NCBI GenBank assembly: GCA_014382295.1
Contig: JACNJZ010000094.1
Span: forward strand, 1 to 45,892
Origin: Candidatus Desulfobia pelagia
GTDB taxonomy: Bacteria; Desulfobacterota; Desulfobulbia; Desulfobulbales; SURF-16
DNA: 45,892 nt
Reading direction: 5' to 3'
Below, in pieces: positions 1 to 45,892 of the stretch; within the stretch, counting starts at the first letter, position 1, and each line of letters starts with the position of its first letter. A program made the position numbers and the translations under genes. The notes beneath the pieces are model-generated. The model was not told where the DNA came from. It ran no database searches and worked only from the letters and a program-made list of their open reading frames with translations.

Positions 1-661
1 TTGTTTCCAGGGCAAAAGTGTCAGGGTGACACATACCGCACCCACACCATGTCACATGCTTGGCATGAGAAAAAATAATTTCAGGCAACCCGGGAAGCTT
101 CGGGGTCATCGGCTCATTGCGCATATTGACCATCATCTTATTCTTTTCGAAAGACACGCCTTCAATAAAGTCTTTTGGCGTAATCAACCCTTTTTGGTCG
201 GCTTCTGTCCAGTCAATTTTATTACCGTATCGCGACTTTGGCATTGTCTTCTTCAACTCGAAATACTTCTTTTTTGCAGCATCGGCTTTTAGCTTGGCAT
301 CCTGAGCGTTCTTGATATGACAGTTCTCGCACTTTTTAATGCTAAAGGCCTCTTTACCATCATGGCATGTCCCGCAGTAACGGCCATCCTGATTGTCATC
401 TTCAGAAAGACCGGTTGCATCGATTTCCATGGAAAACTCAATATCAACATGACACAGTCGACAGGAATGTTTGGCCCTGTGATTCCAATGTCTGAAAACT
501 ACAGCATCCTTATCTCCCTTCTTGCTGAACTGATCCATGAGAACGTTGCCATACTCATAACTTTTGGCAGGAGAGGCCTCAAGCTGTTGTGCCATTGCCA
601 ATACAAATAAAGAGACTACACATAATTGAACAACTCGAAACACAGTGCTACCATTCGTCAT
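1..661 (-). CDS. c7-type multiheme cytochrome c, partial (3' end outside window)
   Basis: Reading the minus strand from the ATG at 659-661 gives a continuous frame to the window edge. It opens with a hydrophobic signal segment (about residues 8-28), so the protein should be periplasmic. Four heme-binding motifs are visible: CRLCH, CGTCH, CENCH and, near the edge, CGMCH. The first three, with the HWNHRAKHSCRLCH lead-in and the EDDNQDGRYCGTCH stretch, match what I know of the c(7)-type triheme cytochrome domain. The fourth, preceded by FSHAKH, suggests a second triheme unit continuing past the edge. The role would be periplasmic electron transfer; the partner is unknown. The family is well supported; the full length is not visible. 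It is followed upstream by the divergently unrelated regulator gene on the same strand at 829-1230. Confidence 0.88.
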   Translation of the reverse strand, partial: MTNGSTVFRVVQLCVVSLFVLAMAQQLEASPAKSYEYGNVLMDQFSKKGDKDAVVFRHWNHRAKHSCRLCHVDIEFSMEIDATGLSEDDNQDGRYCGTCHDGKEAFSIKKCENCHIKNAQDAKLKADAAKKKYFELKKTMPKSRYGNKIDWTEADQKGLITPKDFIEGVSFEKNKMMVNMRNEPMTPKLPGLPEIIFSHAKHVTWCGCGMCHPDTFALET

Positions 662-828
662 AATCTATCTCCACAATGAATTAGAGGATGTTTTTATCCA
701 GATCAAAGGACCTGCTCTTCAAAACACCCAGGCAACTTATCATTTCACGAACCTTAAAGAAGACATCGTCAAAATCAGGTAAGACTTTAATGCGAAAAAT
801 TAAAAAAAGACGACACGGGTATCTTTTG

Positions 829-1230
829 CTATTTTTCCGGCGAATTTGAATCAACGGAGCTGAAGATACGCTTCCACACGTCGCACTTTTTGCAGATTGT
901 AATTTTATCAACCCAGCTTTTCTGGGATGCACATTCACATATTGTCCCATTAATAAACCAGCAGAGATTCCCTGACTGGTATTCATATGCAGGACAATTT
1001 TTTTTCAGATCCGGCGGGCATTTTTTCACATCCCAGCAATTTTTAGTGTCTACTCCTCCTCTTCTTTTTGAGAAAAGAAAATAAAGCTGCCGTTCAACAT
1101 GAGGAGGAATATTTCTCCACCCCTGCTCGTAACTGCTCACAGACTTCACTGAGACACCGAGCAGCTCTGCCAGTTCCTTCTGGGTTTTGCCGAGCTGTTT
1201 CCTCATTTTTGTAAATAATAGTTTTTCCAT
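829..1230 (-). CDS. XRE-family regulator with C-terminal two-CW cysteine-rich domain
   Basis: The 133-residue protein has an N-terminal helix-turn-helix of XRE type (about residues 5-45; the KTQKELAELLGVSVKSVSSYEQG stretch is typical). The C-terminal half is cysteine-rich, with Cys65, 71, 79, 90, 98, 100, 113 and 116. Two of these are followed by Trp (C65-W66, C90-W91), the signature of the two-CW domain. Eight cysteines suggest metal or cluster binding, so this may be a metal- or redox-responsive DNA-binding protein; that is inference. The start has a good AGAGGAAG ribosome site. It lies 167 bp upstream of the partial cytochrome on the same strand and could regulate it. The target is unknown. 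Confidence 0.8.
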   Translation of the reverse strand: MEKLLFTKMRKQLGKTQKELAELLGVSVKSVSSYEQGWRNIPPHVERQLYFLFSKRRGGVDTKNCWDVKKCPPDLKKNCPAYEYQSGNLCWFINGTICECASQKSWVDKITICKKCDVWKRIFSSVDSNSPEK

Positions 1231-1363
1231 GTCTTGTGCTTCCTCTGCTAGTAGTGATCACCGAAACAGGTTTTGTGTAATGTCACAAAATATATTACCA
1301 CATTGTTCCCCCGCCAACAATACAAATCAAACCCCAAACCAGGCAATTAAGCAACACTTTTTG

Positions 1364-1516
1364 GTAACTATTCAGCAGCACCCCATCTACACACGATCAG
1401 GCCTTATCGCATATGGATATATAGCTCGGCGGCCTGCTTGTGCATACCTGGAGCACTGCTGAATAGTTACAGATCTATAGTTTTCGAAACTATAAGCTTT
1501 TTCGCTGAATAATTAC
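1364..1516. repeat. Nested inverted-repeat element in intergenic region
   Basis: A 15-bp sequence at 1364-1378 is repeated perfectly in inverted orientation at 1456-1470. A third, slightly diverged copy (13 bp, one mismatch) lies at 1504-1516 in the same orientation as the second. Between the last two is a separate hairpin at 1476-1494 (8-bp stem, 3-nt loop). No ORF is convincing inside. It occupies most of the 364-bp gap between folA and the XRE gene. It could be a MITE-like relic of an insertion sequence or a structured RNA; neither can be proved from one copy. Confidence 0.65.
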
Positions 1517-1543
1517 ACTTTTTTGTGACAATTTAGCGTCAGG

Positions 1544-1567
1544 CAAAAACGGTGGAAAAACCACAGC
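1544..1567 (-). terminator. Possible weak terminator after folA
   Basis: Downstream of folA on the minus strand, a short GTGG-TTTTT-CCAC hairpin is followed by a run of five T. The stem is short, so this is a weak call for the end of the DUF2235-sir2-M23-folA operon. Confidence 0.3.
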
Positions 1568-1594
1568 CTTGAGATGTTCACCGCCACTGACTCC

Positions 1595-2071
1595 TTACTC
1601 CTTTTTTTTATAAAAGAAGACGGTGTACGGCTCCGGGTCTCTCACCTGCTCCGAACGGACAATAACATATTGATTTTCCTCAAGTTCCGGGAAAAAAGTA
1701 TCCCCAGCCACCTCACGATCAAGAACGGTGAGAATACACCCGGTCGCCCTTTCCAGCCCAAGGCGGTACAGTTGTGCCCCGCCAATGATAAACACCTGTT
1801 CCGCAGCTCCGCACAAATCGAGAGCTTTTTCAAGACTCCCTGCAATTTCGCAGCCAGGGGCAATGTAGGCATTATTCCGGGTAATCACAATATTTCTGCG
1901 GCCGGGTAGAGGCCGTCCAATTGACTCGTAGGTCTTGCGTCCCATCAAAAGGACATGTCCCCAGGTTATTTCCTTAAAACGCTGCTGCTCGCCTGGAATA
2001 TGCCAGGGGATATCATTATCTCGGCCAATGACACGGTTGGCAGCCATGGCTGCTATAAGGATAATTTCCAT
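1595..2071 (-). CDS. folA: Dihydrofolate reductase
   Basis: The 158-residue protein has the usual length and signatures of bacterial DHFR, which reduces dihydrofolate to tetrahydrofolate with NADPH in the cytosol. Visible are the N-terminal strand and loop (IAAMAANRVIGRDNDIPWHIP) and the NADPH-binding block MGRKTYESIGRPLPGRRN, followed by FIIGGAQLY. The catalytic acidic residue is Glu28, in the position of Asp27 of E. coli. The start overlaps the 3' end of the M23-like gene by 19 bp, so translation is probably coupled. It is the last gene of a four-gene minus-strand operon. No thymidylate synthase gene is visible in this window. Confidence 0.96.
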   Translation of the reverse strand: MEIILIAAMAANRVIGRDNDIPWHIPGEQQRFKEITWGHVLLMGRKTYESIGRPLPGRRNIVITRNNAYIAPGCEIAGSLEKALDLCGAAEQVFIIGGAQLYRLGLERATGCILTVLDREVAGDTFFPELEENQYVIVRSEQVRDPEPYTVFFYKKKE

Positions 2072-2658
2072 CTGTTGTCCTGATATAAAACATGCAGGGG
2101 ATCGCTGAAAAAAACATCCGGGTTGTTTTCCATTCCCCAGTGAAACGATTCTACCGGAAACCCTTCAGAAAGCCAAATGGTGGATATGTGCAGATGAGAA
2201 GGCATGGGCCTTTTTTTGAGTGCCCTATCTGCTATTGCCGCTATTTTTCCCGAATACTTCACTTCTGCGCCACCGGCAATATGAGGCAAAGGATCCACAT
2301 GCCCGTACAGGCTGTAAAGCTGCAGATTATTTTCATCAAAAATTCCATGCTGCAGCAGTATGGTGCGGCCAATTAAATCATCAAAGACACTGACAACTTT
2401 ACCGTCATACAGTGGAGGAACGAATATGCCGGGAGCAAGAGACTTTCTTATCCCCTGATCTGTCATGTAAAAACAGAAGTCAACTCCCTCATGGGGATGG
2501 GTCCTGTTTCCTCCGTCCTCCCACCACTTCTCTGTCTCTCCGAATTGCATTCCCTTTTTAAAATGCCATGCGGCAAAACCATCTTCACCGGAAAGCCTGT
2601 TGAGTGAGAGAAAAACCTCTGTGAATGCCGATGGCGGTATGTCGCTGATACTCTTCAT
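2053..2658 (-). CDS. M23/LytM-like metallopeptidase domain protein, no signal peptide
   Basis: The 201-residue protein carries the elements of a zinc M23 (LytM) peptidase: a HEGVD motif (His56, Asp60), a GHV motif with His120, and a HLH motif (His155, His157). The spacing and the GGAEVKYSGKIAAIAD stretch before HLH resemble the canonical peptidoglycan endopeptidase core. Unlike most family members, it has no visible signal peptide or membrane anchor, so it may act in the cytosol or on a non-murein substrate. It lies 3 bp after sir2 and overlaps folA by 19 bp. Family membership is inferred from motifs only; the overall sequence looks diverged. Confidence 0.65.
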   Translation of the reverse strand: MKSISDIPPSAFTEVFLSLNRLSGEDGFAAWHFKKGMQFGETEKWWEDGGNRTHPHEGVDFCFYMTDQGIRKSLAPGIFVPPLYDGKVVSVFDDLIGRTILLQHGIFDENNLQLYSLYGHVDPLPHIAGGAEVKYSGKIAAIADRALKKRPMPSHLHISTIWLSEGFPVESFHWGMENNPDVFFSDPLHVLYQDNRWKLSL

Positions 2659-2661
2659 GAC

Positions 2662-3399
2662 TTATAGAGACAAGGCCTCTGCCAGCGCTGTCATTGTTTC
2701 AGAAAATCCTGCGGCAAAACTTATTTCAGCCATCCCCGACAAAGCCAGCTCCTTATTAATCTCTATAATGGAGCCACCGCCATGACGCACACGACCTGGA
2801 ATCATGGAGGCAGGGACCACCTGGCAGGATGTGCCGGCAACAAGAAGCAGGTCAGCACCTCGCAAAAGATCTTCTGTCTGCTGCAGAGCAAGAACAGGAA
2901 TCTGCTCATCAAAAAAGACGACATCAGGCTTCAAAATGGCAGAACAGGTTTCACATTCCGGGGGAAGCGCCATGCGGTGCACTTCATCCAGCTCATATTT
3001 CCTGCCGCACTCCAGACAGGTGAACGCGCGTATTGAGCCATGGAACTCGACAACTGTATGGCTTCCTGCCTTCTGGTGCAGCATATCAATGTTCTGGGTT
3101 ATTATACCCTTCAGGATACCGGACTTTTCAAACTCAGCCATAGCCATATGACCCGCATTAGGCTCCGCATCGGCAATACCAATGAGTTCCCTCAGCATAT
3201 TCCACACCTTCCGGGGGTCCTCTTCAAAAGCGCCTAATGTCCCGTATTCCATAGGATCAAAACGGGCCCAGAGTCCTCCGGCACTGCGAAAATCGGGTAT
3301 CCCGCTCTCAGTACTGACACCGGCCCCGGTCAAAGCAACAGTCTTTCGGCTTTGACGCAGCATTCTGGCTGCTTTCTCTATCGCCTTTTCCCTCTCCAT
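2662..3399 (-). CDS. cobB: Sir2-family NAD-dependent protein deacylase
   Basis: The 245-residue protein has all sirtuin landmarks. These are the NAD-binding GAGVSTESGIPDFRS block (residues 25-39), TQNIDMLH (101-108), the catalytic His120 in EFHGS, and a structural zinc site formed by Cys128, 131, 149 and 152. The family removes acyl groups from lysines using NAD+, giving nicotinamide and O-acyl-ADP-ribose, in the cytosol. The length and intact zinc site fit a housekeeping CobB-type enzyme rather than the larger SIR2 effectors of phage defence. It lies 13 bp after the DUF2235 gene and 3 bp before the M23-like gene, so the genes are probably cotranscribed. Confidence 0.93.
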   Translation of the reverse strand: MEREKAIEKAARMLRQSRKTVALTGAGVSTESGIPDFRSAGGLWARFDPMEYGTLGAFEEDPRKVWNMLRELIGIADAEPNAGHMAMAEFEKSGILKGIITQNIDMLHQKAGSHTVVEFHGSIRAFTCLECGRKYELDEVHRMALPPECETCSAILKPDVVFFDEQIPVLALQQTEDLLRGADLLLVAGTSCQVVPASMIPGRVRHGGGSIIEINKELALSGMAEISFAAGFSETMTALAEALSL

Positions 3400-3412
3400 A
3401 TTTCCTTCTCCG

Positions 3413-4513
3413 TTACGCCCCTGTTGTCAAGTGATCGCCAAGCCCCTTATGGGAAGAGAGAGTCCCATCTTCCCCATACAGGAAATGTAACGTTGCCAGC
3501 ATATTCGGCGGCCTGTAGTTTCGATCCATGTGCATTCTGTCGACTACACTATGATGCAAAACAGGATACTCTTCAGAAATTTCATCATTTTTATTAACCC
3601 TTACCCACCGACTGGCCAGTGTCGCCCTGGCAACAGGAAACCATCTGTCCTTCGGGTGCATTATACCAACAGGGGAAGGCTTGAGGGTGATATCGTCCGG
3701 TTCAACGGCACAGGGCTCGCCTGCATTTCTCAAATTGGCGTAGTCTATATCTTTCGGAGCGATACTTTCCAGGCCAAGATTCCGTTTTTTTATTTCCCTG
3801 AGAACAAAATCCAGCGCGATATCAGAGAGGCCGTCATGGAAAAAACCACCGCCAACATCGCCGTGGGACCCTGGAAACCATATCTCTGTCACCCTCTGGT
3901 CCTTATTCATCAATGTCGGCTGAAAAGCGATCCTGTTTTCATCCAGAGCCACCAGGTGAAGGGCTTCCTGGACCCCGGCCGCCACGGTGTTATTTTCAAA
4001 CACCACATCCGACACCGGCTTTTCATCGTCATCAAGGTTAGGCAGGCCAAGGGAGGCCACCGTATCAAAAACAGCAAGAAATCGAATTGCGGGTATTGCT
4101 TTTACCCCGTGCAAACCTTTCTGATGGAGGATGGCGGCAAAACGCCGGGCCAGCGCCGCCCCCCGGGAAAAACCAAACAGATAGACAGAATCGCCATCCT
4201 GCCAAATTTCCGACAAATCCTTCCGGGCCCTGTTCAATATCCTTCCGACATCCAGATTTTCCGGAGCAAACACCACATTAAACAACCTCTGCAAATGATT
4301 GCCATACGTGCCGACACCAGAATAATACAGGCCGTGCTGCCTTTCATTCTGTGCCTTGTTCAGCATATTGCCGCCGAGCAGAAGATGCAGTTTGACAATA
4401 TTGGTGATACTGCTGTCCTCTATCCTGCCAAGCCCAAACCACTCCCGTTCCTGCTCAGCATCTTTCGGATGGTTATTTGTTCCATCAAAACAGATGGTGA
4501 TTTTTTTACCCAT
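3413..4513 (-). CDS. DUF2235 alpha/beta-hydrolase (Tle1-like phospholipase fold)
   Basis: The 366-residue protein begins with the family's hallmark KITICFDGTNN and has a GFSRGA nucleophile elbow with Ser117. A later FPGSHGDVGGG stretch (catalytic His/Asp region) is also typical. DUF2235 proteins include type VI secretion phospholipase effectors (Tle1) as well as many uncharacterised hydrolases. Here no VgrG, Hcp, PAAR or immunity gene lies alongside; it heads an operon with sir2, an M23-like gene and folA, which argues against a secreted effector. The substrate is unknown. It is divergent from hsp20 across a 99-bp region holding a palindrome. A long antisense frame overlaps it and is treated as a shadow. 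Confidence 0.85.
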   Translation of the reverse strand: MGKKITICFDGTNNHPKDAEQEREWFGLGRIEDSSITNIVKLHLLLGGNMLNKAQNERQHGLYYSGVGTYGNHLQRLFNVVFAPENLDVGRILNRARKDLSEIWQDGDSVYLFGFSRGAALARRFAAILHQKGLHGVKAIPAIRFLAVFDTVASLGLPNLDDDEKPVSDVVFENNTVAAGVQEALHLVALDENRIAFQPTLMNKDQRVTEIWFPGSHGDVGGGFFHDGLSDIALDFVLREIKKRNLGLESIAPKDIDYANLRNAGEPCAVEPDDITLKPSPVGIMHPKDRWFPVARATLASRWVRVNKNDEISEEYPVLHHSVVDRMHMDRNYRPPNMLATLHFLYGEDGTLSSHKGLGDHLTTGA

Positions 4514-4557
4514 TTTCCGGTCCTGCTTTTTTTATACTATTTTTTTCTTTGGCCCCC

Positions 4558-4590
4558 TTGCATATAAATGTATATATTATCTTATACATT
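4558..4590. promoter_or_regulatory. Candidate promoter with palindromic operator upstream of hsp20-lon
   Basis: A perfect 8-bp inverted repeat, AATGTATA (4567-4574) and TATACATT (4583-4590), has an 8-nt spacer. It lies in the 99-bp gap between hsp20 (+) and the DUF2235 gene (-). A TTGCAT hexamer at 4558-4563 and TTATAC at 4582-4587 are 18 bp apart and could be -35 and -10 boxes, which would put the palindrome over the promoter. It is not a CIRCE element. The assignment is inference from sequence shape and position. Confidence 0.4.
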
Positions 4591-4612
4591 AAGTTAAACA
4601 AGGGGTAAAAAA

Positions 4613-5050
4613 ATGGACCGATTCAAAAAATTTCCGTTTGGCAACATTAATGATATTGAAAAAGAGTTCGGGCGCATCGTACGTGACCTGTCATCTCATC
4701 GTTTGTTTCCCTTCCAGACCACCAGCCAGACACCCGCAACCGATATTTATGAAACCTCGGATGAGTATATCATCTACATGGAAATCCCCGGTGTTGACCC
4801 AAATGAAATCTCCGTCATGGCCACCGCTGCCAGTGTCACTATTTCAGGTGAGCGCACTAAACCTTCTTTTACCGACACAATATGTATTCACCAGCTTGAA
4901 GTGGAGAATGGTCATTTCGAACGCTCCATACATCTTCCGGAAGCCATTGATGCCGATGCAACATCATCAACCTGCAAGAATGGCTGCCTCCTGATCCGTA
5001 TGCCCAAGAAAAAAATCCAGACCCAAATCAAAGTAAATATCGAAGGATAA
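4613..5050 (+). CDS. Small heat shock protein, Hsp20/alpha-crystallin family
   Basis: The 145-residue protein has an alpha-crystallin domain from about residue 42 onward. It includes IYETSDEYIIYMEIPGVD, an ISGERTKP stretch, FERSIHLPEAIDAD and a C-terminal NGCLLIRMPKK. The family forms ATP-independent cytosolic oligomers that hold unfolding proteins. The terminal IxI/V motif is not obvious; QIKVNIEG may serve. An AGGGG ribosome site precedes the ATG. lon starts 8 bp after the stop, so the two form a proteostasis operon, probably stress-induced through the upstream palindrome. Confidence 0.95.
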   Translation: MDRFKKFPFGNINDIEKEFGRIVRDLSSHRLFPFQTTSQTPATDIYETSDEYIIYMEIPGVDPNEISVMATAASVTISGERTKPSFTDTICIHQLEVENGHFERSIHLPEAIDADATSSTCKNGCLLIRMPKKKIQTQIKVNIEG

Positions 5051-5058
5051 GGCCTGCA

Positions 5059-7446
5059 ATGAGTGAAGATAAAAGCGAAGAAAAACAGGAAACAAAAAAA
5101 AGCTCCTCTGATCTAGAAAAAATAATTGTACCCGCCGAGCTTCCCATTCTGCCGCTCCATGGCTTTGTTTTTTTTCCAGGCATGGGCTTTCCCCTCCAGA
5201 TAAAAAGTGATTCGGCCAAAAAACTGATTGACGATATTCTGCTCGGTGACAGGCTCCTCGGACTTTTCACACATAAACCCGCCGCCAGTGAGGAAGAACA
5301 GAACACCCCCCCGGAGGGAGCCATTGAAGAACACCTCTATTCCATCGGCGTAATGGGATATATCCACAAACTGATTAAAGGGCCGGAAAACACCTATCAT
5401 GTTCTGACCAGCGGCCTTAAAAAAGTTCATATCACCACATACACCCAATCGGAACCCTACCTGAAAGCCGAGGTTGAAGAACTTGAACTGATTGAAGAAA
5501 CAGGGAAAGAAATCGAAGCGTTTGACCTTAACCTCCGCACCCAGTTCAAAAAACTGGCTGAGCTGACCATGCTGCCCGCCGAGGTCAGCCTTACCGCGGA
5601 ATCTATCATCAGTCCTTCTTTTACCGCCTATCTCATTGCCTCCATGCTCCATCTCCCCATTGAGGAAGAACAGGCAATTCTGGAAATAGCCAACTTGAAA
5701 GGACTGCTGCACAGAGTAACCGCTGACCTGAATAAACGGCTGGAAACAGCTAAAATGAGCCAGAAGATTCAGAAGTCCGCCAAAGACGATATCGACAAAA
5801 AACAGCGGGAATTCTTCCTTCGCGAGCAGATGAATGCCATCAAAAAAGAATTGGGAGAAGACAAGGACAACGTTGAGATTGTTGAACTGAGAGCCAAATT
5901 AGCAAAAGCCAAACTAAGCACAGAAGCAAAAGAAGTGGCGGAGAAGGAACTGAACAGGCTGGAGCGTATCCCGCCCTCGTCTCCCGAATACACGGTTTCA
6001 AGAAACTATCTTGACTGGCTGCTGGATCTTCCCTGGGAATTTTCAACAGAAGATAATATCGACATCAATAAGGCCAAAGAGGATCTCGACAAAGATCATT
6101 ACGGTCTGGAACGCATCAAAAAACGCATCATAGAATTTCTTGCCGTCCGCAAACTCAAACAGGACATGCACGGCCCGATTCTCTGTTTTGCCGGTCCTCC
6201 TGGCACAGGCAAGACATCTCTCGGGCAATCAATTGCGCGGACAATGGGAAGAAAATTTGTCCGCCTGTCTCTGGGCGGCGTTCGTGATGAGGCCGAAATA
6301 CGCGGTCACCGCCGTACTTATATCGGCGCCCTTCCCGGCCGGATCATCCAGAGCCTTCGCAAAGCCGGTTCCAACAACCCGCTTTTCATGCTTGATGAAA
6401 TCGACAAACTGGGCACCGATTTCCGGGGTGACCCGTCCTCGGCTCTTCTGGAAGTGCTTGATCCAGAGCAGAACTCCACCTTCAGCGATCATTACATGGA
6501 AGTTCCCTTTGATCTCTCCAAGGTCATGTTCATCACCACCGCCAATATGCTGGACACCATTCCTCCGCCCCTGCGTGACAGAATGGAAACCATCACCCTG
6601 TCAGGCTATACTGATGATGAAAAACTTCATATCGCCAAAAGACATCTTCTCGAAAAAGAACTTGACGCCCATGGCCTGACTGCCGACGACCTGACCTTCA
6701 CCGATGACAGTATCAGGGCTATTATCCGTTCTTATACCCGTGAGGCCGGTGTGCGAAACATTGAAAGAAAACTGGCCGGAGTCTGCCGCGGGGCTGCCAG
6801 CAAAATTGCCGCAGGTGAACCCGGGCCTTTCAATATCAACGTCGAAGATCTCGAAGATTTCCTAGGGCCGGTTGAGTTTTTCCCGGAAACAATGGCCCAC
6901 TCCTGGGGGCCCGGTCTGGCAACCGGCCTTGCCTGGACCCCGGTGGGCGGAGAACTCCTTTTTATCGAATCAGCCCAGATGAAGGGAAAAGGAGAATTAA
7001 AACTGACAGGAAAACTGGGCGATGTCATGAAAGAGTCCGCCAGTGCAGCCCTCACTTATATCCAGGCCCATTCACAGGAACTCGGTATTGACGAGGACCT
7101 TTTTGCCAAAAAAGACATCCACATCCATGTCCCCGAAGGAGCCACCCCCAAAGACGGACCGTCTGCAGGTGTTGCCATGGTCGTCTCCCTCACCTCACTT
7201 CTCACCGGCAGGCCGGTGCGTAAAGATGTGGCGATGACCGGGGAAATTACCCTGCGTGGTGATGTCCTGCCTGTGGGGGGAGTGAAAGACAAGGTCCTGG
7301 CCGCAGTACGATCCGGCATCACCGACATCATTTTGCCCGCACTCAACAAAAAAGATATTTCCGAGTTGCGTGAAAATGTCAGGGAAACAATTACCTTTCA
7401 TTATACGACCGACATCAAGGAAGCTTTGAAAGTGGCTATTCCTTAG
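5059..7446 (+). CDS. lon: ATP-dependent protease La (Lon)
   Basis: The 795-residue protein has the full LonA layout: an N-terminal substrate-binding domain (about residues 28-230), a coiled segment with KKQREFFLREQMNAIKKELGE-type sequence, an AAA+ module with Walker A GPPGTGKTS and Walker B PLFMLDEIDK, and the C-terminal Ser/Lys protease. Catalytic Ser702 lies in PKDGPSAG and Lys745 in GGVKDKVLAA, 43 residues apart as in E. coli Lon. It degrades misfolded and regulatory proteins in the cytosol. It follows hsp20 by 8 bp. Length and motifs are normal, with no sign of damage. Confidence 0.98.
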   Translation: MSEDKSEEKQETKKSSSDLEKIIVPAELPILPLHGFVFFPGMGFPLQIKSDSAKKLIDDILLGDRLLGLFTHKPAASEEEQNTPPEGAIEEHLYSIGVMGYIHKLIKGPENTYHVLTSGLKKVHITTYTQSEPYLKAEVEELELIEETGKEIEAFDLNLRTQFKKLAELTMLPAEVSLTAESIISPSFTAYLIASMLHLPIEEEQAILEIANLKGLLHRVTADLNKRLETAKMSQKIQKSAKDDIDKKQREFFLREQMNAIKKELGEDKDNVEIVELRAKLAKAKLSTEAKEVAEKELNRLERIPPSSPEYTVSRNYLDWLLDLPWEFSTEDNIDINKAKEDLDKDHYGLERIKKRIIEFLAVRKLKQDMHGPILCFAGPPGTGKTSLGQSIARTMGRKFVRLSLGGVRDEAEIRGHRRTYIGALPGRIIQSLRKAGSNNPLFMLDEIDKLGTDFRGDPSSALLEVLDPEQNSTFSDHYMEVPFDLSKVMFITTANMLDTIPPPLRDRMETITLSGYTDDEKLHIAKRHLLEKELDAHGLTADDLTFTDDSIRAIIRSYTREAGVRNIERKLAGVCRGAASKIAAGEPGPFNINVEDLEDFLGPVEFFPETMAHSWGPGLATGLAWTPVGGELLFIESAQMKGKGELKLTGKLGDVMKESASAALTYIQAHSQELGIDEDLFAKKDIHIHVPEGATPKDGPSAGVAMVVSLTSLLTGRPVRKDVAMTGEITLRGDVLPVGGVKDKVLAAVRSGITDIILPALNKKDISELRENVRETITFHYTTDIKEALKVAIP

Positions 7447-7485
7447 TTCTCTCCAGAAATTTCCACATCCAGTCGTTGCTTAACT

Positions 7486-7528
7486 AAAAAAAGCGGCGGA
7501 GAGGTTACCCTCTTCCACCGCTTTTTTT
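7486..7528. terminator. Bidirectional intrinsic terminator between lon and the cytochrome-rhodanese gene
   Basis: A GC-rich hairpin (AAGCGGCGGAGAGG pairing with CCTCTTCCACCGCTT, 4-nt loop) is flanked by an A-run on the left and a T-run on the right. It can therefore end transcripts from both convergent genes. Confidence 0.85.
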
Positions 7529-7551
7529 ATCAGCTATCGATGAGCGCTATG

Positions 7552-9687
7552 CTACTCAACAGCACAGAAATTAACCCATGAAGCATCATGGACCCTGACA
7601 TCGTCAAAGCCCAGGTAACGGAACATAAAGTAGGCGCTTCCGGCAAGCTGGCCAGTATTACAGCTTGTGATAACGGTATGCTTGGGAGTAATGCCATTTT
7701 TCTTCAGCATCCAGAGCAACTCATCCGGTTTTTTCAGCGCGCCGTTTTCCATATAGAGTGCGCTGAGAGGCAGGTTAATGGAGCCTGGAATCCTTCCGGC
7801 ACGTGCCGCCTGACCGTGTTTGGCCAAACCTTTTGCCTGGCTGACGATACGGGAATCGATAATCTTGACCATATTATTATCAAGATTTGCCCTGACATAA
7901 TCATTGTCAACCGTAAACCCTGGATTGACTGTGCCACCGAAGGCAACCTCTTCAGGCTCGACTTCCTCATCCGACATATGATAACCGGCCTCATGCCACC
8001 CTTCTATGCCGCCATCAAGATAAGAAACGTTGGTTGCACCGGCATATTCAAGTACCCAAATAATAAATCCGGCATTTTTCCCATCTTTGTCATATACGAC
8101 GATATGGTCATCAGCTTTTAAACCTTGTTCACCTATAATCTCAATAAGTTCATTATCTGCGATAAGCTGCATTGGGAAATCATCATCCCACGAGTGGCGT
8201 AATCCTGACTGAATCGGATCTAGAGGGACAGCACCTTTGATATGCCCCTTCTCATAAGGACCTTCCCCTCTTGCATCAACAATTTTCACACCTTTTTTCC
8301 CGATGTTATCATGCAGCCATTTGGCATCGACGACCATGTTATGCCTGACTTTGCTGGTATCAATATTGAGAGGCATGACCTTTTTACGCTTCTTGGGAAC
8401 CTTGTTGTCCGGTACGACAACCTTGGCATTTGCCTCTATTTCGTAGTCAAGAAGATCTTTTGTATCCAAAAAGAGCTCTCGGTTTCCATGGCAGTTATTA
8501 CAGTTGGCTGTCTGCCAGGTTTTACGCTGAATATTATGCGGTGAAGTACGCTTCCAGTTCGGAGTGTTGCTGAAGTTGGTGAACGCGTCTTTCACATAGA
8601 AATCAAAAAGTTTCGGATCCGTGGGTTCATGACGGACCAGGATATATTTATTCGTCTGGTTCGGCTCATCCTTGTCATAGTTAAGGCCAATTTTCATGCC
8701 TTCAACTTCTTTCTGGTTCTGGAAGTAGCGGAGGCCTTCATCGTCTTTACCGGTATGACAACTGTAGCAATTGACATATGTCTGGGAATGACATACCTGA
8801 CACTGGACTTTACCAACATGCAGATTATGATCTCGCACAGATCCATATTTCAGGTCCTGATGACAGTCCTCACAATTCACCATCTCTTTCAGATGGTAGC
8901 GGCCTTTCAAGCCTTCAGGAGCGGCAGCATGCATTTCTTCTGCCGGATGACAGGCCACACAGTCCATATCATACTTGGTCACATGAACGTCACCCTCACC
9001 GCGAGATCCGTAGTACTCAGCGCCTACCCTACTGCCATGACAGGCAGTACACTGGTTAAACGGATCAGACCGTTTCTGGAACATATGGCCATCTATAAAT
9101 CCTTTCTTGGCAAATTTCGGACGGCTGACATGACACCCGCCGCAACTTGTATGACATGCAGCACAATGACCTTTACGAGCCTCGTCAATTTCATGCCACT
9201 TGTTCATATCAGAACGGGTTTTCAGCACTGTTGTAAAAGTTGATAGAGTAGCATGCAGAGAATCTTTTGCCGTAGAGACTATATCTTCATGGCATTCCCC
9301 ACAGGCACCTTCAGGATTGTTAATGGATGGATGGGGATCAAAATCTTTATGGGCGCCGGCTTTAGTTTTATCAGCAGGATTTCCACCGTGACAGTTTTCA
9401 CAGCCGACCTCGCCATGATCTGTTTCCAGAAAATCACCAGACACCAGAACTTTTTCGACTGGCCCCAACGGGGCCACTTTTCCGCCTCAGCCTGCACCTG
9501 ACTGTTTGGCAGACCCCTTTTTCTTGACGACAGTTATATTTTCTTCCAACATTACTTCGTCAGTATGGCAGCCGATACAGCTCGACTCACTTGCAAAGGC
9601 CTTCCCGACACCAATAAAGGGAATCAGCCCTGCGGCCAGAATGGTGACACATGCACCAAACAAACATCGCTCTTTCCATTTTTCCAT
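7552..9687 (-). CDS. Probable selenoprotein: undecaheme cytochrome c with tandem C-terminal rhodanese domains (ExtKL-like), Sec67
   Basis: Read from the ATG at 9687 (GAGGAGG ribosome site), the frame gives a signal peptide (about residues 6-32) and a CIGCH heme motif, then meets UGA at 9487-9489 and continues open to 7552. With UGA as selenocysteine the product is 711 residues with Sec67 (context SGAG-U-GGK). There are eleven CxxCH motifs in total, one before and ten after the UGA, down to CNNCH. Two rhodanese domains follow: the first has DARG and an inactive loop (YDKDGK in place of Cys), the second a CNTGQLAG active loop with Cys676. This layout resembles the cytochrome family I recall as ExtKL in selenite/tellurite-reduction operons. 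It would act in the periplasm; electron partner and substrate are unknown. If UGA is a true stop, the downstream part would start at a GTG (9477) without any signal peptide, which is implausible for a cytochrome c. Confidence 0.85.
9457..9489 (-). promoter_or_regulatory. Candidate bacterial SECIS element at in-frame UGA
   Basis: On the minus strand the UGA (9489-9487) is followed by ten nucleotides and then a perfect 7-bp stem, TGGCCCC / GGGGCCA (9476-9470 and 9466-9460), with a GUU loop (9469-9467). The loop begins 17 nt after the UGA and its first base is G. This fits the published bacterial SECIS model: loop 16-37 nt from UGA, loop of 3-14 nt, G in the first two loop positions. The hairpin lies inside coding sequence, as expected. 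Confidence 0.72.
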
Positions 9688-9808
9688 GCTCTACCTCCTC
9701 ATTGTTTTTGAAAAAAACATTCATTCAGTGTTCATCGACATTAGGTAAGAACTTAGCGGTATGGCCGTGCTTGCCGACCAGTGCGTTTTTAATTGTCTGA
9801 CTTCATTG

Positions 9809-10996
9809 TTAATCATCATCGGAATCTAATTCTTCCCACCCGTCGGTCAGGGTTTCAAGAAAAACAACTAGATCTTCGAGTTCCTGGTTGGTCAGTTTCA
9901 GATTGCCGAGTTCCTCCCTGTTCACATTCTCGGCAACTTCAGGGTCTGGCCAACAGGAGACGTCACGAGTGTTATAGAAGGCCAAGACATTGAACAGCGT
10001 CTTATATACACCATTGTGCAGATAAGGGGCGGTGATTGCAACATTGCGAAGAGTTGGTACACGAAATTTGCCATTCTGCGCCGGATCATTGACAGTCTTT
10101 CCCAACCCCAGGTCAATGAAGGAAAAACCGTCAGGGTTCAGCTCAGGAGGTAAAGAGTAGAAAGGATTTTCCGGATTCCGAGGTGTCCCCAGATTGTCAT
10201 ATGTGAAATCAGTAAAAAGCGGCGGGGTCCCATCCTCTTCAGGTCTGCTTGGATGACAGGCAGCGCAGTTTCCCTTCTCTTCGTCATCAAAAAGCTTTAA
10301 ACCCCGTAATTCCTGTTCACTCAATTCAGCTTCACCCCGAAGCCAGTGGTCATACTTTGAACTGAAAGGATTTACCTCGGGGGTCATCTCATAAGCCGCA
10401 ATGGCATCTGCCATGTTGTCGAAAGCCAAGTCTGGAGTACTCAGGGCCTCAGATCCGTAAACTTCAATAAAAAGAGAAGCATAGCTAAGCTGCCTCAGTT
10501 TCTCAACAATGGTCAGCGTATCAGGATTGGCCATTTCCAGAGGATTAAGCGGTGGCCCCTGGGCTTGCTCGGCCAAAGAGTTAACCCGACCATCCCAGAA
10601 AAGCCCGCCAACCCAGACGTCTTCTCCTTTGTTGAAATGCAAAGGCGGCACAAAAGCAGCATAGGAAACAGTCATATCATTTCGATTGCCGAATAAACCG
10701 GGACGGGCTCCTTTGGAAACCGGCAGACCAGTTAAAGGATCAGCAAAGGCTATTTCAGGATCGTGGCAGGCTGAACAGTCCTGACCTGGTGGTGTCGAAA
10801 GGCTCTTCTCAAAAAACAGCAGCTTACCAAGGCGCTCCTTGGCATTAAAAGATGAATCAATTGAGACGACAGGTAACTCGTGATCATCTTCATCATGATC
10901 GTCATGTAAATTTTTAGCACAGCCACCGAGAAGGAACACCGCCAGCAGAGCAATGACGGACAACTCGCATAAATGAAATCTTTTCTGACCAACCAT
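9809..10996 (-). CDS. MauG/cytochrome c peroxidase-family diheme lipoprotein
   Basis: The 395-residue protein has a lipoprotein signal ending at LLGGC (Cys26), so it is probably anchored to the periplasmic side of a membrane. Two heme motifs, CSACH (Cys74-His78) and CAACH (Cys244-His248), and a PTLRNVAITAPYLHNG block are typical of bacterial diheme cytochrome c peroxidases and MauG-like proteins. The family either reduces H2O2 or performs heme-based oxidation chemistry; which applies here is not known. A His/Asp-rich stretch after the lipid anchor (residues 31-39) might bind metal. It ends 121 bp upstream of the 11-heme selenoprotein gene on the same strand, so the two may share electrons or a transcript. 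A GAAGAGG ribosome site supports the start. Confidence 0.9.
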   Translation of the reverse strand: MVGQKRFHLCELSVIALLAVFLLGGCAKNLHDDHDEDDHELPVVSIDSSFNAKERLGKLLFFEKSLSTPPGQDCSACHDPEIAFADPLTGLPVSKGARPGLFGNRNDMTVSYAAFVPPLHFNKGEDVWVGGLFWDGRVNSLAEQAQGPPLNPLEMANPDTLTIVEKLRQLSYASLFIEVYGSEALSTPDLAFDNMADAIAAYEMTPEVNPFSSKYDHWLRGEAELSEQELRGLKLFDDEEKGNCAACHPSRPEEDGTPPLFTDFTYDNLGTPRNPENPFYSLPPELNPDGFSFIDLGLGKTVNDPAQNGKFRVPTLRNVAITAPYLHNGVYKTLFNVLAFYNTRDVSCWPDPEVAENVNREELGNLKLTNQELEDLVVFLETLTDGWEELDSDDD

Positions 10997-11166
10997 ACCT
11001 CTTCACCTTTACTATATAAATTTAACCATTTATTTCTTCTTCCCTAACTCCCATTAGGTAATAGTGTCCAATGTACCCCATCCCCCTCAAAACGCACTTT
11101 TTTTTTTGAAAAAATTCAGTTTTATTCCGGCAGGACTGTATGGTTGCCTGTAGATAATATCGGCCC

Positions 11167-11754
11167 TTACTTATTGGAGGCCTCATAAAAAAGAATTGTA
11201 GCATTGGCGATTCTTTCATACATTTTTATCTGTCGTCGATGGGGTGCCCAATCAATAAGAAAGTTCGCAATGGCATTCCACAGGGACACCCATGCCGCTA
11301 TATTGAGTCCTTCGGCAAACACATCTGCCATGACAGTTTCATTGCCAGCAGTTTTCTGGTTGAGCAACACTGACAGAAAAAGGATTACAACTCCGATAGA
11401 AAAGAGGATAAAAGAGGACCGTGTCATTCTCGCCAACTCACGGAACTTAAGCTGCTTCAGATAGAGAAAATAATTGTAGATACTCGTTTTCACACGAGTC
11501 GTAAGATTAAAATCAGCTGCGGCAGTAAAGCGAAATTGGATAACAAAATCTTCTTTCCCAATTTCGCTTACAGAATCGATAATATAGTCTACGAGATCCT
11601 GATCCAGTTCTTTTTTCACATACGGTGCATGCTTATCAAAGTCATTATATAGATCCTCAACCTTTCCCGCTGCAATATCAATAATGACCTTATTTCCGGA
11701 AGTCCGTGAATAACGATCAAGTATCTTTTTTTTCATTTTATCAATTCCAACCAT
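11167..11754 (-). CDS. Conserved-looking hypothetical membrane protein with two transmembrane helices
   Basis: I do not recognise this 195-residue protein. It has a charged N-terminal part (about residues 1-105) and then two hydrophobic segments (about 112-130 and 145-165; the first reads FILFSIGVVILFLSVLL). They are joined by a short polar loop, and a charged amphipathic tail follows. The two-helix hairpin with both ends on the same side suggests an inner-membrane protein with a cytosolic N-terminal domain. It lies 57 bp after the RRM gene on the same strand. An alternative start at Met7, behind a GGAAT sequence, is possible. Confidence 0.7.
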   Translation of the reverse strand: MVGIDKMKKKILDRYSRTSGNKVIIDIAAGKVEDLYNDFDKHAPYVKKELDQDLVDYIIDSVSEIGKEDFVIQFRFTAAADFNLTTRVKTSIYNYFLYLKQLKFRELARMTRSSFILFSIGVVILFLSVLLNQKTAGNETVMADVFAEGLNIAAWVSLWNAIANFLIDWAPHRRQIKMYERIANATILFYEASNK

Positions 11755-11811
11755 AAAAACAAGCTGACCGGGAAACCCGATGCACCAGCGGCTACAGCCG
11801 CCCTATGGGCG

Positions 11812-12258
11812 TCATCTGCTGCGCCCTTGGCCTCCCTTGCTGTTACCTTGTCCGCCGCCGCGACCACCACCGTGCCCGCTTTTGCCTCCGCCGTATCCGC
11901 CCTTACTGCCTCCAAACCCACCTTTATCACCACCAAATCCACCTCTACCACCGCCCTGTCCGCCTCTGCCTCCGCCCTGTCCACCTCTGCTGCCGCCTCT
12001 ACTATCACGCTTTTCAGGGCGTGGACTCGCCTCATTGACCTTAAGGGGTCTCCCTTTCAGATCTTTACCGTTCAAGCCTTCCATTGCAGCCTGGCCCGCA
12101 GCTTTGGAGGCCATCTCCACGAATCCAAAACCTTTTGACTTGCCAGTCAATTGATCGTTAATAATGATAGCGGACAGAACCTCTCCGAATTCTTCCAACG
12201 CAAGCCGCAAATCCTTTCCAGTGACATCGTATGACAAATTCCCAACATAAATCTTCAT
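11812..12258 (-). CDS. RRM-type RNA-binding protein with glycine-rich tail
   Basis: The 148-residue protein has one RNA recognition motif (residues 1-78) with RNP2 IYVGNL (3-8) and RNP1 KGFGFVEM (42-49). A tail of RGG/GGR-type glycine-rich repeats (about 85-148) follows, a layout known from bacterial and cyanobacterial Rbp proteins. It should bind single-stranded RNA in the cytosol, and the RGG-like tail may promote RNA contacts or condensation. In cyanobacteria such proteins are often cold-induced, but nothing here shows that. A strong AAGGAGAT ribosome site precedes the ATG. The repetitive tail creates long shadow frames on the other strand. Confidence 0.93.
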   Translation of the reverse strand: MKIYVGNLSYDVTGKDLRLALEEFGEVLSAIIINDQLTGKSKGFGFVEMASKAAGQAAMEGLNGKDLKGRPLKVNEASPRPEKRDSRGGSRGGQGGGRGGQGGGRGGFGGDKGGFGGSKGGYGGGKSGHGGGRGGGQGNSKGGQGRSR

Positions 12259-12496
12259 CCTGATCTCCTTCGCAATGAGTTAGTTCCCTCAGCCTGTCTA
12301 ATGAATTAATATCTGTTCGAAAACTACCATTTTAAAATGAACATGTTGCCCCGAATTTTATTCCATTTCTGAAAAATATACCAAGAAAATAGGCTCCCAT
12401 TAGACAATAAAGAAAACACCATTCTCCTTTCTTACAGGTACCTTATATAAACGAGTCCATAGCCTGTCATTCTTTTTTCGTCACAGGAATAACCAA

Positions 12497-12548
12497 TTCT
12501 CATTCGGAAACGGCTATTAGAACAAATTGTTTCCGAATGGAAACGAAC
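12497..12548. repeat. Palindromic intergenic repeat, copy 1 (leader of efflux operon)
   Basis: An 11-bp inverted repeat (CATTCGGAAAC at 12501-12511, GTTTCCGAATG at 12529-12539) ends in a second palindrome, GTTTCC-GAAT-GGAAAC (12529-12544). The blocks TTCTCAT(T/C)CGGAAA and TTGTTTCC...GGAAACGAA recur in the same order at 33896-33964, also just upstream of an operon. The 311-bp gap holding this copy contains no other feature I can support. Confidence 0.7.
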
Positions 12549-12569
12549 TAAATCTTTGGCATTCCTTTT

Positions 12570-14060
12570 ATGATATGGTATCTGGAATCAACACTCACGG
12601 CGGTTCAAAAGAAAAACTGGATGGTTCATTTGTATACTTTTTTATTGAGAAAAGACATTCTCCCTGTCCATTATTATTGTTGGAAGACCCGCCTTTCCAC
12701 TCTCATTCCCCTGGCACTATTCGCCGCTCTTTTCTTGCTGCTTTCCGGCTGCACGTACACAGTTAACAACACTTTTCCTCCTGCAGTACCGGAAGCTCCT
12801 TCGTATTCACCTGCAGACCCATCAGGCGACATGCTTCCCCATCACTGGTGGACCGTCTTTGATGACCCAAAGCTTAACGCCAGTATTGACAAAGCCCTGT
12901 CAGACAATTTCACCCTCAAGAAAGGCTATGCCCGGATGTCCCAGGCACTTCATAGCCGAAAAAAAACAGCGTCTCTTCTCTATCCCCAGCTAGACAGTAA
13001 TTTTTCCGGAACTTCCACCTGGTTTTCCGGTGAAAGTCAGGAAAACCGTAATAATCTCACCCTGGATCTTTCATGGGAAATTGATTTCTGGGGCAAACTT
13101 TCGTCTGCCGACAAGGCGGCTTTGTTTGATTTTGAAGCCGGCAGAGATGATGTCGAAACAGTGGCACTGCTTCTCAGTTCACAGGTAGCAGACAACTATT
13201 TCCAGCTCATCGAGCAAAAACTACAGCTGGAACTACTAGAAAAACAGATCAAGGTCCATGAGACTTTTCTTGACCTTATAACGCTGCGATTTGCAAACGG
13301 TGCTGCTTCTGTTGTCGATGTATATCAGCAGCGCCAGCTCCTTGCTGCCGACCGAGCCAAAATGCCCCTTATTCATACCCAGATAGCAACCCTTGGAAAT
13401 CGCCTGGATATCCTCATGGGTATGGCCCCGGTCAGCACTTCACTGCCGACAACCTATTCCCTGCCCTCTCTGCCTCCGATACCGCTTCTTGGTGTCCCGG
13501 CAGACCTCCTGCAGAACAGACCTGACTTGCGGATGTTACACAAAAACCTCCTGGCTGCCGACCATCGAGTTGCTGCTGCTGTCGCTGACCGGCTGCCGCA
13601 GATCACCATCGGCGGCACCGGGGGACTGCTCAACGGTGATCTTTTCCTGACTCTTTTCGGCGATGCCTTTGCAAGCATTGTCAACTGGGGAAGTCTCAAA
13701 GGTGAAGTTGAAAAACAAAAGGCTGTTGTCCAGGAAATACTGGCAGACTATTCACAAAGCTATATTACTGCCATTGAAGAAGTTGAAAATGCTCTGGTAA
13801 CTGAAAAAAACCACATGGATCTCCTCAAGGCCCTTGATGACCAGCTGATCATATCCCAGGCAACCCTGAAGGAAACACGCAACCAATACATGCAGGGCCT
13901 AACTGATTATCTGCCGGTCCTCTCTGCACTTGTCTCTCTGCAGAATCTCGAAAGAGACATACTGACACGACACAGACAGCTCATTTCAATTCGTATCCTG
14001 CTGTACAGGGCATTAGGTGGAGCACCTATACTGGATGCTTTTCCACCTGCAACAGGATGA
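12570..14060 (+). CDS. Outer membrane efflux lipoprotein, TolC/NodT family
   Basis: The product is the outer-membrane channel of a tripartite RND pump. A hydrophobic signal with lipobox LLLSGC is followed by two repeated TolC-type halves. Marker stretches are SWEIDFWGKL, FANGAASVVDVYQQRQ, PADLLQNRPDL and VNWGSLKGEVEKQKA, all typical of NodT-type lipoproteins. The first in-frame ATG (12570) gives 496 residues but an unusually long pre-signal segment and no clear ribosome site. A start at 12621 (ATG) or a nearby TTG would give a more normal signal peptide, so the N-terminus is uncertain. The periplasmic adaptor and RND pump genes follow on the same strand. Confidence 0.9.
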   Translation: MIWYLESTLTAVQKKNWMVHLYTFLLRKDILPVHYYCWKTRLSTLIPLALFAALFLLLSGCTYTVNNTFPPAVPEAPSYSPADPSGDMLPHHWWTVFDDPKLNASIDKALSDNFTLKKGYARMSQALHSRKKTASLLYPQLDSNFSGTSTWFSGESQENRNNLTLDLSWEIDFWGKLSSADKAALFDFEAGRDDVETVALLLSSQVADNYFQLIEQKLQLELLEKQIKVHETFLDLITLRFANGAASVVDVYQQRQLLAADRAKMPLIHTQIATLGNRLDILMGMAPVSTSLPTTYSLPSLPPIPLLGVPADLLQNRPDLRMLHKNLLAADHRVAAAVADRLPQITIGGTGGLLNGDLFLTLFGDAFASIVNWGSLKGEVEKQKAVVQEILADYSQSYITAIEEVENALVTEKNHMDLLKALDDQLIISQATLKETRNQYMQGLTDYLPVLSALVSLQNLERDILTRHRQLISIRILLYRALGGAPILDAFPPATG

Positions 14061-14067
14061 ACACATA

Positions 14068-14160
14068 TCTCACAGAGCTCTCAAAGGCGCAGAGAAAAAC
14101 AAAAAAGCTCTGTGACTCTATGCACCCCAAGGGCATTTCCTTCGGGGCAACTCTGTGAGA
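14068..14160. repeat. Short inverted repeat (CTCTGTG/CTTTGTG family), copy A
   Basis: Arms TCTCACAGAG (14068-14077) and CTCTGTGAGA (14151-14160) are perfect inverted repeats. They enclose a smaller hairpin, CCCCAAGG / CCTTCGGGG. The element sits in the 126-bp gap between the efflux channel and adaptor genes. Related arms occur at 22321, 32708 and 42596. Confidence 0.65.
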
Positions 14161-14186
14161 AATTTACAAAAAGAAGGTCCATATTA

Positions 14187-15419
14187 ATGAAATTTTTCAT
14201 TTCCATACTTGCCCTGGCACTGGCTGCAGTCATATCTTTCAGCCTCTATGCCAATAAACCCAAAACAGAAAAGAAACCTCCAGAGCGGACTGTTCCCATT
14301 GTTAAAACGCTTCATGTCCAGCCAGCCAGTGAACAGGTTTTTCTTGAGGCTTATGGTACTGTTATTCCTGCCCGCCAGATCAAACTCTCTGCCGAAGTGA
14401 GTGGCAGGGTCATCCGTCAGAATCCCGAAATGGTACCCGGAGGAGTAATAAATAAAGATGATTTTATTCTTGAAATAGAGCCGGCGGACTATACCCTTCA
14501 GGTTCAAGAATGCCTGGCAGAGTTAGCCAATGCCCAGTATGAGCTGGAACTTGAAGAAGGAAGACAGACAATAGCCAGGCAGGAATGGCTGCTTCTGGAA
14601 AAGGACCTTGAATCTTCCCTTGCCAGTAAAAGTCTGGCTCTCCGTGAACCCCACCTGAAACATGCCCAGGCCAAACTTGATGCGGCAAAAAGCCGACTGG
14701 AAGCAGCAGAACTGGATTTACAAAGAACAACAATCCGTTCACCATTCCATGCGCTTGTCCTTGAGGAGTTTGTTGAACATGGCCAGATCCTTGGGCAGCA
14801 GACACCCATTGCCACCCTTGCCGGGGCAGATCATTTCTGGATACAGGTATCGATCCCGGCTTCACTCATTCCCCGGATCACCTTCCCAAATGGGCCTAAA
14901 AAACAGGGAAGCACCGTCGAGGTCCTCCTTGAAGAAAAAAACGGCGGAACCGAAATGGTCCGCCACGGAAAACTGTTCAAATTACTCGGAGATCTCGACC
15001 CCAAAGGAAGAATGGCCCGTATTCTTATTTCAATTGAAGACCCGCTGAATTTATCTAAAAAACCGGACCCAGACTCCCTCAGTAAAATCCTCCTTGGCAG
15101 CTATATCAAGGTCAGGATAGATGCAGGCGTCATGGAGAACGTCTATACGATTCCACGACAGGCAATAAGAGAGGGTGATCGTCTCTGGGTTGTCAATGAA
15201 AATGGAATTCTCGACATCAGACCTGCACAGATACGCTGGCGCCGGGTTGATGAAATGCTTGTTTCCGCCGAAATCAAACCGGGAGAAGAGGTTATTATAA
15301 GCCGGCTCCAGTCTCCTCTTCCCGGAATGACTGTTCGCCTTGACAGAGGCAATGGTGTTGCCAAAACAGAGAACAGCACAATGATCACTTCTGAGGCGGC
15401 TCCAGATAATGGACGATAA
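14187..15419 (+). CDS. RND efflux periplasmic adaptor (HlyD/membrane fusion protein)
   Basis: I place the start at the ATG at 14187, which has an AGAAGG ribosome site and leads directly into a signal anchor (KFFISILALALAAVISFSL). An upstream in-frame ATG at 14112 falls inside the intergenic repeat. The 410-residue product has the lipoyl/barrel-sandwich halves (PARQIKLSAEVSGRV; a later LEEFVEHGQILGQQTPIATL) around an alpha-helical hairpin rich in Ala, Glu and Leu (about residues 110-180). It would connect the inner-membrane RND pump to the outer-membrane channel. The 3' end overlaps the RND gene by 11 bp, so translation is coupled. Confidence 0.93.
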   Translation: MKFFISILALALAAVISFSLYANKPKTEKKPPERTVPIVKTLHVQPASEQVFLEAYGTVIPARQIKLSAEVSGRVIRQNPEMVPGGVINKDDFILEIEPADYTLQVQECLAELANAQYELELEEGRQTIARQEWLLLEKDLESSLASKSLALREPHLKHAQAKLDAAKSRLEAAELDLQRTTIRSPFHALVLEEFVEHGQILGQQTPIATLAGADHFWIQVSIPASLIPRITFPNGPKKQGSTVEVLLEEKNGGTEMVRHGKLFKLLGDLDPKGRMARILISIEDPLNLSKKPDPDSLSKILLGSYIKVRIDAGVMENVYTIPRQAIREGDRLWVVNENGILDIRPAQIRWRRVDEMLVSAEIKPGEEVIISRLQSPLPGMTVRLDRGNGVAKTENSTMITSEAAPDNGR

Positions 15420-18400
15420 ACCAAACCAGAAAAACATACTTGCCTGGATGGCGGGCAACCCTGTTGCAGCAAACCTGCTCATGCTGATCCTGATCATTGG
15501 CGGCCTGGTTACGGCATCCATGATCACCCAGGAAGTTTTCCCGGAATACGACCTCGATATCGTTGACGTCTCTGTCCACTATCCAGGTGCCAGCCCGGAA
15601 GAGGTTGAAAAAGGTATTATTCTGGCTCTTGAAGAAGAAATAAGGTCGCTGGATGATGTGGAAAGGGTTACAGCTGTGGCCGAAGAAGGTCGTGCCCGAA
15701 TCACCGTAGAACTCCTGTCCGGAGCAAATGCCAACAAAACACTCCAGGATATCAAAAACGGAATAGACCGGGTCACATCCCTCCCCGATGATGTGGAAAG
15801 GCCCCTCATCAGTCTGCAGACACGCAAACGAGAAGTAGTAAGGCTCGCTCTTTATGGCGACATAGACGAGTGGTCTCTTTTCAATATGGCTGACACAATC
15901 CGTGAAGAGCTGATTGACCTCCCGGAAATCACCCAGGTTGAGCTGCGGGGAATTCGCCAGCCGGAGCTCAGTATTGAGGTGCCACAAAAGACCTTGCGCT
16001 CTTTCGGCTTAACCCTTGGAGAAATAGCTGAGACAGTTAAAAAAAGGGCCATTGACATCCCTGCCGGCGGCATCAAGACTCCAGGCGGAGAAGTCCTTCT
16101 CCGCACAACCGAACGACGTGATGTTGCCAGCGAATTCGCCGACCTGGCCATTCTCAGCCAGGAAGACGGCACAGAAGTATCACTGGGTTCCATTGCCCAG
16201 ATCAATGACGGATATGCAGAGACTGATCGGGAGGCATACTATAACGGTAAAAGAGCGGTTCTCATTTATGTCTACAGGACAGGGGAGCAGACACCTAAAG
16301 ATATCTCCCTGGCCGTTCACCGCTACATAGACTCTCTCACCCCCACCCTCCCTGCAAATATAGGGTTTGCCGCCTACAATGACAGGTCCGAGCTCTATCA
16401 GGACAGGCTTAATCTTCTTCTGAACAACGGCACACTGGGCCTCCTTCTCGTCCTTGTATCCCTCGGCCTTTTTCTTGAGCCGCGCCTGGCATTCTGGGTA
16501 TCCATGGGAATACCGATTTCAATCGTCGGCTCCTTTATTCTTCTCGGCTTTATTGGCGGCAGCATCAACATGGTTTCCATGTTCGCCTTTATAATAACCC
16601 TGGGAATTGTGGTTGATGATGCGGTGGTGGTCGGTGAAAATATTTTCCACAAACGCCAGTCAGGGCTGCCTCCTCTCCAGGCTTCGATAGAAGGTGTAAA
16701 AGAAATGGCAGCACCGGTTATTATTGCCGTAGCCACAAATGTCATCGCCTTCCTTCCTCTTTTGTTTATCTCCGGATCAACAGGCCGCTTTTTCGCTATT
16801 TTACCGGCCGTCGTTATTGCTGTCTTTCTCATCTCCCTCGTGGAATGTCTCTTTATACTGCCATCCCACCTGGCATATCGCCGCAAAGAACGAAAGGGGA
16901 AAATTTTCATTTTCCTTGATATGATACCGGCCTACTTCAGCAAAAAACTTGAAAGATTTATCGCAACTGTTTTTTCTCCGACACTGCGCTTTGCACTTTC
17001 CTCCCGCTATATGGTCAGTGCACTGTCACTGGCAATACTGATAATTTCCTACGCCTATTGGGACAGCGGCTGGATCAATTTTTCATTCCGCCCAAGCATT
17101 CAGACAGACAGCATTGATGCGGAAATAGAACTCCCCTATGGCACCAATATTAATGAAGTCAGGAAGATTGCCAGGCTCGTTGAAGAGGGTGGCTTCCGTG
17201 TTATTGAAAAAAATGGCGGCAAAGACATCCTTGTAGGCGCCATGACTGACATAGGACGAAACGGCAGCAATACTGCCGAAATCACCTTTAATCTCGTCAC
17301 CCAGGATCAGCGGAGCCTCACGACAAAGGAATTCAGCACCCAGTGGCGAAAAGAAGTTGGCGACATAGCAGGCCTTGAAAAACTCTTTTTTGATTATCTT
17401 GTCGGGCCGGGAGGATCAGCAGCTATAAACGTCGAACTTACCCATCCTGACCCGCCAACCCTGGAACTTGCAGCCACAGATCTGGCAAAAATTCTATCCC
17501 AGTACAACGGCGTCACAGATATAAATGACGGGTTTGCCCAGGGCAAACCGCAATTCGACTTCAAAATGCTGCCAGAAGGACAATCCATGGGACTCAGCAC
17601 CCGCGACCTGGGCAGCCAGGTTCGCCATGCCTTTTATGGCGCAGAAGCTCTGCGGCAGCAACGCGGCAGGGATGAAGTCAAAGTCATGGTGCGCCTTCCT
17701 GAATCTGAGAGGAAGTCCCTTTTTCACCTGGAGCAGCTCTTGATTCTGACCCCCGATGGCGGCGAGATACCGCTTGCCAGAGCCGCGCTGATGAAAAAAA
17801 ACAGGGCCTACACCGAAATCAACAGGGTGGATGGCAAACGGGTTATCAACGTCACAGCCAATGTTGTCCCGGGCCTGGCAAACGAAAACAAAATACTCGA
17901 CAACCTCAAAACCGAATACCTGCCATCATTACTGGCCAATTACTCAGGGCTTAAATATTCTTTCCAGGGAAGAGAGCGTGAACGGCGCCAGGCCGTGCAT
18001 GATTTGTTTCTTGGGCTGGGCTTTATCCTTCCGGCAATTTTCTGCCTGTTGGCCATACTTTTCCGCAGCTATTCCCAGGCGGTCCTTGTGATGCTCTCCA
18101 TCCCGTTCGGACTTACAAGCGCCCTTATCGGTCACATCATCATGGGATATGATCTCAGCATTATCAGTATCTTTGGGATGATTGCCCTCTGTGGTGTTGT
18201 TATCAATGGCGGGCTGGTCTTTACAGTAACAGCCAATCGCCTGCTGAGCGCGGGAGAATCACCCCTTGATGCCGCCTTTAACGCAGCAACCAGACGTTTC
18301 CGGCCTATCATGCTGACGGCTATGACAACCTTTCTGGGACTAGCGCCAATGATTTTCGAACAGTCGGTACAAGCCCGATTCCTGGTTCCCATGGCCATTT

Positions 18401-18507
18401 CCCTGGGCTACGGGATCCTGTTCACAACCATTGTCATTCTCCTACTGATGCCCGCCCTGTGGCTGATCTATCATGATGTGAGGAGCTGGAGATTTTCAGA
18501 GAAGTAA
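15409..18507 (+). CDS. RND multidrug/solute efflux permease (AcrB/HAE1-like)
   Basis: The 1032-residue protein has the size and duplicated layout of RND pumps: a first transmembrane helix near residue 20, a large periplasmic porter loop, six clustered helices (about 330-540), then a second periplasmic loop and a second helix cluster (about 860-1025). The transmembrane helix 4 motif GIVVDDAVVVGENIFHKR carries the paired Asp residues used for proton coupling. It would drive proton-dependent export with the two preceding gene products. The substrate cannot be read from the sequence. No TetR- or MarR-type repressor lies next to the operon. Confidence 0.96.
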   Translation: MDDKPNQKNILAWMAGNPVAANLLMLILIIGGLVTASMITQEVFPEYDLDIVDVSVHYPGASPEEVEKGIILALEEEIRSLDDVERVTAVAEEGRARITVELLSGANANKTLQDIKNGIDRVTSLPDDVERPLISLQTRKREVVRLALYGDIDEWSLFNMADTIREELIDLPEITQVELRGIRQPELSIEVPQKTLRSFGLTLGEIAETVKKRAIDIPAGGIKTPGGEVLLRTTERRDVASEFADLAILSQEDGTEVSLGSIAQINDGYAETDREAYYNGKRAVLIYVYRTGEQTPKDISLAVHRYIDSLTPTLPANIGFAAYNDRSELYQDRLNLLLNNGTLGLLLVLVSLGLFLEPRLAFWVSMGIPISIVGSFILLGFIGGSINMVSMFAFIITLGIVVDDAVVVGENIFHKRQSGLPPLQASIEGVKEMAAPVIIAVATNVIAFLPLLFISGSTGRFFAILPAVVIAVFLISLVECLFILPSHLAYRRKERKGKIFIFLDMIPAYFSKKLERFIATVFSPTLRFALSSRYMVSALSLAILIISYAYWDSGWINFSFRPSIQTDSIDAEIELPYGTNINEVRKIARLVEEGGFRVIEKNGGKDILVGAMTDIGRNGSNTAEITFNLVTQDQRSLTTKEFSTQWRKEVGDIAGLEKLFFDYLVGPGGSAAINVELTHPDPPTLELAATDLAKILSQYNGVTDINDGFAQGKPQFDFKMLPEGQSMGLSTRDLGSQVRHAFYGAEALRQQRGRDEVKVMVRLPESERKSLFHLEQLLILTPDGGEIPLARAALMKKNRAYTEINRVDGKRVINVTANVVPGLANENKILDNLKTEYLPSLLANYSGLKYSFQGRERERRQAVHDLFLGLGFILPAIFCLLAILFRSYSQAVLVMLSIPFGLTSALIGHIIMGYDLSIISIFGMIALCGVVINGGLVFTVTANRLLSAGESPLDAAFNAATRRFRPIMLTAMTTFLGLAPMIFEQSVQARFLVPMAISLGYGILFTTIVILLLMPALWLIYHDVRSWRFSEK

Positions 18508-18638
18508 AGCAATGTCCGATAATGACCCAGAAGAAAAGACCCTGGATTCCGGCCAAAAACATGCAGGAATGACGAATAATGGAGCTTATTTATTATCAAA
18601 AATTAAATACAGATTAACTCGAAAGACATCTTGTACCC

Positions 18639-18869
18639 TCAGTTCCTCTTGGTCCCTGAATAGGTAAAAGCCTTGGCGATCATCTTGTAAAACGTGCCTT
18701 TGTCGATGCCGACATCCTTGCCGCAGCTGCACTGGATCTTTTGGCCGTTCATCTGGGAATTATACATTTTCTGGATGCGGGCCTTGTGACAACGCAATAC
18801 CTCGCCGGGACCAATTTTATCATAGCGCCATAATTTACGCTTACATGCCGCACATTTGAGAATCAGCAT
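18639..18869 (-). CDS. Small cysteine-rich protein, putative zinc ribbon
   Basis: This 76-residue basic protein has CAAC (Cys6, Cys9), Cys27 in RCHK, and a CSC pair (Cys47, Cys49), consistent with a small zinc-binding fold. The stretch LWRYDKIGPGEVLRCHK looks conserved in style, and I believe similar short proteins occur in other sulfate reducers, but I cannot name the family. It is convergent with the RND gene and divergent from the YkgJ gene. Function unknown. Confidence 0.65.
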   Translation of the reverse strand: MLILKCAACKRKLWRYDKIGPGEVLRCHKARIQKMYNSQMNGQKIQCSCGKDVGIDKGTFYKMIAKAFTYSGTKRN

Positions 18870-18967
18870 ATCAGGACTTTCATCACTCTTCTTGTCATAT
18901 TGAAATTATTCGATTAAGGGTTACAAATACCCTTTACCTAACACCCTACACCCTATACCCTTAACTC

Positions 18968-19522
18968 ATGTTTACCAATCTTCTGCATTTATATCAATTC
19001 GTCGACCAGGCCATGGCTGTCCTCCATGAACAGTTCCACGAAGAAGTAAAATGCCATAAAGGCTGCACTGACTGCTGTAATGCCGCGTTTGACGTTTCCT
19101 ATATTGAAGCACGATATCTGCTCTCTTTTCTTGAGACTCTCGACAAAGACACCCGAAAACAACTGACAACACAGGCTCATGAAGCATCAAAGGAGTGGCA
19201 GGTCATGATCAGCAATCAGGCCGATCCCTCCGTTACTCGTATTCGATGTCCTCTCCTCAATGACAATGGCGAGTGTGCATGTTATCGAGCCAGGCCTGTA
19301 AACTGCCGGACATACGGCGTTCCCACTGTAATTAACGGAGAAGGGCACGTCTGCGGCTTGTCCGGTTTCGTCAAAGGTGAATCCTATCCGACCATAAACC
19401 TGAGCCCTCTCCAGGAAAGCCTCTACCAATACTCGATAGGTGCAGGAGGCGAGTCATGCGGCTCAAAACGCTGGACCATTGCCGAAATCATCCTGGAGCC
19501 TCAACGTCTGTTGGAGAACTAG
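18968..19522 (+). CDS. YkgJ-family cysteine-cluster protein
   Basis: The 184-residue protein has the family's signature CHKGCTDCC (Cys29, 33, 36, 37) and further cysteines in CPLL (Cys94), GECACYRARPVNCRTYG (103, 105, 113) and near the C-terminus. YkgJ-type proteins are thought to bind a zinc ion or Fe-S cluster through these residues; a biochemical role is not established. The ATG follows a short run of ACCCTA/ACCCTT repeats with no clear ribosome site, so the start is slightly uncertain. It precedes the sensor kinase gene by 36 bp. Confidence 0.85.
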   Translation: MFTNLLHLYQFVDQAMAVLHEQFHEEVKCHKGCTDCCNAAFDVSYIEARYLLSFLETLDKDTRKQLTTQAHEASKEWQVMISNQADPSVTRIRCPLLNDNGECACYRARPVNCRTYGVPTVINGEGHVCGLSGFVKGESYPTINLSPLQESLYQYSIGAGGESCGSKRWTIAEIILEPQRLLEN

Positions 19523-19558
19523 AATTTTACGATATCACCTGGACGCCGTTACCGTATT

Positions 19559-21724
19559 ATGCCCCATTTTTTAGATACCATCCAAAACTTTGTCCTGTCG
19601 ACACTTGATGACAGGAATGACAGCGAACTGGTCAGAAAGATCACCCTGATGTACGGTCTCAGCAGCGTCGGGATCTGCACCCTTGTACTTCTTGGCACCC
19701 TTGCCCTTTTCCAGGGAGCTTTTTTCCTTGGGACCCTAGATTTTCTGGCCGCGGCAGTGCTGATCGGCATCCTGTATACTATCAGATATAAAGGCTGTTA
19801 CACCTCCTGCCTATACACTGGTGTTGTTGTTATGTATTGTTTGTTTCTCTACCTTTTCTTCACAGGAGGAGTAAAAGGAACGGCATTCATGTGGGTTTAC
19901 ACCTTTCCTCTTTTTTCCCTGTTTCTCCTTGGCGAACGTCATGGATTAATAGCGACACTCCTGCTTTTTATCCCATGCTCACTCTTCATCATCTTCGACA
20001 TAGTTTCAGACTCAATCCATCTTTACACTATGGATTTTGCCTTCCGCTTCATCCCTTCTTTTCTAGCTGTATTTCTTTTTTCATATATATATGAAAAGAG
20101 TCGTGAAACAACCCAAAGAAAGCTTGAAACAGTCCTCAAGAGACAGGACGAAATTATTAAAGAACGAACAGCACAGCTGACAGCCGCTGCTGATCGTTCA
20201 CAACGCCTCTTCGACCTGGCATCAGATGCTTTTTTTGTTCATGACTTCCATACCGGCAAATTTACCGATACCAATAAACAGGCCTGTGAAAATCTGGGAT
20301 ACACCAGAGATGAGATTCTGACTTTCTCTGTAACAGACATAGATGTGGATTATTCCCCTGAAGAAGCCGCAGCATTATGGGAAACAATAGAAAAAGGCAA
20401 AACAGTCCTGATAGAAGGGAAGCATCAGCGAAAAGATGGTTCTACTTTCCCTGTTGAGGTCAATATAGGCGTCTTCCAAGAAAAAGACCCCACCCTCCTT
20501 CTTGCCATTGCCCGAGATATTTCCCAGAGAAAACAAGATGATGAAAAACTGCGCGAGAGCGAGGAGAATTACCGTTTACTCTTTGAAAGCGGAAATGACG
20601 GCATTTGCGTTTATCAGCAATTACCCGCAGGTATGCCTGGAAAATTTATCAAGATAAACCACAAAACCTGCGAAATGCTCGGTTATACAAAAGAGGAGCT
20701 GCTTCAACTTTCGCCAATAGATACTGTTGCTCCGGAAAGATTAAATGAAATCCCGTCAATTATTGAAGCCCAGCAGAAAGCAGGGGGACATTCCCTCTTT
20801 GAGACAACCCTGATACGCAAAGATAACAACAGGATAGAAGTTGAAATCAGTGACCATTCCTTTGAAGTGAAAGGACACCCATATACCTTATCCATTGTCA
20901 GGGATATTACTGAACGCAAGCAGGCCGAAAAAGCCCTGCAGAAAACCCATGATGAACTGGAAATAAAGGTGGAAGAGCGAACCCGTGACCTACGGGAAAC
21001 CCACAATCAGCTTCTCCATGCCGAGAAGCTTTCTGCCATTGGCAGGCTTTCCGCATGCATCGCCCACGAATTCAACAATCCCCTGCACGGAGTAATGAAT
21101 GTCATCAGCGGAATCAAAAAATATCAAGACATCTCAGAAGACTACCTGGAACTGACGGACATAGCCCTGAACGAATGCAACAGGATGAAACTGCTGATCC
21201 GGGAACTACAGCAGTTTAACCGGCCGTCATCAGGAAAAAACGAGTTGTTTGATATCCATAAGGCCCTTGACACCATTCTTCTTTTTCATACAAAGAATTT
21301 TGAAAACAGAAAGGTAGAGATAACAAAAGGGTATGATCTTTCCATTCCGGAAATCCTGGCTGTACAGGATCAGATAAAACAGGTCTTCATCAACCTGTTC
21401 AATAACGCTGCCGACTCCATGCCCGATGAAGGAGGCAAAATAATCATATCCACCTCATCTCGCGATGATATGATTTATATACACATCCAAGACACAGGAA
21501 CCGGCATCACACCTGAAGACCACGAGAAAATTTTTGAACCCTTTTTCACAACAAAGCTGGCAGTGAAAGGAACCGGGCTTGGATTACCGGTTTCCTATGG
21601 AATTATTAAAAGCCATGGCGGTGATATTACTGTTACGAGTGAACCGGGTAAAGGCTCGACATTTATTATCTCTCTGCCAATAGACACAAGACCCTACAAT
21701 GAAAAGAAAAATTCTGGTAGTTGA
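19559..21724 (+). CDS. Membrane-bound PAS-PAS sensor histidine kinase
   Basis: The 721-residue protein starts with five or six transmembrane helices (about residues 28-177). It continues with two PAS domains (about 205-325 and 330-455), a coiled segment (KVEERTRDLRE), and a HisKA domain with His503 in AHEFNNPLHG. The ATPase domain shows N-box FNNAADSM, DTGTGI and GTGLGLPVSYG. It should autophosphorylate and signal to the response regulator whose gene overlaps its 3' end by 26 bp. The N-terminal membrane region may sense a membrane or small hydrophobic cue; the ligand is unknown. Confidence 0.94.
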   Translation: MPHFLDTIQNFVLSTLDDRNDSELVRKITLMYGLSSVGICTLVLLGTLALFQGAFFLGTLDFLAAAVLIGILYTIRYKGCYTSCLYTGVVVMYCLFLYLFFTGGVKGTAFMWVYTFPLFSLFLLGERHGLIATLLLFIPCSLFIIFDIVSDSIHLYTMDFAFRFIPSFLAVFLFSYIYEKSRETTQRKLETVLKRQDEIIKERTAQLTAAADRSQRLFDLASDAFFVHDFHTGKFTDTNKQACENLGYTRDEILTFSVTDIDVDYSPEEAAALWETIEKGKTVLIEGKHQRKDGSTFPVEVNIGVFQEKDPTLLLAIARDISQRKQDDEKLRESEENYRLLFESGNDGICVYQQLPAGMPGKFIKINHKTCEMLGYTKEELLQLSPIDTVAPERLNEIPSIIEAQQKAGGHSLFETTLIRKDNNRIEVEISDHSFEVKGHPYTLSIVRDITERKQAEKALQKTHDELEIKVEERTRDLRETHNQLLHAEKLSAIGRLSACIAHEFNNPLHGVMNVISGIKKYQDISEDYLELTDIALNECNRMKLLIRELQQFNRPSSGKNELFDIHKALDTILLFHTKNFENRKVEITKGYDLSIPEILAVQDQIKQVFINLFNNAADSMPDEGGKIIISTSSRDDMIYIHIQDTGTGITPEDHEKIFEPFFTTKLAVKGTGLGLPVSYGIIKSHGGDITVTSEPGKGSTFIISLPIDTRPYNEKKNSGS

Positions 21725-22277
21725 TGATGAAATACTCATCCTGAAAAGCGTCACCGCTGACCTCAAAAGATCAGGGTATGATGTGGATACGGTGGAAAGC
21801 GGAAAGGATGCTCTCGTCATGGCTGACAAACACACCTACGACCTGCTCATCACCGACCTGATGATGGAGGGAATGAGTGGCCTGGATCTTCTGGCTGCAA
21901 TAAAAGAAAAATTTCCGAATATGCCGGTTATTATCATTACCGGTTACGGGGAACTCGATTCGGCCATTGAAGCACTAAGACTCGGGGCGGCTGATTATCT
22001 ATTAAAGCCCTGCAGCAACGAGGAACTCATCCTCAGGGTTGGCAATTGCCTTGAAAAAGTAGCGCTCCTGGAAACAATACAACTCTATGAAAATATCCTG
22101 CCAATCTGCAGCGTCTGCAAAAAGATCCGTGATGATGCAGGGAAAAAACCGGGAACAGGCGAATGGATGCCCTTGGGAAGTTATCTGCATAATAAAGCCG
22201 GTATAAGTTTAAGTGACGGAATATGCCCGGGCTGCGCCGAAGAGTTGTATGGGGAAGAAGAATGGTTCAAAAAATAA
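21699..22277 (+). CDS. Response regulator with C-terminal CxxC...CxxC tail
   Basis: The 192-residue protein has a receiver domain (residues 1-120) with DD at 9-10, phospho-acceptor Asp53 and the conserved Lys103 in LLKP. There is no DNA-binding or enzymatic output domain. Instead the C-terminus has LPICSVCKKIRDD with Cys137 and Cys140 and later ICPGC with Cys176 and Cys179, a probable zinc-binding tail. The same tail is found in the proteins at 22356-22832 and 30342-32003. The gene overlaps the kinase gene, so they are a cognate pair. Output probably works through protein-protein contacts. Confidence 0.92.
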   Translation: MKRKILVVDDEILILKSVTADLKRSGYDVDTVESGKDALVMADKHTYDLLITDLMMEGMSGLDLLAAIKEKFPNMPVIIITGYGELDSAIEALRLGAADYLLKPCSNEELILRVGNCLEKVALLETIQLYENILPICSVCKKIRDDAGKKPGTGEWMPLGSYLHNKAGISLSDGICPGCAEELYGEEEWFKK

Positions 22278-22320
22278 CAACAGCTTTTTGTTAATACGTC
22301 AAAGCTTACGAATACAAAAA

Positions 22321-22350
22321 AACTCTGTGAACTCTGTGCCTCCGTGAGAG
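22321..22350. repeat. CTCTGTG-type repeat, copy B (single arm)
   Basis: Tandem-like AACTCTGTGAACTCTGTGCCTCCGTGAG lies 43 bp after the response regulator stop. It resembles the arms of the inverted repeats at 14068, 32708 and 42596, but no left arm is evident. Confidence 0.45.
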
Positions 22351-22355
22351 ACTAT

Positions 22356-22832
22356 CTACTCAATATTTTTCCCGTTCTTCCTTTCAGCTATCTCCGGGAA
22401 ATGCGTCGTTTTACAATCATCGCAGATTCTCCTGCTAATCTGGACATCTGAATACTGGCTGAGATATGCCTCCAGTTGACTCCAGCAGCCCTTGTCATCT
22501 TTAACTTTCATGCAAAAAGAGCAAACAGGAAGAAATCCTTCCAGAATCTCCATTCTTTTCTCTGTTTTTACCAGCCGGGCATTAAGAACTCCGAAAACAA
22601 CCCCTGTTACAGCCCCCAGAAGTGCATAGAAACACGTCATGAGTATATGTTCGAATGAAAATGCCATTGCAAAGGCATTCCAATTCAAGGTGTGTTGAGT
22701 TCCGTGAACATTCATTATAAACATCGTTGCCGGATGCAGCAGCACGACACCTCCTACAAGACCGACAACACCACTCATAAACACCATCGTCCCAACATTA
22801 TAGCTTTCTTTCATAGAACTCCACTCATTCAC
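22356..22832 (-). CDS. Two-helix membrane protein with CxxC...CxxC tail
   Basis: The 158-residue protein has two hydrophobic helices (about residues 14-40 and 58-84), a short charged linker (KTEKRMEILEGF), and then the tail LPVCSFCMKVKDDKGCW with Cys104 and Cys107 and ICDDC with Cys137 and Cys140. This is the same module as on the neighbouring response regulator, here attached to a small membrane anchor without any recognised sensor domain. It may be a membrane partner of the same signalling network; function unknown. It is convergent with the response regulator gene. Confidence 0.75.
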   Translation of the reverse strand: MNEWSSMKESYNVGTMVFMSGVVGLVGGVVLLHPATMFIMNVHGTQHTLNWNAFAMAFSFEHILMTCFYALLGAVTGVVFGVLNARLVKTEKRMEILEGFLPVCSFCMKVKDDKGCWSQLEAYLSQYSDVQISRRICDDCKTTHFPEIAERKNGKNIE

Positions 22833-22925
22833 TATTTTTACCCTCAGTCGAGGAAATGTATTCAGCCTCTTATTCTACCCGGACAAACTACCTGCCACAA
22901 TATGCAGGTCCTTTTCAAAAAGACT

Positions 22926-23099
22926 CTATTTTAACAGATTTGTTCCCTGATTCTCCCTCCAACCTAAATTATAAGCAGAGCCAAACTGGGAGCCATCCTC
23001 AAAGATATTGACAAATGAACTTTTGCCGTCAATAGTACCGAGCCTGCGAGACTCTGAATGACAACTTTTCAAACTGTTTGCGAGTTCATCTCCTTGCAT
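22926..23099 (-). CDS. Possible small ORF (57 codons) coupled to tauE
   Basis: The frame starts at an ATG overlapping the tauE stop codon (TGATG), which would allow translational coupling, and ends at TAG at 22926. The product would be 57 residues with one Cys and an aromatic, Gly-rich second half. I do not recognise it. Part of it (around the CHSESRR codons) resembles the kind of intergenic repeat that reads TGTCATTC..., so it may be noncoding. Treat as tentative. Confidence 0.25.
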   Translation of the reverse strand: MQGDELANSLKSCHSESRRLGTIDGKSSFVNIFEDGSQFGSAYNLGWRENQGTNLLK

Positions 23100-23827
23100 C
23101 AAAAAGCTGTAAACACCATCATGAGGCCCATGATAATCAACATGCTGAAGATGAGGCGGATATAGGCTTTTTGAGAAATTCTCCCATAGCAGATAGACCC
23201 GGCCAGCACCCCGCAGGCAACAAAAAGAACCGTGACCTTCAAATAATTCAGAACGGTAATGGTGGTCAGTCCTGACAGAGCATGGGCCACGGCCATCAGA
23301 ATCCCGGTGAGAAAGAAAAACACGGAGAGTGTTGCTTTTATTTCATCCTTGGCCCAGCCGGTAAGGGTCGTATAGATAATGGTGGGCGGCCCGCCGGCAC
23401 TGAATGCACTGCCAATTACTCCGGTAAAAAACCCGGCCAATACCGGCCATCCTTTTCCCATCTTTCTTGCTTTTGGAGAAAAAGCCAGAGCATAGGTTGC
23501 ATAGCCAAGGAGCAGAATACCTAGCAAAAATTTCATCACATCGTTATTGGCCCCTTTCAGAAAGAGGGTTCCAGCCACAATACCGGGAAGGCAGCCGAAA
23601 AAAAGCGGCATTATCTTCTTCCAGTCTATCTGCGCCCGCAGCTGAAAAGAAAGAAAGAGGGTAATAACAAGACCATTTAGCATGCAAAGGGGCACTGCCG
23701 TTTTAACATCTATAAACAAAAGCAGCAGCGGCATGGCCACCAGGGCCGAGCCAAACCCCGATACCCCCTGGGTAAACCCGGCAAGAAAAAATATAACACC
23801 TATCCAGTACAGTTCAGTCATTGGCAT
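23099..23827 (-). CDS. TauE/SafE-family sulfite/organosulfonate-type permease
   Basis: The protein (about 242 residues from the ATG at 23827) is almost wholly hydrophobic with about eight helices. It has the family's first repeat signature FFLAGFTQGVSGFGSALVAMPL and a matching second-half GVIGSAFSAGGPPTIIY. The family exports or takes up sulfite, sulfoacetate and related anions across the inner membrane; the substrate here is unknown. Alternative starts are ATG at 23821 and a TTG at 23836. A strong terminator hairpin ends right at the start region, so its own ribosome site and promoter are not evident. Confidence 0.88.
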   Translation of the reverse strand: MPMTELYWIGVIFFLAGFTQGVSGFGSALVAMPLLLLFIDVKTAVPLCMLNGLVITLFLSFQLRAQIDWKKIMPLFFGCLPGIVAGTLFLKGANNDVMKFLLGILLLGYATYALAFSPKARKMGKGWPVLAGFFTGVIGSAFSAGGPPTIIYTTLTGWAKDEIKATLSVFFFLTGILMAVAHALSGLTTITVLNYLKVTVLFVACGVLAGSICYGRISQKAYIRLIFSMLIIMGLMMVFTAF

Positions 23828-23830
23828 CAA

Positions 23831-23874
23831 AAACAAAAGGCCGGATTTCCTGATGAAAATCCGGCCTTTTGTTT
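23831..23874 (-). terminator. Strong intrinsic terminator of the glutamate synthase operon
   Basis: A perfect 18-bp stem (23831-23848 with 23857-23874) with an 8-nt loop includes the core AAAAGGCCGGATTT. On the minus strand it ends in TTTTGTTTTTG. It lies 82 bp downstream of the glutamate synthase genes and immediately upstream of the tauE start codon. Confidence 0.85.
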
Positions 23875-23889
23875 ACATTATTAATTTTC

Positions 23890-23952
23890 AATTACGAATT
23901 ACGAATGTCGGTATTCAAATAATTCCTCATTCGTAATTCCTAATTCGTAATT
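23890..23952. repeat. AT-rich inverted repeat (AATTACGAATTACGAATG type)
   Basis: The left arm at 23890-23907 and right arm at 23928-23952 are built from AATTACG / CGTAATT units and can pair over most of their length. The element lies between the last glutamate synthase gene and its terminator. It looks like a short intergenic repeat with no coding content. Confidence 0.6.
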
Positions 23953-23955
23953 ATA

Positions 23956-26295
23956 TCAATACGACCTTATCAGCCAGACACCGCAGGGACAGGTGTCTGC
24001 GCAGAAACCACAGGCAATACATTTATTATCGTCGGAAACATACCTGAAGTCACCTTCTCCCAGTTTTTCCCGGGTGATTGCACCTGTGGGGCAGATAGTT
24101 TCGCACATATGGCAGTCACGACAGGATCCGCAGCTCATGCAGCGATCCGCTTCATCCATATCGGTATGAATACTAGGACAAATTTCCGGCTCATAGTGGG
24201 CCGGAGTCAGGTTGGTAATATTGACAACCTGCTTGGCAAACGGCTTCCACTCCTCGCCCTTAATCTCGGCCACTATGGCATGGGCCGCATTTTTACCATG
24301 ACCCAGAGCATTGGTTGCAAGACCCGGACGCTCGACATCACCTACCGCAAATACTTTTTTATCCGATGTCCGGCAGGAGTTGTCTGTCTTGATCCATCCG
24401 GCGCCACCAACAGTCATTACCTCAATATTATCAGGCAGGAACTTGAGAGCGGGAACATCACCAATGGAGATAATGACGGTCTGGGCAGGGATAAGTTCTT
24501 CCGCGGCATCCACCAGCCCTTCCTCTGTCACCTCTTTTGTTGACACAGGCCATTTAAATTTAGCACCAAAAGCCTCGGCGGCCTTCTTCTCTTCACCAAA
24601 AGCAAGAGGCTTCTGGATATCAACCAGAGTCACTTCCTGGGCTCCGAGTTTATAACATTCGCAGGCCACATCACAGCCAACATTACCGGCACCGATAATA
24701 ACTACCTGCTTACCAACAGCGGGAGGCTTGTCACTCTTTGCCTCCTTGAGAAAATCAAGGGCAGGAATAACGCGCTCATGACCTGGGAAAGGAATAGTCC
24801 GGGGTTCATGGGTACCTACCGCAATAATGACATAATCGAATTCATCCTTCAGTTCCGCGAATTTATCCTTAGTCATGTTGACATTGAAATGAACATGAAT
24901 ATTCGGTGTCTTCATGAAACGATCAACTTCAGATTCCCAGATGGCACGGGGCAGTCTCTCCCAGGGGATAACCTGGGCCAGTTTTCCGCCGATTTTATTG
25001 TCTCGCTCAAAAACATGGGCTTCAACACCGCGCAGGGCAAGCTGCCAGGCAGCATTCATGCCACCGGGACCGCCGCCGATAATAGCGACCTTCTTCCCTA
25101 AAGATTCAGCAACCTCAGGAGCAGGAAAATCTTTCACGGCCCGTCCGAGCATTGCCACATCGATACTCTGATCGACAACCTGGCGGGAACAGCTCTGCAT
25201 ACAGAGATTAGGGCATACCGAACCGCACACAGAAGCAGGAAACGGAGTGTATTCAAGGACTAAATCATACGCCTCTTTTTCCCTGCCTTCACGCATCAGG
25301 CGCAGTCTGTCTACAGTGGGGATATGCACCGGGCAATAATAGGCACATGGCGCAGCAGATTCCTGGTTGGCCCAGAAAGGTTTGTAGCGCCTGAGATCTC
25401 CCGTCTCAATAAGGCCGATGGGAGAACGGTCGAGTCCGGGAGCCAGATCGCGAAGAGGGTCACCGCCGCCAAATCCCTTATCCCATATGTTTTTACGGAA
25501 TTCATGCATAGGCATGGGACCGGAAAACATCAAAGCACGTTCCTGGGGTGGAATAGACTCAAGTATTTTCCATTCGGCACGCACTGAAAGCATTTCGAGA
25601 AGATCCATCCGGTCAATGGCAGTCAGATAATCCGACATTCTGGTCATGAGCCACTGCCACTGTTCATCATTGGGAAGTACAGCCTTGACGTTGGTCCGTG
25701 AATACGATGTATCCGTCTCGCCCCGGTAATAAATTATACCGCCAACCATACCGACACAGGGCCGATATCCGAGCACATTTTTCGGAGTTTTGGAATCAAC
25801 ACCGCAGACAACAGCGACACCGCCGCAGTTAAACTCGGCAAAGGTGTCACCGCAGGAACCGAGCACCCAGAGTTCAGGCTTTTTATACTCCGGGTTCCAC
25901 TTGGTCATGGTCAGGCCGCGGGAACCGATAGACCCCTTGACATAGACGACACCTTCCGCCATAGCATTACAGCAGCCATTGGTAGCGTCTCCAAGAACAG
26001 TAATAGAAGCGCCGATATTGAGATATCCCACATCATCGGAGGCGGAACCATGACAGGTAATAGTGGTGCCGGGCATCCCCATGCAGCCAAGTCTTTGACC
26101 GCAAGGGCCATGGATCTCTATATCTATGGGCTCGCCATTGTTTTTAAGGCGGCCGCCAACATTATGCTGACCATATGTTTCCAGGATAAGCTTATTCGAC
26201 TTCTGAAAAGCCGCCTGGATCATTTCATTATATATTTTAGAATCAATCCGCTGGCCGTTTTCATCCAGCCCGTTTACGGTAATTGCGTCACTCAC
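23956..26295 (-). CDS. Glutamate synthase subunit: GXGXG domain fused to GltD-like NAD(P)H oxidoreductase and two 4Fe-4S clusters
   Basis: The 779-residue protein combines three parts. Residues about 55-215 are the GXGXG beta-helix domain normally found at the C-terminus of large GltB (GMPGTTITCHGSASDDVGYLN region). Next is a GltD-like flavoprotein with an N-terminal cysteine region (CAYYCPVHIP, CGSVCPNLC), an FAD site GGGPGGMNAAW and a pyridine nucleotide site GAGNVGCD. The C-terminus has two ferredoxin clusters, CRDCHMCETICP and CIACGFCADTCP. It should feed electrons to the FMN domain encoded by the preceding gene to make glutamate from glutamine and 2-oxoglutarate. It is the last gene of the operon. 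Confidence 0.93.
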   Translation of the reverse strand: MSDAITVNGLDENGQRIDSKIYNEMIQAAFQKSNKLILETYGQHNVGGRLKNNGEPIDIEIHGPCGQRLGCMGMPGTTITCHGSASDDVGYLNIGASITVLGDATNGCCNAMAEGVVYVKGSIGSRGLTMTKWNPEYKKPELWVLGSCGDTFAEFNCGGVAVVCGVDSKTPKNVLGYRPCVGMVGGIIYYRGETDTSYSRTNVKAVLPNDEQWQWLMTRMSDYLTAIDRMDLLEMLSVRAEWKILESIPPQERALMFSGPMPMHEFRKNIWDKGFGGGDPLRDLAPGLDRSPIGLIETGDLRRYKPFWANQESAAPCAYYCPVHIPTVDRLRLMREGREKEAYDLVLEYTPFPASVCGSVCPNLCMQSCSRQVVDQSIDVAMLGRAVKDFPAPEVAESLGKKVAIIGGGPGGMNAAWQLALRGVEAHVFERDNKIGGKLAQVIPWERLPRAIWESEVDRFMKTPNIHVHFNVNMTKDKFAELKDEFDYVIIAVGTHEPRTIPFPGHERVIPALDFLKEAKSDKPPAVGKQVVIIGAGNVGCDVACECYKLGAQEVTLVDIQKPLAFGEEKKAAEAFGAKFKWPVSTKEVTEEGLVDAAEELIPAQTVIISIGDVPALKFLPDNIEVMTVGGAGWIKTDNSCRTSDKKVFAVGDVERPGLATNALGHGKNAAHAIVAEIKGEEWKPFAKQVVNITNLTPAHYEPEICPSIHTDMDEADRCMSCGSCRDCHMCETICPTGAITREKLGEGDFRYVSDDNKCIACGFCADTCPCGVWLIRSY

Positions 26296-26310
26296 TTTCG
26301 TATTCCTCTT

Positions 26311-27951
26311 CTAGCAAACGTACTTAATCTGCAATTGATCAGCTGCTGCCTTATCCGCTATGCCTAGAGCATCAGACATTCCAATGGGCAGACTCTGAGA
26401 TCGTCCCAACGGTGCCATAATTTTCTTCATCTCGGTATTAATTGCCATGAAGGTCTCTGCAACCCGTTCAGCCACCAGATCAGGATCAAGCCTGCGGTAG
26501 AGTTTCGGGTTCTGGCTGGTTATACCTTTCGGACAGATACCAACGTTACACACGTTACACCGATTCTGCTCACTGCCGAGACAACCGGCCGCTGCCTGCA
26601 TGATATACTTACCCATATGGACACCACTGGCGCCAAGCATAATGAGCGCCAAACCATTCTGGGTAACATTGCCGTTTTTGCCAACACCACCGGCGGCAAA
26701 AATCGGAATCTCGTTCTGCTTACCCTGGGCACAGAGATCAAGGTAACATTCGCGGACGTTGGAAGCGATGGGATGGCCCATGGCATCCATACTGACATTA
26801 TAGGCCGCACCTGTTCCGCCATCGATACCATCAATAAGGAGTGCCGAAGCATATGGATTTCTTACCAGGTTGTTCAAAACGGATTTTGCCGAATTGGAAC
26901 CAGATATTTTCGGATAAACAGGCACCTTGAAATCCCATGCCATTGACATGGACTGGATCATTTTCATGACCGATTCTTCAATGGAGTACAGTGTCTGATG
27001 AACCGGAGGTGAAGGAAGATCAACATCCTCGGGAACACCTCGCAGGCGGGCAATCATCTTGCTGACTTTGAACCACATGAGCAGTCCGCCGTCACCTGGT
27101 TTTGCACCCTGACCATACTTGATCTCGATGGCTGCCGGCTCACACTGCATATCCGGGATAGCCCGGATGATCTCATCCCAGCCGAAATACCCGGAGGCAA
27201 TCTGAAGAATAATATATTTAAGGAAAGGACTTCTCAGAACCCAAGGAGGACATCCACCCTCACCTGTTGCCATGACAACCGGAATGCCCAGAACTTCGTT
27301 GCAATAGGCAACACCCTGGAGAAGACCAAGCCACATATTTGGAGACAAAGCGCCGAAAGACATGGAACCGATGATAAAAGGGAAAATTTCCCTTACCGGC
27401 GGAATCCACTCCCCTGCCATCTGTCGCCGAAGATATTCTTCAGGAGACAATACGCGCCCCAGCAGGGTATTGACGCTGAACTCATGGCGCCCGGCATCAA
27501 GAGCCGGATCGGTGAGCATGGAGATCCTGTTAAAAGAAATCTTGTCCAGAAGGCTAGGGCCAGGCTCATTTCTTCGGCCGCCGCGTTTCCACGCTTCACC
27601 ACCTTGAGTATTCACAAAACGGTGACGATCAGACACAGTGTTCGGCTGTGGCCTGATAGCCTGATTCGGACACACCTTTTCACAGGTGCCGCAACCAATA
27701 CAGCGATTAGCTACTTCTGTTCTCTGGCGAATACCGACAAAAGTACGGAAAGAACTGCCGCGCTCACTTGAAGAGAGCACCAGCTTTGGCATACGCTGGC
27801 GCATATACATCAACTTTATAGCATTTACAGGGCAGACGGCTGTACAGCGTCCGCACAAAGTGCACCGGTCTTCCCGGTGCTCAATAACCCAGGGGAAATC
27901 CCCTGCAGCTAAGCTGCTTGGGGTAGAGGGAACTGATCGAATTGAGACCAT
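26311..27951 (-). CDS. Glutamate synthase central FMN domain with N-terminal ferredoxin clusters (archaeal type)
   Basis: The 546-residue protein starts with two 4Fe-4S motifs, CTLCGRCTAVCP and CIGCGTCEKVCP. The alpha/beta-barrel FMN domain follows, with IGSMSFGALS, KYGQGAKPGDGG, DGIDGGTGAA and IFAAGGVGKNG stretches, and a CGSEQNRC/CNVGICPKGI-type cysteine region for the 3Fe-4S cluster (Cys in CLGSEQNRCNVCNVGICP). It aminates 2-oxoglutarate with ammonia delivered from the glutaminase subunit. The start overlaps the glutaminase gene by 43 bp, which is long; an internal start is possible. The downstream GXGXG/GltD fusion supplies electrons. Confidence 0.94.
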   Translation of the reverse strand: MVSIRSVPSTPSSLAAGDFPWVIEHREDRCTLCGRCTAVCPVNAIKLMYMRQRMPKLVLSSSERGSSFRTFVGIRQRTEVANRCIGCGTCEKVCPNQAIRPQPNTVSDRHRFVNTQGGEAWKRGGRRNEPGPSLLDKISFNRISMLTDPALDAGRHEFSVNTLLGRVLSPEEYLRRQMAGEWIPPVREIFPFIIGSMSFGALSPNMWLGLLQGVAYCNEVLGIPVVMATGEGGCPPWVLRSPFLKYIILQIASGYFGWDEIIRAIPDMQCEPAAIEIKYGQGAKPGDGGLLMWFKVSKMIARLRGVPEDVDLPSPPVHQTLYSIEESVMKMIQSMSMAWDFKVPVYPKISGSNSAKSVLNNLVRNPYASALLIDGIDGGTGAAYNVSMDAMGHPIASNVRECYLDLCAQGKQNEIPIFAAGGVGKNGNVTQNGLALIMLGASGVHMGKYIMQAAAGCLGSEQNRCNVCNVGICPKGITSQNPKLYRRLDPDLVAERVAETFMAINTEMKKIMAPLGRSQSLPIGMSDALGIADKAAADQLQIKYVC

Positions 27952-29051
27952 ATCTGAAACTCCTGTCTGTCTGGAGGTACAATAATTGTATGCTCACGCA
28001 TAGGTTGATAATCTAAAGAAGGATCCCGGTCCGGAATCATGGCGGCAACGCCGCACATTTCCGAAGCAATAGCCCACTCGCCGGGCTTGCCGCCGATTGT
28101 GGCCGGACGCATTTTTTTGGCATCCATTGCCAGCAGGCAGGTTTCATCCGGCAAAGAGGCAATAACCGCATTGGGGCCGTCTATAATCAGGCGGCGGCAG
28201 ACATTGCGCAAACCAAGGAGAAAATCTCCCTGGGGATGATCCTTCAACGCCTCTGTTGTCAGAGGGGTAATGATATGTTTATAGGCTTCAAGAGGCAGCT
28301 TCAGCTGTTTCACCACATAATGCAGGATATGAGCAAAAACCTCACTATCTGACTGATACCCTATGTACCCGGGAAAACCTTTACCGGACAGCCAGTCTTT
28401 AATCGGAAGAAAAGCTGTATTTTCGCCATTGGTCATGGAGGCAATACCCTGAATAAAGAAAGGATGGCAGGCGTAGAGATTGATGCCCCAGTTGGTATTC
28501 TGCCGTCCCTGGGCCATGCAAACCCGGGATTTAATGCGATGACTGTCGAGCCCCAGGGCCTCACCAACATCAAGGGGCCAGCCCACTTCCTTCATCATGG
28601 CCACATCCGGCCAGAATGAAAAAGCGGTAAAATCCCCGCCATTCTCTTCACCATCTTTGCGCAGGGCTAGTCTGGTGAGCATCATTTCAAGATCAATCTC
28701 ATCCTGCGTAAGACTTTTCCAGGCTTTAGGTGTTTTAAATACCCGAAGGATATATTTATGCCTGTCTGTTGCCTCTATTTTAAAGAGATCCATTTCAAAC
28801 TCATGATCATATTTCAGATCAAACCCTCTGTCCTGCATGAAAGCATTAAACCGATGCAAGGCCGCTTCGGTATGGGCAATTCCTGAGAAGACTGGATCCC
28901 TGGCATTATAACTGTAATCAGTAAAGTCGAGCCCTCTCAGGAGAAGACCCAGACCGCTACCATCATACCCCTCCTGCATAGCTTCCATTGCCTGGAGTAC
29001 AGTATAGGGAGAAAAAGGCTCACTGGCAGTCTTTAACGCTAACCGACACAT
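27909..29051 (-). CDS. Glutamate synthase glutamine amidotransferase (class II) subunit
   Basis: The 380-residue protein begins MCRLAL, giving the N-terminal catalytic Cys2 of class II (Ntn) amidotransferases after removal of Met. Further markers are the GYDGSGLGLLLRG region, the TNWGINLYACHPF stretch and the GYQSDSEVFAHI block. It hydrolyses glutamine and passes ammonia to the FMN domain. It is the first gene of a three-gene operon encoding what is a single GltB plus GltD in most bacteria. A GGAG ribosome site precedes the ATG. Confidence 0.92.
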   Translation of the reverse strand: MCRLALKTASEPFSPYTVLQAMEAMQEGYDGSGLGLLLRGLDFTDYSYNARDPVFSGIAHTEAALHRFNAFMQDRGFDLKYDHEFEMDLFKIEATDRHKYILRVFKTPKAWKSLTQDEIDLEMMLTRLALRKDGEENGGDFTAFSFWPDVAMMKEVGWPLDVGEALGLDSHRIKSRVCMAQGRQNTNWGINLYACHPFFIQGIASMTNGENTAFLPIKDWLSGKGFPGYIGYQSDSEVFAHILHYVVKQLKLPLEAYKHIITPLTTEALKDHPQGDFLLGLRNVCRRLIIDGPNAVIASLPDETCLLAMDAKKMRPATIGGKPGEWAIASEMCGVAAMIPDRDPSLDYQPMREHTIIVPPDRQEFQIWSQFDQFPLPQAA

Positions 29052-29401
29052 TACATTCTCCTTAAAATTTAAATATAAATAAGTTAAAAGTTGAAAAATC
29101 TAAAAATTTGTACAATAGCAAACATCAACATAATCCATACACTTCAGGCTGGCACGTAACAGCCGACGAGCATACAATAACACGAATTGATAGCACTGAA
29201 ACTACACCATTGTCAAGAGAAATGGCCACCTGCATTACAAATGAACAAAAATGTTATATATGAGGGAACTTGCGCATTAAAAGAGATATCGCCTTTCACA
29301 GTTACCGAACAGTAACATTGGCACATTCACGCTGTACCGGCTTTTCTCCGCAATCCCTCCTGAGCCGCTGAATTGAAACTTCAGGCAACCTTTCAGCTCC
29401 T
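29052..29401. other. 350-bp intergenic region upstream of glutamate synthase
   Basis: This region separates the glutamate synthase operon from the DUF3108 gene. It is very AT-rich near the glutaminase start and presumably contains the operon promoter. I looked for a sigma-54 type -24/-12 box and a riboswitch-like fold and found neither convincing. No coding frame is supported. Confidence 0.5.
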
Positions 29402-30160
29402 CTATAATCCACCATCAACCAAATCCGCTACAAAACTTCCTACCGCAACCTTGCTTTTGATTCTTAACGGAATTCTTCGTTCATCGGCCGTCAGCCATAT
29501 CTGAATTTTCGCCTTTTTACTTTTTTTAAAAACGCCACTGATATGTTCGATCTCCGGTTCAATCAAAAAAGCATCGTACGTTGTGCCATTGATCGAAATA
29601 GTTTTACGCCCTTTAAACCAGGCAACACCTAAAACCGCCTTTTTGCCATCTGTTACCGGCCGAATAATATCCTGCCCTGTACTGAAGTCAAAAAGCCGAC
29701 AATAATAAATCACAGAGAACGGATCAAAGGACCCGTCACTGATAGGAATCGGCGGTTCAGACTTGCCGAAATTAGAATACTGTGCTGTATTTTCTTCCCA
29801 ATTAAAAGCAACAACTATATCCCTTCTGGTGGATCCTTCATTCTGGCTCTTCTTATACAGAAGTGAATGACTTACTGCCAAATCGGTATATCCGTCAACC
29901 ACATCTCTTACCATATAGAAGACATCCACAAAGGAATTACTCTTTGCCGTCATCCGGAAATGATATCCTTCCAGCCCATCATTTTCACCAGACAAGACCT
30001 CAAGAGACGCTTCTCCTGCCGGAACAATCCCCCATTTGAGCTCGTAGGTTAATTTTTCCCCAACAGAAAAGGGCAATACTTCAGCATACCCTGACAAGGG
30101 AGACCAGAAGCCCATAATCACTGCCACAACAAGACAAGACAACAGGTTCATCATGCCCAT
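29402..30160 (-). CDS. DUF3108 periplasmic protein
   Basis: The 252-residue protein has a signal peptide (about residues 5-26) and then LPFSVGEKLTYELKWGIVPAGEASLEV. That opening is typical of the DUF3108 family, as are the FYMVRDVVDGYTD and WLTADERRIPLRI blocks near the middle and end. The fold is expected to be an outer-membrane- or periplasm-associated beta structure; the biochemical role is unknown. Alternative starts at Met3 or Met4 are possible because no clear ribosome site is seen. It is divergent from the Cache/PAS sensor gene at 30342. Confidence 0.85.
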   Translation of the reverse strand: MGMMNLLSCLVVAVIMGFWSPLSGYAEVLPFSVGEKLTYELKWGIVPAGEASLEVLSGENDGLEGYHFRMTAKSNSFVDVFYMVRDVVDGYTDLAVSHSLLYKKSQNEGSTRRDIVVAFNWEENTAQYSNFGKSEPPIPISDGSFDPFSVIYYCRLFDFSTGQDIIRPVTDGKKAVLGVAWFKGRKTISINGTTYDAFLIEPEIEHISGVFKKSKKAKIQIWLTADERRIPLRIKSKVAVGSFVADLVDGGL

Positions 30161-30341
30161 TAAAAAACACCCATAAAAAGCTGACCAAAAACCATGACAC
30201 CTCCCCGAAACAGTGAAACAAAATATATAAAAAATATGGATATTAGAATGTCGCTATGAGATACTGAATGCAGACGACATGAACCAGATCGGGAACTCCC
30301 AGTCTCCCACCCAAAACTATTAAAACACTCTACATATTCAC

Positions 30342-32003
30342 ATGAAAACCCTGATTAAAAAATTCCTGACCCTCTTTATTCCTCTTATAGCGCTGACTCT
30401 TATTATTTCCACCATTTTCTACACAACAGACCTGAAGGCCCGCAAAAGAATCCTTGAAGACCGGGAACAAATCAATATCAGCCAGCAGCAGGACAGCATT
30501 CGCAATCACCTTCAGCATATAGTCACAGACCTCATGGTCCTTGCCAACCAGCATCATTTTTACACGGATCACGGCACTCTCTCACATTCCGACACAAAAA
30601 CAATAGCGGAAGACTTCCTGGCCTTTGCTCGTCATAAAAAAATATACGACCAGATTCGCTTTCTGGACAGCAGCGGCATGGAAATCATCCGCGTAAACGA
30701 CAATAACGGCGACCCTGTTATCATATCCAAAGAGAATCTTCAGTCCAAAGGTCAGCGCTATTATTTTCAGGATACAATTAATCTGCAAAAGGGAGAGATT
30801 TTTGTCTCCCCTTTTGATCTCAACATTGAAAAAGGGGTTATTGAAGAGCCAAGGAAACCCATGATACGCTTTGCCGTCCCCATTGTAGATAATGACCTCT
30901 GCAAATGCGGCATAGTTATTCTCAATTACAAAGGCAACACCCTCCTCTCTCAGTTAGACAACCTGAAGAAAAACACCATTGGAGACCTCCTGCTGCTGAA
31001 CAGTGACGGCTACTGGCTTCGGGGACGGAATCAGGATGAAGAGTGGGGTTTTATGTACAAAAACAGGAAAGACATCTCCTTTACCAAGAGTTTCCCTGAA
31101 GCATGGGCCCAAATAGCAGGAAGCGACTCCGGCCAATTTGTCGGAAAAAATGGAATGTGTACATTCACTACCGTCTTCCCGCTTCAGGAAGGCCTGAAAT
31201 CCAGCACCGGATCACCGGAGGCGTATGCACAAAGTTCCAGTGTCCTCCAGGCCCAGGATTATCAATGGAAAATAGTCTCACATATCCCTACGGCAATCCT
31301 CAATGCACACCTGCACCCAAACAGACTTCCCTTTATAATTATTAACGTGCTGCTTGTTTTTGTCCTGGGTTATATCTGTTGGGCTGCAGCTGTCTTCAGA
31401 CAGGAAGCTCTTCAGACAGGACAAAAGCTAAGAGAAAATGAACAAAAACTGAAAAAAGCCCAGCAGATAGCCAAACTTGGCCATTGGGAACACGACATTG
31501 AATCCAACGCCGTGACCTGGTCAGACGAAACATACAGAATCTTCGAAGTGGCCCCCCAGGAATTCCCGGGAACCTTTGAGGCCTTTATGGAAACAGTTCA
31601 TCCCCAGGACAGAAGGCGTGTTCTCAAAGCATATACAGAGTCTATTGAAAACAAAAAACCATATGACATAGAGCATCGGATACTTTTAAACAACGGAACA
31701 GAAAAGTGGGTCCGTGAGATATGCCACACCGAATATAACAATAATGGCAAGCCGATACGATCCCTCGGTATCGTTCATGACATTAGCGAGGTCAAGGCCC
31801 TCCGCGGCATTGTTCCCATCTGTTCAAAATGCAAAAAAATAAGAGACGATGAGGGATTCTGGCAACAGGTTGATCACTACATATCCGAACATTCCACGGC
31901 TGAACTCAGCCACGGAATATGTCGGCCATGTTCTGATGAACTTTACGGCGGCCAGGACTGGTACGAAGAGGCAGTCCGAAACGGTGAAATTCCGGGCGCC
32001 TGA
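30342..32003 (+). CDS. Cache-PAS sensor protein with CxxC...CxxC tail
   Basis: The 553-residue protein has an N-terminal membrane helix (about residues 12-28), a periplasmic domain (about 35-320) with FLDSSGMEIIRVN and PFDLNIEKGVIEEPRKPMIR features of dCache ligand-binding domains, and a second helix (about 327-350). A cytosolic PAS domain (about 365-485) follows. In place of a kinase or cyclase it ends with VPICSKCKKIRDDEGFW (Cys494, Cys497) and GICRPC (Cys527, Cys530). It would sense an external small molecule and signal through the zinc-like tail. It shares that tail with the proteins at 21699 and 22356. No ribosome site is obvious at the ATG. Confidence 0.88.
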   Translation: MKTLIKKFLTLFIPLIALTLIISTIFYTTDLKARKRILEDREQINISQQQDSIRNHLQHIVTDLMVLANQHHFYTDHGTLSHSDTKTIAEDFLAFARHKKIYDQIRFLDSSGMEIIRVNDNNGDPVIISKENLQSKGQRYYFQDTINLQKGEIFVSPFDLNIEKGVIEEPRKPMIRFAVPIVDNDLCKCGIVILNYKGNTLLSQLDNLKKNTIGDLLLLNSDGYWLRGRNQDEEWGFMYKNRKDISFTKSFPEAWAQIAGSDSGQFVGKNGMCTFTTVFPLQEGLKSSTGSPEAYAQSSSVLQAQDYQWKIVSHIPTAILNAHLHPNRLPFIIINVLLVFVLGYICWAAAVFRQEALQTGQKLRENEQKLKKAQQIAKLGHWEHDIESNAVTWSDETYRIFEVAPQEFPGTFEAFMETVHPQDRRRVLKAYTESIENKKPYDIEHRILLNNGTEKWVREICHTEYNNNGKPIRSLGIVHDISEVKALRGIVPICSKCKKIRDDEGFWQQVDHYISEHSTAELSHGICRPCSDELYGGQDWYEEAVRNGEIPGA

Positions 32004-32011
32004 GCCCCACG

Positions 32012-32626
32012 CTATTCTACCAGGACACCATCCTTGAATTCACCAACCTGTCGGCTGCCGTCAGGAGAGACAAAGACTCCTTTCCCATTGAACGTTCCAT
32101 CGGCAAAAGACCCTTCATATTTTGATCCATTGATCAAATTGAATGTCCCCTGACCATGAAACTTATTGTTAACAAATTCACCTTCATAATTTGCGCCGTC
32201 TGGAAAGGTCTTGGTTCCTAACCCATTAAGGAGACCATTCGTGAAATTACCTGTAAATACAACCCTATCAGGCATGGTCATTGTGCCCATTCCATTAGGA
32301 GAGTCCTGGGCAAACTGACCGACATACTTCAAACCTTCAGGTGTCGTCAACGTCCCCTGGCCACTGTATTCTCCTTTCTTGAATTCACCTTCGTACTTTA
32401 CCCCCTGGGGAAAAGTGAATGTCCCTTTGCCGTCGGGAAGACTGTTTTTGAATTCCCCTTCGTAGCGTGTTCCAATGGGAAAGGTCATCACACCCATACC
32501 GTTGACACAATCACCCTCAAGGCATTTCCCATCCTCCTGAGCCCCTTCCGGCTGGGACACAACAGCAAAAGCCAGCGCAGGCATGAGGACGGCTAAAAAA
32601 AACATTATGGTGAAAACTCTTTTCAT
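32012..32626 (-). CDS. MORN-repeat exported protein
   Basis: The 204-residue protein has a signal peptide (about residues 1-22) and then about seven MORN repeats of the type YEGEFKNSLPDGKGTFTFP, each about 23 residues. The repeats run from about residue 45 to the end. MORN repeats form elongated beta sheets that mediate protein or lipid contact; a specific role is unknown. The gene is convergent with the sensor gene (8 bp between stops). Confidence 0.9.
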   Translation of the reverse strand: MKRVFTIMFFLAVLMPALAFAVVSQPEGAQEDGKCLEGDCVNGMGVMTFPIGTRYEGEFKNSLPDGKGTFTFPQGVKYEGEFKKGEYSGQGTLTTPEGLKYVGQFAQDSPNGMGTMTMPDRVVFTGNFTNGLLNGLGTKTFPDGANYEGEFVNNKFHGQGTFNLINGSKYEGSFADGTFNGKGVFVSPDGSRQVGEFKDGVLVE

Positions 32627-32671
32627 CGGAAACTCCTTTATGGGATAGTTTTAAGTTACAGGTTACAGGTT

Positions 32672-32710
32672 TTAAGATTTAAGATTTAAGATTTAAGATT
32701 TAAGATTAAG
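32672..32710. repeat. Tandem 7-bp repeat (TTAAGAT) upstream of MORN gene
   Basis: Five consecutive copies of TTAAGAT and a partial sixth lie just upstream of the MORN gene, after two copies of TTACAGG. The unit count could vary by slippage. No function is evident. Confidence 0.85.
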
Positions 32711-32789
32711 GCACAAAGCGTTTAACGATATATAATATCTTATAGATTTTAACTTTGTGCCTTTGTGCCTTTGCCCCTATGTGCCTAAA
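32708..32789. repeat. CTTTGTG-type inverted repeat, copy C
   Basis: AAGGCACAAAG (32708-32718) and CTTTGTGCCTT (32753-32763) form a perfect 11-bp inverted repeat. Further CTTTG(T/C)GCC-like units follow to 32789. The element fills the gap between the divergent tcdA and MORN promoter regions. Confidence 0.7.
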
Positions 32790-32798
32790 AAAACTTAC

Positions 32799-33566
32799 TT
32801 ACTTTTCCTTCTCAAGGGAAGACAATTGCAATATGGCGAGATTTGCGATGGTCAGCCCAAAAATAGCTGTTACAGTGGGGAGGCTGCCAAGAATCTGCCG
32901 CACCCTGCCCCTTTCAATTCCCTGATCGTGCCCTTGTTCGGGTTCATCAACAATTTCAACTCCGCTATAGGCAAAATCAATATCTTCGGTTGAATAGACA
33001 CAGGGAATTCCTCCCTCGACCCCTCTTCGGCGCAGTCTTTTTCGAATCCTTTTTGCCATGGGACATTTCCAGGTGTCCATAATGTCATCAACCCTGATCA
33101 ATGTCGGATCGGTCCGCAGGGCAGCCCCCATGGAAGAAATCACAGGGATCCCCTGCTCAGTAATTCTGACCAGGAGTTCAATTTTAGAATTCAAAGAATC
33201 AATCGCATCTATAATAAGGTCCGGTTGAGGGTCAAGCACCTGGCCAACCGTCTCTGCATCAACAAAAAGATTAAGTATTTCAACCTGGCAGTCAGGATTA
33301 ATATCCCTTACCCTGTCCCGGGCCACTTCGACCTTAGGCCTCCCCACAGTGGACTCAAGGGCCAGAACCTGGCGATTTATATTAGTCAAACTAACCTGAT
33401 CAAAATCAACCAGCCGAAAATGATTCACTCCAGACCGGGCCAATCCTTCCAGGGCATAGCCCCCGACAGCGCCAAGCCCGACGATGGTGACAGTCCTGGA
33501 GCGAAGCACATCCAGCCTCTCCGGACCGATAAGCCTTTTCAGCCGGGCAAACCTGTCATCAGCCAC
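32799..33566 (-). CDS. tcdA: tRNA threonylcarbamoyladenosine dehydratase (TcdA/CsdL type)
   Basis: The 255-residue protein is an E1-like ThiF-family enzyme with a GLGAVGGYALEGLARSGV nucleotide-binding loop, DFDQVSLTNINRQ and a DAIDSLNSK motif. The C-terminal PSVTAIFGL-like stretch (LPTVTAIFGLTIAN) and the CPMAKRIRKRLRRRG block are typical of TcdA rather than ThiF or MoeB, and the CxxC zinc motif of MoeB is absent. TcdA uses ATP to cyclise t6A37 of ANN-decoding tRNAs in the cytosol. No cysteine desulfurase partner gene (csdA/csdE) lies alongside. Confidence 0.9.
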   Translation of the reverse strand: MADDRFARLKRLIGPERLDVLRSRTVTIVGLGAVGGYALEGLARSGVNHFRLVDFDQVSLTNINRQVLALESTVGRPKVEVARDRVRDINPDCQVEILNLFVDAETVGQVLDPQPDLIIDAIDSLNSKIELLVRITEQGIPVISSMGAALRTDPTLIRVDDIMDTWKCPMAKRIRKRLRRRGVEGGIPCVYSTEDIDFAYSGVEIVDEPEQGHDQGIERGRVRQILGSLPTVTAIFGLTIANLAILQLSSLEKEK

Positions 33567-33790
33567 AGGAAGTGTTCCCTCTGCGGGTAATACTTTGAAA
33601 TATTTGCTTCATCTGTTCCCTTTCTATTATTTAACGACAGAGATATACTAGCAGAATGTTCCGCACTTCCTCAAATTTTTCATTATAAACGTTGAACAGA
33701 GGTCGATGGGTTTCACTCAGTAATCGTTCGCAACTCTGACATAAAATGCCCTAATTTACCCAGTTAAATGCATTTTTTTCATTCAATTAA

Positions 33791-33818
33791 TTGCAAATAT
33801 TACATAACCTGTTATACA
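33791..33818 (+). promoter_or_regulatory. pntAA: Candidate sigma-70 promoter for the transhydrogenase operon
   Basis: TTGCAA (33791-33796) and TATACA (33813-33818) are spaced by 16 bp. They lie in an AT-rich part of the 549-bp gap between tcdA and pntAA. If used, it would place the repeat element at 33896-34082 in the 5' untranslated leader. Sequence match only. Confidence 0.35.
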
Positions 33819-33895
33819 AATCTGCAACTTTTGTCTCAGAATTCTGGGATTGGAGTTACAGTTTTCTTATTTTGGGTACACGAAATCTTACTTCG

Positions 33896-34082
33896 TTCTC
33901 ATCCGGAAAGTCGAAGGCTTAACGGATATTTAGAATAAGTTGTTTCCAATTCGGAAACGAATATTTTTTGAGAAGATCAAGGAAAACGAGGAGTTCCGCG
34001 GAGGCGTATGTCCATACGCCGCACAAGGAACCCCGCAGTTTGACGCAGAGATTCACAAAAAAGATCGTTTCCGGATGGAAAC
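33896..34082. repeat. Palindromic intergenic element, copy 2, with structured core (leader of pnt operon)
   Basis: The left part (33896-33964) repeats the blocks of the element at 12497-12548: TTCTCATCCGGAAA, TTAGAATAAGTTGTTTCC and GGAAACGAA. A palindrome GTTTCC-AATTC-GGAAAC (33942-33958) is mirrored by GTTTCC-GGAT-GGAAAC at 34067-34082. Between them is a long hairpin: an 8-bp core stem GGCGTATG/CATACGCC (34003-34020) with a two-base turn, extended by GTTCC/GGAAC (33993-33997, 34027-34031) and looser outer pairing. It ends 33 bp before the pntAA start codon. The rest of the 549-bp gap shows only the promoter candidate at 33791. Confidence 0.7.
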
Positions 34083-34115
34083 TAATTATAAATCTCGAAA
34101 AGAGGAAAAGCATTC

Positions 34116-35249
34116 ATGAAAATAGTAGCTCTAAAAGAGACTTTTCCTGGTGAAAAGCGCGTTGCGCTGATCCCGGCATCTATTGACAAACTGGTCAAAA
34201 GCGGTGCCGACATCACCGTGGAATCAGGCATAGGCGAAACATGCCGCTATACTGATGCAGATTATGAAAAAGCTGGCGCCAAGGTCAGTGCCAACAGAAA
34301 CGAACTGATCTCCTCCGCCGACATGATCCTGCGGCTTCGTAAACCTCCGGTTGAAGAAATTCCCATGATGAAGAAGGGAGCCATTCACATCAGCTACCTT
34401 GATCCCTTCAACGAAAAGGAAATCCTTGACGCCTGCATGGCCGCTGACATCAACGCCATCAGCCTTGAAATGATCCCCCGCTCCACCATTGCCCAGAAAA
34501 TGGACGTTCTCAGTTCCCAGGCCAACCTGGGAGGCTATGTCGCCGTCCTTCTGGCAGCTGAAAAGCTCGACCAGATTTTCCCGATGATGACAACTCCTGC
34601 GGGAACAATCAAACCATCCAGGGTTTTCATTATCGGCGTCGGTGTTGCCGGACTTCAGGCAATTGCCACGGCAAAACGCCTTGGTGCCAGAGTCGAAGCC
34701 TTTGACACCCGCCCTGTCGTTGAAGAGCAGGTCCAGTCACTGGGTGCAAAATTCGTCAAGATTGATCTTGGCGAGACAGGCCAGACAAAAGACGGCTACG
34801 CCATGGCGCTGACCCCTGAGCAGATCAAAAAACAGCAGGAAGGCATGGCCAAACATTGCTCCCTGGCAGACGTTGTTATCACCACTGCCCAGCTGTTCGG
34901 CAGGAAAGCCCCTGTTATTGTTACAGCTGACATGGTGAAACAGATGCGGCCGGGCAGTGTTATTGTTGACATGGCTGTTGAATCCGGCGGCAATGTTGAA
35001 GGATCCGAACTGGATAAAGTTGCCGATGTAAACGGTGTCTCCATTATCGGCCTTGGCAACCTCCCTGGTGAGGTGGCAATCCACGCCAGCCAGATGTACT
35101 CAGCAAATATCACCAACTACGTCATGCATTTCTGGGATAAAGAGGAGAAAGTATTCAACCTCGACCTGGAAGACGAAATCATCAAAGGCTGCCTCATGAC
35201 TCATAACGGGCAGATCTTCAGTGAAACCTATAAAAGTATTGTAAAGTGA
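34116..35249 (+). CDS. pntAA: NAD(P) transhydrogenase alpha subunit part 1 (domain I, NAD(H)-binding)
   Basis: The 377-residue protein matches the soluble NAD(H)-binding domain I of proton-translocating transhydrogenase. Visible are the start KIVALKETFPGEKRVALIP, the substrate loop SSQANLGGYVAVL and the Rossmann motif VFIIGVGVAGLQAIATAKRLGA followed by EAFDTRP. A GLGNLPGEVAIHASQMYSANI block closes the domain. With the next two products it couples hydride transfer between NADH and NADP+ to proton movement across the inner membrane. The gene ends 7 bp before pntAB. A GAGGA ribosome site precedes the ATG, just after the palindromic element. Confidence 0.96.
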   Translation: MKIVALKETFPGEKRVALIPASIDKLVKSGADITVESGIGETCRYTDADYEKAGAKVSANRNELISSADMILRLRKPPVEEIPMMKKGAIHISYLDPFNEKEILDACMAADINAISLEMIPRSTIAQKMDVLSSQANLGGYVAVLLAAEKLDQIFPMMTTPAGTIKPSRVFIIGVGVAGLQAIATAKRLGARVEAFDTRPVVEEQVQSLGAKFVKIDLGETGQTKDGYAMALTPEQIKKQQEGMAKHCSLADVVITTAQLFGRKAPVIVTADMVKQMRPGSVIVDMAVESGGNVEGSELDKVADVNGVSIIGLGNLPGEVAIHASQMYSANITNYVMHFWDKEEKVFNLDLEDEIIKGCLMTHNGQIFSETYKSIVK

Positions 35250-35256
35250 GGATAAT

Positions 35257-35544
35257 ATGACTCCAGTATTTCTTACATTTGTTCTGGTCCTGGCAATATT
35301 TTTGGGATTTGAACTGATATCAAAAGTACCTTCTACACTGCACACCCCCCTGATGTCAGGCTCCAACGCCATTTCCGGGATCACCCTGGTTGGCGCCATA
35401 GCCTCTCTTCAGTTGAACCAGAACACCCTGGGAATTATCCTCGGCACTGGCGCTGTTATTCTGGCAACAATCAATGTTGTCGGCGGCTATGTCGTCACAG
35501 ACAGGATGCTCGGCATGTTCAAGAAAAAAGAGGGGGGTAAATAA
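35257..35544 (+). CDS. pntAB: NAD(P) transhydrogenase alpha subunit part 2 (membrane domain)
   Basis: The 95-residue protein has three hydrophobic helices and the typical VPSTLHTPLMSGSNAISGI block with the conserved STLHTPLMS motif. It forms part of the membrane domain II proton channel together with PntB. The stop overlaps the pntB start (TAATG), so translation is coupled. The split of PntA into two genes is common in bacteria. Confidence 0.95.
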   Translation: MTPVFLTFVLVLAIFLGFELISKVPSTLHTPLMSGSNAISGITLVGAIASLQLNQNTLGIILGTGAVILATINVVGGYVVTDRMLGMFKKKEGGK

Positions 35545-36932
35545 TGGATCTCAATCTTCTCATCAATTTCAGCTACATCATCTCGACTGTTATGTTTATT
35601 TTAGGCCTAAAGATGTTGAGCTCACCAGCCACTGCCAGAAAAGGAAATATGATTTCCGCCATCGGTATGTTGCTGGCGATCTGTGCTGCCCTTGTTTCCC
35701 AGGGAATTGATTACAAATGGATACTCCTCGGCATGGCTGTCGGCGGTGGTATTGGTCTGGCAGCTGCACGCCTGGTTGCCATGACTGCCATGCCGGAAAT
35801 GGTCGCCATATTTAACGGCTTCGGTGGTGCGGCAAGTCTGCTGCTCGCCTGGTTTGAATACAGCGGCAAATATCAGGGCCTCGAGAGTGCGCCTGCTTTT
35901 ACCGCCTTTGTTCTCATCCTTTCTGTTTTCATCGGCGGCATGACCTTTTCCGGAAGTATGATTGCCTATGGAAAACTGAGTGAAAAGATCTCCGGCAAAC
36001 CTTATCTTTTTGCCGGACAGCACATTGTCAACAGTCTCATCCTTATTACTACCGTAATCCTTGGCGTACTTTTTGTTCTCAACTCCGGCGCAGGAAACGG
36101 CTATTTCATACTGCTGATCGTCATCGCTCTGATTTTCGGTGTCCTGTCAGTTATTCCCATCGGCGGCGCAGACATGCCCGTTGTCATTGCCCTGCTGAAC
36201 AGTTATTCCGGCCTTGCCGCCTGTGCCGCCGGTTTTGTCATCCACAACAATATTCTTATAGTTGCCGGCGCCCTGGTTGGAGCCAGTGGTATTATTCTCA
36301 CCAAGATCATGTGCAAGGCGATGAACAGATCTCTTGCCAATGTTCTCTTCAGCGGTTTCGGTTCTACCAAGACAGCTGCTGCAGGGAAAGGCGCCCAACA
36401 AGGCGAGATCAAACCAGCCAGCCAGGAAGACGTCTACTACATCCTTGAAGCTGCCGACTCTGTTGCTTTTGTTCCCGGATATGGTCTTGCTGTTGCTCAG
36501 GCCCAGCATCAGGTGCGAGAGCTTGGAGAAATCCTTGAAGCGAATGGAACCGATGTTCAATACGCCATCCATCCTGTTGCCGGCCGTATGCCCGGCCACA
36601 TGAATGTCCTGCTGGCAGAGGCCAATGTTCCCTATGACCAGCTTATTGAAATGGATGAAATCAATCCCAATATGGAAACCGTTGATGTTGCCGTTGTCAT
36701 CGGTGCCAACGATGTCGTAAACCCGGCGGCCCTTGATGACGAGTCAAGCCCGATCTACGGTATGCCCATTATTGAAGTCCATCGCGCCAAAACGGTTATT
36801 GTCCTCAAGCGTTCCATGAATCCCGGTTTTGCCGGTATCGAGAATGCCCTGTTCTTTAATGACAATACCCGCATGTACTTTGGCGATGCAAAGGCTTCCA
36901 TCACCGGCCTGATTGCCGAGTTCAAAGGGTAA
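35544..36932 (+). CDS. pntB: NAD(P) transhydrogenase beta subunit
   Basis: The 462-residue protein has about eight or nine transmembrane helices (residues 1-265) and a C-terminal NADP(H)-binding domain III. The latter shows VPGYGLAVAQAQHQVRELGEIL, HPVAGRMPGHMNVLLAEANVPYD, IGANDVVNPAA and a KRSMNPGFAGIENALF block. It completes the three-gene pnt operon and is followed by a strong terminator. In an anaerobe the complex would mainly supply NADPH from NADH at the expense of proton motive force, or the reverse. Confidence 0.97.
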   Translation: MDLNLLINFSYIISTVMFILGLKMLSSPATARKGNMISAIGMLLAICAALVSQGIDYKWILLGMAVGGGIGLAAARLVAMTAMPEMVAIFNGFGGAASLLLAWFEYSGKYQGLESAPAFTAFVLILSVFIGGMTFSGSMIAYGKLSEKISGKPYLFAGQHIVNSLILITTVILGVLFVLNSGAGNGYFILLIVIALIFGVLSVIPIGGADMPVVIALLNSYSGLAACAAGFVIHNNILIVAGALVGASGIILTKIMCKAMNRSLANVLFSGFGSTKTAAAGKGAQQGEIKPASQEDVYYILEAADSVAFVPGYGLAVAQAQHQVRELGEILEANGTDVQYAIHPVAGRMPGHMNVLLAEANVPYDQLIEMDEINPNMETVDVAVVIGANDVVNPAALDDESSPIYGMPIIEVHRAKTVIVLKRSMNPGFAGIENALFFNDNTRMYFGDAKASITGLIAEFKG

Positions 36933-36952
36933 AAACCAGCGTCAACACTCTC

Positions 36953-37004
36953 CTGCAGAGACCGGAAATCAGCAACTGATTCTCAGGTCTCTGCAGTTTT
37001 TTTT
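36953..37004 (+). terminator. Intrinsic terminator of the pnt operon
   Basis: CTGCAGAGACC (36953-36963) pairs perfectly with GGTCTCTGCAG (36986-36996) and is followed at once by eight T. The loop is about 22 nt. Confidence 0.85.
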
Positions 37005-37032
37005 ACCTGAAAGTAATTAGCGTTATAGGGAT

Positions 37033-38487
37033 ATGACCTTTCCCCGCATAGCCGTTCTCCTTATTGTCATCATCTGGGTCGCCCTTTTCGCGGCTCTCCT
37101 CCAGCGCGACTACTTCGTCAAAAAAATCAATCTCCACGAAAAACAGGTTCTCACACTTTCCAGGGAAGAGAGTTATCTTGGCGTTTACTTCCAGGGTGAA
37201 CGAATAGGGTATGTCCAGAACAGGTATAGCCCCCGTGAAAATGGCTCCATCAGGCTTCTCCAGAACTCCCATCTTCTTCTCAATATACTAGGGCAAAGCC
37301 ATCCTGTAGACATGAACCTCGAGGCTGACTTATCGGCTGATTATCTCCTGCAGTCCTTTTCTTTTGAGCTGGGTTCAACCTTCTACCAAATGAACGTAAA
37401 AGGGACCATTGAAGGGAATTCTGTCCATTATTCCCTTTCAACCGGCAAGGAAGACACCTCCGCCTCCATCACTCTGAAAGCCCCACCCATTCTTCCGGTA
37501 AACCAACGGGGCTACCTCCTGAAACAGGACCTTAAACCCGGTGACAAAATTCGAATTCCCTTCTTTGATCCAATCACCCTGTCCGGCAAAGAAACCACCA
37601 TGGAATATCGGGGGAAAGAGAAGGTATTAATCCACAACAGGGTCTTATCCCTTCATCGTTTTATCGAAAGCTATGCAGGTATCAGAATAAACAGCTGGCT
37701 GGATGATCAGGGTAAAGTCATCAAAGAAGAATCCCCTGCCGGATTCATCTTCCTGGCCGAGCCTGAATTCAAGGCCCGTGATATTACCGGCAAAGGCGAG
37801 GAAATCCTCGGCGCAGTTGCCGTTCCTTTTGCCGGAGACATCCCCGACCTTGACAAGGCATCGACAATTACCTTCAGATTGACGCTGCCGGAAGGCTCCA
37901 GCTTTGACCTTAACGGAGACCGTCAAATCTTCCAGGATTCACTGTTGACTGTGACCAGGGAAACAATTCCTGAAGGGGATTTCTGCCGCGACCAGCAAAA
38001 CAATCTTAAAGCCACTCCATTTATCCAGACAAACAATCAGGAAATAGCTGCACTGGCGGAACAACTGACCAGGGATCAGGTTTCCTCAACAGACAAGGTC
38101 AGGGCAATCAGCACCTGGCTCTACACACATATCGACAAACAGCCTGTGATTTCCATACCGGATGCGCTCAGCACTCTCAAATCGAAAAAAGGCGACTGCA
38201 ATGAACATGCGGTTCTTTTTGCTTCCCTCGCAAGAAACAGTGGGATACCAACACGAATAGCTTCCGGCGTCATGTATCACGCCGGCAAATTTTACTATCA
38301 TGCCTGGAATGAAGTCTGTATTTCTGATACATGGCTCAGTATAGACACAACAAAGAACCAGATCCCCGCCGATCTTTCCCATATCAAGTTTATCGAAGGA
38401 GGCATCCGTGATCAGACAAAAATTATAAGCCTTCTGGGAAACCTGGGAATTGAACTGGTTAATATAAATATGCAGAGGAAAGACTAA
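37033..38487 (+). CDS. Membrane-anchored transglutaminase-like protein
   Basis: The 484-residue protein has an N-terminal transmembrane anchor (about residues 6-24). A long beta-rich region follows, and then a transglutaminase-like cysteine protease core with Cys in KKGDCNEHAVLFA, His in FYYHAWNEV and Asp in SIDTTKNQ, the complete catalytic triad. Proteins of this type act in the periplasm, probably as proteases or amidases; the substrate is unknown. The stop overlaps the start of the ABC ATPase gene (TAATG), so the two are cotranscribed and probably functionally linked. Confidence 0.9.
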   Translation: MTFPRIAVLLIVIIWVALFAALLQRDYFVKKINLHEKQVLTLSREESYLGVYFQGERIGYVQNRYSPRENGSIRLLQNSHLLLNILGQSHPVDMNLEADLSADYLLQSFSFELGSTFYQMNVKGTIEGNSVHYSLSTGKEDTSASITLKAPPILPVNQRGYLLKQDLKPGDKIRIPFFDPITLSGKETTMEYRGKEKVLIHNRVLSLHRFIESYAGIRINSWLDDQGKVIKEESPAGFIFLAEPEFKARDITGKGEEILGAVAVPFAGDIPDLDKASTITFRLTLPEGSSFDLNGDRQIFQDSLLTVTRETIPEGDFCRDQQNNLKATPFIQTNNQEIAALAEQLTRDQVSSTDKVRAISTWLYTHIDKQPVISIPDALSTLKSKKGDCNEHAVLFASLARNSGIPTRIASGVMYHAGKFYYHAWNEVCISDTWLSIDTTKNQIPADLSHIKFIEGGIRDQTKIISLLGNLGIELVNINMQRKD

Positions 38488-39278
38488 TGCCGGAACCTGA
38501 AAGAAAACCAGAAGGACAGCCCGCCCTCGAGGTGACGCATCTTTCAAAAAACTTCAGCGATTTCAAGGCCGTTGAGGATATCTCCCTTACCATTGAAAAA
38601 GGCGAAATTTTCGGTTTTCTTGGCCCCAACGGCGCCGGTAAAACCACCACCATAAAAATGATGGCAGGACTTCTCAAACCGGACAGCGGTTCGATTACAA
38701 TAGGCGGCCACAATCTGGCAAAAGACCCACTGGTCTGCAAAAAGATAACCGGCTATATCCCAGACAGGCCCTATCTCTACGAAAAACTGACAGGCCGGGA
38801 ACTTCTTCAGTTTATTGCCAGCCTCTATCATCTTTCCGGGGAAGAATTTGAAAAATGCCAACGGTATCTCGAGCTTTTTGACCTGACAGACTGGCAGGAT
38901 CACCTCATCGAAAGTTACTCCCACGGGATGCGTCAGAAACTGATCATGACCTCCGTGTTCATGCTTGATTCCCCTCTCATAATCGTCGATGAACCTATGG
39001 TCGGCCTTGATCCTAAAAGTGCCAGAATCGTCAAGGAACTGTTCAAACAGCATGCCCGCAGCGGAAAGACGATTTTTCTTTCCACCCATTCCCTGGAAAT
39101 TGCTGAAGAACTGTGCAACAGAATCGGAATTATCCTCAAAGGGCGACTCAAATCACTTGGAACCGTTGACACACTTCGCAAAGAGGCTAAAATGGAAGGC
39201 TCTGACCTGGAAGATGTTTTCCTGGAACTGACAGGGGCCTATGAAGTCCAGGATGTTGTCAACGCCCTGCGAAGCTGA
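38487..39278 (+). CDS. ABC transporter ATP-binding protein
   Basis: The 263-residue ATPase has Walker A GPNGAGKTTT, a signature SYSHGMRQKL (variant of LSGGQ, common in ABC-2 type exporters), Walker B LIIVDEPMVGLDP and the switch His in FLSTHSLE. It should power an ABC export complex at the inner membrane. No permease gene is adjacent; the likely partner is the ABC-export membrane protein at 42721-44373, three genes downstream. The gene is translationally coupled to the transglutaminase gene. Confidence 0.95.
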   Translation: MPEPERKPEGQPALEVTHLSKNFSDFKAVEDISLTIEKGEIFGFLGPNGAGKTTTIKMMAGLLKPDSGSITIGGHNLAKDPLVCKKITGYIPDRPYLYEKLTGRELLQFIASLYHLSGEEFEKCQRYLELFDLTDWQDHLIESYSHGMRQKLIMTSVFMLDSPLIIVDEPMVGLDPKSARIVKELFKQHARSGKTIFLSTHSLEIAEELCNRIGIILKGRLKSLGTVDTLRKEAKMEGSDLEDVFLELTGAYEVQDVVNALRS

Positions 39279-39414
39279 CTTTCTACAAATCAGGGATAGC
39301 AACAGCATGCAAACCATGGTAGATAGGGAAGGCATATCACCATATATATTCGTTCATAAAGACGTCACAAATGACAAAATGATATTAATTTTCAAAGCGT
39401 AAAGGAGTAAGAGT

Positions 39415-39744
39415 ATGTTCGCCAGAGTGTTATTATCCAGTATTTTGATTTTTTCCATTTTCCTCTTCTCAGGCTGTGCCGGGAAATCCTCTGATCAGCA
39501 AAAAGCAGCTATCGACCCTGCCGCCGCAGAAGCTACAGAGCAATCCCAGCAAAACCCCTGTGAAGCAGTTATCGCTGAAGCTGTCAGTGACGCTCGTACA
39601 ACCATGAGAATTGTCACCAAATCATGCGAGGGCAACACCGTCGAGGCGACCCCTGTCTGGGGCCTCAATTACAAAGGTGCAGTCCATGTCCGCGTACTTG
39701 ATAAAAACGGCACACAGATCGAAGATACATACGTTAATCCGTAA
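39415..39744 (+). CDS. Small lipoprotein of unknown function
   Basis: The 109-residue protein has a signal peptide ending in a lipobox (LFSGC, Cys21), an Ala/Gln-rich linker (about residues 22-50) and a compact C-terminal domain with two cysteines (Cys49, Cys70) that could form a disulfide. I do not recognise the family. A good AAGGAG ribosome site precedes the ATG. It is followed by a terminator and so is probably its own unit or the end of the preceding one. Confidence 0.75.
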   Translation: MFARVLLSSILIFSIFLFSGCAGKSSDQQKAAIDPAAAEATEQSQQNPCEAVIAEAVSDARTTMRIVTKSCEGNTVEATPVWGLNYKGAVHVRVLDKNGTQIEDTYVNP

Positions 39745-39764
39745 GAAGCTATACACGCCCTCAA

Positions 39765-39810
39765 AACAGGTGGCTCAAACAACAGCAGGTTGAGCCACCT
39801 GTTCTTCCTT
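39765..39810 (+). terminator. Intrinsic terminator after the small lipoprotein
   Basis: A perfect 14-bp stem (AACAGGTGGCTCAA at 39765-39778 with TTGAGCCACCTGTT at 39790-39803) is followed by a T-rich but interrupted tract (CTTCCTT). The remaining gap to the hybrid kinase gene shows no other feature. Confidence 0.75.
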
Positions 39811-40030
39811 CACAACCCCAGTTCCATCAGCAAGTCCCAGCGGAAAAGTCATTCCCTCGCCCATATTCATCTTTCGTCTTCTTTTTAAGTATTTGCAAAT
39901 CAATGCCACACGGTGATATGATGGTTATTAATCTCCCGGGGTAATAAAAATTCATCATTATGGATCTGATTTCAACCCCACATGACATAAAATTGCATTC
40001 TCTCAACATAAAAACATTTGAACATAGACA

Positions 40031-42064
40031 ATGACCACTCATGAAGCACCAGGAGACAATTTTCTCTCCCAACAGATAATTTCCCACTTCGATCTGATTT
40101 TCAGAGCCATTCCTGACGCTGTTATCCTCACGGACAAAGAGAGATGTATTGTAAAAGTCAATTCTGCTTTTACAGACCTTTTTGAATATTCTTTTGAAGA
40201 AGTCAAAGGGAAACACACAAAGTTCTTTTACATTAGTGAAGAAGCCTATGAGGAACAAGGGCGTATCCGTTTCAATCTGAGTGCAGAAGAAAAGCTCAAG
40301 CCTTTCGAGGTCCCCTACCGTAAAAAGAACGGTGAGGTTTTTCAGAGTGAAACAGTTGGCACAATTATCAATGATGAGGAAGGACGTTTCCTCGGCTTTT
40401 TAGGTATTATTCGTGACATATCGAAAAGAAAAGAACTTGAAAAAGATATCAAGGATGCTCTGTCATCGCTGGAACTTCAGGTCAAAGAAAGAACCAGATC
40501 TCTTCAAGAAACAAATAACAAATTAACCACTGAAAGTATTGAACGCCAGAAGACTGAAGAAAACCTGTGCAAAGAAAAAAACAAACTCGAAGCGGTTCTC
40601 GCCGCCCTTGGAGACGGTGTAACTCTGCAGGATAAGGATTTCAGAATTATCTATCAAAATGAAATTCACAAACAAAAACAGGGGGACCACACAGGAGAGT
40701 ATTGCTACAAGGCCTACCAGGGAAAAGACTCTATTTGCGAAGGATGCCTGCTGGAACAATGTTATGCAGATGGTGAAATACACCGCCGAGAAACCAAAGC
40801 AGAGACCAGCAATGGAACAATCTACATCGAGGTTTCCGCAAGTCCCATAAAAGACAGTTCCGGCTCGATTATAGGCGGGATTGAAACCGTCAGGGATATC
40901 ACCCAGCGCAAACGCTTGGAACAGCAGCTTCAACAGAACATGAAAATGGAAGCCATCGGCACCCTGGCCGGAGGTATTGCCCATGACTTCAACAATATTC
41001 TTTCGGCAATTATCGGCTACTCAGAACTCGCCAAACTCGTTCTTCCTTCAGAAAACAAAGCTGTTGCCCATATTGACCAAGTGATTCAGTCAGGGAAAAG
41101 AGCCAGCGACCTGGTCAATCAGATTCTTACCTTCAGCCGTAAAGATGATCAGGACCTGCAGGCTATCACACCGCATCTTCTTATCAAAGAAACATTAAAA
41201 ATGCTGCGCTCCTCAATTCCTGCGTCAATTAACATCAAACAGAACATCGATCCGCAAAGCGGACACATCCTTGCTGATCCGACAAAAATCCATCAGATCT
41301 GCATGAATCTCTGCACAAATGCCCTGCATTCCATGGAAGACCAGAAAGGCACCCTCACGGTCGAATTACATCGCAGGGACGTAGAGACACATGATAATGC
41401 CTCCGCCCCATCCGGCCCTTTCATAGTTCTGTCTGTCAGCGACACCGGTCACGGTATGGATAAGGCCACGATTGAACGGGTTTTTGAGCCCTATTTCACA
41501 AAGAAAAAATTTGGGAAAGGCACCGGTCTCGGATTGTCTGTTATTGATGGAATCGTTAAAGGACTCAATGGCTTTATCAATGTAGAAAGTGAGCCAGGAA
41601 AAGGTTCATCTTTCCATGTACACATACCTGCCCTGGAAACTCCCAACCCGATTTCCGAGGAAAAGCTGAAAAAAAAACTTCCAATCAATAACGGTGATGC
41701 ACACATTCTTGTTGTTGATGACGAAGCAACCATTGTCGATATGCTTGAAGCGGTGCTGCTGGCCCTGGGATACTCAGTCACAAAAACAACCCGAAGCCGG
41801 GAAGCACTTCAGGAAATCGAAAAATATCCAGACAAATTTGATCTGCTCATTACTGACCAGACCATGCCAGACATTTCCGGAGTGGAACTGGCCCAGAATG
41901 TCCTGAAAATAAAACCGGCCATGCCCATTATCCTCTGTACAGGCTACAGTTCTATGATTTCACCAGAAAAAGCCTGCGGAATAGGAATCAAATATATACA
42001 AAAACCATTCAAAGCCGAAGAACTTGCCGCCATTGTCAGAACAGCCCTCGATGAAAAAGAGTAA
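40031..42064 (+). CDS. Cytosolic PAS-PAS hybrid histidine kinase with receiver domain
   Basis: The 677-residue protein has no membrane helix. It contains a PAS domain (about residues 20-135), a coiled segment, and a second PAS domain with a cysteine-rich loop (Cys225, 236, 239, 244). A HisKA domain with His318 in AHDFNNILS, an ATPase domain (NALHSM, DTGHGM, GTGLGLSVI), and a C-terminal receiver with phospho-acceptor Asp609 and Lys658 follow. The second PAS with CEGC resembles metal- or redox-type PAS domains in deltaproteobacterial kinases. The downstream phosphorelay partner is not in the window. Confidence 0.94.
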   Translation: MTTHEAPGDNFLSQQIISHFDLIFRAIPDAVILTDKERCIVKVNSAFTDLFEYSFEEVKGKHTKFFYISEEAYEEQGRIRFNLSAEEKLKPFEVPYRKKNGEVFQSETVGTIINDEEGRFLGFLGIIRDISKRKELEKDIKDALSSLELQVKERTRSLQETNNKLTTESIERQKTEENLCKEKNKLEAVLAALGDGVTLQDKDFRIIYQNEIHKQKQGDHTGEYCYKAYQGKDSICEGCLLEQCYADGEIHRRETKAETSNGTIYIEVSASPIKDSSGSIIGGIETVRDITQRKRLEQQLQQNMKMEAIGTLAGGIAHDFNNILSAIIGYSELAKLVLPSENKAVAHIDQVIQSGKRASDLVNQILTFSRKDDQDLQAITPHLLIKETLKMLRSSIPASINIKQNIDPQSGHILADPTKIHQICMNLCTNALHSMEDQKGTLTVELHRRDVETHDNASAPSGPFIVLSVSDTGHGMDKATIERVFEPYFTKKKFGKGTGLGLSVIDGIVKGLNGFINVESEPGKGSSFHVHIPALETPNPISEEKLKKKLPINNGDAHILVVDDEATIVDMLEAVLLALGYSVTKTTRSREALQEIEKYPDKFDLLITDQTMPDISGVELAQNVLKIKPAMPIILCTGYSSMISPEKACGIGIKYIQKPFKAEELAAIVRTALDEKE

Positions 42065-42083
42065 CTGGGGACAGTGGGACAGA

Positions 42084-42533
42084 CTACACACCTGAGATCT
42101 TGACGGCAAGGAGGCTTATGACCGCATATCGTGCCAGCTTCCCGGTGAACACCAGGAGGAGAAAAAGTATAAAGCGGATCTTCAAAACCCCTCCAACGAG
42201 ACACAGAGGATCTCCCACAACAGGCAGCCAGGAAAACAATAACGACCACAGCCCATACCTGCCGTAAAACCTCTCTGCCTTTTTCCGGGACTCCTCACTC
42301 ACCCTCAGCACTCTCTCCATCAACACAGGACTGCCATACACACCTATGGCGTAGGTGGTAACAGCTCCCAGGGTATTGCCAAGGGTGGCAACAGCAACTG
42401 AAGCCGCTGGATTGAACCCGGATGCCACAAGTGCCGCCAGGAGCCACTCGGATCCCAGGGGGATTATAGTTGACGCCAGGAAACTCAAGACAAATAATGC
42501 CGGATATCCCTGGCTGATATAAAACTCTTCCAT
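42084..42533 (-). CDS. YqaA/DedA-like small membrane protein
   Basis: The 149-residue protein has four to five hydrophobic segments and the conserved pieces FLASTIIPLGSEWLLAAL, LGNTLGAVTTYAIG and FYGRYGLWSLLFSWLPVVGDPL. These match the YqaA branch of the SNARE-associated/DedA family of inner-membrane proteins, whose members are thought to move lipids or anions. It is convergent with the hybrid kinase gene (19 bp between stops). Confidence 0.88.
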   Translation of the reverse strand: MEEFYISQGYPALFVLSFLASTIIPLGSEWLLAALVASGFNPAASVAVATLGNTLGAVTTYAIGVYGSPVLMERVLRVSEESRKKAERFYGRYGLWSLLFSWLPVVGDPLCLVGGVLKIRFILFLLLVFTGKLARYAVISLLAVKISGV

Positions 42534-42595
42534 TTTTGATAATGACTTTTAATGGGTATCCTGTAAAATTAAACAATTGCGGGAACTAAAAAACA

Positions 42596-42675
42596 TAACG
42601 CAAAGGCGCTAAGACCCAAAGAAAACATTTTACAAAAACAACAAGTTACCTTTGCAACTCTGTGTCTTTACGTTA
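42596..42675. repeat. CTTTGTG-type inverted repeat, copy D
   Basis: TAACG (42596-42600) and CGTTA (42671-42675), and GCAAAGG (42600-42606) and CCTTTGC (42649-42655), pair as nested inverted repeats, with CTCTGTGTCTTT between. It lies in the 187-bp gap upstream of the ABC-export permease gene and belongs with the copies at 14068, 22321 and 32708. Confidence 0.6.
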
Positions 42676-42720
42676 AAGAATGACTTTTTGCATGCCTGTC
42701 ACAATTAATAATTTAACACA

Positions 42721-44373
42721 ATGAAACGGACACTCCTAAGCCCTTTTTTGCTGTCAAACAGGAATCGTTTTTTCCCTGCCGGCAGATTCCCGACACGAAC
42801 AACGAGCCTCCTCCTTTTTGCCATTACTCTCTGTCTCGGCTGTTATTTCCTCACTGTCAAAGTGGTCCACTACTTCCACAGCCAGAATGAACTTGGCATT
42901 ATCCTCAGCCTCAAAATTTTCCAGATGGCATGGATTGTCATGTTTGCCATGCTGGTATTCTCAGCCATGGTTTCAGCTGTATCCACCCTATTTTTATCAC
43001 AGGACAATGAAATTATTCTCAGTGCCCCTGTTCCGCCACAGGAACTTTATTTCATGCGCTACCTGACCACCACTGTCTATACATCCTGGATGATGGTCAT
43101 CTTTTCCATCCCGGTTTTTGGAGCCTACGGCCAGGTATTTAATGCCGGGCCTCTCTACTGGCCCCTCATGCTCTGCACTGTTGTGGCAACGGCCTTTACA
43201 GGAACTGGCATTGCAATGGCCATAACCATTGTCCTGGTCAATCTCTTCCCTGCCCGCCGGACAAAGGATATCATCATCTATCTCTCCCTGTGCTTCGGAC
43301 TGCTTATATACCTTATGTTCCGTATGCTGCGCCCTGAAGAACTGGTCAACCCTGAAAAATACGGCCATTTTGTTGAATATCTTTCCGCTATTTCAACACC
43401 AGCCGGACCCCTTGTTCCTGCTGCATGGTCTGCCAACTTGCTTTCCACCTATCTGCTGGACCGGGAGGTGGACTGGCTGCTGCTCGGTCTCATCATCTGG
43501 ACGGTTCCAACCTTATACCTTGCCGGACAATGGGCCATGAAACGATTCTTTTTCTCGGGCTTCAATAAATCCCAGGAATCTTTCGGCGGTCATATCCGTT
43601 TCGGAGTGTCCCGCTATTATAAAAGGGGAATATGGCGGTGGATCTGGATCAAGGAGACCAAGATTTTCCTCAGGGATTCAACGGAATGGTCCCAGCTTTT
43701 CATGATTGGCGCATTAGTGGTGGTTTACCTATATAACTTCAAAGTGCTCCCTGTTGACCGCTCCCCGATCCAGGAAGAGTATGTTGCCAATGTGGTTTCG
43801 TTCCTGAACATTGGGCTTGTTGGTTTTATGGTCACTTCTCTGTCTGCACGATTCGTTTATCCGGCCGTTGGCTCTGAAGGAGGAGCGTTCGCAATGATTC
43901 TATCGGCTCCTCTCGCTGTCAGAAGTTACCTGCTCAGCAAATGTGTCTTTTATGCCGTTCCTTTTACTGTCTTCTCACTGTTTCTCGTTATTGTCTCCGA
44001 CCACCTGCTCCACATCACAGGCCCGATGTGGTGGTTCAGCATCGGGATATCACTACTTGCAACCTGGACTGTTGTCAGCCTGGCTATTTCATTCGGGGCT
44101 CTCTATACTGATTTCAAGGAAGAAAACAAGGCGGCGGCCCTGGGTGGAATGGGTGCCATCCTCTACCTGTTCACATCCATGACCGTCCTTTTCGTCGTTA
44201 TCTTTTCAGGGGCACTTCCGATCTACCGTATCATGAAACAGTGGCTGCGCGGTTTGCCAATAAGCCCTGAGAATATTGCCTGGACCGCGGCATGGGCTTT
44301 TTTTGCCCTCCTTCTGACTGTATCTACCTGTGTGATTTTTTTTCGAAAAGCAGTTAAACGCTTAGAAGTTTAG
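42721..44373 (+). CDS. Putative ABC-exporter membrane protein
   Basis: The 550-residue protein has about a dozen hydrophobic helices and no signal peptide. The features FLSQDNEIILSAPVPPQELYFMRYL and a mid-protein soluble loop with WRWIWIKETKIFLRD resemble the putative ABC exporter family of large permeases, which pair with a separate ATPase. The nearest ATPase gene is at 38487-39278 on the same strand. No clear ribosome site precedes the ATG. The exported substrate is unknown. Confidence 0.75.
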   Translation: MKRTLLSPFLLSNRNRFFPAGRFPTRTTSLLLFAITLCLGCYFLTVKVVHYFHSQNELGIILSLKIFQMAWIVMFAMLVFSAMVSAVSTLFLSQDNEIILSAPVPPQELYFMRYLTTTVYTSWMMVIFSIPVFGAYGQVFNAGPLYWPLMLCTVVATAFTGTGIAMAITIVLVNLFPARRTKDIIIYLSLCFGLLIYLMFRMLRPEELVNPEKYGHFVEYLSAISTPAGPLVPAAWSANLLSTYLLDREVDWLLLGLIIWTVPTLYLAGQWAMKRFFFSGFNKSQESFGGHIRFGVSRYYKRGIWRWIWIKETKIFLRDSTEWSQLFMIGALVVVYLYNFKVLPVDRSPIQEEYVANVVSFLNIGLVGFMVTSLSARFVYPAVGSEGGAFAMILSAPLAVRSYLLSKCVFYAVPFTVFSLFLVIVSDHLLHITGPMWWFSIGISLLATWTVVSLAISFGALYTDFKEENKAAALGGMGAILYLFTSMTVLFVVIFSGALPIYRIMKQWLRGLPISPENIAWTAAWAFFALLLTVSTCVIFFRKAVKRLEV

Positions 44374-44405
44374 GTGAACATTCTTTATTTTTCTATTCTG
44401 CCAGC

Positions 44406-45892
44406 TTAGAAAGCCATACCGATACTGAAATGGATCACATATTCGTCCTCATCAGTTTCTTTATCGGCATTTGGATTAAAAGCCAGATCCAGTCTGGCAG
44501 GCCCTACAGGTAGGAGATACTGCACCCCGGCTCCTATTCCGATCTTCATATCCCTGAAAAAATCCTGCAGGGTTGCGTCAATAAGCTCTTTCTTCGACCC
44601 GGCCATCAAGGACTCCAACTGCTGGCCGCCATTGGGTGCGACATTTCCGGTATCAACAAAAAAAGAAGTAGCAATGGCATCTGAAAATTTATACCGCCAT
44701 TCAAGAGTGAATACATTGTAGGCAGCACCACCGAGAGGCTGGTTGGCAGTATCAAGGGGGCCCAAATCCGATTCCTTAAAGCTGCGCACAGAATTTTCCC
44801 CGCCGTTATAAAACCGCTCTCCCACAGGAATACCTTCCTGATCGCCAACAGGAAGAATAATACCTGCGGCATAACGCATTCCAAGGACCGAGGATTTTCC
44901 TGTGGGCCGAAAAACTCGAGCTCCGGCCTTCAGCCTGTAGAATGAGAGAGTGCTGCCCACCAGCGGACTGGCAATATCCACCGAGGCAAACCCACGATAC
45001 CCTTTGGTGGGGAAAAAATAATCATCCCGTGTATCTCTTACCAACTGCATGGTCATAATGGCTGTTGTATAGCTGTCTTCTGTCCCGCTGGCGCTTTCAG
45101 CCACATCAATATTAGTGGTGTTGCTTATGTCTGTCTTGTAGCCACCGGTGATCTGAATATTTCTTGGAAATTTCTTAGACAAATAAACAGCAAACCCGGT
45201 ATTTTCCGTTGTAAAAGTTGGCTCCTCCCTGTAACGGTAATGGATTGGAAAATCCATCTCGATATCGGTTCCCAGCAGCCTGGGTTCAGTAAAAGCCATT
45301 TCTACGCTTCGTCCTTTCACGGAAACACCGGTCTGCAAACGATAGCGATGGCCATTACCAAAAAGATTCCAGTCTCGATAACCGGCACTCAAGCGCAGCA
45401 ATTCATATGACCCCCATCCCGGCTCCACAAAGAGCTCACGGTTGCGTTTTTCCTTAATATCGACACTCATGCTCCGACTCTGGAGCTGGGGACCTTTTTC
45501 AAGCTCAATGTTTACGGACTGAAACAGGCCTGTTTCGTAAAGTGAAGAAAAACTTTCACGGACTTTCGCCTGGCTGTATGGTTCCCCAGCCTGAAACTTC
45601 AACTTCTTGTACACAAATGTCTCTTGGGTGCGGCTGAGACCAGATACGGTAATGTCATGAATTGCAACCAGAGTACCGCTTATAATATCTGCCTGCAGAT
45701 GAACGGCCCCACTTTCTTTTTCTTTCTCCTCACTGGTCTGTATGGCCACATCAGCATAGCCCCCGTTTTTATACAATTCCTCCAACCTGATACGCAGCAG
45801 CAACCTGTGGCGTTGTTGGAATTTCTGCCCAATCAACTCATTCTTCTGCCCCTCAAGTTCTTCGTTAAACTCAGGCAACACATCGCCAGTGA
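44406..45892 (-). CDS. Omp85-family outer membrane protein (BamA/TamA type), partial
   Basis: The frame is open to the right edge, so the N-terminus lies outside. The visible 495 residues contain at least one POTRA domain (about residues 70-145 of the visible part; ITVSGLSRTQETFVYKKL) and a 16-stranded-type beta barrel. The barrel shows VRDTRDDYFFPTKGYRG and FYNGGENSVRSF, the latter in place of the usual VRGF/Y. The C-terminal SIGMAF ends in Phe, as in the outer membrane signature. The role is outer-membrane protein insertion or translocation; TamA-like more than BamA, because of the short conserved loop. It is convergent with the ABC-export gene. Confidence 0.9.
   Translation of the reverse strand, partial: TGDVLPEFNEELEGQKNELIGQKFQQRHRLLLRIRLEELYKNGGYADVAIQTSEEKEKESGAVHLQADIISGTLVAIHDITVSGLSRTQETFVYKKLKFQAGEPYSQAKVRESFSSLYETGLFQSVNIELEKGPQLQSRSMSVDIKEKRNRELFVEPGWGSYELLRLSAGYRDWNLFGNGHRYRLQTGVSVKGRSVEMAFTEPRLLGTDIEMDFPIHYRYREEPTFTTENTGFAVYLSKKFPRNIQITGGYKTDISNTTNIDVAESASGTEDSYTTAIMTMQLVRDTRDDYFFPTKGYRGFASVDIASPLVGSTLSFYRLKAGARVFRPTGKSSVLGMRYAAGIILPVGDQEGIPVGERFYNGGENSVRSFKESDLGPLDTANQPLGGAAYNVFTLEWRYKFSDAIATSFFVDTGNVAPNGGQQLESLMAGSKKELIDATLQDFFRDMKIGIGAGVQYLLPVGPARLDLAFNPNADKETDEDEYVIHFSIGMAF

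Follow-up and report, generated by a model that had tools for sequence, protein, structure and literature searches.

A predicted selenocysteine-containing undecaheme cytochrome c fused to a tandem rhodanese in Candidatus Desulfobia pelagia

The cytochrome–rhodanese gene and its surroundings

The DNA analyzed here (the window) is a stretch of 45,892 nucleotides, contig JACNJZ010000094.1 of Candidatus Desulfobia pelagia. Its minus strand carries, at 9687–7552, a frame of 711 codons that starts at an ATG (9687) preceded by the ribosome-binding sequence GAGGAGG, ends at a TAG (7554–7552), and contains a single in-frame TGA, which is codon 67 (9489–9487). We describe this region (7552–9687) as one gene for a predicted 711-residue selenocysteine (Sec)-containing undecaheme cytochrome c/tandem-rhodanese fusion. 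An N-terminal signal peptide leader (9592–9687), recognized by its sequence, a hydrophobic stretch, and a predicted helix at residues 2–18, is followed by heme motif 1, CIGCH (residues 37–41; 9565–9579), and by the UGA, predicted to be Sec67, in the motif SGAGUGG (9487–9489). A SECIS-like hairpin, UGGCCCC-GUU-GGGGCCA, occupies positions 9460–9476. The rest of the cytochrome part (8389–9402) comprises heme motifs 2–11 (Cys96 to residue 433) and nine invariant histidines outside the motifs, and the C-terminal third is a TST/MST-like tandem rhodanese (residues about 448–711; 7555–8346). All of these features lie on the minus strand.

A first-pass annotation of this DNA had recognized the in-frame UGA in the signal peptide/CIGCH frame and ten further heme motifs behind it, and both observations hold: the full frame has 11 CXXCH motifs, CIGCH before the UGA and ten after it. 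The same annotation let the frame continue for 641 codons after the UGA. The continuation is real, but 644 codons follow the UGA; 641 is the count from a GTG at 9477. Standard ORF calling did what had been anticipated, splitting the frame into exactly 66 amino acids (9687–9487) and 641 amino acids (9477–7552), and annotation pipelines would likewise cut each gene of the family described below in two, leaving a short piece and a cytochrome without its leader.

The rhodanese part, absent from the first-pass annotation, matches PF00581 in two stretches (E-value 3e-31). The first of the two domains lacks the catalytic cysteine; the second has it, as Cys676 (codon 7660–7662) in the loop CNTGQLAG. 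In a Foldseek search, the full predicted model matched rhodaneses only, and the cytochrome-only predicted model (pLDDT 75) gave no match; the predicted structure contains no hemes. The C-terminal region shares its fold with tandem rhodaneses of the TST/MST type, such as bovine rhodanese (1rhd) and Escherichia coli SseA (1urh), at a TM-score of about 0.8 by target, and has a CxxGxxA-type catalytic loop in common with them. The score against the MST equivalog model was 108 bits, under its cut-off of 250 bits. Unlike these enzymes, the rhodanese described here is joined to an 11-heme Sec cytochrome and is predicted to be exported. Among the best hits of a tblastn search of plasmids, only the rhodanese region was matched.

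Downstream of the gene, a strong hairpin with A/T tracts (7485–7529; −30.8 kcal/mol, z −7.9) lies before the convergent lon gene and is probably a bidirectional terminator for both genes. The upstream gene (9809–10996, minus strand) encodes a di-heme cytochrome c peroxidase of the CCP/MauG type whose leader resembles that of a lipoprotein. We considered this peroxidase as a partner of the cytochrome and dropped it, since the neighborhoods of the relatives' genes showed no CCP/MauG gene; for the same reason, it probably stands outside the system. Elsewhere in the window, a minus-strand ORF truncated by the window edge (1–661) has four CXXCH motifs and is part of another multiheme cytochrome, and a minus-strand ORF at 3413–4513, beginning MGKKITICFDGTNN, resembles, by eye, a DUF2235-type hydrolase. 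A search of the window against Rfam gave no match.

Conservation of the UGA codon and of its hairpin

The cytochrome belongs to a family of undecaheme Sec cytochromes that is widespread and conserved across the Desulfobacterota, with Sec between heme 1 and heme 2. About 75 homologous genes were found in this phylum. A first scan yielded six loci, in Desulfobulbaceae, Desulforhopalus, and others, with TGA in all five that cover the column. When 395 genomes of the phylum were then searched with a profile, more than 50 cytochromes with 10 to 11 hemes and a TGA at column 67 emerged; with a broad family-wide profile, 46 of the 395 genomes had a TGA-bearing match, and a class-level search gave a match in 48 of 258 genomes. 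Reach beyond the Desulfobacterota was covered by one scan of genome contigs with six peptide patterns. Three motif classes can be distinguished around the Sec column: A (G-U-GG.V.PLEP), B (AG-U-GVSAPQVRGRD), and C (GEG-U-AG.PPPV). In the tree, class B and class C each form a clade (100/100), and the fused genes cluster (95/71).

The alignment agrees with the earlier placement of Sec67 between hemes 1 and 2. Of the 48 family members aligned, 47 have Sec at column 67, and Gly66 is invariant; from heme motif 1 to His91, these are the only positions that are invariant or nearly so. The first-pass annotation had proposed looking for Sec or Cys at this column in ExtKL-family cytochromes. In the homologues found here, Sec dominates, and in 12 relatives of the same class that lack any stop the residue is Tyr (TAC or TAT) in 11 (loci L098, L135–L142, L144, and L145) and Cys (TGC) in the remaining one (L143, genome G430), which makes Cys at the Sec column rare. 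Homologues with a true stop, or with no residue at this column, did not turn up. One genome (G633) has two paralogues, one with Sec and the other with Tyr. The Tyr members form one group (96/77), beside the Cys member and outside the Sec-bearing fused genes. Since all other branches of the unrooted tree carry Sec, Sec looks ancestral at column 67.

The hairpin is as it had been described: a 7-bp GC stem that starts 10 nt after the UGA and closes a GUU loop 17 nt away from it. The likeness to known bacterial SECIS elements is borne out by the published bSECIS rules (PMC13188914), which ask for a loop of 3–9 nt with a G within its first two positions, a stem of 4–16 bp, a spacing of 16–37 nt, and a minimum free energy of at most −7.5 kcal/mol; the hairpin in the window, at −12.8 kcal/mol, falls within all of them. 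The window has 1880 TGA triplets on its two strands, and codon 67 is the only one with a GC-rich stem of at least 7 bp and a GU-bearing loop at that distance. Generic folding of the 53 nt in the window is unremarkable on its own (z −1.0), and across the family the mean z is only modestly lower than in control windows (−1.15 versus −0.21). Because these values are weak, a test with a fixed stem and a comparison of genes with and without UGA were needed.

In the first set, 41 of 57 UGA genes passed the bSECIS constraints and 16 missed them in their strict form, and all 20 UGA genes of the class-level set passed. None of the 12 class relatives with a Tyr or Cys codon did so, and the background rate was six in 824 UGAs; in the Tyr subclade of the fusion the hairpin is absent. 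For the fixed stem, we counted paired positions and compared them with synonymous recodings drawn from each gene's own codons. Clade A had 168 of 175 pairs, compared with 101 ± 5 after recoding (maximum 118 in 1000 recodings), clade C had 129 of 154 versus 75 ± 5, and clade B had 48 of 56 versus 34 ± 3. This procedure takes related sequences as independent, so that relatedness inflates its z-scores; a control with slid pairings and the UGA/non-UGA contrast are less exposed to this effect. In the clade A alignment, covariation at the stem was 0.393, compared with 0.164 ± 0.022 for shuffled alignments; slid pairings did not exceed 0.184. In 16 cells, both sides of the stem had changed. The stem also survives a reciprocal exchange: GGCUCC-GUU-GGAGCC encodes A-P-L-E-P and GGAGCC-GUU-GGCUCC encodes E-P-L-A-P, such that Ala and Glu swap places between VAPLEP and VEPLAP while the pairing is preserved. 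These sequence comparisons indicate that the stem is under selection at the RNA level in the family.

Decoding of codon 67 and relation to known families

The genome encodes the complete Sec machinery, which the first-pass annotation had listed as a check: selC (73 bits; called SeC with anticodon tca by ARAGORN), selB (367 bits), selA (625 bits), and selD (366 bits). The selD gene (G000:C204:4867–5787) lies on the same contig as selC and has its own in-frame UGA, in AAGUASK, a canonical Sec site. As selA occurs in 355 of the 395 genomes of the phylum (90%), its presence is permissive and does not discriminate. In two genomes (G097:C1, locus L100, and G224:C19, locus L069), selA lies 1.2–1.3 kb from the Sec cytochrome gene.

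The phylum-wide UGA, a covarying hairpin that is absent where the UGA is absent, the Tyr and Cys replacements, and the full Sec machinery together support Sec67, and UGA codon 67 is almost certainly read as Sec, which agrees with the initial proposal of a probable selenocysteine. That the UGA is instead a true stop, in a pseudogene, through a sequencing error, or between two products with reinitiation at the GTG at 9477, would fit the 66- and 641-residue pieces that ORF callers yield. This reading is hardly credible: some 75 genes from many genera have UGA at this column, the residues flanking it are conserved on both sides, and relatives carry Tyr or Cys in a single open frame. Against reinitiation in particular, the GTG sits at the stem base, and clade C has no such start codon there; moreover, a second product without a signal peptide could not acquire periplasmic hemes. 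Decoding of the UGA by near-cognate readthrough, or as Trp or Cys, is very improbable as well, since the hairpin accompanies the UGA and is lost with Tyr and Cys codons, and since the genome has the Sec machinery and carries UGA at known Sec positions in selD and in an ExtKL gene. Very probably, then, the locus is one SECIS-directed selenoprotein gene for an exported 11-heme cytochrome with a tandem rhodanese, for which we propose an action on sulfane sulfur.

The first-pass annotation had pointed to the ExtKL family (cyt_C_like_Sec, NF040886; gsu2937-2936), also represented by MccSep, and the gene could in principle be a member with a role in selenite or tellurite reduction. Both are multiheme c-type Sec cytochromes of Desulfobacterota with an in-frame UGA, and there is weak profile similarity across the heme motifs (E-value 0.0098). 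However, the fusion has no match to NF040886 at E ≤ 1 (curated cut-off 250 bits), and ExtKL/MccSep proteins have five rather than 11 hemes, carry Sec in a C-terminal domain (HRIPDGU) rather than between hemes 1 and 2, and lack a rhodanese. The same genome has a separate, true ExtKL gene (G000:C67:14549–15727, locus L112; 417 bits) with five hemes and an in-frame UGA in HRIPDGULWSG. We therefore rejected membership in ExtKL, which we regard as very unlikely. The PDB entries 9wt8–9wtc ("multiheme cytochrome c selenoprotein", MccSep, U325A mutant) match L112 and align with it through U325, the Sec named in these structures; they are a precedent for the structural study of Sec in a multiheme cytochrome of another family.

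The proposal that ExtKL is a selenoprotein dates from 2007 (PMC1914089), and a discussion followed in 2018 (PMC5877670). A 2026 selenoprotein catalogue (PMC13188914) includes ExtKL, GSU2204, and one octaheme cytochrome, a Sec member of the octaheme tetrathionate reductase family, and has no entry like the fusion or its relatives. To the octaheme tetrathionate reductase model itself (TIGR04315; 1sp3), the fusion, which differs in having 11 hemes, is weakly similar in a local match that spans a few hemes (23 bits; cut-off 375). The selenite/tellurite operon also places a rhodanese (ExtH, NF040901) and a multiheme cytochrome (ExtM, NF040943) near a Sec cytochrome, but scores against these models were far under their cut-offs (13.8 of 200 and 24.5 of 800 bits, respectively). 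The hypothetical protein DG (NF049953), with a GUxG motif, was not matched in NCBIfam at E ≤ 1, and no NCBIfam model covers the undecaheme Sec cytochromes. Thus, the family is not covered by the selenoprotein and NCBIfam catalogues searched, and no description of it or of the fusion was found in the open-access library searched. A large family is apparently added to the bacterial selenoproteins. Its near-lack of Sec/Cys pairs (one case) may explain its escape from searches based on Cys/UGA pairing, a weakness that the authors of deep-Sep concede (PMC12013277).

Possible roles of Sec67 and the rhodanese

In the working model, translation of UGA codon 67 as Sec would be guided by the SECIS element 10 nt downstream; the product would be exported to the periplasm, acquire 11 c-type hemes there, and carry the tandem rhodanese at its C-terminus. 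Cys676 would form a persulfide with sulfane sulfur drawn from thiosulfate or polysulfide. Sec67 might attack or position this sulfur, or it might instead be the ligand of a heme without a distal His. Electrons fed through the heme chain would release sulfide, or the reaction may run in the reverse direction. A periplasmic role in sulfane-sulfur redox chemistry is suggested only tentatively. In sulfate reducers and related bacteria of sediments, it would tie selenium to sulfur chemistry.

The cytochrome part has no conserved Cys besides the heme cysteines and Sec67, which makes a dithiol mechanism of the UxxC type unlikely. With nine invariant non-motif His for 11 hemes, two hemes are without a conserved His partner. 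Where Tyr or Cys replaces Sec, the nine His are retained, apart from a single residue of one sequence. Heme iron accepts selenolate, thiolate, and phenolate alike as ligands, and Tyr at this column in the sister subclade fits purely selenol or thiol chemistry poorly. Sec67 (Cys or Tyr in relatives) might ligate a c-type heme, axially or on its distal side, and tune electron transfer, the protein being an electron relay rather than a sulfur enzyme. The His count, the exchange of Sec, Cys, and Tyr at one column, and the missing resolving Cys speak for this reading, and the partnership with rhodanese, which points to sulfur chemistry, speaks against it; we consider it rather unlikely. From the lack of other conserved Cys, the nine His for 11 hemes, and the rhodanese association, we favor, with considerable reserve, a seleno-heme site that cooperates with a rhodanese-bound persulfide, to which pure heme ligation is a close rival. 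A bolder reading, speculative and doubtful, takes the protein for a new periplasmic sulfane-sulfur reductase whose rhodanese passes persulfide sulfur to a seleno-heme site; there, Sec67 would serve a c-type heme as its natural selenolate ligand or as a catalytic residue on the distal side, with Tyr or Cys able to replace it in sister lineages. The Sec/Cys/Tyr series within one family offers a handle on the role of selenium beside heme.

The rhodanese association extends beyond the gene in the window. The rhodanese is fused to the cytochrome in six loci of the first set, with more in the class, and in 29 further loci it is the next gene downstream (seven of eight in clade B, 20 of 22 in clade C, and two in clade A). 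In clade C, the operons also encode further rhodanese together with membrane proteins of the cytochrome b/multiheme kind, as expected for quinol-linked electron input. In two clade C loci (L100, 8848–10713, and L091, 10577–12451), the gene beside that of the Sec cytochrome encodes a protein with nine hemes and a membrane region at its C-terminus, which Pfam marks as cytochrome b561-like in L091; this protein is the likely point of electron entry. In a branch of clade A, 16 loci with room for an adjoining gene have no rhodanese there, so that sulfur chemistry may not be family-wide. In L066 and L096, which are clade A Sec cytochrome loci without a rhodanese, two neighboring genes are common to both; by eye, one product has the look of a metallo-beta-lactamase fold and the other is a small cysteine-rich protein.
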